DNA of 37,016 nt from an uncultured Bacteroidales bacterium (lineage in GTDB: Bacteria > Bacteroidota > Bacteroidia > Bacteroidales > Paludibacteraceae). Below, piece after piece: positions 1-37,016 of the stretch. The first letter of the stretch is position 1. Each line of letters starts with the position of its first letter. Where the stretch lies: NCBI GenBank assembly GCA_900319645.1, contig ONPG01000022.1:1-37016 (forward strand), given 5' to 3'. Both the position numbers and the translations under genes were made by a program. Under the pieces are notes generated by a model. The model was given only the letters and a program-made list of their open reading frames with translations, made no database searches and was not told where the DNA came from.

Positions 1-1
1 C

Positions 2-733
2 CGTTCGGCAATCAACAAAGGACTCTTGGATTGGCTGCAATCCGAGAGTCCTGATGTGTTCTGTATTCAGGAGAGCAAAGCCCAGCCGGAGCAGATAGAC
101 GTGATGGCGATGCAGGAGTTGGGATATCATAGTTATATCCACTCGGCGGAGAAAAAAGGCTACTCCGGCGTGTGTATCTTCACCAAACAAGAGCCGGACA
201 GCGTGGTGGTAGGTATGGGCAATCCCAAATACGACCGCGAAGGACGTGTACTGCGAGCCGACTTCGGCGACCTCACCGTCATTGACGCCTATATCCCCAG
301 CGGTACTACAGGCGACGAGAGGCAAACGTTCAAAATGGAGTTTCTGGAGGATTTTCTGGTGTGGATCAACGAGTTGCGCAAAGAACGGCCCAATATCGTC
401 GTTTGCGGAGACTACAACATCTGCCACAAACCCATTGATATCAACCACCCGGAGCGGCAGATAGGTGTCTCGGGCTTCCTGCCTGAAGAACGCGAATGGA
501 TGGACCGCTGGGAAGCGAGCGGAATGATCGACTCCTTCCGCGTCTTTGACCAGAGTGCCGAGCGCTATAGTTGGTGGAGCTGGCGGGCAGGTGCCAGAGC
601 ACGTAACGTAGGCTGGCGTATTGATTACCACTGGGTGAGCGAACCGCTCCGCACGCGGCTCCGGGACGCCAAGATACTGACCGACGCAGTACACTCCGAC
701 CACTGCCCGGTCGAATTGATAATTGACAATTGA
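2..733 (+). CDS. xth: Exodeoxyribonuclease III, 5' end cut by window edge
   Basis: This is an AP endonuclease / 3'-5' exonuclease of the exonuclease III (endonuclease/exonuclease/phosphatase) family, acting in base-excision repair. The frame is already open at base 2 ([13 protein letters not shown]), which matches the family just after its first beta strand, so only about ten N-terminal residues are missing. A TTG at 26 is an internal leucine rather than the start. Visible motifs are the metal-binding IQE near the start, GDYNI in the middle and SDHCPVEL near the C-terminus, which holds the catalytic Asp-His. The last residues (LIIDN) are encoded by the beginning of a heptamer repeat array, so the repeat sets where the protein ends. 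lptB follows on the same strand. Confidence 0.93.
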
Positions 734-779
734 CAATTGACAATTAATGGACAAACTATTGACAATTAATGGACAAACT
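714..779 (+). repeat. AATTGAC heptamer array with 22-bp tandem duplication at the lptB start
   Basis: About four units of AATTGAC/AATTGAT run from inside the xth stop region. Then a 22-bp unit (ATTGACAATTAATGGACAAA plus CT) occurs twice in tandem at 736-757 and 758-779. The duplication copies the lptB start codon and first codons. The first ATG (747) is out of frame with lptB because 22 is not a multiple of three. Confidence 0.9.
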
Positions 780-1518
780 GAGAACAGAACATCTGGTGAA
801 GAAATACGGCAAACGAACCGTAGTGAACGATGTGTCGATCGAGTTGGAGCAAGGCGAGATCGTCGGCTTGCTCGGACCTAACGGCGCCGGCAAAACCACC
901 ACGTTCTATATGACCACAGGTCTGGTCAGCGCCAACCAGGGAAAGATCTTCCTCAACGACCAGGAGATAACCGGTTTCCCTATGTACCGCCGTGCGCAGA
1001 TGGGTATCGGCTACCTGCCCCAAGAAGCCAGCGTCTTCCGCAAACTCAGCGTGGAGGACAACCTCCGCGCGGTGCTCGAACTGACGACTTTTGACAAGGA
1101 ATACCAGAAAGAGAAGCTGGAACAACTGATCAAGGAATTCAACCTCGAGCACGTGCGCCACAACCTCGGTGATCGACTGAGTGGAGGCGAGCGGCGACGC
1201 ACGGAGATAGCACGGTGTCTTGCCATCGAGCCGAAATTTGTGATGCTCGACGAACCCTTCGCCGGCGTCGATCCAATTGCCGTACAGGAGATTCAGGACG
1301 TCGTATGGCGGCTCAAAGACAAGAATATCGGTATCCTGATCACCGACCACAACGTCGATGAGACGCTGATGATTACCGACCGCGCCTACCTGCTCTTTGA
1401 GGGAAAGATCCTCTTCCACGGCACACCGGAAGAACTGGCTGCCAATCCGGTCGTTCGGCAGAACTACTTAGGGCGTGATTTTGAGTTAAAAAGAAAGACA
1501 AGAGCGATTGAAAACTGA
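769..1518 (+). CDS. lptB: LPS export ABC transporter ATP-binding protein LptB
   Basis: The 249-residue protein is the cytoplasmic ATPase that powers lipopolysaccharide extraction from the inner membrane with LptF/LptG. It shows a Walker [10 protein letters not shown] at residues 36-44, a Q-loop ([10 protein letters not shown]), an ABC signature LSGGERRR, a Walker [14 protein letters not shown] and an H-loop ITDHNV. Length and the SGGERRR-type signature fit LptB better than other ABC ATPases. The ATG at 769 is used. An identical ATGGACAAACT 22 bp upstream is a duplicated copy in another frame. The C-terminal residues RAIEN run into the next heptamer array. Genes for LptF/G are not in the window. 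Confidence 0.93.
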
Positions 1519-1549
1519 AAATTGAAAACTGAAAATTGAGAATTGAGAA
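1508..1549 (+). repeat. TTGAAAA/CTGAAAA heptamer array
   Basis: Six 7-bp units alternate TTGAAAA and CTGAAAA and then change to TTGAGAA. The array covers the lptB stop codon and supplies the TTG start and the residues MRIEK of the following gene. Confidence 0.9.
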
Positions 1550-2510
1550 ATACATAGTATTTTTGTTGGCAGCGGTGATATGCGCATGTACGAACGTAGA
1601 GAAACGTGATGTTTCCGTGCAGGCATGTGCCGTGATGCCAAGCGGCAGGGCGAGTGCTTGCGCATGCGTATGCGATGGTAAAGCATACGTGTTCAGCGGC
1701 AGAGACCAAAAGGGCACTTATCTCAATGATTTATGGGAATACGACCCTGTGAATGACAGTTGGAAAGACTTAGGCAAGAGTCCAATGAAAGCGCGCGTGA
1801 ATGCCATCATGACGGCTTATGACGGTAAGATCTACGCCGGTTTGGGTTATTCGGCTCTCCGTGCATACAATGACAGTGCATACCAGAGAGATTGGTGGGA
1901 ATATACGCCTCAGACAGGCGTTTGGAAACGTTTGGAGGATTATCCTACGCCGTATACTGATGCCTGCACGTCGATTTGCATGGAAGGTAAGATATATTCA
2001 TTATACGGATTTTGGCACGCATTTTCTCAAGATCTCTGTTGCTATGATATTTCTTCCGGTCAGTGGTCTGTCATTCCTTATCACCCGCAACGCGCAAAAT
2101 ATACAGCCGGTGGACGCGGGGCTTTGCTGGACGGCATTTTCTATTTCGGAGGAGGATTTAATTCGCATTTCGAGCACAAATGGTATGCCATAGAACTGCC
2201 CCAAGACAAATGGACTCAAAAAGCGGATATTCCGGGAAAAGAAAGAGCATTCGGCGCCTGTGCGGCAAGCCGTGAGCATGTGTATTTATTCGGTGGCCGC
2301 TGTTTTGGCGGCGATATGACCGGTGGTGAAGTATATGATAGTTTTCTGCGTTTTTCTCCGGACAAGAACTGCTGGGAATGGTGTGGCACTATGCCGATGG
2401 GCAGGGCGGAGAACCTCATTGCCTTCAGCATTCAAGGAAAAGTGTATTTCGGTTTGGGAGAAAACGAGCGAGGAGAAATAATTAACAAATTATACTGCAT
2501 TGAAAATTAG
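1536..2510 (+). CDS. Kelch-repeat beta-propeller lipoprotein
   Basis: The 324-residue protein begins with a signal peptide (MRIEKYIVFLLAAVICACTN) whose C16/C18 region resembles a lipobox, so it is probably a lipoprotein. The rest has recurrent kelch-type blades, for example GKAYVFSGRD...YLNDLWEYDP, GKIYAGLGYS, GIFYFGGGF, HVYLFGGR and GKVYFGLGEN, each followed by a Trp-containing strand, suggesting a six-bladed propeller. No catalytic role can be read from the sequence. The only usable start giving the signal peptide is a TTG lying inside the heptamer array, which is unusual. Its end overlaps the next gene, so the two are probably translated together. The substrate or partner is unknown. Confidence 0.75.
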   Translation: MRIEKYIVFLLAAVICACTNVEKRDVSVQACAVMPSGRASACACVCDGKAYVFSGRDQKGTYLNDLWEYDPVNDSWKDLGKSPMKARVNAIMTAYDGKIYAGLGYSALRAYNDSAYQRDWWEYTPQTGVWKRLEDYPTPYTDACTSICMEGKIYSLYGFWHAFSQDLCCYDISSGQWSVIPYHPQRAKYTAGGRGALLDGIFYFGGGFNSHFEHKWYAIELPQDKWTQKADIPGKERAFGACAASREHVYLFGGRCFGGDMTGGEVYDSFLRFSPDKNCWEWCGTMPMGRAENLIAFSIQGKVYFGLGENERGEIINKLYCIEN

Positions 2511-3921
2511 AATAGGATATATTGTTGCGCTGCTGACAATAACCGTTCATGCAAGTGCTTGGAATTGGTGGCCTCTTCCGATGGCTCAGCCGGACACGTG
2601 CCGTGATAGTTTGCTCTATGTGGGTGCTGTTCGTGCGGTCAGTTCAAGCGGAGGTCAGGCACCGAGTCTGTTATGGCACAACAGCAACGGCGAGATCTCG
2701 CAAATGCCACACAGCGCCACAATCAGCATTGGAATCATCAAACCTGCTACACGACCGAGCCGATGGTTCGACTATGATTTCGGAGTAGTACTGAGCGGTC
2801 GTTTCGGCGGCGGTTACGGAATGAAGAATGATATAACGGGGTTCTTCAATGAATTATACGCGCATACGCGCTTATATATTGTAGATATCACCGCCGGAAT
2901 CAAGCCGCAGTACTGGGGTGCCGGAGATGCTACGTTGAGCAGTGGGAGTTTGCTTTTCTCCAACAACGCGCATCCACTTCCGCGGATCAGTATCGGTTTG
3001 GACCGCTGGACACCTATTCCGGGTCTGTTCGGGTATGTGGAAGTGAAAGCCAGTTTGACACATGCATGGGCCGGAGACAAGTCCGAGGTAGTGTCCGGTA
3101 CGCTCATTCACCATAAACATATCGGCGGACGAATAGGCGGAAAGTTGCCGGTGAATATCAGTTATGAGTTTCATCACGCGGCTCAATGGGGCGGCTATTC
3201 GACCGTTTATGGTGATTTAGGAAATGACCTGCATGCTTTCAAGACGACTTTTTTGGCCCGTTCAGGCGGCAGTATGCTCAATGACCAGTTGAATGCGCAA
3301 GGTAACCATATATGTTTCCAACAACTGGCTTTGGATGTAAAAAGCGAAGGATGGAAAGTGAGTGCCTATTGGCAGATCATACAGGAGGACGGACCGATCC
3401 GGATGCTAGGAATGACTATGAACAAGCCCGATGGTTTATGGGGTATCAGTGCCGTTCAGAGCCGATGGCCGTTCATCGAGGGCATTACGTACGAGTTTCT
3501 GAACACTACCGATCAATCCGGTCCCTTCCATGACAAGGACGGTATTGTATATGGCGGTGCTGATAACTATTATAATAATAGTATTTACAAACAAGGATGG
3601 ACTTATTTCGGACGCATCATCGGTTCTCCTTTGCTGACTTTGATCAATAACCGCGTGCGAGCACACCACGTAGGCATCCGGGGAGATATCTATGGGTTCA
3701 AGTACCGTGTGATGGTCAATCATGCAGAGAACTACGGGAAATACAAGGAACCCTTGCGGAGCAGTAATACAGCGATGCTCTTAGAGGTAAAGAGACATGT
3801 CAAAGAGGCTTGGGGGCTGGATTTCGGGTTTAGCATAGCCGGTGACTTCGGCACCCAGTACGGCAATGTATTCGGAGCCATGATCAACGTAAGTAAAAGA
3901 GGGGTGATTTGTAATTGGTAA
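2500..3921 (+). CDS. Wzi-like capsule assembly outer-membrane beta-barrel
   Basis: The 473-residue protein resembles the Bacteroidota capsule assembly Wzi family, outer-membrane barrels that help anchor surface polysaccharide. An N-terminal signal peptide (MKIRIGYIVALLTITVHASA) is followed by many amphipathic aromatic-rich strands. Family-like stretches are GIKPQYWGAGDATLSSGSLLFSN in part, IPRISIGLDRWTPIPG-like text and PLLTLINNRVRAHHVGI. The TTG start at 2500 overlaps the kelch gene by 11 bp and sits in the sequence TTGAAAATTAG. The C-terminus (RGVICNW) ends where the next heptamer array starts and lacks a typical barrel-terminal aromatic strand, so its end may have been altered. Its place before glycan genes fits a surface-polysaccharide role. 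Confidence 0.7.
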   Translation: MKIRIGYIVALLTITVHASAWNWWPLPMAQPDTCRDSLLYVGAVRAVSSSGGQAPSLLWHNSNGEISQMPHSATISIGIIKPATRPSRWFDYDFGVVLSGRFGGGYGMKNDITGFFNELYAHTRLYIVDITAGIKPQYWGAGDATLSSGSLLFSNNAHPLPRISIGLDRWTPIPGLFGYVEVKASLTHAWAGDKSEVVSGTLIHHKHIGGRIGGKLPVNISYEFHHAAQWGGYSTVYGDLGNDLHAFKTTFLARSGGSMLNDQLNAQGNHICFQQLALDVKSEGWKVSAYWQIIQEDGPIRMLGMTMNKPDGLWGISAVQSRWPFIEGITYEFLNTTDQSGPFHDKDGIVYGGADNYYNNSIYKQGWTYFGRIIGSPLLTLINNRVRAHHVGIRGDIYGFKYRVMVNHAENYGKYKEPLRSSNTAMLLEVKRHVKEAWGLDFGFSIAGDFGTQYGNVFGAMINVSKRGVICNW

Positions 3922-3940
3922 TTGATAATTGATAATTGAA
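3911..3940 (+). repeat. AATTGAT heptamer array
   Basis: Four 7-bp units (AATTGGT, AATTGAT twice, AATTGAA) overlap the stop of the Wzi-like gene and end just before the ATG of the DUF4254 gene. Confidence 0.85.
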
Positions 3941-3945
3941 TAAAT

Positions 3946-4552
3946 ATGAATTTTGTAGAGAAAAGTAATCAGATCTTTTCGCAGGCGGTAAGGGATTATC
4001 ACAAGACCGACCATGTGGATGCACCCATTAACAATCCGTTTGAGGCAGGGATTATTGAGCATGATTTGTATCTAAAGAAAGAATTGGATTGACACCGTTC
4101 AGTGGCATTTGGAAGATATTATCCGAGACCCGAATATCGACCCTGTGGAAGCGCTGGCTTTGAAACGCCGGATTGACCACAGCAATCAGGACCGTACGGA
4201 TCTCGTGGAGCGGATTGACAGCTATTTCTGGGAACTATATCACGCTATCGAGCCGCAGCACGACGCACGTATCAATACCGAGAGTCCGGCGTGGGCAATC
4301 GACCGGCTCAGTATCCTGCACGTCAAACTATGGCACATGCAGGAGCAAGTTGATCGTACGGACGTCAGCCCGGAGCAGCACGAGAAATGCGTAGCGAAAA
4401 TGGCGGTGCTCCAAGAGCAATTGGGCGACATGACAACCTCAATCGGACAGTTGCTGGAGGACTACACGGCGGGCAGACGAATCATGAAAGTCTATCGCCA
4501 GATGAAAATGTACAATGATCCGACGCTGAATCCTGTGTTGTATAAGAAGTGA
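3946..4552 (+). pseudogene. DUF4254 protein gene split by a +1 frameshift
   Basis: Read from the ATG at 3946, the first frame encodes MNFVEKSNQIFSQAVRDYHK and continues to LYLKKELD before a TGA at 4090-4092. The rest of the DUF4254 family continues in the +1 frame: NWIDTVQWHLEDIIRDPNID onward to NPVLYKK at 4552. Skipping one base near 4081, in the run AAAGAAAGAATTGG, restores a continuous protein of about 201 residues, the family's usual size. DUF4254 proteins are helical, of unknown function, and in Bacteroidota commonly sit directly before a GT9 glycosyltransferase, as here. The break may be a true mutation, a sequencing or assembly error in a purine run, or less likely a programmed +1 shift. 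The downstream half alone could start at a TTG at 4109, but it would lack the conserved N-terminus. Confidence 0.85.
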
Positions 4553-5487
4553 AGCGAGTATTGGTCATACGGTTTTCGGCATTAGGGGATGTAGCGATGA
4601 TAGTTCCCGTAGTGCGGATGGCAGCAGAACAAAATCCGGAAATGGAGTTCACGGTTCTGTCGCAGCAACGTATGGCGGATCTGTTCACCGGAATGCCTCA
4701 GAACGTGATCTTTCACGGAGCGGATATAAAGAAAGAGCCGCTTCGCGCGATTGCAGCGAGTTTAGGTTCATACGATTTCGTAGCCGACCTTCATGATGTA
4801 TGGCGAAGCCGCTATATACGGATAGCAATGCAACTGAAAGGAGCTCGCGTTAGAACAATACGGAAGGGGCGTTTTGAACGCTTTTTGCTTACCCGTCATA
4901 TACGAACGCAGGCTTTGAAACACACTACTGTTCGTTATGCCGAAGTGCTACAACGTTTAGGACTAACCGTTTCGGACATGAAGGCACCACATCAAACGAC
5001 AGGAGAAGGCATTGGCATTGCGCCATTTGCAGCGCATAAAGGAAAGATTTACCCCTTGGAGCGAATGGAAAAGGTCGTGCAGCTGTTGAGCAAGAGCGGC
5101 GAACGAGTAGTGCTTTTCGGCGGAGGCAAAAAAGAGCAAGAGATATTAGAGATCTGGGCGAAGAAGTATACGGGAGTAGAGTCCGTCGCCGGCAAGTACC
5201 GGCTGGCTGAAGAGATGGAAATCATGCGCGGATTGCGGGTTATGGTGAGCATGGACAGCGCGAACATGCATTTGGCTTCGTTAGTGGGTACACGCGTCGT
5301 GTCTATTTGGGGAGCTACGCATCCCAAAGCAGGTTTTACGGGCATCGGACAAAAAGAGGAGGACTGTATACAGCGGGATTTAAAATGCCGGCCGTGCTCA
5401 ATATACGGAAACAAGAAATGTCGGTTCGGCGACTACCGGTGTCTGGACATAGCGCCGGAGGAGGTAATGTTGAGAGTTGAGAGATGA
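4549..5487 (+). CDS. Family 9 glycosyltransferase (heptosyltransferase-like)
   Basis: The 312-residue protein belongs to the ADP-heptose:LPS heptosyltransferase family (GT9) of inner-core lipopolysaccharide synthesis. The N-terminal Rossmann start is VLVIRFSALGDVAMIVPVV, with the typical FSALGDV motif. The C-terminal nucleotide-sugar site includes SMDSANMHLASLVGTRVVSIWG followed by THPKAGF. It starts at a GTG (4549) that overlaps the stop of the DUF4254 gene, indicating translational coupling. A C-terminal Cys cluster (CRPCSIYGNKKCRFGDYRC) is typical of Bacteroidota members. The exact sugar and acceptor cannot be read. Confidence 0.88.
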   Translation: MKRVLVIRFSALGDVAMIVPVVRMAAEQNPEMEFTVLSQQRMADLFTGMPQNVIFHGADIKKEPLRAIAASLGSYDFVADLHDVWRSRYIRIAMQLKGARVRTIRKGRFERFLLTRHIRTQALKHTTVRYAEVLQRLGLTVSDMKAPHQTTGEGIGIAPFAAHKGKIYPLERMEKVVQLLSKSGERVVLFGGGKKEQEILEIWAKKYTGVESVAGKYRLAEEMEIMRGLRVMVSMDSANMHLASLVGTRVVSIWGATHPKAGFTGIGQKEEDCIQRDLKCRPCSIYGNKKCRFGDYRCLDIAPEEVMLRVER

Positions 5488-5500
5488 GAGTGAAGAGATG
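5469..5500 (+). repeat. TTGAGAG heptamer array
   Basis: Units TTGAGAG, TTGAGAG, ATGAGAG, TGAAGAG and ATGAAAA follow each other at 7-bp spacing. They encode the last residues (LRVER) and stop of the GT9 gene and the start codon of the next gene. Confidence 0.75.
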
Positions 5501-6232
5501 AAAATAGTGGTGAATAGTGCATATGAATCATTGAGCAAATGGATAGAGTCTGTTCCGGCTCTCTTTTCGCGTTCCGGCGAAGTGATTTATGATGCACGAA
5601 ACCAGATCCGCCTGATGCGCGCGCCGGATGATACGGAAGTATGCGTCAAGCGTTTTCATACACCCCGTTTCTTTAATCGCATCGGCTATACTTTTTTTCG
5701 CGAACCCAAAGCCAAACGGGCATACGAGAATGCCATGTATTTGCTATCCCAAGGAATAGCCACACCTATTCCTATCGGATATATCCTATGCGGCGAGGGA
5801 CTATTGAAAGAGTCTTATCTCATTACGCTCAAAAGTACATTACACCGCAATTTTTATGAATTTGGAGATGGTAATATTACCGGAAAAGAAGATATCCTTC
5901 TCTCTTTTGCGCGCTATACCGCAAAAGCACACGAAGCACAAATCTATCATTTGGACTATTCTCCGGGAAACATATTATTTGACCATATAGACGGGAAATG
6001 GCAGTTTGAGATGATTGACCTGAATCGTATGGAAACTCATTCACGGGTTGACCTTACAAAAGGTAGTTCAAATTTTGCGCGCCTATGGGGGAAAGAGGAA
6101 TTACACCGAATCATCGCAACTGAATATGCTCATACGCGCGGCTTCGATCCTGCCCGATGCATCGATATAGCCGTACATGCCCGAGAACATTTCTGGCGTA
6201 AACGACCTCACTCGTTTTTCGTATATGAATAA
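5498..6232 (+). CDS. Lipopolysaccharide kinase (InaA/Kdo kinase-like)
   Basis: A protein-kinase-fold protein of about 244 residues that probably phosphorylates the lipopolysaccharide core. The ATP-side lysine is in TEVCVKRF. The catalytic loop is HLDYSPGNILFD, which holds the HxD...N pattern, and the metal-binding step is EMIDLNRM in place of DFG. The ATG at 5498 (MKIVVNSAY) is preferred over a TTG at 5477 whose extra residues come from heptamer repeats. It follows the GT9 gene by 10 bp and overlaps the next gene by 8 bp. The family and context agree on LPS core modification in the cytoplasm. Confidence 0.82.
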   Translation: MKIVVNSAYESLSKWIESVPALFSRSGEVIYDARNQIRLMRAPDDTEVCVKRFHTPRFFNRIGYTFFREPKAKRAYENAMYLLSQGIATPIPIGYILCGEGLLKESYLITLKSTLHRNFYEFGDGNITGKEDILLSFARYTAKAHEAQIYHLDYSPGNILFDHIDGKWQFEMIDLNRMETHSRVDLTKGSSNFARLWGKEELHRIIATEYAHTRGFDPARCIDIAVHAREHFWRKRPHSFFVYE

Positions 6233-8099
6233 GATTCGCATGAACATTCAGCACAAAGATATTATTATCGTCATTCCTGTTCATAGAGCAGAACTGAGAC
6301 CGGACGAACAGGTTTCTGTTTTGCAATGCACGCGGGTGTTAGGGCATTATGTTATACGGTTTGTATGTCCTCAATCAGTGAGAGTTATCGCTGGTTTTGA
6401 GCATATCAAAATCGAGCATTTTGAGGATAGCTATTTCAGGAGCATAACCGATTATAACCGGCTGATGATGAGTAGTGCGTTCTATGAGCGTTTTGCGCAA
6501 TACAAGTATATCTTAATCCATCAAACAGATGCCTTTGTATTCCGGGACGAGTTATTGGTTTGGGCTCAAGCCGACTACTCCTATATAGGTGCACCATGGA
6601 TCCTCAAATCAAAATACCGCACATGGTGGGGAAAAGCGGTTCTTTATCTCCGCGGATTGAAATATAAGCTTCGCGGAGAGCCCTTCCGTCCGCTACTATT
6701 AGGAGATAAAGTTGGTAACGGAGGTTTCTCTCTACGTAAGACAGAGGACTTTATACGGGTGTGCCAAGAGGAGCGACAAACCATAGACGCGTACTTGGAG
6801 AAGAGCAATAGATGGTCGGAGTACAATGAGGATGCCTTTTGGGCGACTCGCCATACTTTCTGTTATCCTACCACAAGGGAGGCATTAGATTTTGCTTTCG
6901 ATCTCTACCCCAAAGAATGCTTGAAGCAGACGAGCCACGCTTTGCCATTCGGCTGTCATGGCTGGACAAAAGCAGAGGTTAACGTTTTTTGGCGTCCTAT
7001 TATAGAACGGATAATAGGAGACAAGCCATTAAGAGTGTATTTTGATTATCAAGCCTTTGTACATCAGACCTTTGGAGGAGTGTCACGCTATTTCGCAGAG
7101 ATTATCGCCCGACTACCACAATATGGCATTGAGCCGGTTACCGGTGTTCGGTACTCCGCCAACACGCATCTAAAAGCGCTGAATTTAGACGTCCGACCGG
7201 CTCCTAACCGCAAGATAGCGAAACGTCTGAACCGCATGTATTGCCGCCAAGAAATTCGCGAGGGGCAGTTTGACCTGATCCATGCAACGTATTTCGATCC
7301 CTACGTGCTGCGCGCCAACAAACGCCAGAAACCGTTGATAATCACCATGCATGACATGATTGACGAGGTGATGCACGAGGGGCATTCCGGTCCACGCAAA
7401 AAAGCATTATTGGCGGAAAAAGCAACGCACATCATTGCTGTATCGAAACACACAAAAGAAGATATCAAGCGGATTTTAGGGGTACATTCGGACAAAATCA
7501 GCGTGGTTTATCATGGTAATAGCGTTGTGCAGGAAACGCCGATATCTATGCCGGTATTGCCCAAGAGATATATTCTGTATGTAGGTGGGCGTCAGCGCAA
7601 ATACAAGAATTTCGATCTCTTCCTACGTGCTATGCAGCCGATAGTAAAGCAAGAGTCTATCGAAATCGTTTGCGTAGGTTCGCCGTTCTCCAAACCTGAG
7701 CAGATACGCATTCAAGAGTTAGGGCTGGAGGGAAAAATCCAGTCACTCTTCGCAGGAGAAGACCAGCTATATACGATTTATCACAAGGCACTCTGTTTCA
7801 TCTATCCATCCTGCTACGAAGGTTTCGGTCTGCCCATTTTGGAAGCATGGTCAGCCGCATGTCCGCTGATTTTATCCCACAGTTCGTGTTTTCCTGAGAT
7901 TGCCGGAGAAGCTGCTATCTATTTTGAGGAGAATAATGCCGAAGATTTGACCAAACATACGTTGCAGGTTCTCCGTTCCGAAAATATGAGGGAGGAACTG
8001 GTTGACAAAGGAAAGAAACGACTGCAACAATATTCATGGGATAAGGCCGCCGAAGAAACAGCACGGATTTATCACAAAATTTACAGCAGATATGTATAA
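6225..8099 (+). CDS. DUF5672-GT4 fusion glycosyltransferase
   Basis: The 624-residue protein joins two domains. Residues about 10-270 resemble DUF5672 (IIIVIPVHRAELRPDEQVSV, ITDYNRLMMSSAFYERF, YILIHQTDAFVFRDEL, YIGAPWI), a family found in glycan clusters and probably a glycosyltransferase. Residues about 275-624 are a GT-B family 4 glycosyltransferase: FGGVSRYFAEI, HDMIDEV, AVSKHTKEDI, ILYVGGRQRKYKNFDLF, and the nucleotide-sugar site PSCYEGFGLPILEAWS. The ATG at 6225 is chosen because it overlaps the stop of the previous gene by 8 bp and precedes the first beta strand. A longer start at 6177 would add residues with no domain match. The protein may add two successive sugars. Confidence 0.8.
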   Translation: MNKIRMNIQHKDIIIVIPVHRAELRPDEQVSVLQCTRVLGHYVIRFVCPQSVRVIAGFEHIKIEHFEDSYFRSITDYNRLMMSSAFYERFAQYKYILIHQTDAFVFRDELLVWAQADYSYIGAPWILKSKYRTWWGKAVLYLRGLKYKLRGEPFRPLLLGDKVGNGGFSLRKTEDFIRVCQEERQTIDAYLEKSNRWSEYNEDAFWATRHTFCYPTTREALDFAFDLYPKECLKQTSHALPFGCHGWTKAEVNVFWRPIIERIIGDKPLRVYFDYQAFVHQTFGGVSRYFAEIIARLPQYGIEPVTGVRYSANTHLKALNLDVRPAPNRKIAKRLNRMYCRQEIREGQFDLIHATYFDPYVLRANKRQKPLIITMHDMIDEVMHEGHSGPRKKALLAEKATHIIAVSKHTKEDIKRILGVHSDKISVVYHGNSVVQETPISMPVLPKRYILYVGGRQRKYKNFDLFLRAMQPIVKQESIEIVCVGSPFSKPEQIRIQELGLEGKIQSLFAGEDQLYTIYHKALCFIYPSCYEGFGLPILEAWSAACPLILSHSSCFPEIAGEAAIYFEENNAEDLTKHTLQVLRSENMREELVDKGKKRLQQYSWDKAAEETARIYHKIYSRYV

Positions 8100-8817
8100 A
8101 CCTATACTATCCATAGTAACCGTCTGTCGTAATGCAAGAAACGACTTGCAGCGCACTGTATCCAGCGTAAAGGAACAGACAATAACCGACTACGAGTATC
8201 TTATCGTAGATGGCGGTTCCACAGATGGAACTGTACAATGGTTAGCTACGCAGAAGGGGATGCAGTGGATTTCCGAACCGGATAAAGGAATATACGACGC
8301 TATGAATAAAGGTGTGCAAATGGCAGCAGGGAATTGGATCATTTTTATGAATGCAGGAGATACATTCTATAGTCCGGAAGTGCTGCAACAAGTCATACCA
8401 TTTCTCAAGGATCCGTACGGATTAGTCTATGGCGATATAGTTAAAGAACGAAACGGACACGAAATGATCAAACGTGCGGAAAGTCCGCGCAATGCCCATC
8501 GTATGATTTGTTGCCATCAAGCTTTGTTCACGCGCACTACGCTACTAAAAGACATGCCTTTTGATACCTCCTATCGGTTATCCGCTGACTTTAAGTTTTT
8601 TAAACAGATGTACCTGCGCGCAGTTCCTATGCTTTATATACCGGTTATTATTGCGCGGTTTGACACCCACGGAGCGAGTAACACTCACCGAACGGAGGGC
8701 CTGCGAGAAAACATACGCGTGATTAAGGAGACCGATGCCGGCCTATGGGAACGGTTCGGCTTTATCATAAGACTACAATTCACTATTCTATGGAGCAAAC
8801 TGCGACATATCCTCTAA
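8092..8817 (+). CDS. Family 2 glycosyltransferase
   Basis: This 241-residue GT-A fold enzyme begins at ATG 8092 (MYKPILSIVTVCRNARNDL), overlapping the preceding stop by 8 bp. It has the nucleotide-binding DGGSTDGT and the motif EPDKGIYDAMNKG followed by NAGD, typical of GT2 enzymes of lipopolysaccharide and capsule synthesis such as the WaaE/WcaA type. A longer open frame back to 8002 only overlaps the previous gene. Donor and acceptor are unknown. Confidence 0.85.
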   Translation: MYKPILSIVTVCRNARNDLQRTVSSVKEQTITDYEYLIVDGGSTDGTVQWLATQKGMQWISEPDKGIYDAMNKGVQMAAGNWIIFMNAGDTFYSPEVLQQVIPFLKDPYGLVYGDIVKERNGHEMIKRAESPRNAHRMICCHQALFTRTTLLKDMPFDTSYRLSADFKFFKQMYLRAVPMLYIPVIIARFDTHGASNTHRTEGLRENIRVIKETDAGLWERFGFIIRLQFTILWSKLRHIL

Positions 8818-9923
8818 CTATCGCTTATGATGCCAAGCGAGCGTACCTGAACTACCGCGGTTTGGGTAACTACAGCCGTAATTTATTGAAGCAGATGGCA
8901 CAGTTCTACGGCGAGAACCGATATGTACTCTGTACGCCTGCGGACAAAGGGCTGTACCCATGGCTGGACCTACAACCGTTTGAGCGTGTGACACCAAGCG
9001 GTTTATGGTCTCTTACTCCTTCTGTATGGCGGAGATATGGTATTCCCGGAGCGCTAAAAGATAAAAAGATCAACATATATCATGGTTTGAGTCAGGAGTT
9101 GCCGGAGGGGATTGAGCGCTTGGGATGCAAGACTGTGGTAACAATGCATGATGCTATTTTTATGCGTTATCCGGAGTTGTATAGCACCACTTACCGCCAT
9201 TCCTTCATTCGACGCAACGAGTCAGCATGCCGCAGGGCGGATATGATCATCGCCATCTCGGAGCAGACCAAACGCGATTATATGGAATTCTTCGGCGTGG
9301 AAGAACGCCGAATCCGGGTAGTGTATCAAGGCTGCAACGAACTCTATTGGCAAGAAGTGAGTGAGGCGGAGAAGCAGCGCGTACATGATCAATTCGGACT
9401 TCCGCGCGAATATGCGCTTTGCGTCGGAGCTTTGGAGGAGCGTAAAAATCAAGTGCGTATCATCGAAGCAATAGGCGCTTCTGGAACAGGCCTGCCGTTA
9501 GTATTAGTGGGGCGCGGTAACGAGAAATACAAACAACAACTACTGAGCAATGCTAAACACTACGGAGTACAAATAGCGATTATCGAGAATGCAAATCAAG
9601 CAGACCTGCCTGCAATCTATACCATGGCTTCATTATTCGTTTATCCTTCACTTTTTGAGGGTTTCGGCATTCCTATTTTAGAAGCAGCGCGGTGCCAGGT
9701 TCCAATAATAGCCAGTAGCGGCACCTGTTTTGAGGAAATCGCCGGAGAAGGGGCTTTGTATGTTTCTCCTACGGATAGTGAGGTTTTAGGTGAAGCGATT
9801 CGAAATACAATCCAGGATAGTGAACAAACCCGTGAACGCATACAAACGGCATTAAGGAATACCGAGAGATTTCGAGCAGAGAACATCGCACGTGAAATAA
9901 TGCAAGTATATCAATCATTATGA
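8790..9923 (+). CDS. Family 4 glycosyltransferase
   Basis: The 377-residue GT-B enzyme starts at ATG 8790 (MEQTATYPLTIAYDAKRAYL), 28 bp inside the previous gene. It has the N-terminal GLGNYSRNLL acceptor-side loop, TMHDAIF, AISEQTKRDY, and the C-terminal donor site YPSLFEGFGIPILEAAR with the two acidic residues of the EX7E motif. It resembles mannosyltransferases of O-antigen clusters, but the sugar cannot be assigned. It overlaps the next gene by an ATGA. Confidence 0.85.
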   Translation: MEQTATYPLTIAYDAKRAYLNYRGLGNYSRNLLKQMAQFYGENRYVLCTPADKGLYPWLDLQPFERVTPSGLWSLTPSVWRRYGIPGALKDKKINIYHGLSQELPEGIERLGCKTVVTMHDAIFMRYPELYSTTYRHSFIRRNESACRRADMIIAISEQTKRDYMEFFGVEERRIRVVYQGCNELYWQEVSEAEKQRVHDQFGLPREYALCVGALEERKNQVRIIEAIGASGTGLPLVLVGRGNEKYKQQLLSNAKHYGVQIAIIENANQADLPAIYTMASLFVYPSLFEGFGIPILEAARCQVPIIASSGTCFEEIAGEGALYVSPTDSEVLGEAIRNTIQDSEQTRERIQTALRNTERFRAENIAREIMQVYQSL

Positions 9924-10759
9924 TTATCCCTCCTGAACATACAGCCGCAGTAGTGATCTGGTTCCATCCGACAAACCAACATGTAGCGCATATCCAAGAG
10001 TACACCTCTGCCATTAAGCAGGTGTATATAGTGGATAATTCCGAAGAGGATCATTCGTCTTTGGCGGCGGGGATAACGAATGGTGTCTATCTGCCTAATG
10101 GTACGAATAAAGGCATTGCTTCTGCATTGAACACAGGATATGAGCACGCTATCAAAGATGGCATGAAATGGATTATCGCCTTTGACCAAGATAGCCGCAT
10201 TCCTGCTTCGTTACTGACAGATTTTCTGCATCTATGCGAAAGTTGCGACATCCCAAATGTCGGCATCTTTGCCCCCTACCCTTATTATGGCAATGATCTA
10301 CCAAATAAAAATGTAACCTATGAGAAGCGCGATTTAGTGATCACCTCCGGCACACTTATGTCGGCAGAAACATATTTGCAGGTTGGACGGTTCAGGGATG
10401 ATCTTTTCATTGATCTGGTGGACGAAGAGTATTGCCTGCGCCTCAAGAGGCATGGCAAAGAGATTGTGATGGTTAATAGTATCGTGATGGAGCATTCATT
10501 AGGAAACGGGATGATCACTACTCCTTTCTTGCATCATCGGTTTGTAGAGCATAATGCATTGCGACATTATTATATCGTTAGAAACACACTTGTGATGATG
10601 GATGATTATCCGGAAGCGAGAGCGCACTATCGTAAACAATTAATAAAACGCATCAAGCGCCTCTGCCTATACGATTGGCATGACAAATGGCAGAAGATAA
10701 AGATGTGCATGCTTGCCTATTCAGATTATAAGCAGAATAATATGGGTTCTTTGGGGTGA
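9920..10759 (+). CDS. Family 2 glycosyltransferase (rhamnosyltransferase-like)
   Basis: The 279-residue protein begins with ATG in an ATGA overlap with the previous stop. Its pattern VYIVDNS, NKGIASALNTGYEHA and WIIAFDQDSRIP is that of the rhamnosyltransferase-type GT2 branch. DEEYCLRLKRHG is the expected acidic motif near the active site. It is the last gene of the plus-strand glycan operon and converges with the ligase gene, with 34 bp of 3' overlap. Confidence 0.82.
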   Translation: MIIPPEHTAAVVIWFHPTNQHVAHIQEYTSAIKQVYIVDNSEEDHSSLAAGITNGVYLPNGTNKGIASALNTGYEHAIKDGMKWIIAFDQDSRIPASLLTDFLHLCESCDIPNVGIFAPYPYYGNDLPNKNVTYEKRDLVITSGTLMSAETYLQVGRFRDDLFIDLVDEEYCLRLKRHGKEIVMVNSIVMEHSLGNGMITTPFLHHRFVEHNALRHYYIVRNTLVMMDDYPEARAHYRKQLIKRIKRLCLYDWHDKWQKIKMCMLAYSDYKQNNMGSLG

Positions 10760-11985
10760 GATGCACTCATCCGCTCCCATACAAAGAGCATAACGGCTAT
10801 AAACTGCGGTAGTAAATGAGACCCGACTGGCTCAGTCATACATTGCATCAATAGGGCTAAAAGGAACAGCCACAGGAACACTCTCCGCTCGCCAACCGGC
10901 AGACAGGCGGCTAACACGAACAGAGCCACCAACAGCAGCACTCCGCCGACGCCGAACGCCAGCCAATAGGTCAGAAACGCGTTGTGCGGATGATGGGTCT
11001 CCATCGTTTTGCCCTGCACGTTGAAGATCAGCATCTGTTCAATAACCCGCTGTACGAAGCCGTTATACATCACCGAATCATTGTACGCTCCTTCTACGTA
11101 TTCCACGCTCAGGGTGGACATCCCGTACCCGAAAACGGGTTTCTCTTTCGCCATTCTCACCGAATAGTCCCAGATAGCCAGACGCGGATCCTGCTGCAGG
11201 TTGTCCAGCGACATAGCGGGACGTTGCCACACCGCCAGACTGATCCCGACAACTGCCGCCGCAGCTATAAGAATGCCGGCCCGTTTGTTCCAGCGGTAAA
11301 GGAGATAGACACTGCCTATCCCGACAATAAGGAGCGATGCGGCTATACCTATTCGTCCTGCGGAGAACAGAACAACCAGCCAGGACACCCCCATCGCCGC
11401 TATCAGCAACGCCTGCTGCCACCACGCTCTGCGCTCCATCAAACAGCAAAAACCGAACGCTAATGCCGCATTGATATACAGGTTCATCACCATGTGCGAG
11501 TGAATATGTGTGAAACGCAACAAATCGAATCGCAGCGAGGGCGCACAGTAGTCAAACTCATCGGTAAACCAATACAGATACCCGCAATGGAACGCCATCA
11601 CGACCGAGGTCAGCAACATGACATAGGCGACGTACTGCCATTTCAGTTTGTCCGAAAATCCCAATAATCCTACCACGCCGGTAAAGAGGAACCACTCTTG
11701 CCGGTGCTGCAAACGCAGGAAATAATCAGTGGGCGGCGTAGCGTCAAACAGTTGCCGCAGCGGGAACATCAGATAGAGCAGAATCATCAGGACGTATATC
11801 CAATGGGTAGGACGCCATTGGAGAGTCGTCCAGCGGCTATTCGCCACGTAGTCGAACACATAGCCGCCTACCAGCACAATGCAACCCACACGCTGGTAAA
11901 CCGACCACCCGTAGGGAATCGCGCTGATTACCATCAGCAGACCCAAGACAGGAAGGTAGCTCAATATGTGTTTCCACTTTTCCAT
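10726..11985 (-). CDS. O-antigen ligase/polymerase family membrane protein
   Basis: The 419-residue protein has about ten hydrophobic segments and a large periplasmic loop, ending with HHPHNAFLTYWLAFGVGG, the family's typical His-containing motif. Such proteins either ligate O-antigen to lipid A-core (WaaL) or polymerise repeat units (Wzy); the sequence does not decide which. It starts at ATG 11985, 5 bp after the preceding minus-strand gene, and appears to be last in the operon that begins with the HAD gene. Its 3' end overlaps the converging glycosyltransferase gene by 34 bp. Confidence 0.82.
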   Translation of the reverse strand: MEKWKHILSYLPVLGLLMVISAIPYGWSVYQRVGCIVLVGGYVFDYVANSRWTTLQWRPTHWIYVLMILLYLMFPLRQLFDATPPTDYFLRLQHRQEWFLFTGVVGLLGFSDKLKWQYVAYVMLLTSVVMAFHCGYLYWFTDEFDYCAPSLRFDLLRFTHIHSHMVMNLYINAALAFGFCCLMERRAWWQQALLIAAMGVSWLVVLFSAGRIGIAASLLIVGIGSVYLLYRWNKRAGILIAAAAVVGISLAVWQRPAMSLDNLQQDPRLAIWDYSVRMAKEKPVFGYGMSTLSVEYVEGAYNDSVMYNGFVQRVIEQMLIFNVQGKTMETHHPHNAFLTYWLAFGVGGVLLLVALFVLAACLPVGERRVFLWLFLLALLMQCMTEPVGSHLLPQFIAVMLFVWERMSASHPKEPILFCL

Positions 11986-11990
11986 TGTTT

Positions 11991-13178
11991 TTACTTGTCA
12001 AACAGTCCGCGCAGATAGGGTTGCTGATGTCCTGCCAATTCGTGCAGGAGAGGCTCCAGACGGAAACGGACAGCCATCTGCTGCTGGTGTTGAAGCGAGA
12101 CGGAGTCGAAATGCAGATTCCAGGAGAAATAGAAATCCACAAAACTGCTGCGATAGAGGTATATAAACAAGTCCGTACGGTTGTACAGCCGCGACTGATA
12201 GAACGGATCGCCCAGCGAAGAGTGTACGTTACGTACCCGCAATGGCTGCAGGTTATCGCCGTAATAGAAGGTGTTTTTCACGCCCAGAAACCACCAATTG
12301 GCGTACAACTCGACGATTACGCCGTGATTGGTAAACACATCCCCTACGCCCCGGTCACGTTGCCAGCCGAAGATATACCCCACCCGTACCGAGAGCGAAT
12401 CAAGCGGCACGTAGCGGGTGACATCCGCTCCGGCAAAAGCATGCAGGTGTACATCGTCCATCACCGGCTCGTGCGCCTTCGAAAAGCCTGCTTTGTGATT
12501 CATGTGCGCCAGACCGCCCACCTGTAACCACCTATACTGATACTGGCCGTTCACAACCAATCGGAACATCTCACGCCGCTCCGCCGTCTGCGCCCCGCGC
12601 CAATCGCACATGAACTCGACGAAACCGCGTTCGTCACGGTATTGCAACAACGCACCTTGGATATTCGGGTGGTAATACGTCAGCGAGTCGTACATCAGCC
12701 ATTCCGGCATAGGAGCTATCCGCCGCGTATATGGAATAGCACCCATTCCCGCGTCAAAGCCGCGATAATTGAAATGATAATACGCGATCGGATCGAACTG
12801 CACGTCCCTCCAGTTACCGCCCAGCCGCTGTGTATAACTGACTCCAGCCACAAGCTCGTGCTTACCGCCTGCGCGGTCCAGGATCCGCACTCCTATCTGC
12901 GGAGAGAGGCGGAAATTGAGAATCGTTTGCGGTATCTGGTAAGGTGCGCGGTACTCGCGGTTGTCGAAATACCCTGCAAAATCAACGTCGTACAACAACT
13001 GCACCGGCCGTTGCTCTTTGGCTTTCCGGCGTGCTGCAAAAGTGCTGTCCACCGCCACCTTTCGCGGCGAACGGGCGTAGCGGGTCCAGAACCCGGACGC
13101 AGCTATACTGTCCGAAGCGAAGACACACAAAGGCATCAGAAGAACAAGGATAAAGATATATAGCGTTTTTGTTCTCAT
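11991..13178 (-). CDS. Predicted outer-membrane beta-barrel protein, unknown function
   Basis: The 395-residue protein has a clear signal peptide (MRTKTLYIFILVLLMPLCVF then ASDS). The mature part consists of alternating aromatic-rich strands (for example VELYANWWFLGVKNTFYYG and FYFSWNLHFDSVSL) typical of outer-membrane barrels. No family was recognised. It overlaps the upstream gene by an ATGA and lies 5 bp before the O-antigen ligase gene, suggesting a role in the envelope. Confidence 0.65.
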   Translation of the reverse strand: MRTKTLYIFILVLLMPLCVFASDSIAASGFWTRYARSPRKVAVDSTFAARRKAKEQRPVQLLYDVDFAGYFDNREYRAPYQIPQTILNFRLSPQIGVRILDRAGGKHELVAGVSYTQRLGGNWRDVQFDPIAYYHFNYRGFDAGMGAIPYTRRIAPMPEWLMYDSLTYYHPNIQGALLQYRDERGFVEFMCDWRGAQTAERREMFRLVVNGQYQYRWLQVGGLAHMNHKAGFSKAHEPVMDDVHLHAFAGADVTRYVPLDSLSVRVGYIFGWQRDRGVGDVFTNHGVIVELYANWWFLGVKNTFYYGDNLQPLRVRNVHSSLGDPFYQSRLYNRTDLFIYLYRSSFVDFYFSWNLHFDSVSLQHQQQMAVRFRLEPLLHELAGHQQPYLRGLFDK

Positions 13179-14044
13179 ATTCGGGGTTGTTTGGGAGGAA
13201 GTATATTAATCCGGTACGCCAATCCTACGCGTACCTGATGGAAGGGGTAGTCTTTGATGCCCCACTGGTATTGCACAAAAGGCTCGAATCCCCGGACGTG
13301 TCCGGCTATCCGTGCGCGCAGCAGCATGGGCCTGTCGCCGTACCGTTCCCAGCCAGCGTAGCCGCCCCATGTGGCTTGCACGGAGACGTACTTATGTTTC
13401 GCCAGAGCCTGTACACCGTACATCACCGCATCGTTCTGGCGGCCGTTGTCGGTCTGCCAACAGAGGAAACCCACCGAACCCGCCAATCGGAACTCCCAGT
13501 CACGATGGTAGAGCGATTGACCGATACTCAGGTCGAAGAAATAACCCGGTGCATCGAAATGCCGGCGTCGCTCAAACTGACCTCCGCTGGCGGACTTGAA
13601 ACCGGCACGCACTGTTGCCTGGGGGATATATTTCGCTTTGTCGGTGTGAAACCAATCGGGGTGCAGCACTTGCACTTCAGTAGAGACATACGCGTCTCCT
13701 GCCCCGCTGCCTTTACCGTCCGACTGGCTGTACCACTCGTAAACCGGCATCCAGACGCTCAGGTTCGCCCAGCGGGTGAACAAAGGCACGTGCGCGCGTA
13801 AGAAAAGAGAGGCCGTGCGGTTGTTCTGATAACCAAAATAACCATCTGCCGCCACTTCCAGGCGCAGATGGTCATACGTTCGTCCGTCAGTCATTTCCGG
13901 CACGGGAAAAGCGTTCGGTCCGAAAAAAGCAGGGGCGATACCCGTCGGCTGGCTCAGATCCGGCGCCGTCACAGGCACCTCAGCCAGAGAAACCGAAAAA
14001 TGAAAACTGAAAACGGAAAGGGCTATCCACCCCTTCCACTTCAC
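13175..14044 (-). CDS. Predicted secreted/outer-membrane protein, unknown function
   Basis: About 289 residues from the GTG at 14044 (MKWKGWIALSVFSFHFSVSL, then A-E-V), which gives a normal signal peptide. A TTG at 14071 would add RIEKWHRT from repeat sequence and is less likely, though possible. The mature protein has strand-like text (RLEVAADGYFGYQNNRTASL, VQATWGGYAGWERYG, FVQYQWGIKDYPFHQVRVG) suggesting a beta barrel. The hydrophobic core of the signal peptide, FSFHFS, is encoded by four 7-bp repeat units (13993-14020). It sits between dnaJ and the second barrel gene in one minus-strand run. Confidence 0.6.
   Translation of the reverse strand: MKWKGWIALSVFSFHFSVSLAEVPVTAPDLSQPTGIAPAFFGPNAFPVPEMTDGRTYDHLRLEVAADGYFGYQNNRTASLFLRAHVPLFTRWANLSVWMPVYEWYSQSDGKGSGAGDAYVSTEVQVLHPDWFHTDKAKYIPQATVRAGFKSASGGQFERRRHFDAPGYFFDLSIGQSLYHRDWEFRLAGSVGFLCWQTDNGRQNDAVMYGVQALAKHKYVSVQATWGGYAGWERYGDRPMLLRARIAGHVRGFEPFVQYQWGIKDYPFHQVRVGLAYRINILPPKQPRI
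13993..14020 (-). repeat. Heptamer array inside a signal-peptide coding region
   Basis: On the plus strand the units are CCGAAAA, ATGAAAA, CTGAAAA and CGGAAAG, exactly 7 bp apart. On the coding strand they encode the phenylalanine-rich core of the signal peptide of the gene at 13175-14044. Confidence 0.8.
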
Positions 14045-14060
14045 TGTTCTATGCCACTTT

Positions 14061-14102
14061 TCAATTCTCAATGGTCAATTATCCAATGTCAATTATCCAA
14101 AC
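14061..14102 (-). repeat. TCAATTA heptamer array at the dnaJ 3' end
   Basis: Six exact 7-bp steps: TCAATTC, TCAATGG, TCAATTA, TCCAATG, TCAATTA, TCCAAAC. The array includes the dnaJ stop codon and its last two codons. Confidence 0.88.
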
Positions 14103-15244
14103 AGGTTTTGGAAGAAACTCTTCTTGTTGGCGGCACCGGGTGCTATATTCGGGCTGTCCTGCAGTTGCTCAATCAGTTTGCGTTCGTCCTTGCTCAGTTT
14201 CTCAGGGATATACACGCCCACGTTGATGAGCAGGTCGCCTGTGCCGTAGTTACGTCCGTACTGGTCGATCCGGGGCAGTCCTTTGCCGCGCATGCGCAAC
14301 ACTTTGCCGGGCTGCGTACCAGGAGTGATCGTGATCTTCACGTCGCCCGTGAGCGTCGGTATCTGCACTTGTCCGCCCAACACCGCCGTCGGCATATCAA
14401 GCAGCAGGTTGTAGATCAAGTCGCTGTCCTGCCGGATAAAATCCTTGTGTTCCTCTTCCTCGATGAGCACCAGCAGGTCGCCGTTCACGCCGCCTCGGGG
14501 AGCAGCATTACCTTTGCCGGGCACGGTCAGCTGCATACCGCCCGCTACACCGGCCGGGATTGTGATTGTAATGATCTCTTCGTCACGGATGACACCCTGA
14601 CCTCCGCATTTCGGACATTTGTTCTTGATCACTGTTCCTTCGCCGCCGCAGGTCTCACACTCGGTCTGAACCTGCATCATTCCAAAGATACCGCGTTGCT
14701 GACGAATCGTGCGACCGGAGCCTTTGCAGGTCGGACAAGTCTCTGTCCTGCCGTCGGCGGAACCCGTGCCGTTGCAGTCCTTACACTGAACGAGTTTGCG
14801 CACTTTGATCTTCTTCTCGCACCCCGTAGCTATCTCCTCGAGCGTCAAGTGGACCTTGACACGCATGTCGCTGCCACGGCGTACACGCGGACCACGGCTT
14901 CTGCCTCCGCCTGCGCCGAACAGATCGCCCAAGTCGAAGCCTGCGCCGCTAAAGATATCTCCGAAATGGGTGAAGATATCCTCCATCGACATGCCGCCGC
15001 TTTGGAATCCTCCGCCCTGCATGCCGGCGTGACCGAACTGGTCGTAACGCTGTCTTTTTTGCGGGTCGGACAATACCTCATATGCCTCCGCTGCCTCCTT
15101 GAATTTCTCCTCGGCTTCTTTGTCACCGGGGTTCTTATCCGGGTGGTATTGGATGGCTTTCTTGCGGTAAGCCTTTTTTATTTCCTCTGCACTGGCGGTC
15201 TTGGGCACCTCCAGCACCTCATAGTAATCACGTTTTTCTGCCAT
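14093..15244 (-). CDS. dnaJ: Chaperone protein DnaJ
   Basis: The 383-residue co-chaperone of DnaK. Residues 5-70 are the J domain with HPD at 34-36. A Gly/Phe-rich linker follows (about 74-115). Four CxxCxGxG zinc-binding repeats lie between about 154 and 217 ([32 protein letters not shown]). The C-terminal substrate-binding domain completes a full-length protein. grpE lies 30 bp upstream on the same strand, the usual pairing. dnaK is not in the window. Confidence 0.97.
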
Positions 15245-15250
15245 AAACTA

Positions 15251-15271
15251 TCAATTTTCAATTCTCTATTA
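15251..15271 (-). repeat. TCAATTT heptamer units between grpE and dnaJ
   Basis: Two clear units (TCAATTT, TCAATTC) and a degenerate third fill most of the 30-bp spacer between grpE and dnaJ. Confidence 0.6.
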
Positions 15272-15274
15272 CCT

Positions 15275-15847
15275 TTACTCTCCTACAACGACCTTGGCGA
15301 AGCGAATCACTTTCTCGCCGAGTTTGTAGCCTTTCTGGGTGCAGTCGATCACTTTGCCTTTCTTGTCTTCTCCGGCGGCAAAGGTGGTCACCGCCTCGTG
15401 CTCGTCGGTATTGAAATCCGCGCCTTCGGTCTCGATGGCGTGCACATCCTGTTTGTCGAGGAAGGAGATAAACTTCTGCTGAATCAGTTTGATACCTTCG
15501 CGCACGGCATCGATGTCGTTCGTTTTGTCCATCACGGCTACGGCACGCTCAAAATCGTCCACCAGCGGTAACATCTCTTTGAAGATCCGTTCGCCGGCAG
15601 TAGCCATCAGTTCCAGTTTTTCCTTGTTGGTACGACGACGATAGTTGTCAAACTCCGCCATCATTCTGAGGTTCTTGTCTTCCAATTCGGCTATACGCTC
15701 CTGCGCTTTGGCCAACTGCTCTTCCACGCCCGGCTCCGTCTCTTCGGCGGCTTCCTGCGTTTCCTGCATTTCCGGACTGGCTTGTGTTTCCTGACTCTCC
15801 TGAGTCTCCAACTCTTCGTCTTTTATGTTTTCGTTTTCTTTGCTCAT
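15275..15847 (-). CDS. grpE: Nucleotide exchange factor GrpE
   Basis: The protein of about 190 residues releases ADP from DnaK. It has an acidic, Gln/Glu/Thr-rich N-terminus (repeated ETQE-type words), a long coiled coil (EEQLAKAQERIAELEDKNLR) and the conserved core AEFDNYRRRTNKEKLE, then LPLVDDFERAV and the C-terminal beta domain. The ATG at 15847 (MSKENENIKD) is used; an ATG at 15856 would add MRI from repeat sequence. It lies 70 bp after the HAD gene and probably shares its transcript. Confidence 0.95.
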   Translation of the reverse strand: MSKENENIKDEELETQESQETQASPEMQETQEAAEETEPGVEEQLAKAQERIAELEDKNLRMMAEFDNYRRRTNKEKLELMATAGERIFKEMLPLVDDFERAVAVMDKTNDIDAVREGIKLIQQKFISFLDKQDVHAIETEGADFNTDEHEAVTTFAAGEDKKGKVIDCTQKGYKLGEKVIRFAKVVVGE

Positions 15848-15885
15848 AATTCTCATTTATAATTACCAATTGTCAATTATCAAAC
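15848..15885 (-). repeat. Heptamer array upstream of grpE
   Basis: Units AATTCTC, ATTTAT (one base short), AATTACC, AATTGTC and AATTATC are spaced about 7 bp apart in the HAD-grpE spacer. Confidence 0.7.
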
Positions 15886-15917
15886 CTTATGCCACACGCA
15901 CTTGGACTGCCAAAATG

Positions 15918-16619
15918 TCATAGAATTTGCATCACTTCGCGAATATCTGTCACAGTATAGGTCGGTTCTTCCCCTTGTAGCTTGGTACTTTGTCCCTTGT
16001 TATTTATCCAGAGGCTGTCTATACCTGCGTTGTGTGCGCCGGCCATATCGCTTGTGAGGCTGTCGCCTATCATCAGCGCTTCGTCCTCCCTCACGCCGTT
16101 AAGCGCCAGGGCTTTCTCGAAGATCTCCGGCTGGGGTTTGTTCACGCCCACCTCTTCGCTGATGAGGGTATAGGCAAAACAATCCGCCAAACCCGAATGG
16201 GCGAATTTGTAGTACTGCACCTCTTTGAATCCGTTGCTGATAATCGTCAGCGGATACTTGCCGGCAAGATACCGAACCACCTCGGCTGCGTGCGGAAGCA
16301 CCGAGAAGTACTTGTTGGTCAGTTGCAGAAACTTGTCCCCCATTGCGTCGGCGGCTTCAGGCAAAAAGCTACCATCTTCTCCGAGGGTGTGAAGGAAGCG
16401 TTCGCGGTGCAGGTATTCCTTGCTGATCTCGCCTCGTCCGTAGCGTTCCCACAGACGGAGGTTGTAGGGCTGGTAGGCATTGATAAACGCCTCTGCCGAG
16501 GGATACAAACGCTCCAAACCGAACCGTTCGTACAGTTCCGTGAGTGCCTTGTGTTCCGCCTGACCCCAGTCGCCGATTGTGTCGTCCCAATCCAAAAATA
16601 TCGCTTTGTAAGTTTTCAT
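15918..16619 (-). CDS. HAD-family hydrolase, YjjG-like
   Basis: A 233-residue haloacid-dehalogenase phosphatase. Motif I is FLDWDDTIGDW (nucleophile Asp), motif II is IISNG, the motif III lysine is in VGVNKPQPEIF, and motif IV is MIGDSLTSDM. Family members dephosphorylate small metabolites; YjjG acts on non-canonical pyrimidine nucleotides, but substrate cannot be read here. ATG 16619 (MKTYKAIFLDW) is the only start that both precedes motif I and lies downstream of the promoter at 16624-16654. Only about four bases separate the promoter's TAnnTTTG box from this ATG, so the mRNA is probably leaderless. Confidence 0.85.
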   Translation of the reverse strand: MKTYKAIFLDWDDTIGDWGQAEHKALTELYERFGLERLYPSAEAFINAYQPYNLRLWERYGRGEISKEYLHRERFLHTLGEDGSFLPEAADAMGDKFLQLTNKYFSVLPHAAEVVRYLAGKYPLTIISNGFKEVQYYKFAHSGLADCFAYTLISEEVGVNKPQPEIFEKALALNGVREDEALMIGDSLTSDMAGAHNAGIDSLWINNKGQSTKLQGEEPTYTVTDIREVMQIL

Positions 16620-16623
16620 CCTG

Positions 16624-16654
16624 CAAAAGTACTGCTTTTTTTTGATATACACAA
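16624..16654 (-). promoter_or_regulatory. Bacteroidota-type promoter of the HAD-grpE-dnaJ unit
   Basis: On the minus strand TTG (16654-16652) is followed after exactly 20 bp by TACTTTTG (16631-16624), matching the Bacteroidota primary sigma pattern TTG-N20-TAnnTTTG. The spacer starts TGTATATCA, as in other promoters here. Confidence 0.85.
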
Positions 16655-16746
16655 GTTTTTTCGCAATTTAACATTATTTTTGTTTACAATTCTTCTGTCC
16701 TTTTCACGCAAAAATGTAGGTTCTTTGACAATTTCTCTTGCAAAAC

Positions 16747-16777
16747 TTGCATATGTCATTTTTTTTTCGTACCTTTG
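16747..16777 (+). promoter_or_regulatory. Bacteroidota-type promoter of lepA
   Basis: TTG (16747-16749), a 20-bp spacer beginning CATATGTCA, then TACCTTTG (16770-16777). It leaves a leader of about 25-30 nt before the lepA ATG at 16809 and is back-to-back with the HAD promoter. Confidence 0.85.
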
Positions 16778-16808
16778 TGCCCGATTTAGAATGGTATAAT
16801 AGGCACAT

Positions 16809-18584
16809 ATGAAAAATATACGTAACTTCTGTATTATTGCGCATATCGATCACGGCAAGTCCACCTTGGCAGATCGCATGCTGGAGCTCACGAAGACCGT
16901 AGATGTCCGTCAGATGGAGAACCAGGTGCTGGACGATATGGATCTGGAGAAAGAGCGCGGCATCACTATCAAGAGCCACGCTATTCAGATGGAGCACAAA
17001 GGATACACCCTCAACCTGATTGACACTCCGGGGCACGTGGATTTCAGCTACGAAGTAAGCCGTTCGATAGCTGCCTGTGAAGGAGCTGTGCTCGTGGTAG
17101 ATGCCACACAAGGCGTGCAGGCGCAAACCATTTCCAACCTCTATATGGCGATTGAGCACGACCTGGAGATTATCCCGGTGCTCAACAAATGTGATATGGA
17201 CAATGCTATGCCGGAGCGTGTGGAGGACGAAATAGTGGATCTCTTGGGCTGCAAACGAGAGGAAATCTTGCGTTGCTCCGCCAAGACAGGCGAAGGCGTG
17301 CCGGAGATCTTAGACGCCATCGTTGAGCGTGTACCTGCGCCACAAGGCGATCCGAACGCCCCGCTCCAATGTCTCGTCTTCGACTCCGTGTTCAATTCCT
17401 TCCGCGGCATCATCGCGTATTTCAAGGTGGTCAACGGCACGATGCACACCGGCGACCAGGTGCGTTTTGTCAATACCGGCAAGGAGTACGATGCCGACGA
17501 AATAGGTATTCTCAAACTCGAAATGTCGCCGCGCAAGGAGATTTCCGCCGGCAACGTGGGGTACATCATCTCCGGTATCAAGACCTCTACGGAAGTGAAA
17601 GTGGGCGACACGATCACCCACGTAGCCCGGCCTTGCGACAAGGCTATCGACGGCTTTGAGGAAGCCAAACCGATGGTGTTCGCCGGTGTTTATCCCATTG
17701 AGACAGAGGACTACGAAGACCTGCGTGCTTCGCTCGAGAAACTGCAACTCAACGACGCTTCCCTCACTTTCCAGCCGGAGAGCTCGATGGCGCTCGGTTT
17801 CGGTTTCCGCTGCGGATTCCTCGGATTGCTGCACATGGAGATCGTACAGGAACGTCTCGACCGCGAGTTTGACATGGACGTGATCACCACCGTTCCCAAC
17901 GTCAGTTACAACGTCTATACCAAAGACGGCGGCATGGTAGAAGTACACAACCCCGCAGGAATGCCCGACCTCACGGAGATAGATCGAATAGAGGAACCCT
18001 ATATCCGCGCATCGGTCATCACCACAGCGGATTACATCGGTCCGATTATGACACTCTGTCTCGGCAAACGCGGCGAACTGGTCAAGCAGGAGTATATCTC
18101 CGGCAACCGCATGGAGCTCCTCTTCGATATGCCGCTCGGCGAGATCGTGATTGATTTCTACGACAAACTCAAATCCATCTCCAAGGGCTATGCCTCGTTT
18201 GATTGGCACATGAACGGCTTCCGTCCGTCCAACCTCGTCAAACTGGATATTCTTCTGAACGGCGAGCAAGTCGATGCGCTCTCTACGCTCACCCACCGCG
18301 ACAACGCTACGGATTTCGGACGCCGCATGTGCGAGAAACTCAAGGAACTCCTGCCTCGTCAGCAGTTCGATATCGCTATCCAGGCGGCTATCGGCGCGAA
18401 GATCATCGCCCGCGAAACGGTTAAACAGGTGCGCAAGGATGTGCTGGCGAAGTGCTACGGAGGCGATGTGAGCCGTAAGCGCAAACTGCTGGAGAAACAG
18501 AAACGAGGCAAGAAGCGCATGAAGCAGATCGGCAACGTAGAAGTGCCGCAGAAAGCCTTCCTTGCCGTGCTCAAACTCGATTAA
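16809..18584 (+). CDS. lepA: Elongation factor 4 (LepA)
   Basis: The 591-residue ribosome-associated translational GTPase that acts on stalled or mis-translocated ribosomes. G1 is AHIDHGKST near residue 11, G3 is DTPGH, G4 is NKCD and G5 is SAKTG. The EF4-specific C-terminal domain is complete ([20 protein letters not shown], then [20 protein letters not shown] and [17 protein letters not shown]). Length and ends match the family. It has its own promoter. Confidence 0.97.
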
Positions 18585-18629
18585 GCAGCATAACAACTTA
18601 ACAACAAAACACAAACTATATTTATAATC

Positions 18630-19928
18630 ATGATTGAACATTTGATTCCGGCGTGGATGTTAATCCCGTTTGCGGTAATGCTTCTTTGCATTGCCGTGCT
18701 GCCGCTGATTCCGCACGTAGGCGAATGGTGGGAGCACAATTTACACAAGTTGTACGTATCGCTGTTGCTCGGTACGCCCGTAGGCGTGTGGCTCTGTCTG
18801 CACGGAATGGACCACGAGCTGCTTCACCAGATGATCTACGACTATGTGCCGTTCATTCTGCTGCTGATGGCGCTTTTTGTCACTACCGGCGGTATCTGTA
18901 TCCGCGGTGACCTCAAGGCCACTCCCGGCACCAACACCATCATTATGGCCATCGGCTGGGTGCTGGCTTCGTTTATGGGAACAACAGGCGCAGCGATGTT
19001 GCTGATTCGTCTGTTGCTGGCTACTATCCAACAGCGCAAGTACCGCGTACACACGGTTCTCTTCTTTATCGCTATCGTAGCCAACTGCGGCGGTTTGCTC
19101 TCGCCATTAGGTGACCCACCCTTGTTCCTTCTCTTCCAGAAAGGTGCATCGTTCACCTGGTGGATGCAGAATATGATGCCCGAATGGCTGGTTACAGGCG
19201 TTTTGCTGCTGACCATCTATTGCTTGGTTGATCTCTATTTCTATTTCAAAGAGCCGACCGCCAACCTCATTGCCGATATCAAAGAAGCCAAATCGCTGCA
19301 CATGACCGGCTTGATCAATATCTTCTGGCTGCTGTGCGTCATCTGCTCGACGATGTTCATCAACGCGACTTATATCCCGGAGATGGGCGCAGAGAACGCT
19401 CCTTGGTATCTCAAGCTGTTGCGCGAATGGGCGTTCATCCTCATCATCCTCGGCTCGTGGGTTACCACAAAGCGGGAGGTGCGCATCAACAACAACTACA
19501 GCTGGACGCCGATCATGGAGGTGGCTTGCGTCTTCCTCGGTATCTTCGCCACAATGACGCCTGCACTGATGTTCCTGACACAACACGCAGCATCTATCAA
19601 GGAGTACCTGAGCGAGCCGTGGCAGTATGTCTATACCACAGGTCTGCTCTCCGCTTTCCTCGATAATGCTCCTACGGCTATGGTCTTCAACGCGATGGCG
19701 GCTCCCGAGGGCTTGCAACTGGCTACCGATCCGTTCCTCAAAGCTATCTCAATGGGTGCTGTCTTCTTCGGCTCACTGACCTATATCGGCAATGGTCCTA
19801 ACTTCATGGTTAAGTCTATTGCAGAGCAAGAGGGTATCGAGATGCCGTCCTTCTTCGGCTACATGATCAAGTTCAGTCTGATCGTCCTCCTGCCGGTTTA
19901 TATTATCGTACAATTGTTGTTTATATAA
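18630..19928 (+). CDS. Putative sodium:proton antiporter (ion-transporter superfamily)
   Basis: A 432-residue polytopic membrane protein with about eleven hydrophobic segments. Two symmetric discontinuous-helix motifs mark the NhaD/ArsB/CitMHS ion-transporter superfamily: GLLSPLGDPPLFLLF in the first half and SAFLDNAPTAMVF followed by GSLTYIGNGPNFMV in the second. Bacteroidota members are generally annotated as Na+/H+ antiporters; the transported ion is inferred from family only. It starts 45 bp after lepA. Confidence 0.75.
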   Translation: MIEHLIPAWMLIPFAVMLLCIAVLPLIPHVGEWWEHNLHKLYVSLLLGTPVGVWLCLHGMDHELLHQMIYDYVPFILLLMALFVTTGGICIRGDLKATPGTNTIIMAIGWVLASFMGTTGAAMLLIRLLLATIQQRKYRVHTVLFFIAIVANCGGLLSPLGDPPLFLLFQKGASFTWWMQNMMPEWLVTGVLLLTIYCLVDLYFYFKEPTANLIADIKEAKSLHMTGLINIFWLLCVICSTMFINATYIPEMGAENAPWYLKLLREWAFILIILGSWVTTKREVRINNNYSWTPIMEVACVFLGIFATMTPALMFLTQHAASIKEYLSEPWQYVYTTGLLSAFLDNAPTAMVFNAMAAPEGLQLATDPFLKAISMGAVFFGSLTYIGNGPNFMVKSIAEQEGIEMPSFFGYMIKFSLIVLLPVYIIVQLLFI

Positions 19929-19970
19929 ATCGTAAATCGTCAAATCGTAAATCGTCAAATCGTAAATCAA
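19927..19970 (+). repeat. AAATCGT(C) array
   Basis: Alternating 7- and 8-bp units (AAATCGT, AAATCGTC) form a 15-bp period repeated more than twice. The array fills the spacer between the antiporter stop and the yqeY ATG. Confidence 0.9.
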
Positions 19971-19971
19971 T

Positions 19972-20424
19972 ATGAGTTTATTCGATCAAATCAGCGAAGA
20001 CATCAAAAAAGCGATGCTCGCCAAAGATAAAACCGCGCTGGATGCTTTGCGCGGAATCAAGAAAGAGTTTCTGGAAGCCAAGACCGCCAAAGGAGGAGAC
20101 GGCGAACTGCACGACGACAAAGCCTTGCAGATCCTGCAGAAGATGGTCAAACAACGCAAGGAATCCGCGCAGATGTTCATCGACGCGAACCGTCCCGAGT
20201 TGGCGGATGACGAGTTGGCTCAATGCAAGATTATTGAGCAGTATCTGCCTGCGATGATGAGCGAGGAGGAGTTGACGGCTGCGCTCAAAGAGATCATTGC
20301 ACAGGTGGGTGCCACAGGTCCGCAGGACATGGGCAAAGTCATGGGCGTTGCTACCAAGCAACTCGCCGGCAAGGCGGAGGGCAAAACGATTAACATCAAA
20401 GTGCGTGAGCTCTTAGCCCAATGA
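19972..20424 (+). CDS. GatB/YqeY domain protein
   Basis: A 150-residue helical protein of the YqeY family, related to the tail of the tRNA amidotransferase subunit GatB. Typical features are MSLFDQISEDIKKAMLAKDK, LRGIKKEFLEAK, QKMVKQRKESAQMF, EQYLPAMMSEEEL and GKVMGVATKQLAGKAEGK. The function is unclear; a tRNA-linked role is suggested by homology. It overlaps the DedA gene by 4 bp (ATGA). Confidence 0.93.
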   Translation: MSLFDQISEDIKKAMLAKDKTALDALRGIKKEFLEAKTAKGGDGELHDDKALQILQKMVKQRKESAQMFIDANRPELADDELAQCKIIEQYLPAMMSEEELTAALKEIIAQVGATGPQDMGKVMGVATKQLAGKAEGKTINIKVRELLAQ

Positions 20425-21170
20425 AACGGTTTCTTCTGATGATTTGGTTAGTAGCGGGCACTATGTCCGCTACTACCGTTTTTGCCCAAGAGACAGCTGC
20501 GGATAGCGTAGCCGTACAACGCTCATGGATTACCGCCGTCACCGACTGGTACAGCGCACATATGAACTACGGCTCTATCACCGCGCTGATGACTATCGAG
20601 AGCTCGTTTATCCCCTTCCCCAGCGAAGTCGTTATTCCCCCTGCGGCATACGTGGCGGAGGATCCGAACAGTGCTGTTTATGTGAGCGACAACTATATCG
20701 TCAATGTGGCATTGATTGTCCTGTTCGGCACCATCGGAGCCTTGCTCGGAGCTATCATCAACTACCTCCTCTCGATGTGGCTCGGACGTGCTATCATCTA
20801 TGCCTTTGCCGACAGCCGCTTGGGGCACATGTGTCTCCTGAGCCGTGAGAAAGTGGAGAAAGCCGAAGCCTATTTCAACGACCACGGCAAGGTCAGCACA
20901 TTCGTCGGACGTTTTATTCCGGGCATACGCCAGCTGATCTCTATCCCCGCGGGATTGAGCAAAATGCACTTCGGGTGGTTCTTGTTCTACACCTTCCTCG
21001 GCGCAGGCCTGTGGAACACCGTCCTGGCTGTTCTGGGCTACGTGGCACACGGCCAGGCGGACCTCATCAACAAATACAGCCACGAGTTATCCGTGGCTAT
21101 ACTCATACTGCTCGGGGCAGTGGTTCTCTATTATCTGATACGTTGGATCATCAAAAGCGTGAAGGCTTAG
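20421..21170 (+). CDS. DedA family membrane protein
   Basis: The 249-residue inner-membrane protein has an N-terminal hydrophobic segment and the DedA/VTT core: ESSFIPFPSEVVIPPAAYVA, FGTIGALLGAIINYLLSMWLGR and GRFIPGIRQLISIPAGLSKM. The family acts in lipid flipping, including undecaprenyl phosphate recycling, so a role with the nearby glycan genes is plausible. It begins at the ATGA overlap with yqeY and ends just before a strong terminator. Confidence 0.93.
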   Translation: MKRFLLMIWLVAGTMSATTVFAQETAADSVAVQRSWITAVTDWYSAHMNYGSITALMTIESSFIPFPSEVVIPPAAYVAEDPNSAVYVSDNYIVNVALIVLFGTIGALLGAIINYLLSMWLGRAIIYAFADSRLGHMCLLSREKVEKAEAYFNDHGKVSTFVGRFIPGIRQLISIPAGLSKMHFGWFLFYTFLGAGLWNTVLAVLGYVAHGQADLINKYSHELSVAILILLGAVVLYYLIRWIIKSVKA

Positions 21171-21187
21171 CCCTCACGCTTTTTTTA
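21153..21187. terminator. Rho-independent terminator between converging genes
   Basis: AAAAGCGTGA pairs with TCACGCTTTT, with an inner GGC-TTA-GCC, and is followed by a T run. The A run on the 5' side makes it usable from both strands. It separates the DedA gene from the minus-strand Wzz-like gene. Confidence 0.9.
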
Positions 21188-22141
21188 TTTCTTCAGCCAT
21201 TCGGCAATAGCCTTGCGCTTGTCCACTATTTCGGCGAGTGCGCAACCGCCTATCCATCCCAAGAGGAAGAAGATCACTACCATCTTATTGCGGCCGTTCA
21301 CGGGTCGGGGATCCGCCACAAAGTGGTTCTCCAGGACAACAGGAGCGGTAGCCAACTGCATGCGGTAGTCGTCGAGTTGCAAGCGCTCACGCTGCTCGTA
21401 GATATCGTCCAGGAAGAGGTGTACCCGCCAGTCTCCCGTCCAGATCATATGGGCGTTTATCGAAGATACCGGCTGCTCGCCCAGACGGTTGTGGAAATAA
21501 TACTGGGAGGTCAGGCTGTCCAGTTTCTGAGCCTGGGAGTGATTGAAATTCACCTCATCACGCAGGTTGGCGGCATACACCTCATACGAACGCCGCATCG
21601 CCTCGTTGCGGTTCAGACAGGTCAGCATCGCCTGCTCGATTTCCGGCACCAGATCCAGATCACGCGCTTTGATACGGAATTGCAGGCACAGACGGTCGTG
21701 CATCTGCACCTCGACGGTGTCCTTCGGAGAGGACTTGGACTTGAAATCCACGTAATCCGCCTTGCCGTCTTCCAGACAATCGATGACGCGGAAGGTAGTA
21801 AAACTATGGGCTTTGTGGGAGTGAATGATCTCGTACAAACGCGCGTCTTCTTTCGGCAGCAGACGTCCCGAGCGCAGCGGAGCGTATGCCTGTTCAAACT
21901 GCTGGATGGACGGACCGTTGAGTATCGCGATGGCGTCCATACGGTAGATAGTGTTATCCGCCCGCGTATAATAGAGTGACGCGGCAATACCCAACACCAC
22001 TATTGTGCACACGATCCAACAATAGCGGTAAGTCAGTTTCATCATCCGGCAACATACGTCCCAGGCTTTCCGGCACAAACGACCGAAGGCACGGCCGATC
22101 ACCACGCACAGATCCCAGAAATTCATTTCGTGTTGTTCCAT
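21185..22141 (-). CDS. Wzz-like chain-length/polysaccharide co-polymerase candidate
   Basis: The 318-residue protein has one membrane span near residues 38-58 (YCWIVCTIVVLGIAASLYYT) and another near 287-306 (MVVIFFLLGWIGGCALAEIV), with a largely periplasmic, coiled-coil-rich region between them. This two-span layout is that of polysaccharide co-polymerases that set O-antigen or capsule chain length. The sequence identity is not strong enough to be certain. A second ATG at residue 6 could be the true start. It lies 42 bp after ftsZ on the same strand. Confidence 0.6.
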   Translation of the reverse strand: MEQHEMNFWDLCVVIGRAFGRLCRKAWDVCCRMMKLTYRYCWIVCTIVVLGIAASLYYTRADNTIYRMDAIAILNGPSIQQFEQAYAPLRSGRLLPKEDARLYEIIHSHKAHSFTTFRVIDCLEDGKADYVDFKSKSSPKDTVEVQMHDRLCLQFRIKARDLDLVPEIEQAMLTCLNRNEAMRRSYEVYAANLRDEVNFNHSQAQKLDSLTSQYYFHNRLGEQPVSSINAHMIWTGDWRVHLFLDDIYEQRERLQLDDYRMQLATAPVVLENHFVADPRPVNGRNKMVVIFFLLGWIGGCALAEIVDKRKAIAEWLKK

Positions 22142-22183
22142 AACAATCTATAATAGTTTTAATGTTTGCATAATCTCCGCGAA

Positions 22184-23449
22184 TCACTTGCCTCTTATCC
22201 ACGAGAAGGGGTTGCGCGAAACGGGTTTGGGTTGCGGTTTCTCTTCTTCCTGCGGCTCGTCCTCGATTCGTATCTCGATGTCATCCGCAGCAGTGGAAGC
22301 AGGACGCGGACGCTGCACGGGCATTTCCGGCACATCCACTTTGACTTCGCGGAGCGTGTCGCTCAGGTCGATCATCTGCGTTTTCTCGTCCGCCATATTC
22401 GGCTGTGGCTGCTGCTGGGGATAGTTCTCCTCGATAGCCTCGTCAATCGTTTTCTTGCCTTCAACGGCTTCCTCGGTAGGCAGCCCATCGACTTTGTATC
22501 CGGTAGCGATGATGGTGACACGCACCTCTTCGCCCAGGCTCTCGTCGATAGACGCACCCCATTGCACCTCGATGTCGTCGCCCACCTCCTGCACGAAGGC
22601 GTTGATCTGGTCGATCTCCTGCATCACGATAGCGTGCTCGGTGGAGCAATAGAACTGCAGCAGGATCCGCTCGGCGCCGTGTACGTCGTTGGTGTTCACC
22701 AGCGGCGAGTTGAGCGCATCGTTGATCGCATTCGTGATTCGGTTCTCGCCCGACGCACGACCGATATTCATGATCGCTATACCGCCCTTGCGGAGGGTGT
22801 TGCGCACGTCGGCAAAATCGGTGTTGATATATCCCGGCACGGTGATGATCTCCGCGATGGCACGGGCCGCATTGGCTACCACGTCGTCCGATTTGCTGAA
22901 GGCGTTCAGCAGGTTGAGATCGGGGTATATCTGTTTGAGTTTCTCGTTGTTGATGATCAGCAGCGCATCTACATGTTTCGCCAGACGCGCCACGCCGGTC
23001 ATCGCTTTGACGATTTTCTTCTTGCCCTCGAAAGCAAACGGCAGCGTAACGATACCTACCGTGAGTATTCCCAGGTCCTGCGCCACTTCGGCTACCACGG
23101 CGGAAGCGCCGGTGCCTGTTCCGCCGCCCATTCCCGCGGTGATGAACAGCATCTGCGTGCCGTCGTTCAGCGCCTCACGGATATGTTCGCGGCTTTCGTC
23201 CGCGTATTGACGGGCGGCCTCCGGATCGCCGCCGGCGCCCAGACCGGGACCGAGTTGCAGTTTGCTGGGAACAGAGGATTTGAGGAGCACCTGACGGTCG
23301 GTGTTGCAAACGAGGAACGACACATCTTTCAATCCCTGGCGGTGCATATAGTTGACGGCATTGCAGCCGCCGCCGCCCACGCCAATGACTTTGATGATGT
23401 TGTCTTCTGCCAAGCCTTCCAAAGGCAGAGTGATAAGTTCAGCGTCCAT
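22184..23449 (-). CDS. ftsZ: Cell division protein FtsZ
   Basis: The 421-residue tubulin-like GTPase that forms the division ring. The N-terminal nucleotide motif is GVGGGGCNAVNYM near residues 23-35, the tubulin signature GGGTGTG is at 108-114, and NTDRQ and the T7-loop region follow. The C-terminal linker is Gln/Pro/Glu-rich, and the protein ends with RNPFSWIRGK, a basic tail that is likely to be the partner-binding peptide. Full length for Bacteroidota. A 473-bp spacer separates it from ftsA. Confidence 0.97.
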   Translation of the reverse strand: MDAELITLPLEGLAEDNIIKVIGVGGGGCNAVNYMHRQGLKDVSFLVCNTDRQVLLKSSVPSKLQLGPGLGAGGDPEAARQYADESREHIREALNDGTQMLFITAGMGGGTGTGASAVVAEVAQDLGILTVGIVTLPFAFEGKKKIVKAMTGVARLAKHVDALLIINNEKLKQIYPDLNLLNAFSKSDDVVANAARAIAEIITVPGYINTDFADVRNTLRKGGIAIMNIGRASGENRITNAINDALNSPLVNTNDVHGAERILLQFYCSTEHAIVMQEIDQINAFVQEVGDDIEVQWGASIDESLGEEVRVTIIATGYKVDGLPTEEAVEGKKTIDEAIEENYPQQQPQPNMADEKTQMIDLSDTLREVKVDVPEMPVQRPRPASTAADDIEIRIEDEPQEEEKPQPKPVSRNPFSWIRGK

Positions 23450-23922
23450 AGAGCTATAGTTGAATTAAAAATTACAAATTATCAATTTAAGTTTCCCAGT
23501 TGCTGATTTTAGAAAAAAACATTAAAAACCCCGTAGCCGTTTGTAGCCCTTTGGGCTTATGTGCCTTAGTGCGCTTTGCCGCCCGGTAAACAAGCTTACC
23601 GTTCTGCCTATCGCCCTAATCCACACTCCTTGCGGAGTACAAACGCCTGCGGACATAAACCTAAAAAACAATTTTGCATTTCCTCTGATTCTTAATTTTT
23701 GACTTACTAAAAAATGTTTTTTTTGTTTATTGCCTTTGAAGGCTTTTACTCGAAGAGTTGCGGAGTTTGGGGATAAAAACTATCTGGGTGCTTGCACACA
23801 AGGAGTTTTTAGCTCCAAAGTACGCTAAGCGCGAAGCGCAAAAGCATTCAAAGGGGTTTTTTATGTTTTTTTCTTTTCAAAGATCACGTGGGAAAGTTGA
23901 ATTTAAATTTACAAATGGTTTA
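23450..23922. other. Gene-free ftsA-ftsZ spacer rich in small hairpins
   Basis: No credible gene is present. The spacer holds short perfect inverted repeats: AGCCC-TTT-GGGCT (23545-23557), CGGTAA-ACAAGC-TTACCG (23584-23601), ACTCC-TTGC-GGAGT (23625-23638), GCCTTTGAAGGC (23732-23743), ACTC-GAA-GAGT (23748-23758), GGAG-N7-CTCC (23802-23816) and GCGC-GAA-GCGC (23829-23839). Between them lie AT-rich stretches with long T runs. Near the ftsZ start (about 23465-23490) a degenerate AATTAAA/AAATTATC repeat is seen. Whether the hairpins act in RNA processing, termination or as repeats is unknown. Confidence 0.7.
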
Positions 23923-25203
23923 TTACTGGTCGATAAAAATATCGAGTGTTCCTTCTTTGATCCGGTCGAAGAAATTGGGCTGGCGCACCAATTGGTTCTT
24001 GTGGCTGTCGCGGTAGTCCTGGCCCAACAGGATGGTTCCGACGAGCGAGGTGTAAGCCGGCGAGAGGTATTTCTCTTCGGTGTTGCTGTGCAGGAGCAGG
24101 TTATGAGCGCCGTACTGCACGCGGAGCGAAGTCTGCTGTTGCAGGTACTCCGCCATTCCCGTGAGCATCGATCCGCCGCCGGTGATATAGAGCGTCGGCA
24201 CCCGTTTCTCCACTTTCTTGAGTTCGTCTATCAGCGGTGCCAGTATCTCACGCAGTTTGATGTCGATGGCTTCCGCCAGTTGCTCGGTGGTGGTGACGAT
24301 CTCGCCTCCCACTTCGGCTGACGCAGGCACTCTCAGACGCACGTTCTTCTCCACCTGAGCCGGCGAAGCGCAGCCGAAACGGCATTTGAGCACTTCGGCG
24401 GTCTGAAACGCCACGCCCTGCTGCTCCAACATCCGGGTGATGTGGTAGCCGCCTTTCGCCACTACTTTGTTCACCAGATACTGCCCGCCCTTATAGACCG
24501 TGAGGGTGGTCGTCTGCGCACCGAAATCGAGCACGGCGCAGCCGTTGGACAGCACATAATTGCCGTCGCAGGTAGCGAACGCCGAGAGGAGCGTCTCGGG
24601 TCGCACGAACGCGTGCTCGATGCTTCGGCCAGCCTGGGAGAACGCTTTCTGCAACTGCGTGTCGATAGCTTTGCGGCCGTAGAAAGCAATATAATTGGCT
24701 TCTACCACAGCAGCACGTTGTTCCGGCCGGGGCAACTCGTCCTGCTCCACTCCGTCGAGCGTGAAGAAACTCGGCACGAGTCCCAAGACCGCCACTTCGG
24801 GGTTACGGTTTTCTATTTTCTGCTTGCACTCGGCTTCCATCTCGTCGAGCAACGCCTGTGTCACTTCCCGGCGGCGCGCCTGGTCGCGTTTGCTGTGCAC
24901 CGGCACTATCTGCATCGACTGGCCGCCCAGCGACAGGAACGCCGTGGGCAGTTCCTTTATACCGATGCGGTTAGCCAGCAGTTTGAGCACCTCGGCTATC
25001 GCGAAACCTGCGCTGGAGGACTGGGTGATGATGCCCTGCTCCACGCACATCGCTCCCGCTTTCTGGGGACGCTCTTCCACGCCCAGCACCTCAAACAGAT
25101 CGGGTGCCAGACGCCGGGCCGCCATCGCGCGGATACTGCCGCTGCCGAGGTCCAATGCCACTAACGGTAGCGAGTCTGCTGTTGTATTTTGTTTTCTTGC
25201 CAT
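23923..25203 (-). CDS. ftsA: Cell division protein FtsA
   Basis: The 426-residue actin-like protein tethers FtsZ to the membrane. The phosphate 1 motif is ALDLGSGSIRA, the phosphate 2 motif is CAVLDFGAQTTTLTVY, and the adenosine motif is LYITGGGSMLTGM. The usual SHS2-like 1C domain lies between. A C-terminal amphipathic helix (FFDRIKEGTLDIFIDQ) could bind the membrane. It lies in the conserved order ftsQ-ftsA-ftsZ. Confidence 0.95.
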   Translation of the reverse strand: MARKQNTTADSLPLVALDLGSGSIRAMAARRLAPDLFEVLGVEERPQKAGAMCVEQGIITQSSSAGFAIAEVLKLLANRIGIKELPTAFLSLGGQSMQIVPVHSKRDQARRREVTQALLDEMEAECKQKIENRNPEVAVLGLVPSFFTLDGVEQDELPRPEQRAAVVEANYIAFYGRKAIDTQLQKAFSQAGRSIEHAFVRPETLLSAFATCDGNYVLSNGCAVLDFGAQTTTLTVYKGGQYLVNKVVAKGGYHITRMLEQQGVAFQTAEVLKCRFGCASPAQVEKNVRLRVPASAEVGGEIVTTTEQLAEAIDIKLREILAPLIDELKKVEKRVPTLYITGGGSMLTGMAEYLQQQTSLRVQYGAHNLLLHSNTEEKYLSPAYTSLVGTILLGQDYRDSHKNQLVRQPNFFDRIKEGTLDIFIDQ

Positions 25204-25215
25204 TTTATCTTCTCT

Positions 25216-25342
25216 GATTACTCGGATTACTCAGATTACTCGGATTACTCGGATTACTCGGCCAAGGCCGGCTTCGCCACCGCCACCGCCATCGCCGGCA
25301 TCGCAGCCAACGCCAATGCCAATGCCATCGCCATCGTCGGAG
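25216..25342 (-). repeat. GATTACTCG 9-mer array plus GCCAAY 6-mer array
   Basis: Five 9-bp units of GATTACTCG occupy 25216-25260. They are followed by a looser 6-bp array (GCCACC, GCCATC, GCCAAC, GCCAAT) to about 25342. Together they fill the 151-bp ftsQ-ftsA spacer. Translation gives low-complexity text, not a gene. Confidence 0.88.
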
Positions 25343-25354
25343 CTGCGCACGCTC

Positions 25355-26092
25355 TTATCGTCCTATCACTTGCCCGCGGAAGCGGATATCCAGTTCGCGG
25401 TAGTGTTTGCCCTGCATAGCCTCCTCGCTGTTGTCGAAGAAAGTACGCAGTTTGCGCAGCTTGCGTTTGTAGTCGTTCATGCTGCCCATCACCACCTGCG
25501 GTTGTCCTTCGCCGCGGAGCACTAACACGGCGTTCTGCGGCGTGCGCATGTGCACACTCGCTATCCGTTCGCGCCAGTACTCCTCGTCTTGCAGCCACTC
25601 GGCAAAACGCACGAGGGTCGTCGTGGCGGCTTGCGGTCCCACTGCACCCGTCACTACCAGCACATCGTCTCTGACCTCCTCGCGCCAAGGCATCACCGTG
25701 TGTCTGGTGTCGATGAAATAGCGCTCGATGGGGGTCCTCACTTCCATCAGCGGCACGCGTTGACGGATATCCACCCGCACTTCGTACTTCGGCGTGGTGT
25801 AGCACTCCGCACGATCTACCATCGGGTGCGAACGGACGATCTCCTCGATGTGATAGACTGCCAGCAAGTCGATGTGTTTCCCCACAGGATAAGCCTCCGC
25901 CTTGCGCAGCAAACTGTCCAGTTCGCTCTCCGAGAGGTAACGCCGGCTGCTGTCTTCCCATCGGTACGTCAAGCCCGGGCACACCTCTTTCGACGGGCGC
26001 ATCGCATAGCCCCACGCTACTGCGCCGCCCAACAAACCGAGGGCTGTCACAATACCTATTACTTGCCATATGATGTTCGCTGTTCTGCTCAT
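25355..26092 (-). CDS. ftsQ: Cell division protein FtsQ
   Basis: The 245-residue single-span division protein links the cytoplasmic and periplasmic divisome. Residues about 8-29 form the membrane segment (IWQVIGIVTALGLLGGAVAW). A POTRA-like region follows (DLLAVYHIEEIVRSHPMVDRAEC) and then a beta domain (RQRVPLMEVRT, YFIDTRHTVMPW). Bacteroidota FtsQ proteins diverge strongly, so position between murC and ftsA is part of the evidence. Confidence 0.88.
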   Translation of the reverse strand: MSRTANIIWQVIGIVTALGLLGGAVAWGYAMRPSKEVCPGLTYRWEDSSRRYLSESELDSLLRKAEAYPVGKHIDLLAVYHIEEIVRSHPMVDRAECYTTPKYEVRVDIRQRVPLMEVRTPIERYFIDTRHTVMPWREEVRDDVLVVTGAVGPQAATTTLVRFAEWLQDEEYWRERIASVHMRTPQNAVLVLRGEGQPQVVMGSMNDYKRKLRKLRTFFDNSEEAMQGKHYRELDIRFRGQVIGR

Positions 26093-26097
26093 AGGAG

Positions 26098-26190
26098 TTC
26101 GACTTTCGACTTTCGACTTTCGTCCCTTGTCTTTCGACTTTCGACTTTCGACCCTTGTCTTTCGACTTTCGACTTTCGACTTTCGACTTT
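26098..26190 (-). repeat. TTTCGAC heptamer array between murC and ftsQ
   Basis: About ten TTTCGAC units are interrupted by two TCCCTTGTC/ACCCTTGTC words, giving a higher-order period. The same pattern occurs inside murC at 26888-26973. It fills the whole 108-bp spacer. Confidence 0.92.
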
Positions 26191-26200
26191 TGACTAAGGG

Positions 26201-27727
26201 TTATTTCAATGCTTCCGTCATCGGTTCCACGAGGCGGTCGATGTCTCCGGCGCCGATGGTCATCACCACGACTGGCGTGTCGGCGGAGGAAAGACGGTCT
26301 TTGATAGTAGCGACCAAGTCGGCTTTCTCCACTACGGACACCTTGGTTTGCGGCTGGATTCTCTCGGCCAACATCCCGCTCGTCACGCCGGCTATCGGCA
26401 GTTCGCGTGCCGGATAGATCGGCAACAGGATACACTCGTCCAAAGTAGCCAATACACGTGCGAATCCTTCCGCAAAATCGCGTGTACGGGTATAGAGATG
26501 CGGCTGAAAAACACCTATCAGCCGGTGGTCGGGATAGAGTTTGCGCACGGAGTGGATAGAGGTGGCTATCTCGTCGGGGTGGTGCGCGTAATCGTCGATA
26601 TACACCACTTTCTCGTTCTGCACATGGATATTAAACCGTCTCAGCACGCCCCGGAAAGAGCCCATTGCCTGACGCAGCTGTGCCGCCGTTTCCTCGCTCG
26701 TTAGCCGTAGTTCGTAACGCTTGATAAGGTAAGCCACCGCCATCGCCGCCACGGCGTTCTCGATATTCACCCACACCGGCACACCCAAACGGATATCCGT
26801 GATCACCTCTTCCGGCGTGTGAAAATCAAAGACAATCGTCCCCTGCCCCACGCGGATACGCTCCGCATAGAAATCCGGTTCTTCGTCCTTCGTCCCTTGT
26901 CTTTCGACTTTCGACTTTCGACTTTCTACTTTCGTCCCTTGTCTTTCGACTTTCGACTTTCGACTTTCGACTACACCGTAGGTGTACATCCTTACTCCGT
27001 CTTTCAGACGCGGCGTGATTGGCAGCCCGTGTTTGATCACCAAAGCACCGGTGATGAGTTCTGTGTATTGCTCAAAGGCTTCGCGATAGGCTTCGGGAGT
27101 GCCGTAGATATCCAGATGGTCGGGATCCACCGCCGTGATGATGGACATATAGGGTGTCAGCCTGTGGAACGAACGGTCGTATTCGTCGGCCTCGACGACG
27201 ACATAATCACTCTCTTTGTCAATCAGCACATTCGTGCCGTAGTTCATACTTATTCCGCCCAAAAAAGCATTCACACCATCGCCAAAGCCAACGCCAACGC
27301 CAGCCATCAGGTGCGCCAGCATAGTCGAGGTGGTTGTCTTGCCGTGCGTACCGGCTACGCAGAGGGCTTTCTTGGTGCGGGTCACCAAGCCTAACACTTC
27401 CGAGCGTTTGCGGATGTCAAATCCCTGCTCGCGCAGCCAGGTATAGAGCACGCTGTCCTCCGGCACGGCAGGAGTACGGACCACGAGCGTGTTCCGGGCG
27501 GACCATCCTATGCTTTGCAGCATATCCGGAGCATCTGCGTAGGTGATCTGAATCCCCTCTTCCTCCAGTTGCCGTGTCAGCGCAGAAGGTGTCCGGTCGT
27601 AACCGCACACCCGGACAGGATGAACGTCCGTTATCCCTTGCGCGTGGAAATAACGTGCGAGAGCACTCATTCCGATGCCGCCGATGCCTAAGAAAAAGAT
27701 GTTTTCTATCTGATGTTTTTCCAACAT
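26201..27727 (-). CDS. murC: UDP-N-acetylmuramate-L-alanine ligase MurC
   Basis: The enzyme adds L-alanine to UDP-MurNAc in the cytoplasm, the first peptide step of peptidoglycan synthesis. The N-terminal Rossmann motif is FFLGIGGIGMSALAR, the ATP site is AGTHGKTTTS near residues 125-134, and the central DEYDRSF and AVDPDHLDIYG match the family. The C-terminal domain has DDYAHHPDEI. At 508 residues it is longer than usual (about 450-470). The excess is mainly a repeat-derived segment at residues about 252-283 (VESRKSKVERQGTK twice) and a short Gly/Val-rich segment at about 142-151. Both are in frame and lie at loops, so the enzyme may still work. It is first in the murC-ftsQ-ftsA-ftsZ order, with a promoter immediately upstream. 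Confidence 0.95.
   Translation of the reverse strand: MLEKHQIENIFFLGIGGIGMSALARYFHAQGITDVHPVRVCGYDRTPSALTRQLEEEGIQITYADAPDMLQSIGWSARNTLVVRTPAVPEDSVLYTWLREQGFDIRKRSEVLGLVTRTKKALCVAGTHGKTTTSTMLAHLMAGVGVGFGDGVNAFLGGISMNYGTNVLIDKESDYVVVEADEYDRSFHRLTPYMSIITAVDPDHLDIYGTPEAYREAFEQYTELITGALVIKHGLPITPRLKDGVRMYTYGVVESRKSKVERQGTKVESRKSKVERQGTKDEEPDFYAERIRVGQGTIVFDFHTPEEVITDIRLGVPVWVNIENAVAAMAVAYLIKRYELRLTSEETAAQLRQAMGSFRGVLRRFNIHVQNEKVVYIDDYAHHPDEIATSIHSVRKLYPDHRLIGVFQPHLYTRTRDFAEGFARVLATLDECILLPIYPARELPIAGVTSGMLAERIQPQTKVSVVEKADLVATIKDRLSSADTPVVVMTIGAGDIDRLVEPMTEALK
26888..26973 (-). repeat. Duplicated 42-bp heptamer-derived insertion inside murC
   Basis: TTTCGAC-type units with TCCCTTGTC breaks, as in the murC-ftsQ spacer, lie in frame in murC. 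They encode two 14-residue copies of VESRKSKVERQGTK (residues 253-266 and 267-280). The 42-bp period equals six heptamers and fourteen codons. Confidence 0.93.
27272..27307 (-). repeat. GCCAAC 6-mer array inside murC
   Basis: Units GCCAAA, GCCAAC, GCCAAC, GCCAGC on the plus strand encode the Gly/Val-rich AGVGVGFGDGV just after the MurC ATP-binding helix, where most MurC proteins have no such segment. Confidence 0.75.
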
Positions 27728-27755
27728 TGCCTATTGTTCCAAACTAAAACGGCTG

Positions 27756-27786
27756 CAAAGATACAAAAAAAAATTGATATACGCAA
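27756..27786 (-). promoter_or_regulatory. Bacteroidota-type promoter of murC-fts operon
   Basis: On the minus strand TTG (27786-27784), a 20-bp spacer starting CGTATATCA, then TATCTTTG (27763-27756). The murC ATG is 29 bp downstream. Confidence 0.87.
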
Positions 27787-27821
27787 GTCCCTGTGCATTT
27801 TTCTGTTAATTTTAGATGATA

Positions 27822-27886
27822 GACAATGGACAATGGACGATGGACAAAAATGCCTTGGCGATGGCATTGGCGTTGGCCGTTGGCTT
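27822..27886 (+). repeat. Composite GGACAAT 7-mer / TTGGCG 6-mer element, copy A
   Basis: Three to four GACAATG/GACGATG units are followed by ACAAAAATGCC and then 6-bp TTGGCG/ATGGCA units. A nearly identical element in the same orientation lies at 36261-36325; the two differ by a substitution and one missing 6-mer. Confidence 0.92.
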
Positions 27887-27937
27887 GATATTTCAAGATC
27901 ACGAGGTTACGATATCAAAAAAAAATGCCGTTTGCTC

Positions 27938-27968
27938 TTGTGTAATTCAAAAAAAAGCAGTACCTTTG
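27938..27968 (+). promoter_or_regulatory. Bacteroidota-type promoter of the lipoprotein gene
   Basis: TTG (27938-27940), a 20-bp spacer starting TGTAATTCA and ending AAAGCAG, then TACCTTTG (27961-27968). It closely matches the HAD promoter, including most of the spacer. The leader to the ATG at 28090 would be about 115 nt. Confidence 0.85.
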
Positions 27969-28089
27969 CAGGCGGCAAAGTGTTTTGCCGCACTGAGGAA
28001 ATGGAAAAGTCCAAAGAAAATATATGTAATTCGCTGATTGTGTGCAATCTGCGAATGCGAATGGGGGGGGTAAAAATGAACCTCTTCGC

Positions 28090-28431
28090 ATGCTTGTCGC
28101 CGCGGTAGCGGCAGTGATCCTCTGCGCTTGCGCACCTAAACCCGATTCTCCGTCTTCTTTTTTGAGTGAATACGACTCTGTTTTTCAGAGCCGTGATAGT
28201 TTATTATGGTACGCGTCGCGTGCGTATATGTGCGACGATGCCAAGGGTCAGTTTGTGACCGGAGCGGCGCCTTATCTCCAGCGTGAGGGGAAGGTGCCCG
28301 ACTGGATATATACCTTGCCTCTTGATCAGGCAGACACGATGCTGATGATGTCGGCGCAGCAGGGCTTTGAGCCGGCTGTGGCGTTTATCGGCGTGCTCGT
28401 GGAGGAAGGGAAATGGGAACACGAGTGGTGA
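28090..28431 (+). CDS. Small predicted lipoprotein, unknown function
   Basis: A 113-residue protein starting MLVAAVAAVILCACAPKPDS, a short signal peptide with a lipobox-like Cys near residue 14. The mature part (SEYDSVFQSRDSLLWYASRA...PDWIYTLPLDQADTML) matches nothing recognised. The ATG at 28090 is used; the frame is open back to a GTG at 28042. A G8 tract lies at 28063-28070. A tenfold-codon ORF (ATG 28076) overlaps out of frame. If one G were added, an ATG at 28001 would read into this protein, so the start could vary. It lies 41 bp before hsdM. Confidence 0.6.
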   Translation: MLVAAVAAVILCACAPKPDSPSSFLSEYDSVFQSRDSLLWYASRAYMCDDAKGQFVTGAAPYLQREGKVPDWIYTLPLDQADTMLMMSAQQGFEPAVAFIGVLVEEGKWEHEW

Positions 28432-28439
28432 CGGGGAAA

Positions 28440-28467
28440 CTGAAAGGTGAAAATTGAAAATTGAAAA
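28440..28467 (+). repeat. TTGAAAA heptamer array before hsdM
   Basis: Units CTGAAAG, GTGAAAA, TTGAAAA and TTGAAAA run at 7-bp spacing up to the hsdM start region. Confidence 0.88.
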
Positions 28468-28472
28468 GTAAT

Positions 28473-29918
28473 ATGAAATACGAATCTACCTTTAATGCCA
28501 TTGATGGTATTCTCCGCAACGAGGCGGGCTGTAGTAACGAACTGGATTATATCGAGCAAACTTCGTGGTTGCTCTTCCTTAAATATTTAGATGATTTGGA
28601 GAGTTCGCGTGAGTTGGAAGCACAGTTAAACGGCAAGGAGTACAAACGTCTGATTACGGGCTTCTATCGTTGGTCGGCTTGGGCTGCTCCCAAGACGAAA
28701 GACGGAGAGCCGGATGTTATCAATGCGATGACCGGCGACGATCTGGTGGATTTTGTCAATGCTAAACTTTTCCCTACACTCAAGCAATTCAAGAATAGTG
28801 CTCCTTCGGCAGATACGCTTGAGTACAAGATTGGCGAGATTTTCTCCGAGCTTCGCAACAAGATCAACAGCGGCTACAATCTGCGCGAGATTATCAACAA
28901 GATAGACACGCTGCATTTCCAGTCTGCAGACGACCAACACGAAATGACGGTATTGTACGAGGACAAAATCCGCCGAATGGGCAATGCCGGTCGTAATGGT
29001 GGCGAGTACTACACCCCTCGTCCGCTTATCCGCTCAATCGTGCAAGTGATCAATCCGCGTATCGGCGAGAGTGTTTATGACCCTGCGTGCGGTTCGGCAG
29101 GTTTTCTGTGTGAAGCGTTTAACTATATGTCGGAGCAAGTGAAATCGGTAGCGGATAGCGATACGTTGCAGAAAAGCACGTTTTATGGCAAAGAGAAGAA
29201 AGGTTTGCCGTATATCATTGCTACGATGAATATGATTTTCCATGGCGTGGCAGCGCCCAATATCGTGAGGGGCAACACCTTGACAGAGAACCTGAGCGGT
29301 ATAATGGAGAAAGACCGCAAGAACGTTATTCTTGCCAATCCGCCTTTTGGCGGGAGCGAGCGTGCGGAGGTACAGCAGAACTTCGACATCAAGACCTCCG
29401 AAACGGCTTATATGTTTATGCAGCATTTCATCAAGATGCTTAAGGTGAATGGTCGTGCGGGTATTGTCATCAAGAACACTTTCCTCAGTAACGGCGACGC
29501 GGCAGCGGTTCGTCGCAAACTCTTGGAGGAGTGCAACGTACACACGATTTTGGATTTGCCTTCGGGCGTGTTCACGGGTGCGGGCGTTAAGACCGTAGTA
29601 CTCTTCTTTACTAAAGGGACACCGACGCAGAAGATTTGGTACTACCAACTCAACCTCCCGCGCACACTCGGAAAGACCAACCCGCTCTCCGATGCCGATT
29701 TGGAAGAGTTCGTACGCCTGCAAAAGACCCAAGCCATCTCCGAAAACTCTTGGCTGCTTGATGTCGCTTCTCTCGGAGAGGACTGCGACCTCTCCGTCAA
29801 GAACCCCAACAAACCCGAAATCATCGACGAGCGCACTCCGGCACAAATCCTCGATACCATTGCTTCTCTTAACGCCGACTCCGCTACCCTCATCAACCAA
29901 ATCCGCGAACTGCTATGA
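28473..29918 (+). CDS. hsdM: Type I restriction-modification methyltransferase subunit HsdM
   Basis: A 481-residue N6-adenine DNA methyltransferase. The N-terminal helical domain (YESTFNAIDGILRNEAG...WLLFLKYLDDLE) is typical of HsdM. The AdoMet motif is DPACGSAGFL at residues 203-212, and the catalytic motif is NPPFGG at 289-294. The ATG at 28473 is preferred over a TTG at 28461 inside the heptamer array. The stop overlaps hsdS by an ATGA, so M and S are coupled. Confidence 0.95.
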   Translation: MKYESTFNAIDGILRNEAGCSNELDYIEQTSWLLFLKYLDDLESSRELEAQLNGKEYKRLITGFYRWSAWAAPKTKDGEPDVINAMTGDDLVDFVNAKLFPTLKQFKNSAPSADTLEYKIGEIFSELRNKINSGYNLREIINKIDTLHFQSADDQHEMTVLYEDKIRRMGNAGRNGGEYYTPRPLIRSIVQVINPRIGESVYDPACGSAGFLCEAFNYMSEQVKSVADSDTLQKSTFYGKEKKGLPYIIATMNMIFHGVAAPNIVRGNTLTENLSGIMEKDRKNVILANPPFGGSERAEVQQNFDIKTSETAYMFMQHFIKMLKVNGRAGIVIKNTFLSNGDAAAVRRKLLEECNVHTILDLPSGVFTGAGVKTVVLFFTKGTPTQKIWYYQLNLPRTLGKTNPLSDADLEEFVRLQKTQAISENSWLLDVASLGEDCDLSVKNPNKPEIIDERTPAQILDTIASLNADSATLINQIRELL

Positions 29919-31042
29919 GAAACGATTGGAAAATAAAAGGGTTTGAAGACTGCCTACAAAAGGTAAAAAAACAAAAGGCTGTAAAATCTAAATGTTATTT
30001 AGATAATGGCTTGTATCCTATTGTATCCCAGGAGAGCGATTTAATATCAGGTTATACAAATGAAGAGAAAATTCTCTACAAGCATGAGAAACCTGTAATT
30101 ATATTTGGTGACCACACAAAGAATATCAAATATGTAGATTTTGATTTTGTGGTTGGGGCTGATGGAGTACATATATTATACGTAAACGATGATATTTTAC
30201 CTAAGTTTTTTTATTATGAGCTATGCTCTATTCAATTAAGAAATTTAGGATACGCACGGCACTATAAGTTGCTAAAGGAAAAAGAGATAGGTTATCCGAA
30301 TTTATCCGAGCAAGAGCGCATAGTATCTCTTTTAGACACACAATTTGCGAAGATTGATGCCCTGAAAGCCAATGCCGCTTACCAGCTCCAAGCCGCCAAA
30401 GACCTCTTCCAAGCCGCCCTCAAACAACTCCTCACACCTAAAGAGGGATGGGATGAAAAAACATTAGGTAGTATTTGTATTTCTATAAAGGATGGAGATT
30501 GGATAGAGAAAAAGGATCAATCTCCTACTGGAATAAGACTACTACAAACCGGTAATATAGGTGTTGGAATATATAAAGACAAATCGGATAGCCCGCATTA
30601 TATTAGTTTGGATACATTTAATCGATTACATTGCGAAGAGGTTTTCGCTGGTGATATTCTATTATCAAGGCTCCCTGAGCCTGTCGGGCGAGCATGTTTA
30701 GTTCCTAAAATGGAAGGGAGATTTATTACAGCTGTTGACTGCTCTATTATAAAAGTACACACAGAAAAGGTTACTCCTGAATATTTAATCTACTATACAC
30801 AAACGAACGCATATTTCAAAAGTATATCATCTTTGTGCACAGGTACGACAAGGCAACGAATATCACGAAAGAAACTTGAAGAAGTTTCCATCTCCTTCCC
30901 CTCTCTCCCTGAGCAAGAGCGCATCGCAGCGCGCCTTGACGAGATTTCTGAAAAGGTGAAAGCCTTGCAAAGCAACTACGACCAGACAATAACCCTTTGC
31001 AATGACCTCAAACAGGCATTGCTCAAATCAATATTCGGATAA
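29915..31042 (+). CDS. hsdS: Type I restriction-modification specificity subunit HsdS
   Basis: The 375-residue subunit recognises the bipartite target. The first target-recognition domain is at about residues 1-128. A conserved coiled-coil linker follows (LSEQERIVSLLDTQFAKIDA and AAKDLFQAALKQLL), then the second recognition domain (about 183-325), and a second conserved helix block (LPEQERIAARLDEISEKVKA to the end). Both recognition domains are clearly richer in A+T than the linker blocks and neighbouring genes, which suggests domain exchange. hsdR begins in the last base of the stop codon. Confidence 0.93.
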   Translation: MRNDWKIKGFEDCLQKVKKQKAVKSKCYLDNGLYPIVSQESDLISGYTNEEKILYKHEKPVIIFGDHTKNIKYVDFDFVVGADGVHILYVNDDILPKFFYYELCSIQLRNLGYARHYKLLKEKEIGYPNLSEQERIVSLLDTQFAKIDALKANAAYQLQAAKDLFQAALKQLLTPKEGWDEKTLGSICISIKDGDWIEKKDQSPTGIRLLQTGNIGVGIYKDKSDSPHYISLDTFNRLHCEEVFAGDILLSRLPEPVGRACLVPKMEGRFITAVDCSIIKVHTEKVTPEYLIYYTQTNAYFKSISSLCTGTTRQRISRKKLEEVSISFPSLPEQERIAARLDEISEKVKALQSNYDQTITLCNDLKQALLKSIFG

Positions 31043-33537
31043 TGGACGAGAGTACAACACGGCGAAAGAAAATCGACCCTGCATTATACGCAGTAGGTTG
31101 GGAAAGTGTGCCGGGCAGCGAGATTCTGAACGAACAGCGCGCGTATCTCATTGCTCCCGGTCGCGTAGAACGTATCAAGGAGAACCGCCACCCCAAGAAA
31201 GTGGATTATATACTGGAGTACAAAGGCAACAAACTGGCGGTAATAGAAGCCAAATCGGACGAATTGGATGTGGCTATCGGTATAGACCAAGCGAAGTTAT
31301 ACGCCCAAATGCTCCAGATACGTTACGCGTATTCCACTAACGGCGACGAGATCTATTTCATTGATATGGGTGTACAAGACGCGTACGGCAATTATATTAT
31401 TCCGTCCAAGGAGCACCCTGTGGATCATTTCCCGTCTCCGCAGGAGTTGTGGCAAATGACCTATCCCGAGACAGACGAGTGGCGTGACCGGTTCAATCTG
31501 GAGCCTTTCAACCGAGGAGGCGGCAGGGAGCCGCGTTATTATCAGGTAAACGCAGTAAAGAACGTGCTGACAGCTGTAGCCAAAGAGCAGAAACGTATTC
31601 TGCTGACAATGGCAACGGGTACGGGCAAGACCTACGTGGCGTTCCAAATATGCTGGAAACTGTTTCAGACCAATTGGAACAAACGCAAAGACGGCAAGAA
31701 GCCTCGTATTTTGTTTATTGCAGACAGGAACGTGTTGGCTAATCAGGCATCGAACGACTTTGAGCAGTTTGACGAGGACGCAATGGTGCGTATCACTCCC
31801 GAATGGCTACACAAGCATCACAACGAAGTGCCCACGGCGCGCCACTTGTATTTTACCATCTTCCAAACTTTTATGGGCGAAGGTGCGAACGGACAACCCT
31901 ATTACAAGCAGTACCCGTCGGATTTCTTCGATTTCATTATTATCGACGAGTGCCACCGCGGCGGAGCGAACGACGAGAGCCAATGGAGGGAGTTGATGGA
32001 GTATTTCACAGATGCTTACCAGTTAGGAATGACCGCAACACCCAAGCGACAGGAGAACGCCAACACGTACCGCTATTTTGGAGAGCCGGTCTATTCCTAT
32101 TCGCTCAAACAAGGAATAGATGACGGTTATCTGACGCCGTTCCGTGTCTGTATCTCGGAAAGCAATATTGACGAATATCGCTACGATCCTAACGACGATG
32201 TGGAGGGCGATATCGATCCCGACAAGACCTATACGGAAGCCGATTTCTACAACGGCAATATCGAGATCCGCAAACGCGATGAGCACCGCGTGATAGAGTT
32301 GCTAAAGCAGATCAACCCCAACGACAAGACGATTATCTTCTGCGCCACACAAGCCCACGCGGCTATTATCTGTAGTCTGGTCAATCAGCACAAGTCCAAT
32401 CCCGCATCAAACTATTGCATGCGTGTGACCGCGGCTGACGGCAAAGAGGGAGACGACACGCTTCGGTTATTCCAGAACAACGAGCGTTTGCTACCTACTA
32501 TCTTGACCACCTCGCAGAAACTCTCAACCGGTGTGGACGCGCGCAATGTGCGAAATATCGTGTTGATGCGTCCTATTAACAATATGGTGGAGTTCAAGCA
32601 GATTATTGGCAGGGGTACGCGCCTGTTTGACGACAAATACTATTTTACTATCTACGATTTCGTAGGAGCAAACAAGAATTTCAAGGACGCAGAGTGGGAC
32701 GGCGATCCGTATTGCCCTGTTTGCGGCAATTATCCGTGTACATGCCACAAACACGAACCATGCCCCGAATGTGGCAAATATCCTTGCGAGTGCGACAAGG
32801 GGCCTACGCCTCCTCCAGAGCCGTGTCCCGTTTGCGGACACCTGCCGTGTACGTGTGAACACCCGCAGAAAAAGAAAATCCGTGTCCGCTTGTCTCCGCA
32901 ACGCGAGTTGATGCTACAAACCGACTGGACGGAGAAATTCTATTACGGCGACAAACTGATTACGTTAGATGAGTTTGTCAAATTGCTGTTCGGCAAACTG
33001 CCCTTGTTCTTCAACAGTCCGGACAATCTGCGCAAACAATGGGAGCACCCGGATACACGCCAATCGCTTTTGGAGCACCTTGACCACGAGGGATTCCCCG
33101 AGGAGAAGTTGCTAATGATCCGCCGCGTAATGGGGCGCGAGAACTGCGATTTGTTCGATATTTTGGAGTTTCTTGCCTACAACACCACACCAATAGAACG
33201 AGCCAAACGCGTGGAGTTTGTGAAGAACGAGTATTATCTGGTGCAAACCACGGCACAAAAGGTGTTCCTCGATTTCCTAATGAAGCAGTATATCGAGAAC
33301 GGCTACAAGGAGTTTACGATGGACAACCTGTCCAAACTGGTAAATATGAAATACGGTACGTTGCAAGACGCCTTGAGCGCATTAAGTATGACCATTCCGC
33401 AGATTCGCGAGAGCTATCTGGAGTTTCAACACCAACTCTATAGACCTTTAGGTCAACAGGGCGGCGTGACGCTTAATATTATTGGCGGAAACGTGACGTA
33501 TAACGACAATAGTCAGACAATAAATGTAAAAAATTAA
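31042..33537 (+). CDS. hsdR: Type I restriction endonuclease subunit HsdR
   Basis: The 831-residue motor-nuclease translocates and cuts unmodified DNA. The nuclease motif has D55, E69-A-K71 and a Q83-x3-Y87. The helicase shows Walker A MATGTGKT at 190-197, DECH at 302-305, GMTATPKR and the late motif QIIGRGTRL. Between helicase and C-terminal domain lies an unusual insert at 558-605: three Cys knuckles (CPVCGNYPCTC, CPECGKYPCEC, CPVCGHLPCTC) with twelve cysteines. This could bind zinc. The C-terminus ends with VTYNDNSQTINVKN. With hsdM and hsdS the system appears intact. Confidence 0.94.
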   Translation: MDESTTRRKKIDPALYAVGWESVPGSEILNEQRAYLIAPGRVERIKENRHPKKVDYILEYKGNKLAVIEAKSDELDVAIGIDQAKLYAQMLQIRYAYSTNGDEIYFIDMGVQDAYGNYIIPSKEHPVDHFPSPQELWQMTYPETDEWRDRFNLEPFNRGGGREPRYYQVNAVKNVLTAVAKEQKRILLTMATGTGKTYVAFQICWKLFQTNWNKRKDGKKPRILFIADRNVLANQASNDFEQFDEDAMVRITPEWLHKHHNEVPTARHLYFTIFQTFMGEGANGQPYYKQYPSDFFDFIIIDECHRGGANDESQWRELMEYFTDAYQLGMTATPKRQENANTYRYFGEPVYSYSLKQGIDDGYLTPFRVCISESNIDEYRYDPNDDVEGDIDPDKTYTEADFYNGNIEIRKRDEHRVIELLKQINPNDKTIIFCATQAHAAIICSLVNQHKSNPASNYCMRVTAADGKEGDDTLRLFQNNERLLPTILTTSQKLSTGVDARNVRNIVLMRPINNMVEFKQIIGRGTRLFDDKYYFTIYDFVGANKNFKDAEWDGDPYCPVCGNYPCTCHKHEPCPECGKYPCECDKGPTPPPEPCPVCGHLPCTCEHPQKKKIRVRLSPQRELMLQTDWTEKFYYGDKLITLDEFVKLLFGKLPLFFNSPDNLRKQWEHPDTRQSLLEHLDHEGFPEEKLLMIRRVMGRENCDLFDILEFLAYNTTPIERAKRVEFVKNEYYLVQTTAQKVFLDFLMKQYIENGYKEFTMDNLSKLVNMKYGTLQDALSALSMTIPQIRESYLEFQHQLYRPLGQQGGVTLNIIGGNVTYNDNSQTINVKN

Positions 33538-33545
33538 CAAAATAT

Positions 33546-33576
33546 TTGCATATATCGGAGAAAAGCAGTAATTTTG
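33546..33576 (+). promoter_or_regulatory. Bacteroidota-type promoter after hsdR
   Basis: TTG (33546-33548), a 20-bp spacer starting CATATATCG and ending AAAGCAG, then TAATTTTG (33569-33576). It drives the leader and gene at 33772. Confidence 0.82.
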
Positions 33577-33692
33577 CACCCGTAATCGTCAGCTCTTAGA
33601 CGTTAAACTGGAGTTTCAAGGCATATTCCTTTACAGACAAATCGGCAAATTTAATCGTAAAGAAGAGAAATATGTCCCTTGTATCTGTGCCT

Positions 33693-33769
33693 GGCGCAGT
33701 TAAGAGGGATCTCTTTACGGGTTTTGCCGAACCAGTCTGTAGTCTCTCTTATCTGCGCCTTTTATTTTT
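33693..33769 (+). terminator. Attenuator-like long hairpin just before a start codon
   Basis: GGCGCAG (33693-33699) pairs with CTGCGCC (33753-33759). After one mismatch nine more pairs follow (33701-33709 with 33743-33751, one G-T). The loop holds a small GGTT-N6-AACC hairpin. T4AT5 follows at 33760-33769, and the ATG of the next gene is only 2 bp later. With the promoter 117 bp upstream it could be an attenuator or the end of a roughly 185-nt RNA. CTCTTA at 33593-33598 could pair with TAAGAG at 33701-33706 as an antiterminator. Confidence 0.72.
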
Positions 33770-33771
33770 CT

Positions 33772-34185
33772 ATGAGCAGACCTACTTTTATTCATTCAAC
33801 TGTAGTCTATCACGACCACAGCAAAGAGTTTCATATTGATGCCAATGGACGCGATTTGGCATCTATCATTCGTACGTGCCAAAGTGAAGATATCACAGAG
33901 GTACAAGCAGAGGAGAACGAACCTAAAACCGACTCGATGATCTTCACCCGCAAAGCCAAGCAAGAGAGCAAAGTGAATGTGATCCTGCAAGCGTTGCAAA
34001 AGTCCGTAGTAGGACGCAAAGACAAGACGCGCGCCTTTGTGCAGGAACTGCACGTTTGGCAGAAAGATGAATATATCGATGCCCATTTCAATGCCCGCGT
34101 TATGTACGACGAGTTGGGGAATATGTTGCCTCTTCCGTTTGGCTACGAAGTGTTCAAAAAGCATTATAACAACACGCGGTTCTAA
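33772..34185 (+). CDS. Unknown protein behind an attenuator-like leader
   Basis: A 137-residue basic protein starting MSRPTFIHSTVVYHDHSKEF. No domain was recognised. The C-terminal half (VVGRKDKTRAFVQELHVWQK...DELGNMLPLPFGYEVFKKHY) looks conserved and globular. The ATG at 33772 is used; upstream codons in the same frame run through the hairpin and are unlikely to be translated. There is no room for a ribosome-binding site other than the U-rich terminator tail. It lies between the restriction system and phage-like genes. Confidence 0.6.
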   Translation: MSRPTFIHSTVVYHDHSKEFHIDANGRDLASIIRTCQSEDITEVQAEENEPKTDSMIFTRKAKQESKVNVILQALQKSVVGRKDKTRAFVQELHVWQKDEYIDAHFNARVMYDELGNMLPLPFGYEVFKKHYNNTRF

Positions 34186-34203
34186 TTTTTTCTATCCTTT
34201 TTT

Positions 34204-34250
34204 AGTACCGTTTTAGTACCGAAAGTACCGAAACAATACCGTCAGTACCG
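34204..34250 (+). repeat. Helically phased AGTACCG direct repeats
   Basis: AGTACCG occurs at 34204, 34215, 34224 and 34244, and AATACCG at 34235. The spacings of 11, 9, 11 and 9 bp give a 20-bp period, close to two helical turns, so all copies face the same side of DNA. It could be a protein-binding array or iterons. It lies between the stop codon at 34185 and a terminator. Confidence 0.85.
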
Positions 34251-34253
34251 AAG

Positions 34254-34285
34254 GAGTCCCGTTTTTCGCGGGGCTCTTTTTTTTT
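34254..34285 (+). terminator. Rho-independent terminator
   Basis: GAGTCCCG pairs with CGGGGCTC (one G-T pair) around a TTTTTCG loop, followed by nine T. It ends the transcript of the gene at 33772. Confidence 0.9.
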
Positions 34286-34288
34286 GTC

Positions 34289-34342
34289 TAATTTTGCACC
34301 GCTTTTCCGGAAGAAGCGGCTCGATGGGGTGCGTGGTGCACC
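34289..34342 (+). promoter_or_regulatory. Probable promoter box and structured leader of the HNH gene
   Basis: TAATTTTG (34289-34296) fits the -7 box and directly follows the terminator, but the expected TTG 20 bp upstream is only TCG. The leader begins with CCGCTT-N9-AAGCGG (34299-34319) and then GGTGC-N5-GCACC (34328-34342), two stable hairpins. Confidence 0.5.
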
Positions 34343-34384
34343 TGCGGGAAGACGTTTCGTAAGACGGGAAGCTTCATACAAACT

Positions 34385-34891
34385 ATGTTACCGGAACAAC
34401 TTGTTCACCAACTGCGGCTGACGGACGGGACAATCGTACGGCTGTGCCCGACGACCAGACCGATCTACTGCTCCCGCGACGGGAGATTTTTCTCGCCCGT
34501 CAGGGCGGTACTGACGGACGACGGATGGGAGATGCGAGAACTCAAAGTGTATTGCCCCGGCGAGGGAACTCGCTATGAGAGATCACACTCCGATTATGCG
34601 AAGCTTAGCGGTAAAGCTGGCGTTACCTCTATAGCACATCACTTGATGTGGGAGACGTGGGTGGGTCCGAGGAAGAAAACCGACGCCAACGGCGTCAAAT
34701 GGGAGATCGACCATATCAACGGCGACACCCGGAACTGGAGCTTGGACAACCTCGAGGAGATCACAGCCGCGGAAAATTACCGTCGGAGAAAGATTCTCCA
34801 CCGCCTGCGCAAGGAAGGCAAAGACCCCACGCAGATGCCCATCGCCGAACTCAAACGCATTTTCAATTTATCAACAAACAAACAACTTTAA
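34385..34891 (+). CDS. HNH endonuclease, phage-type
   Basis: The 168-residue protein has the HNH core of phage and homing nucleases: AHHLMWETWVG near residue 85, WEIDHINGDTRNWSLDNLEEIT near 106-127, with D109-H110 and N122, then a basic tail. It is likely a DNA-nicking or cutting enzyme carried by a mobile element. The ATG at 34385 follows the structured leader. It lies 5 bp before the next gene, indicating an operon. Confidence 0.82.
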   Translation: MLPEQLVHQLRLTDGTIVRLCPTTRPIYCSRDGRFFSPVRAVLTDDGWEMRELKVYCPGEGTRYERSHSDYAKLSGKAGVTSIAHHLMWETWVGPRKKTDANGVKWEIDHINGDTRNWSLDNLEEITAAENYRRRKILHRLRKEGKDPTQMPIAELKRIFNLSTNKQL

Positions 34892-34896
34892 TCATT

Positions 34897-35367
34897 ATGA
34901 AAGCTTTAGAATTGACTACGGCGTTTGTGAACGCCAATGCAGCCGTATTAAACAACGCGAACGCGTTAGTACAAACCCACGCCTTGCGCATGCTCATCGC
35001 AGCCTGCGAGGATCGCATCACCGAACTGAGCGACGAAGCAATTGTGCAAGCATCCGCTATTCTGACGAAACAAGGTCGCTCACAAGGCTCTTTTGAGCTG
35101 GAGACCCTTGCCTATGGCGAACATCAGGTGCTTAAGTTCCAGCTCCAGATAACGGAGAAATACGACCTCAGCAAGTCGAATAAATACACGGAGGAGGACT
35201 GTCAGAACTGGCGCGGATTGAAACGCGAGCAGGACAACCTCAAACGGATGTCAGCAGCTATCACAAAACAGCTGACCGGTATCGTGGAAGGCTACGTAGC
35301 ACGTCATCCGGGTACTAAGCCCGACGAAATCAAAGCCGTTATCAAAGCCATCAAGGATTCGGAATAG
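34897..35367 (+). CDS. Unknown protein of the phage-like module
   Basis: A 156-residue helical protein beginning MKALELTTAFVNANAAVLNN. Long amphipathic helices with heptad character (for example LKREQDNLKRMSAAITKQLT) suggest a coiled coil or a DNA-associated protein. No family was recognised. The ATG at 34897 follows the HNH stop by 5 bp; a longer frame from 34648 only overlaps the HNH gene. Confidence 0.65.
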   Translation: MKALELTTAFVNANAAVLNNANALVQTHALRMLIAACEDRITELSDEAIVQASAILTKQGRSQGSFELETLAYGEHQVLKFQLQITEKYDLSKSNKYTEEDCQNWRGLKREQDNLKRMSAAITKQLTGIVEGYVARHPGTKPDEIKAVIKAIKDSE

Positions 35368-35380
35368 TGAAAAGAAGACG

Positions 35381-35446
35381 GCTTTGGCTTTGGCGTTGGC
35401 TTTGGCGGCGCTTATTAAACTGAAAACTGAAAACTGAAAACTGAAA
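35381..35446 (+). repeat. Composite TTTGGC 6-mer / ACTGAAA 7-mer array
   Basis: About five 6-bp TTTGGC/GTTGGC units (35381-35409) are followed by four exact ACTGAAA units (35419-35446), just before the replication-type gene. Confidence 0.9.
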
Positions 35447-35453
35447 GTAAAAA

Positions 35454-36254
35454 GTGAAACTCCTGTTGGAAGATAAGATTGCCAAGGAGCATCAACTGAA
35501 TGCGAACGAGGCCTGTATATACGCGTGCATTGCAAAATGTACGCGTGCAGGTCGCGGTTGGTACGGCAACTACGCTGCTCTTGCCGACGCTATGCCTTTT
35601 GAGATCAATAGGATGACAGCGAGCAGAGCGGTACAGAAACTACTAACCTTGGGGCTTATAGAACGGAGAGAAGATAACCACCTTTTTTCTGCACAAATTG
35701 TTCACGACGATGCACAAAATGTTCACGATGATGCACAAAATGTGCACGGCGATGCACAAAATGTGCACGATGATGCACAAAATGTGCAAAAAGATGCACA
35801 AATTGTTCTCCCCCCTATAACCCCCCTAAATAAAAGAGTTATGAACGAAAAAAAGAAAGAAGAAGAGGGAATGACGCACGTGCCTGCGCACGATGCGCAC
35901 GAGAACCCCGCACCCCAATTTAAGGAATTTATGGAATTGTTCAGAAACACCAACAACGGCTTCTATCCGGACACGGAGAACACCGCGTATTTCCTTTGGC
36001 AGCGGAGCAACCCGATCAAACAATCGGCGATGATAGCCGCCCTGCGTGACCCGAAAGGCTTCCGCAAGCCCCGTCCGGATTGGTTCATCAGCGACTTCCC
36101 CGACCCTCAGCCGCAGTTCCTCGACGGCATCGCGCAAGACAACGCCCGGGCGGAGGGGCTCGAGTTGGTGCAAGTGAGTTACAACAACCGCTTCCTCATC
36201 TGCACGCGGACCGAAGCCGACCGCTTCCAACTGAAGGTGATACGGAAATGGTAG
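35454..36254 (+). CDS. Replication-initiator-like protein with internal iterons
   Basis: A 266-residue protein starting at GTG 35454 (MKLLLEDKIAKEHQLNANEA). Residues about 13-74 form a winged helix-turn-helix (YGNYAALADAMPFEINRMTA then SRAVQKLLTLGLIERRE), as in phage and plasmid replication initiators. Residues 80-118 are a heptad-like run, AQNVHDD repeated about 5.5 times, encoded by 21-bp DNA repeats. A basic-acidic linker (NEKKKEEEG) follows, then a C-terminal domain (FMELFRNTNNGFYPDTENTA to KPRPDWFISDFPDPQ) that may contact helicase or loader. The lambda O-like domain order, N-terminal DNA binding and C-terminal partner domain around internal iterons, is the reason for the call. Family homology was not confirmed. 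Confidence 0.68.
   Translation: MKLLLEDKIAKEHQLNANEACIYACIAKCTRAGRGWYGNYAALADAMPFEINRMTASRAVQKLLTLGLIERREDNHLFSAQIVHDDAQNVHDDAQNVHGDAQNVHDDAQNVQKDAQIVLPPITPLNKRVMNEKKKEEEGMTHVPAHDAHENPAPQFKEFMELFRNTNNGFYPDTENTAYFLWQRSNPIKQSAMIAALRDPKGFRKPRPDWFISDFPDPQPQFLDGIAQDNARAEGLELVQVSYNNRFLICTRTEADRFQLKVIRKW
35691..35806 (+). repeat. Six 21-bp iterons inside the initiator gene
   Basis: GCACAAAATGT-type copies start at 35691, 35712, 35733, 35754, 35775 and 35796, exactly 21 bp apart (two helical turns). Copies 3-5 hold a palindrome GCACA-AAA-TGTGC. The spacing keeps the reading frame and yields a 7-residue protein repeat. The last copy is partial. Confidence 0.92.
35827..35870 (+). other. Purine-rich, AT-rich tract beside the iterons
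   Basis: Directly after the iterons and two C6 runs (35808-35826) is a tract of about 44 bases almost purely A and G with few T. Such strand-biased AT-rich sequence next to iterons is where DNA melts at the lambda origin. It encodes the linker NEKKKEEEG. Confidence 0.55.
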
Positions 36255-36260
36255 GGAAAA

Positions 36261-36325
36261 GACGATGGACAATGGACAATGGACGATGGACAAAAATGCT
36301 TTGGCGATGGCGTTGGCCGTTGGCT
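36261..36325 (+). repeat. Composite GGACAAT 7-mer / TTGGCG 6-mer element, copy B
   Basis: GACGATG, GACAATG, GACAATG, GACGATG, GACAAAA, then TTGGCG-type hexamers. It matches copy A (27822-27886) nearly base for base, in the same orientation. Confidence 0.92.
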
Positions 36326-36395
36326 TTATCAGCGGCGAGGAGTGTCTATATAATCTCCGGCATGGTATGTCGGAGCCCCCCCTCGGCTTAACAAG

Positions 36396-36526
36396 CGCCA
36401 ACGCCAAAGCCAATGCCAATGCCGAGCCTTTATCGAGCCAATATCGAGCCAATATCGGGATAGGGGTCTATTCGCAGTCTCTTCCACTCCGCATGGAGCC
36501 AATAGCCAATGCCAACGCCAAAGCCA
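36396..36526 (+). repeat. GCCAAY 6-mer arrays with ATCGAGCCAAT repeat
   Basis: GCCAAC/GCCAAA/GCCAAT hexamers occupy 36396-36425 and again 36505-36526. Between them ATCGAGCCAAT occurs twice in tandem. Nothing gene-like is seen between 36255 and 36543; an open frame there only reads the repeats (ANAKANANA). Confidence 0.85.
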
Positions 36527-36543
36527 TAAAAATCAACAAAATT

Positions 36544-36903
36544 ATGCAAATCGTTTTAACTACACAATGTATGCACATCGCCGGGTCGTTAGGAAAGGGC
36601 TTCGGCTACTCGATTCAGTTTCAAAACGGACAGTTTGTCAGCAAACGCAACTCCCGCGGATATGTACCGAACTACGGACACTACCGGTTTATCCTCGCCT
36701 GCGCGGAGCTTGCGATGCTCCAACTGCACATCAAGGATATCTCTGTCAGCCGGGAGGAACTGATGGAAGCCGCACGGGAAGCTTCGAGCGAGCTTAGAGA
36801 TAATCCCTACACGCTCATCTATTACCACATCCGGCAGGACACCGGCAGAGAGTTCTACCACGCACGGGATATCTTTTTCCTGCACAAACTCTATGAAAAC
36901 TAA
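36544..36903 (+). CDS. Unknown protein of the phage-like module
   Basis: A 119-residue protein starting MQIVLTTQCMHIAGSLGKGF. The sequence is not low complexity and has helices (FILACAELAMLQLHIKDI, SREELMEAAREASSELRDN), so it looks real. No family was recognised. The ATG at 36544 is chosen because the upstream open frame consists of repeat arrays. Confidence 0.6.
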   Translation: MQIVLTTQCMHIAGSLGKGFGYSIQFQNGQFVSKRNSRGYVPNYGHYRFILACAELAMLQLHIKDISVSREELMEAAREASSELRDNPYTLIYYHIRQDTGREFYHARDIFFLHKLYEN

Positions 36904-36924
36904 AACCTCAAAACTCAAAACGCA

Positions 36925-37016
36925 ATGGGAAGAAGTCAAATGCAAGAAAGGTACACGCACATACAACTGGCGGCGGCTCTAACCAAAGCCGTGCGGGAGA
37001 AAGAAGGCGCGGATGC
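36925..37016 (+). CDS. Partial unknown gene at window end
   Basis: ATG 36925 opens MGRSQMQERYTHIQLAAALT and continues KAVREKEGAD to the window edge with no stop. The amphipathic, protein-like sequence favours it over a 29-codon frame at 36893-36982 (MKTKTSKLKTQWEEVKCKKG) that overlaps the previous stop by ATGAAAACTAA. Either could be real. Confidence 0.4.
   Translation, partial: MGRSQMQERYTHIQLAAALTKAVREKEGAD

Follow-up and report, generated by a model that had tools for sequence, protein, structure and literature searches.

A candidate lambda O-like replication initiator of a Bacteroidales genomic island, with in-gene iterons that its predicted recognition helix tracks

The initiator-like gene, its protein and its relatives

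The window, as we call the whole stretch of DNA that was analysed, is the complete contig C18 (37,016 bp) of the 2.64-Mb draft genome of an uncultured Bacteroidales bacterium of the Paludibacteraceae, and it ends among the genes of a module. The genes of this module and the features of the initiator-like gene within it are as follows:

33679..34185, + strand, gene of cluster c2, the module's left partner
34385..34891, + strand, HNH endonuclease gene, the usual upstream neighbour
34897..35367, + strand, 156-aa gene of cluster c7, upstream neighbour
35454..36254, + strand, initiator-like gene, 266 aa, GTG start (from the open reading frame call and profile matches)
35454..35690, + strand, N-terminal DNA-binding domain (predicted), residues 1-79
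35610..35648, + strand, predicted recognition helix, residues 53-65; the iteron arms vary with residues 53, 54 and 57, above all with 54
35690..35704, + strand, iteron 1, TGCACAAATTGTTCA
35711..35725, + strand, iteron 2, TGCACAAAATGTTCA
35732..35746, + strand, iteron 3, TGCACAAAATGTGCA, perfect core
35753..35767, + strand, iteron 4, TGCACAAAATGTGCA, perfect core
35774..35788, + strand, iteron 5, TGCACAAAATGTGCA, perfect core
35795..35809, + strand, iteron 6, TGCACAAATTGTTCT, differs from the pattern at one position
35810..35828, + strand, twin C-tract box, CCCCCCTA-TAA-CCCCCCTA, conserved among relatives, also where it is read in another frame
35829..35876, + strand, purine-rich AT tract, candidate unwinding element
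35841..35843, + strand, in-frame ATG at residue 130, present in most close relatives
35913..36248, + strand, C-terminal domain, residues 154-265, which stands alone in some relatives
36544..36903, + strand, downstream gene of cluster c4

The usual order of the module is c2 - HNH - small genes - initiator - c5 - c4 - c9 - c8 - c6 - c23/c11, where the small genes are the WYL_2-domain c3, or c7, and the zinc-ribbon-like c14 (below its cut-off), c6 is DUF5675, and c8 is by our reading membrane-type. No P/DnaC-type loader was recognised among the scanned neighbour families (c10, c18 and c19, for example, lie outside the scan), several small neighbours match no family, and the tyrosine-integrase domain PF00589 occurs in this genome only on contigs C3, C30 and C32, not on C18 or on C20, which carries a second copy of the gene (below). 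The genes at 28461-33537, which read as a type I restriction-modification set, lie between a lipoprotein-like gene (28042-28431) and the module, and relatives carry other genes there. Arrays of 7-bp units (TTCGACT, AAACTGA, GACAATG) are found between genes at 26098-26195, 35417-35446, 36261-36293 and other places, the second and third of these flanking the initiator gene, and one such array (26882-26972) lies in frame within a gene that reads as murC.

In the predicted structure the N-domain has helices at residues 4-12, 17-31, 40-46 and 53-65, the linker, which is encoded by the iteron array, is disordered, with pLDDT <50 over residues 79-150, and the C-domain (154-265) is a separate unit with block-mean pLDDT of 77-94; a model of the N-domain standing alone agrees with the full-length model (mean pLDDT 71.8). 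The original prediction was of a winged helix-turn-helix N-domain and a separate C-domain, and the model bears out the helices and the C-domain but not the wing, since there is no strand of three or more residues in the modelled N-domain.

The Pfam matches of the window protein are limited to weak MarR/HTH ones, and among PHROGs only phrog_270 'replication initiation protein' falls below E 0.01 (1.7e-6). Among 23 aligned homologues, phrog_270 is matched by 19, phrog_428 (likewise 'replication initiation protein') by 15, and the two 'replication initiation O-like' profiles phrog_345 and phrog_678 by 10 and 9, respectively (best E for the latter 3.4e-9), while the DnaD-like phrog_186 is matched by 9 and the Pfam families HTH_36 and DnaD_N by 12 (best 1e-5) and 7 (best 1.1e-5). 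An hhalign alignment with lambda O is colinear over the helix-turn-helix and not significant (probability 0.9 %, E 0.062). A structure search with the whole model gave no match at E <= 0.001, and the N-domain model searched against viral structures gave a best E of 0.95, with a 'Replisome organizer' at rank 7 (E 3.0). A sequence search of the PDB returned two matches, the best of which (E 0.02) is to a splicing factor, spans the repeat region and was judged meaningless.

Within the same genus the full protein was matched in 63 of 178 genomes (E <= 0.001) and the N-domain profile in 37 of the 178 (E <= 1e-4); the full protein was found in 43 of 300 genomes and 2 of 33 genera in a sample of the family, and the N-domain in 3 of 393 genomes, all of the window's genus, in a sample of the order. 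A profile search added 26 relatives from Paludibacteraceae or other Bacteroidales, whose hosts, where stated, are sheep, goat and roe deer. The window protein as query found no relative in the phages, genome_contigs or viral_contigs collections, a profile search of IMG/VR found no homologue, and the relative L064 as query had no match in plasmids or phages. More than one copy is present in five of the compared genomes, and a contig end lies within 2 kb of 16 of the 24 close-group copies, probably as a result of flanking sequence shared among copies. The draft genome G141 has four copies (L064, L045, L046 and L048) of four helix/iteron types, on contigs that end in or near the gene. In L047 and L077 the reading frame is broken within the C-domain. 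Among the N-domain matches, the truncated L130, the contig-end fragment G126:C18 and the weak matches L136-L140 were kept outside the comparison.

The iterons and the DNA beside them

The array was delimited by TRF at 35690-35806 (period 21, score 164), and the start-to-start spacings of its six repeats are 21, 21, 21, 21 and 21 bp, with all six in one reading frame. The original prediction of six 21-bp iterons, kept in frame as a peptide repeat, therefore holds for number, spacing and frame; its core GCACA-AAA-TGTGC is perfect in just three of the six, the other three having the right arm TGTTC and the centre AAA or AAT. With up to one mismatch allowed, the 15-mer TGCACAAAWTGTKCA has six sites in the 2.64-Mb draft genome (84.2 % complete), every one of them at 35690-35809, and the same pattern written backward as a control has one match in that draft. 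Among relatives the number of sites ranges from two (L134) to seven (L050), and is three to seven in nearly all.

Are the palindromes simply a by-product of the repeated peptide? When the peptide was held constant and its codons were redrawn according to their usage in ten genes of the window, the synonymous-codon shuffles had on average 3.40 of 6 paired positions (sd 0.35), compared with 5.60 in the window, and none of 1000 reached the observed value. All 29 loci tested (29 of the 32 rows, with L027, L083 and L042 left out) were more palindromic than their shuffles on average; no shuffle of 1000 reached the observed value in 24 of these and 1-17 of 1000 did in the other five, although the 29 are not independent, as many are close relatives. 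The palindromes are thus signals at the DNA level beyond the peptide repeat.

Relatives that have the C-domain alone give a second view of the array. Fourteen such loci (L263-L276, picked from the full-protein matches) each have an open reading frame of 108-170 aa, and module genes lie beside 11 of them, with the HNH gene recognised at one. Their best repeat triples score 22-28/39 versus 39/39 in the window, and seven of them exceed the highest of ten shuffles (23-26) by 1-4, partly in A- or AT-rich sequence; L272 has just 121 bp of upstream sequence. We read all 14 as being without clear iterons, with a weak remnant possible, and they show that the C-domain has uses without iterons. By comparison, the repeats of ten distant N-domain homologues score 29-34/39 in eight (not L062 and L041) versus shuffled maxima of 23-26, and the best period of those scanned (17-30) is 21 in all ten. 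The original prediction had named homologues lacking iterons as evidence against it; homologues without clear iterons do exist, and the 14 examined have only the C-domain.

Directly after the iterons lies a feature beyond those first predicted, the twin C-tract box, which is present in some form in 26 of 32 rows (no pattern match in L033, L083, L050 and L059; doubtful in L042 and L027). Its second C-run is read as ACC CCC CTA (T-P-L) in the window and the second copy and as CCC CCT (P-P) in most relatives, and its first C-run is in another reading frame in L081/L028. The box, like the palindromes, is conserved as DNA. The predicted purine-rich AT tract follows at 35829-35876 with AT 0.69 and purine 0.85; only 3 of 36,968 windows of equal length are as extreme, its own position included. 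The ATG at 35841 within it is a possible internal start of the C-domain, which we give as a lead only; in plasmids, in-frame short Rep proteins arise from internal starts according to a passage of PMC6854812. In L078/L079 the reading frame is split just upstream of this conserved ATG.

Recognition helix residues and iteron bases

The same genome has a second copy of the gene (C20:48371-49147, 85 % identical) inside a 333-kb contig, and it differs from the window gene mainly over the recognition helix, the wing region and the iterons. Binned at 30 bp, the DNA of the two genes is 83-97 % identical over 35454-35603 and 87-100 % identical over 35814-36233; in the stretch between (35604-35813) identity falls to 23-67 %, with a 21-bp gap in the lowest bin. 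Residues 1-53 are the same in both copies except for the start codon (GTG in the window gene, ATG at the same position of the second copy), the helix differs at residues 54 (M/T) and 57 (S/F), and the iteron left arm is GTGCA in the second copy versus GCACA in the window. The surroundings of the two copies also vary in identity, with low-identity spacers around the gene (35424-35453 and 36234-36533), 40-47 % identity in part of the HNH gene (34554-34643), a shallower drop at 35034-35123 and nothing similar to the left of ~34284. An iteron plasmid was considered and rejected: the second copy lies inside its 333-kb contig, L064 has no plasmid match, and no plasmid Rep family is among the Pfam matches listed.

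Across homologues the iterons share CA-N3-TG and vary at bases -4 to -7. The relation of these bases to the protein was analysed in 34 homologues; as nine of these repeated a helix already represented, 25 distinct helices with 13 majority half-sites remained. Duplicates (L002 = L004, L079 = L078, L029 = L028) and rows with other cores (L058, which has CA-AAA-CG and another helix, and L082, L040, L038, L034, L030 and L062) had been dropped, and the final right half-site, which extends into the C-tract, was used only in L059, L081, L028, L042 and L050. The significance values are from label shuffles and ignore phylogeny.

Residue 54 and base -5 give the strongest association (z 6.97, top of 73 columns; leave-one-out 21/25), so that the homologues keep different iterons with matching helices, as the original prediction had proposed to check. 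Base -5 is G where residue 54 is K (L068, L033, L035, L027 and L083), C where it is E or D (L078, L080 and L075), and T where it is T, S, V, P or Q (L072, L004, L042, L070, L134, L067, L048, L028, L050 and L073); M goes with C in six entries (the window, L064, L065, L081, L059 and L131) and with A in L069/L066, which is a misfit. The pairing of K with G and of E or D with C is what is expected from textbook protein-DNA contacts. Residue 53 tracks base -6 (z 4.04; leave-one-out 21/25 versus a majority rate of 17), for which column 44 has a higher z (4.47) but a leave-one-out value of 17/25, equal to the majority rate. For base -4 the best column is residue 54 (z 4.21) rather than residue 57 (z 1.23), and for base -7 it is residue 71 (z 3.93).

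When each entry was assigned the bases of its nearest neighbour in residues 53, 54 and 57, 55.0 of 75 bases were correct (~30 by chance; reached by 0 of 1000 label shuffles). The corresponding values were 30.8/75 with residues 1-49 (416 of 1000 shuffles), 38.4/75 with residues 58-70 (28 of 1000) and 36.8/75 with residues 61-78 (55 of 1000). Linkage alone is thus not an easy explanation, as residues 61-78 are nearer the iterons than the helix contacts and predict worse. With only the 14 close entries the helix leads by less (28.0/42, versus 22.3 for residues 61-78 and 15.8 at random), and when the 11 distant entries were predicted from the 14 close ones the helix gave 24.0/33, residues 1-49 13.0, residues 61-78 15.0 and random choice 13.5. 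L131, L134 and L042 fit the helix-based expectation, a comparison that was not blind as their peptide repeats had already been seen. The type of site is unrelated to C-domain identity (r 0.04, 16 close members with an intact C-domain), the mean of which is 0.48 in 10 same-site pairs and 0.47 in 110 different-site pairs. Helix and half-site differ in all 10 within-genome pairs; as a sign of incompatibility driving the change in the close group this is not significant (0 of 9 pairs the same within genomes versus 28 of 244 between genomes, P 0.33).

Does the same relation extend beyond the island family? The core CAAAWTG occurs three times at 21-bp steps in at least 120 viral-contig stretches (L142-L261). 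A stop-to-stop frame crosses all 120 of those listed (of at least 120), 32 of the frames being shorter than 100 aa; the core is read in another frame in 39 of the listed stretches (again of at least 120), and some others are plainly coiled-coil or structural. Nine of ten hand-picked helix-bearing viral open reading frames match replication-initiation, O-like or DnaD-like PHROGs (E <= 1e-5), and in-gene 21-bp iterons are therefore not special to the island, since initiator-like frames of viral contigs have the same core. For the transfer of the rule, removal of 74 frames without a helix match and 9 duplicates from the 120 listed left 37 rows. The full residue rule was right in 10 of 23 unrelated viral initiators and does not transfer. 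G accompanies a basic residue in 9 of 13 cases and any other residue in 4 of 23 (Fisher p 0.0035, with R added after the data had been seen and the spurious row L210 removed); with the basic class restricted to K, as in the training rule, the values are 4 of 7 versus 9 of 29 (p 0.22). The basic-to-G part of the rule appears to transfer in part.

A lambda O-like initiator and its alternatives

The best reading of the gene, and one that we hold to be likely, is a replication initiator of the lambda O type with an origin inside its own coding sequence, binding and replication both being putative. The originally predicted lambda-like layout is supported by the initiation and O-like profiles of the family, the palindromic iterons within the gene, which have no further sites in the draft genome, the adjoining purine/AT tract and the agreement between helix residues and iteron bases. 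A winged-helix-type N-domain would bind each palindromic iteron of its own gene, probably as a dimer, and six occupied sites in helical phase (21 bp being two turns and seven codons) would build a nucleoprotein complex, beside which the purine/AT tract would open while the C-domain would recruit replication proteins, so that the island could be replicated. Helix and iterons behave as a single specificity cassette that varies against an otherwise constant gene. Such changes could give islands in one cell separate addresses, a presumed purpose that the pair statistics (above) do not support.

The island may in addition be a phage satellite (PICI- or PLE-like) with helper-dependent replication and packaging, which is compatible with the initiator reading and which we regard as rather doubtful. 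It would account for an initiator with its own putative origin, the HNH gene, the apparent restriction-modification cargo and the multiple copies in five genomes, and a passage of PMC8263062 describes RepA_N and the origin of PLE as covarying in the same modular way; on the other hand, no tyrosine integrase lies beside either copy and none was recognised among the scanned neighbour families (the C18 copy being cut by the contig end), and the phage and IMG/VR searches gave no homologue.

It is improbable that the protein is instead an autoregulator, a helix-turn-helix protein that binds the in-gene repeats and blocks transcription of its own gene or operon, with no origin involved. The weak MarR/HTH matches would suit such a protein, the position of the sites, downstream of the start, would allow a roadblock, and a correlation of helix and site argues for recognition, not for replication. 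But many members match replication-initiation and O-like profiles, the sites lie between the two domains beside the purine/AT tract and not at the start of the gene, and an operator would be expected to have fewer than the three to seven phased sites found in nearly all relatives.

A third alternative questions the code: helix and iterons, which lie within ~80 bp of DNA and change en bloc from one copy to the other, could correlate because neighbouring DNA recombines together, and residues 58-70 and 61-78 do carry some signal, the latter in the close group as well. This is improbable as well, in that the residues nearer the iterons do worse than the helix, pairs of helix and site are common to distant and close homologues, and the K-G and E/D-C pairings match textbook contacts. 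Finally, a coding repeat or slippage array with no role as DNA, which the original prediction had set as its opposite and to which the exact tandem period and variable copy number would point, can hardly be right: in all 29 loci tested the sites are more palindromic than the peptide requires, the arms change with the helix and follow it far better than they follow neighbouring residues, and none of the 14 loci lacking the N-domain has clear repeats.

How does the lambda O-like reading compare with known systems? Furth and Yates (1978) are reported to have studied lambdoid O proteins as specificity determinants of replication. The position of the lambda ori within O and complementation by O are covered in a section of PMC6022878, and lambda O with ori-lambda and the O of Stx phages likewise have iterons and an AT-rich tract in mid-gene (passage in PMC7466680). 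Lambda iterons are spaced by 20, 24 and 23 in mixed reading frames, whereas those of the window are at exactly 21 bp in one frame; the window gene also differs in having the twin C-tract box and in that no P-like partner was recognised among the scanned neighbours. The DnaD-like or phage replisome organisers (phrog_186, DnaD_N, HTH_36) resemble the family in the helix-turn-helix N-domain and in a phage replication role, and some members match them weakly, although none of them is matched with confidence by the window protein. Geminivirus Rep is alike in that initiator residues track the iteron sequence, but it is a rolling-circle Rep of another fold, with iterons outside the gene. In the part of PMC8263062 that concerns the PLE satellite, RepA_N covaries with its origin, the C-domain is conserved, module swapping is inferred, and the swaps are proposed by its authors to have been selected by a phage nuclease that mimics RepA. 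PLE, according to that part, has two replicon groups and an intergenic origin, whereas the window family has 25 helix types, 13 majority half-sites and a putative origin in the gene.

Among the best-ranked full-text matches listed, mostly non-subscription literature, none concerns a residue-to-base code of phage initiators whose origin lies in the gene, and the literature matches listed include no description of the ruminant Bacteroidales island family. In-gene iterons are known from lambda; the residue-to-base correlation and the helix/iteron cassette are new. Origin specificity is normally found by experiment. Here the probable sites are written in the initiator's own gene and have many natural variants, and so specificity and replicon compatibility become predictable and can be tested with natural proteins. 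That the islands are self-addressed replicons, with a key (residues 53/54/57) and their own iterons in one cassette, and that, because many phage initiators share the core, a code and compatibility groups for the whole class could be read from sequence, is a proposition for which we see the chances as evenly balanced. The initiator family also provides a handle on an island family in ruminant Bacteroidales.
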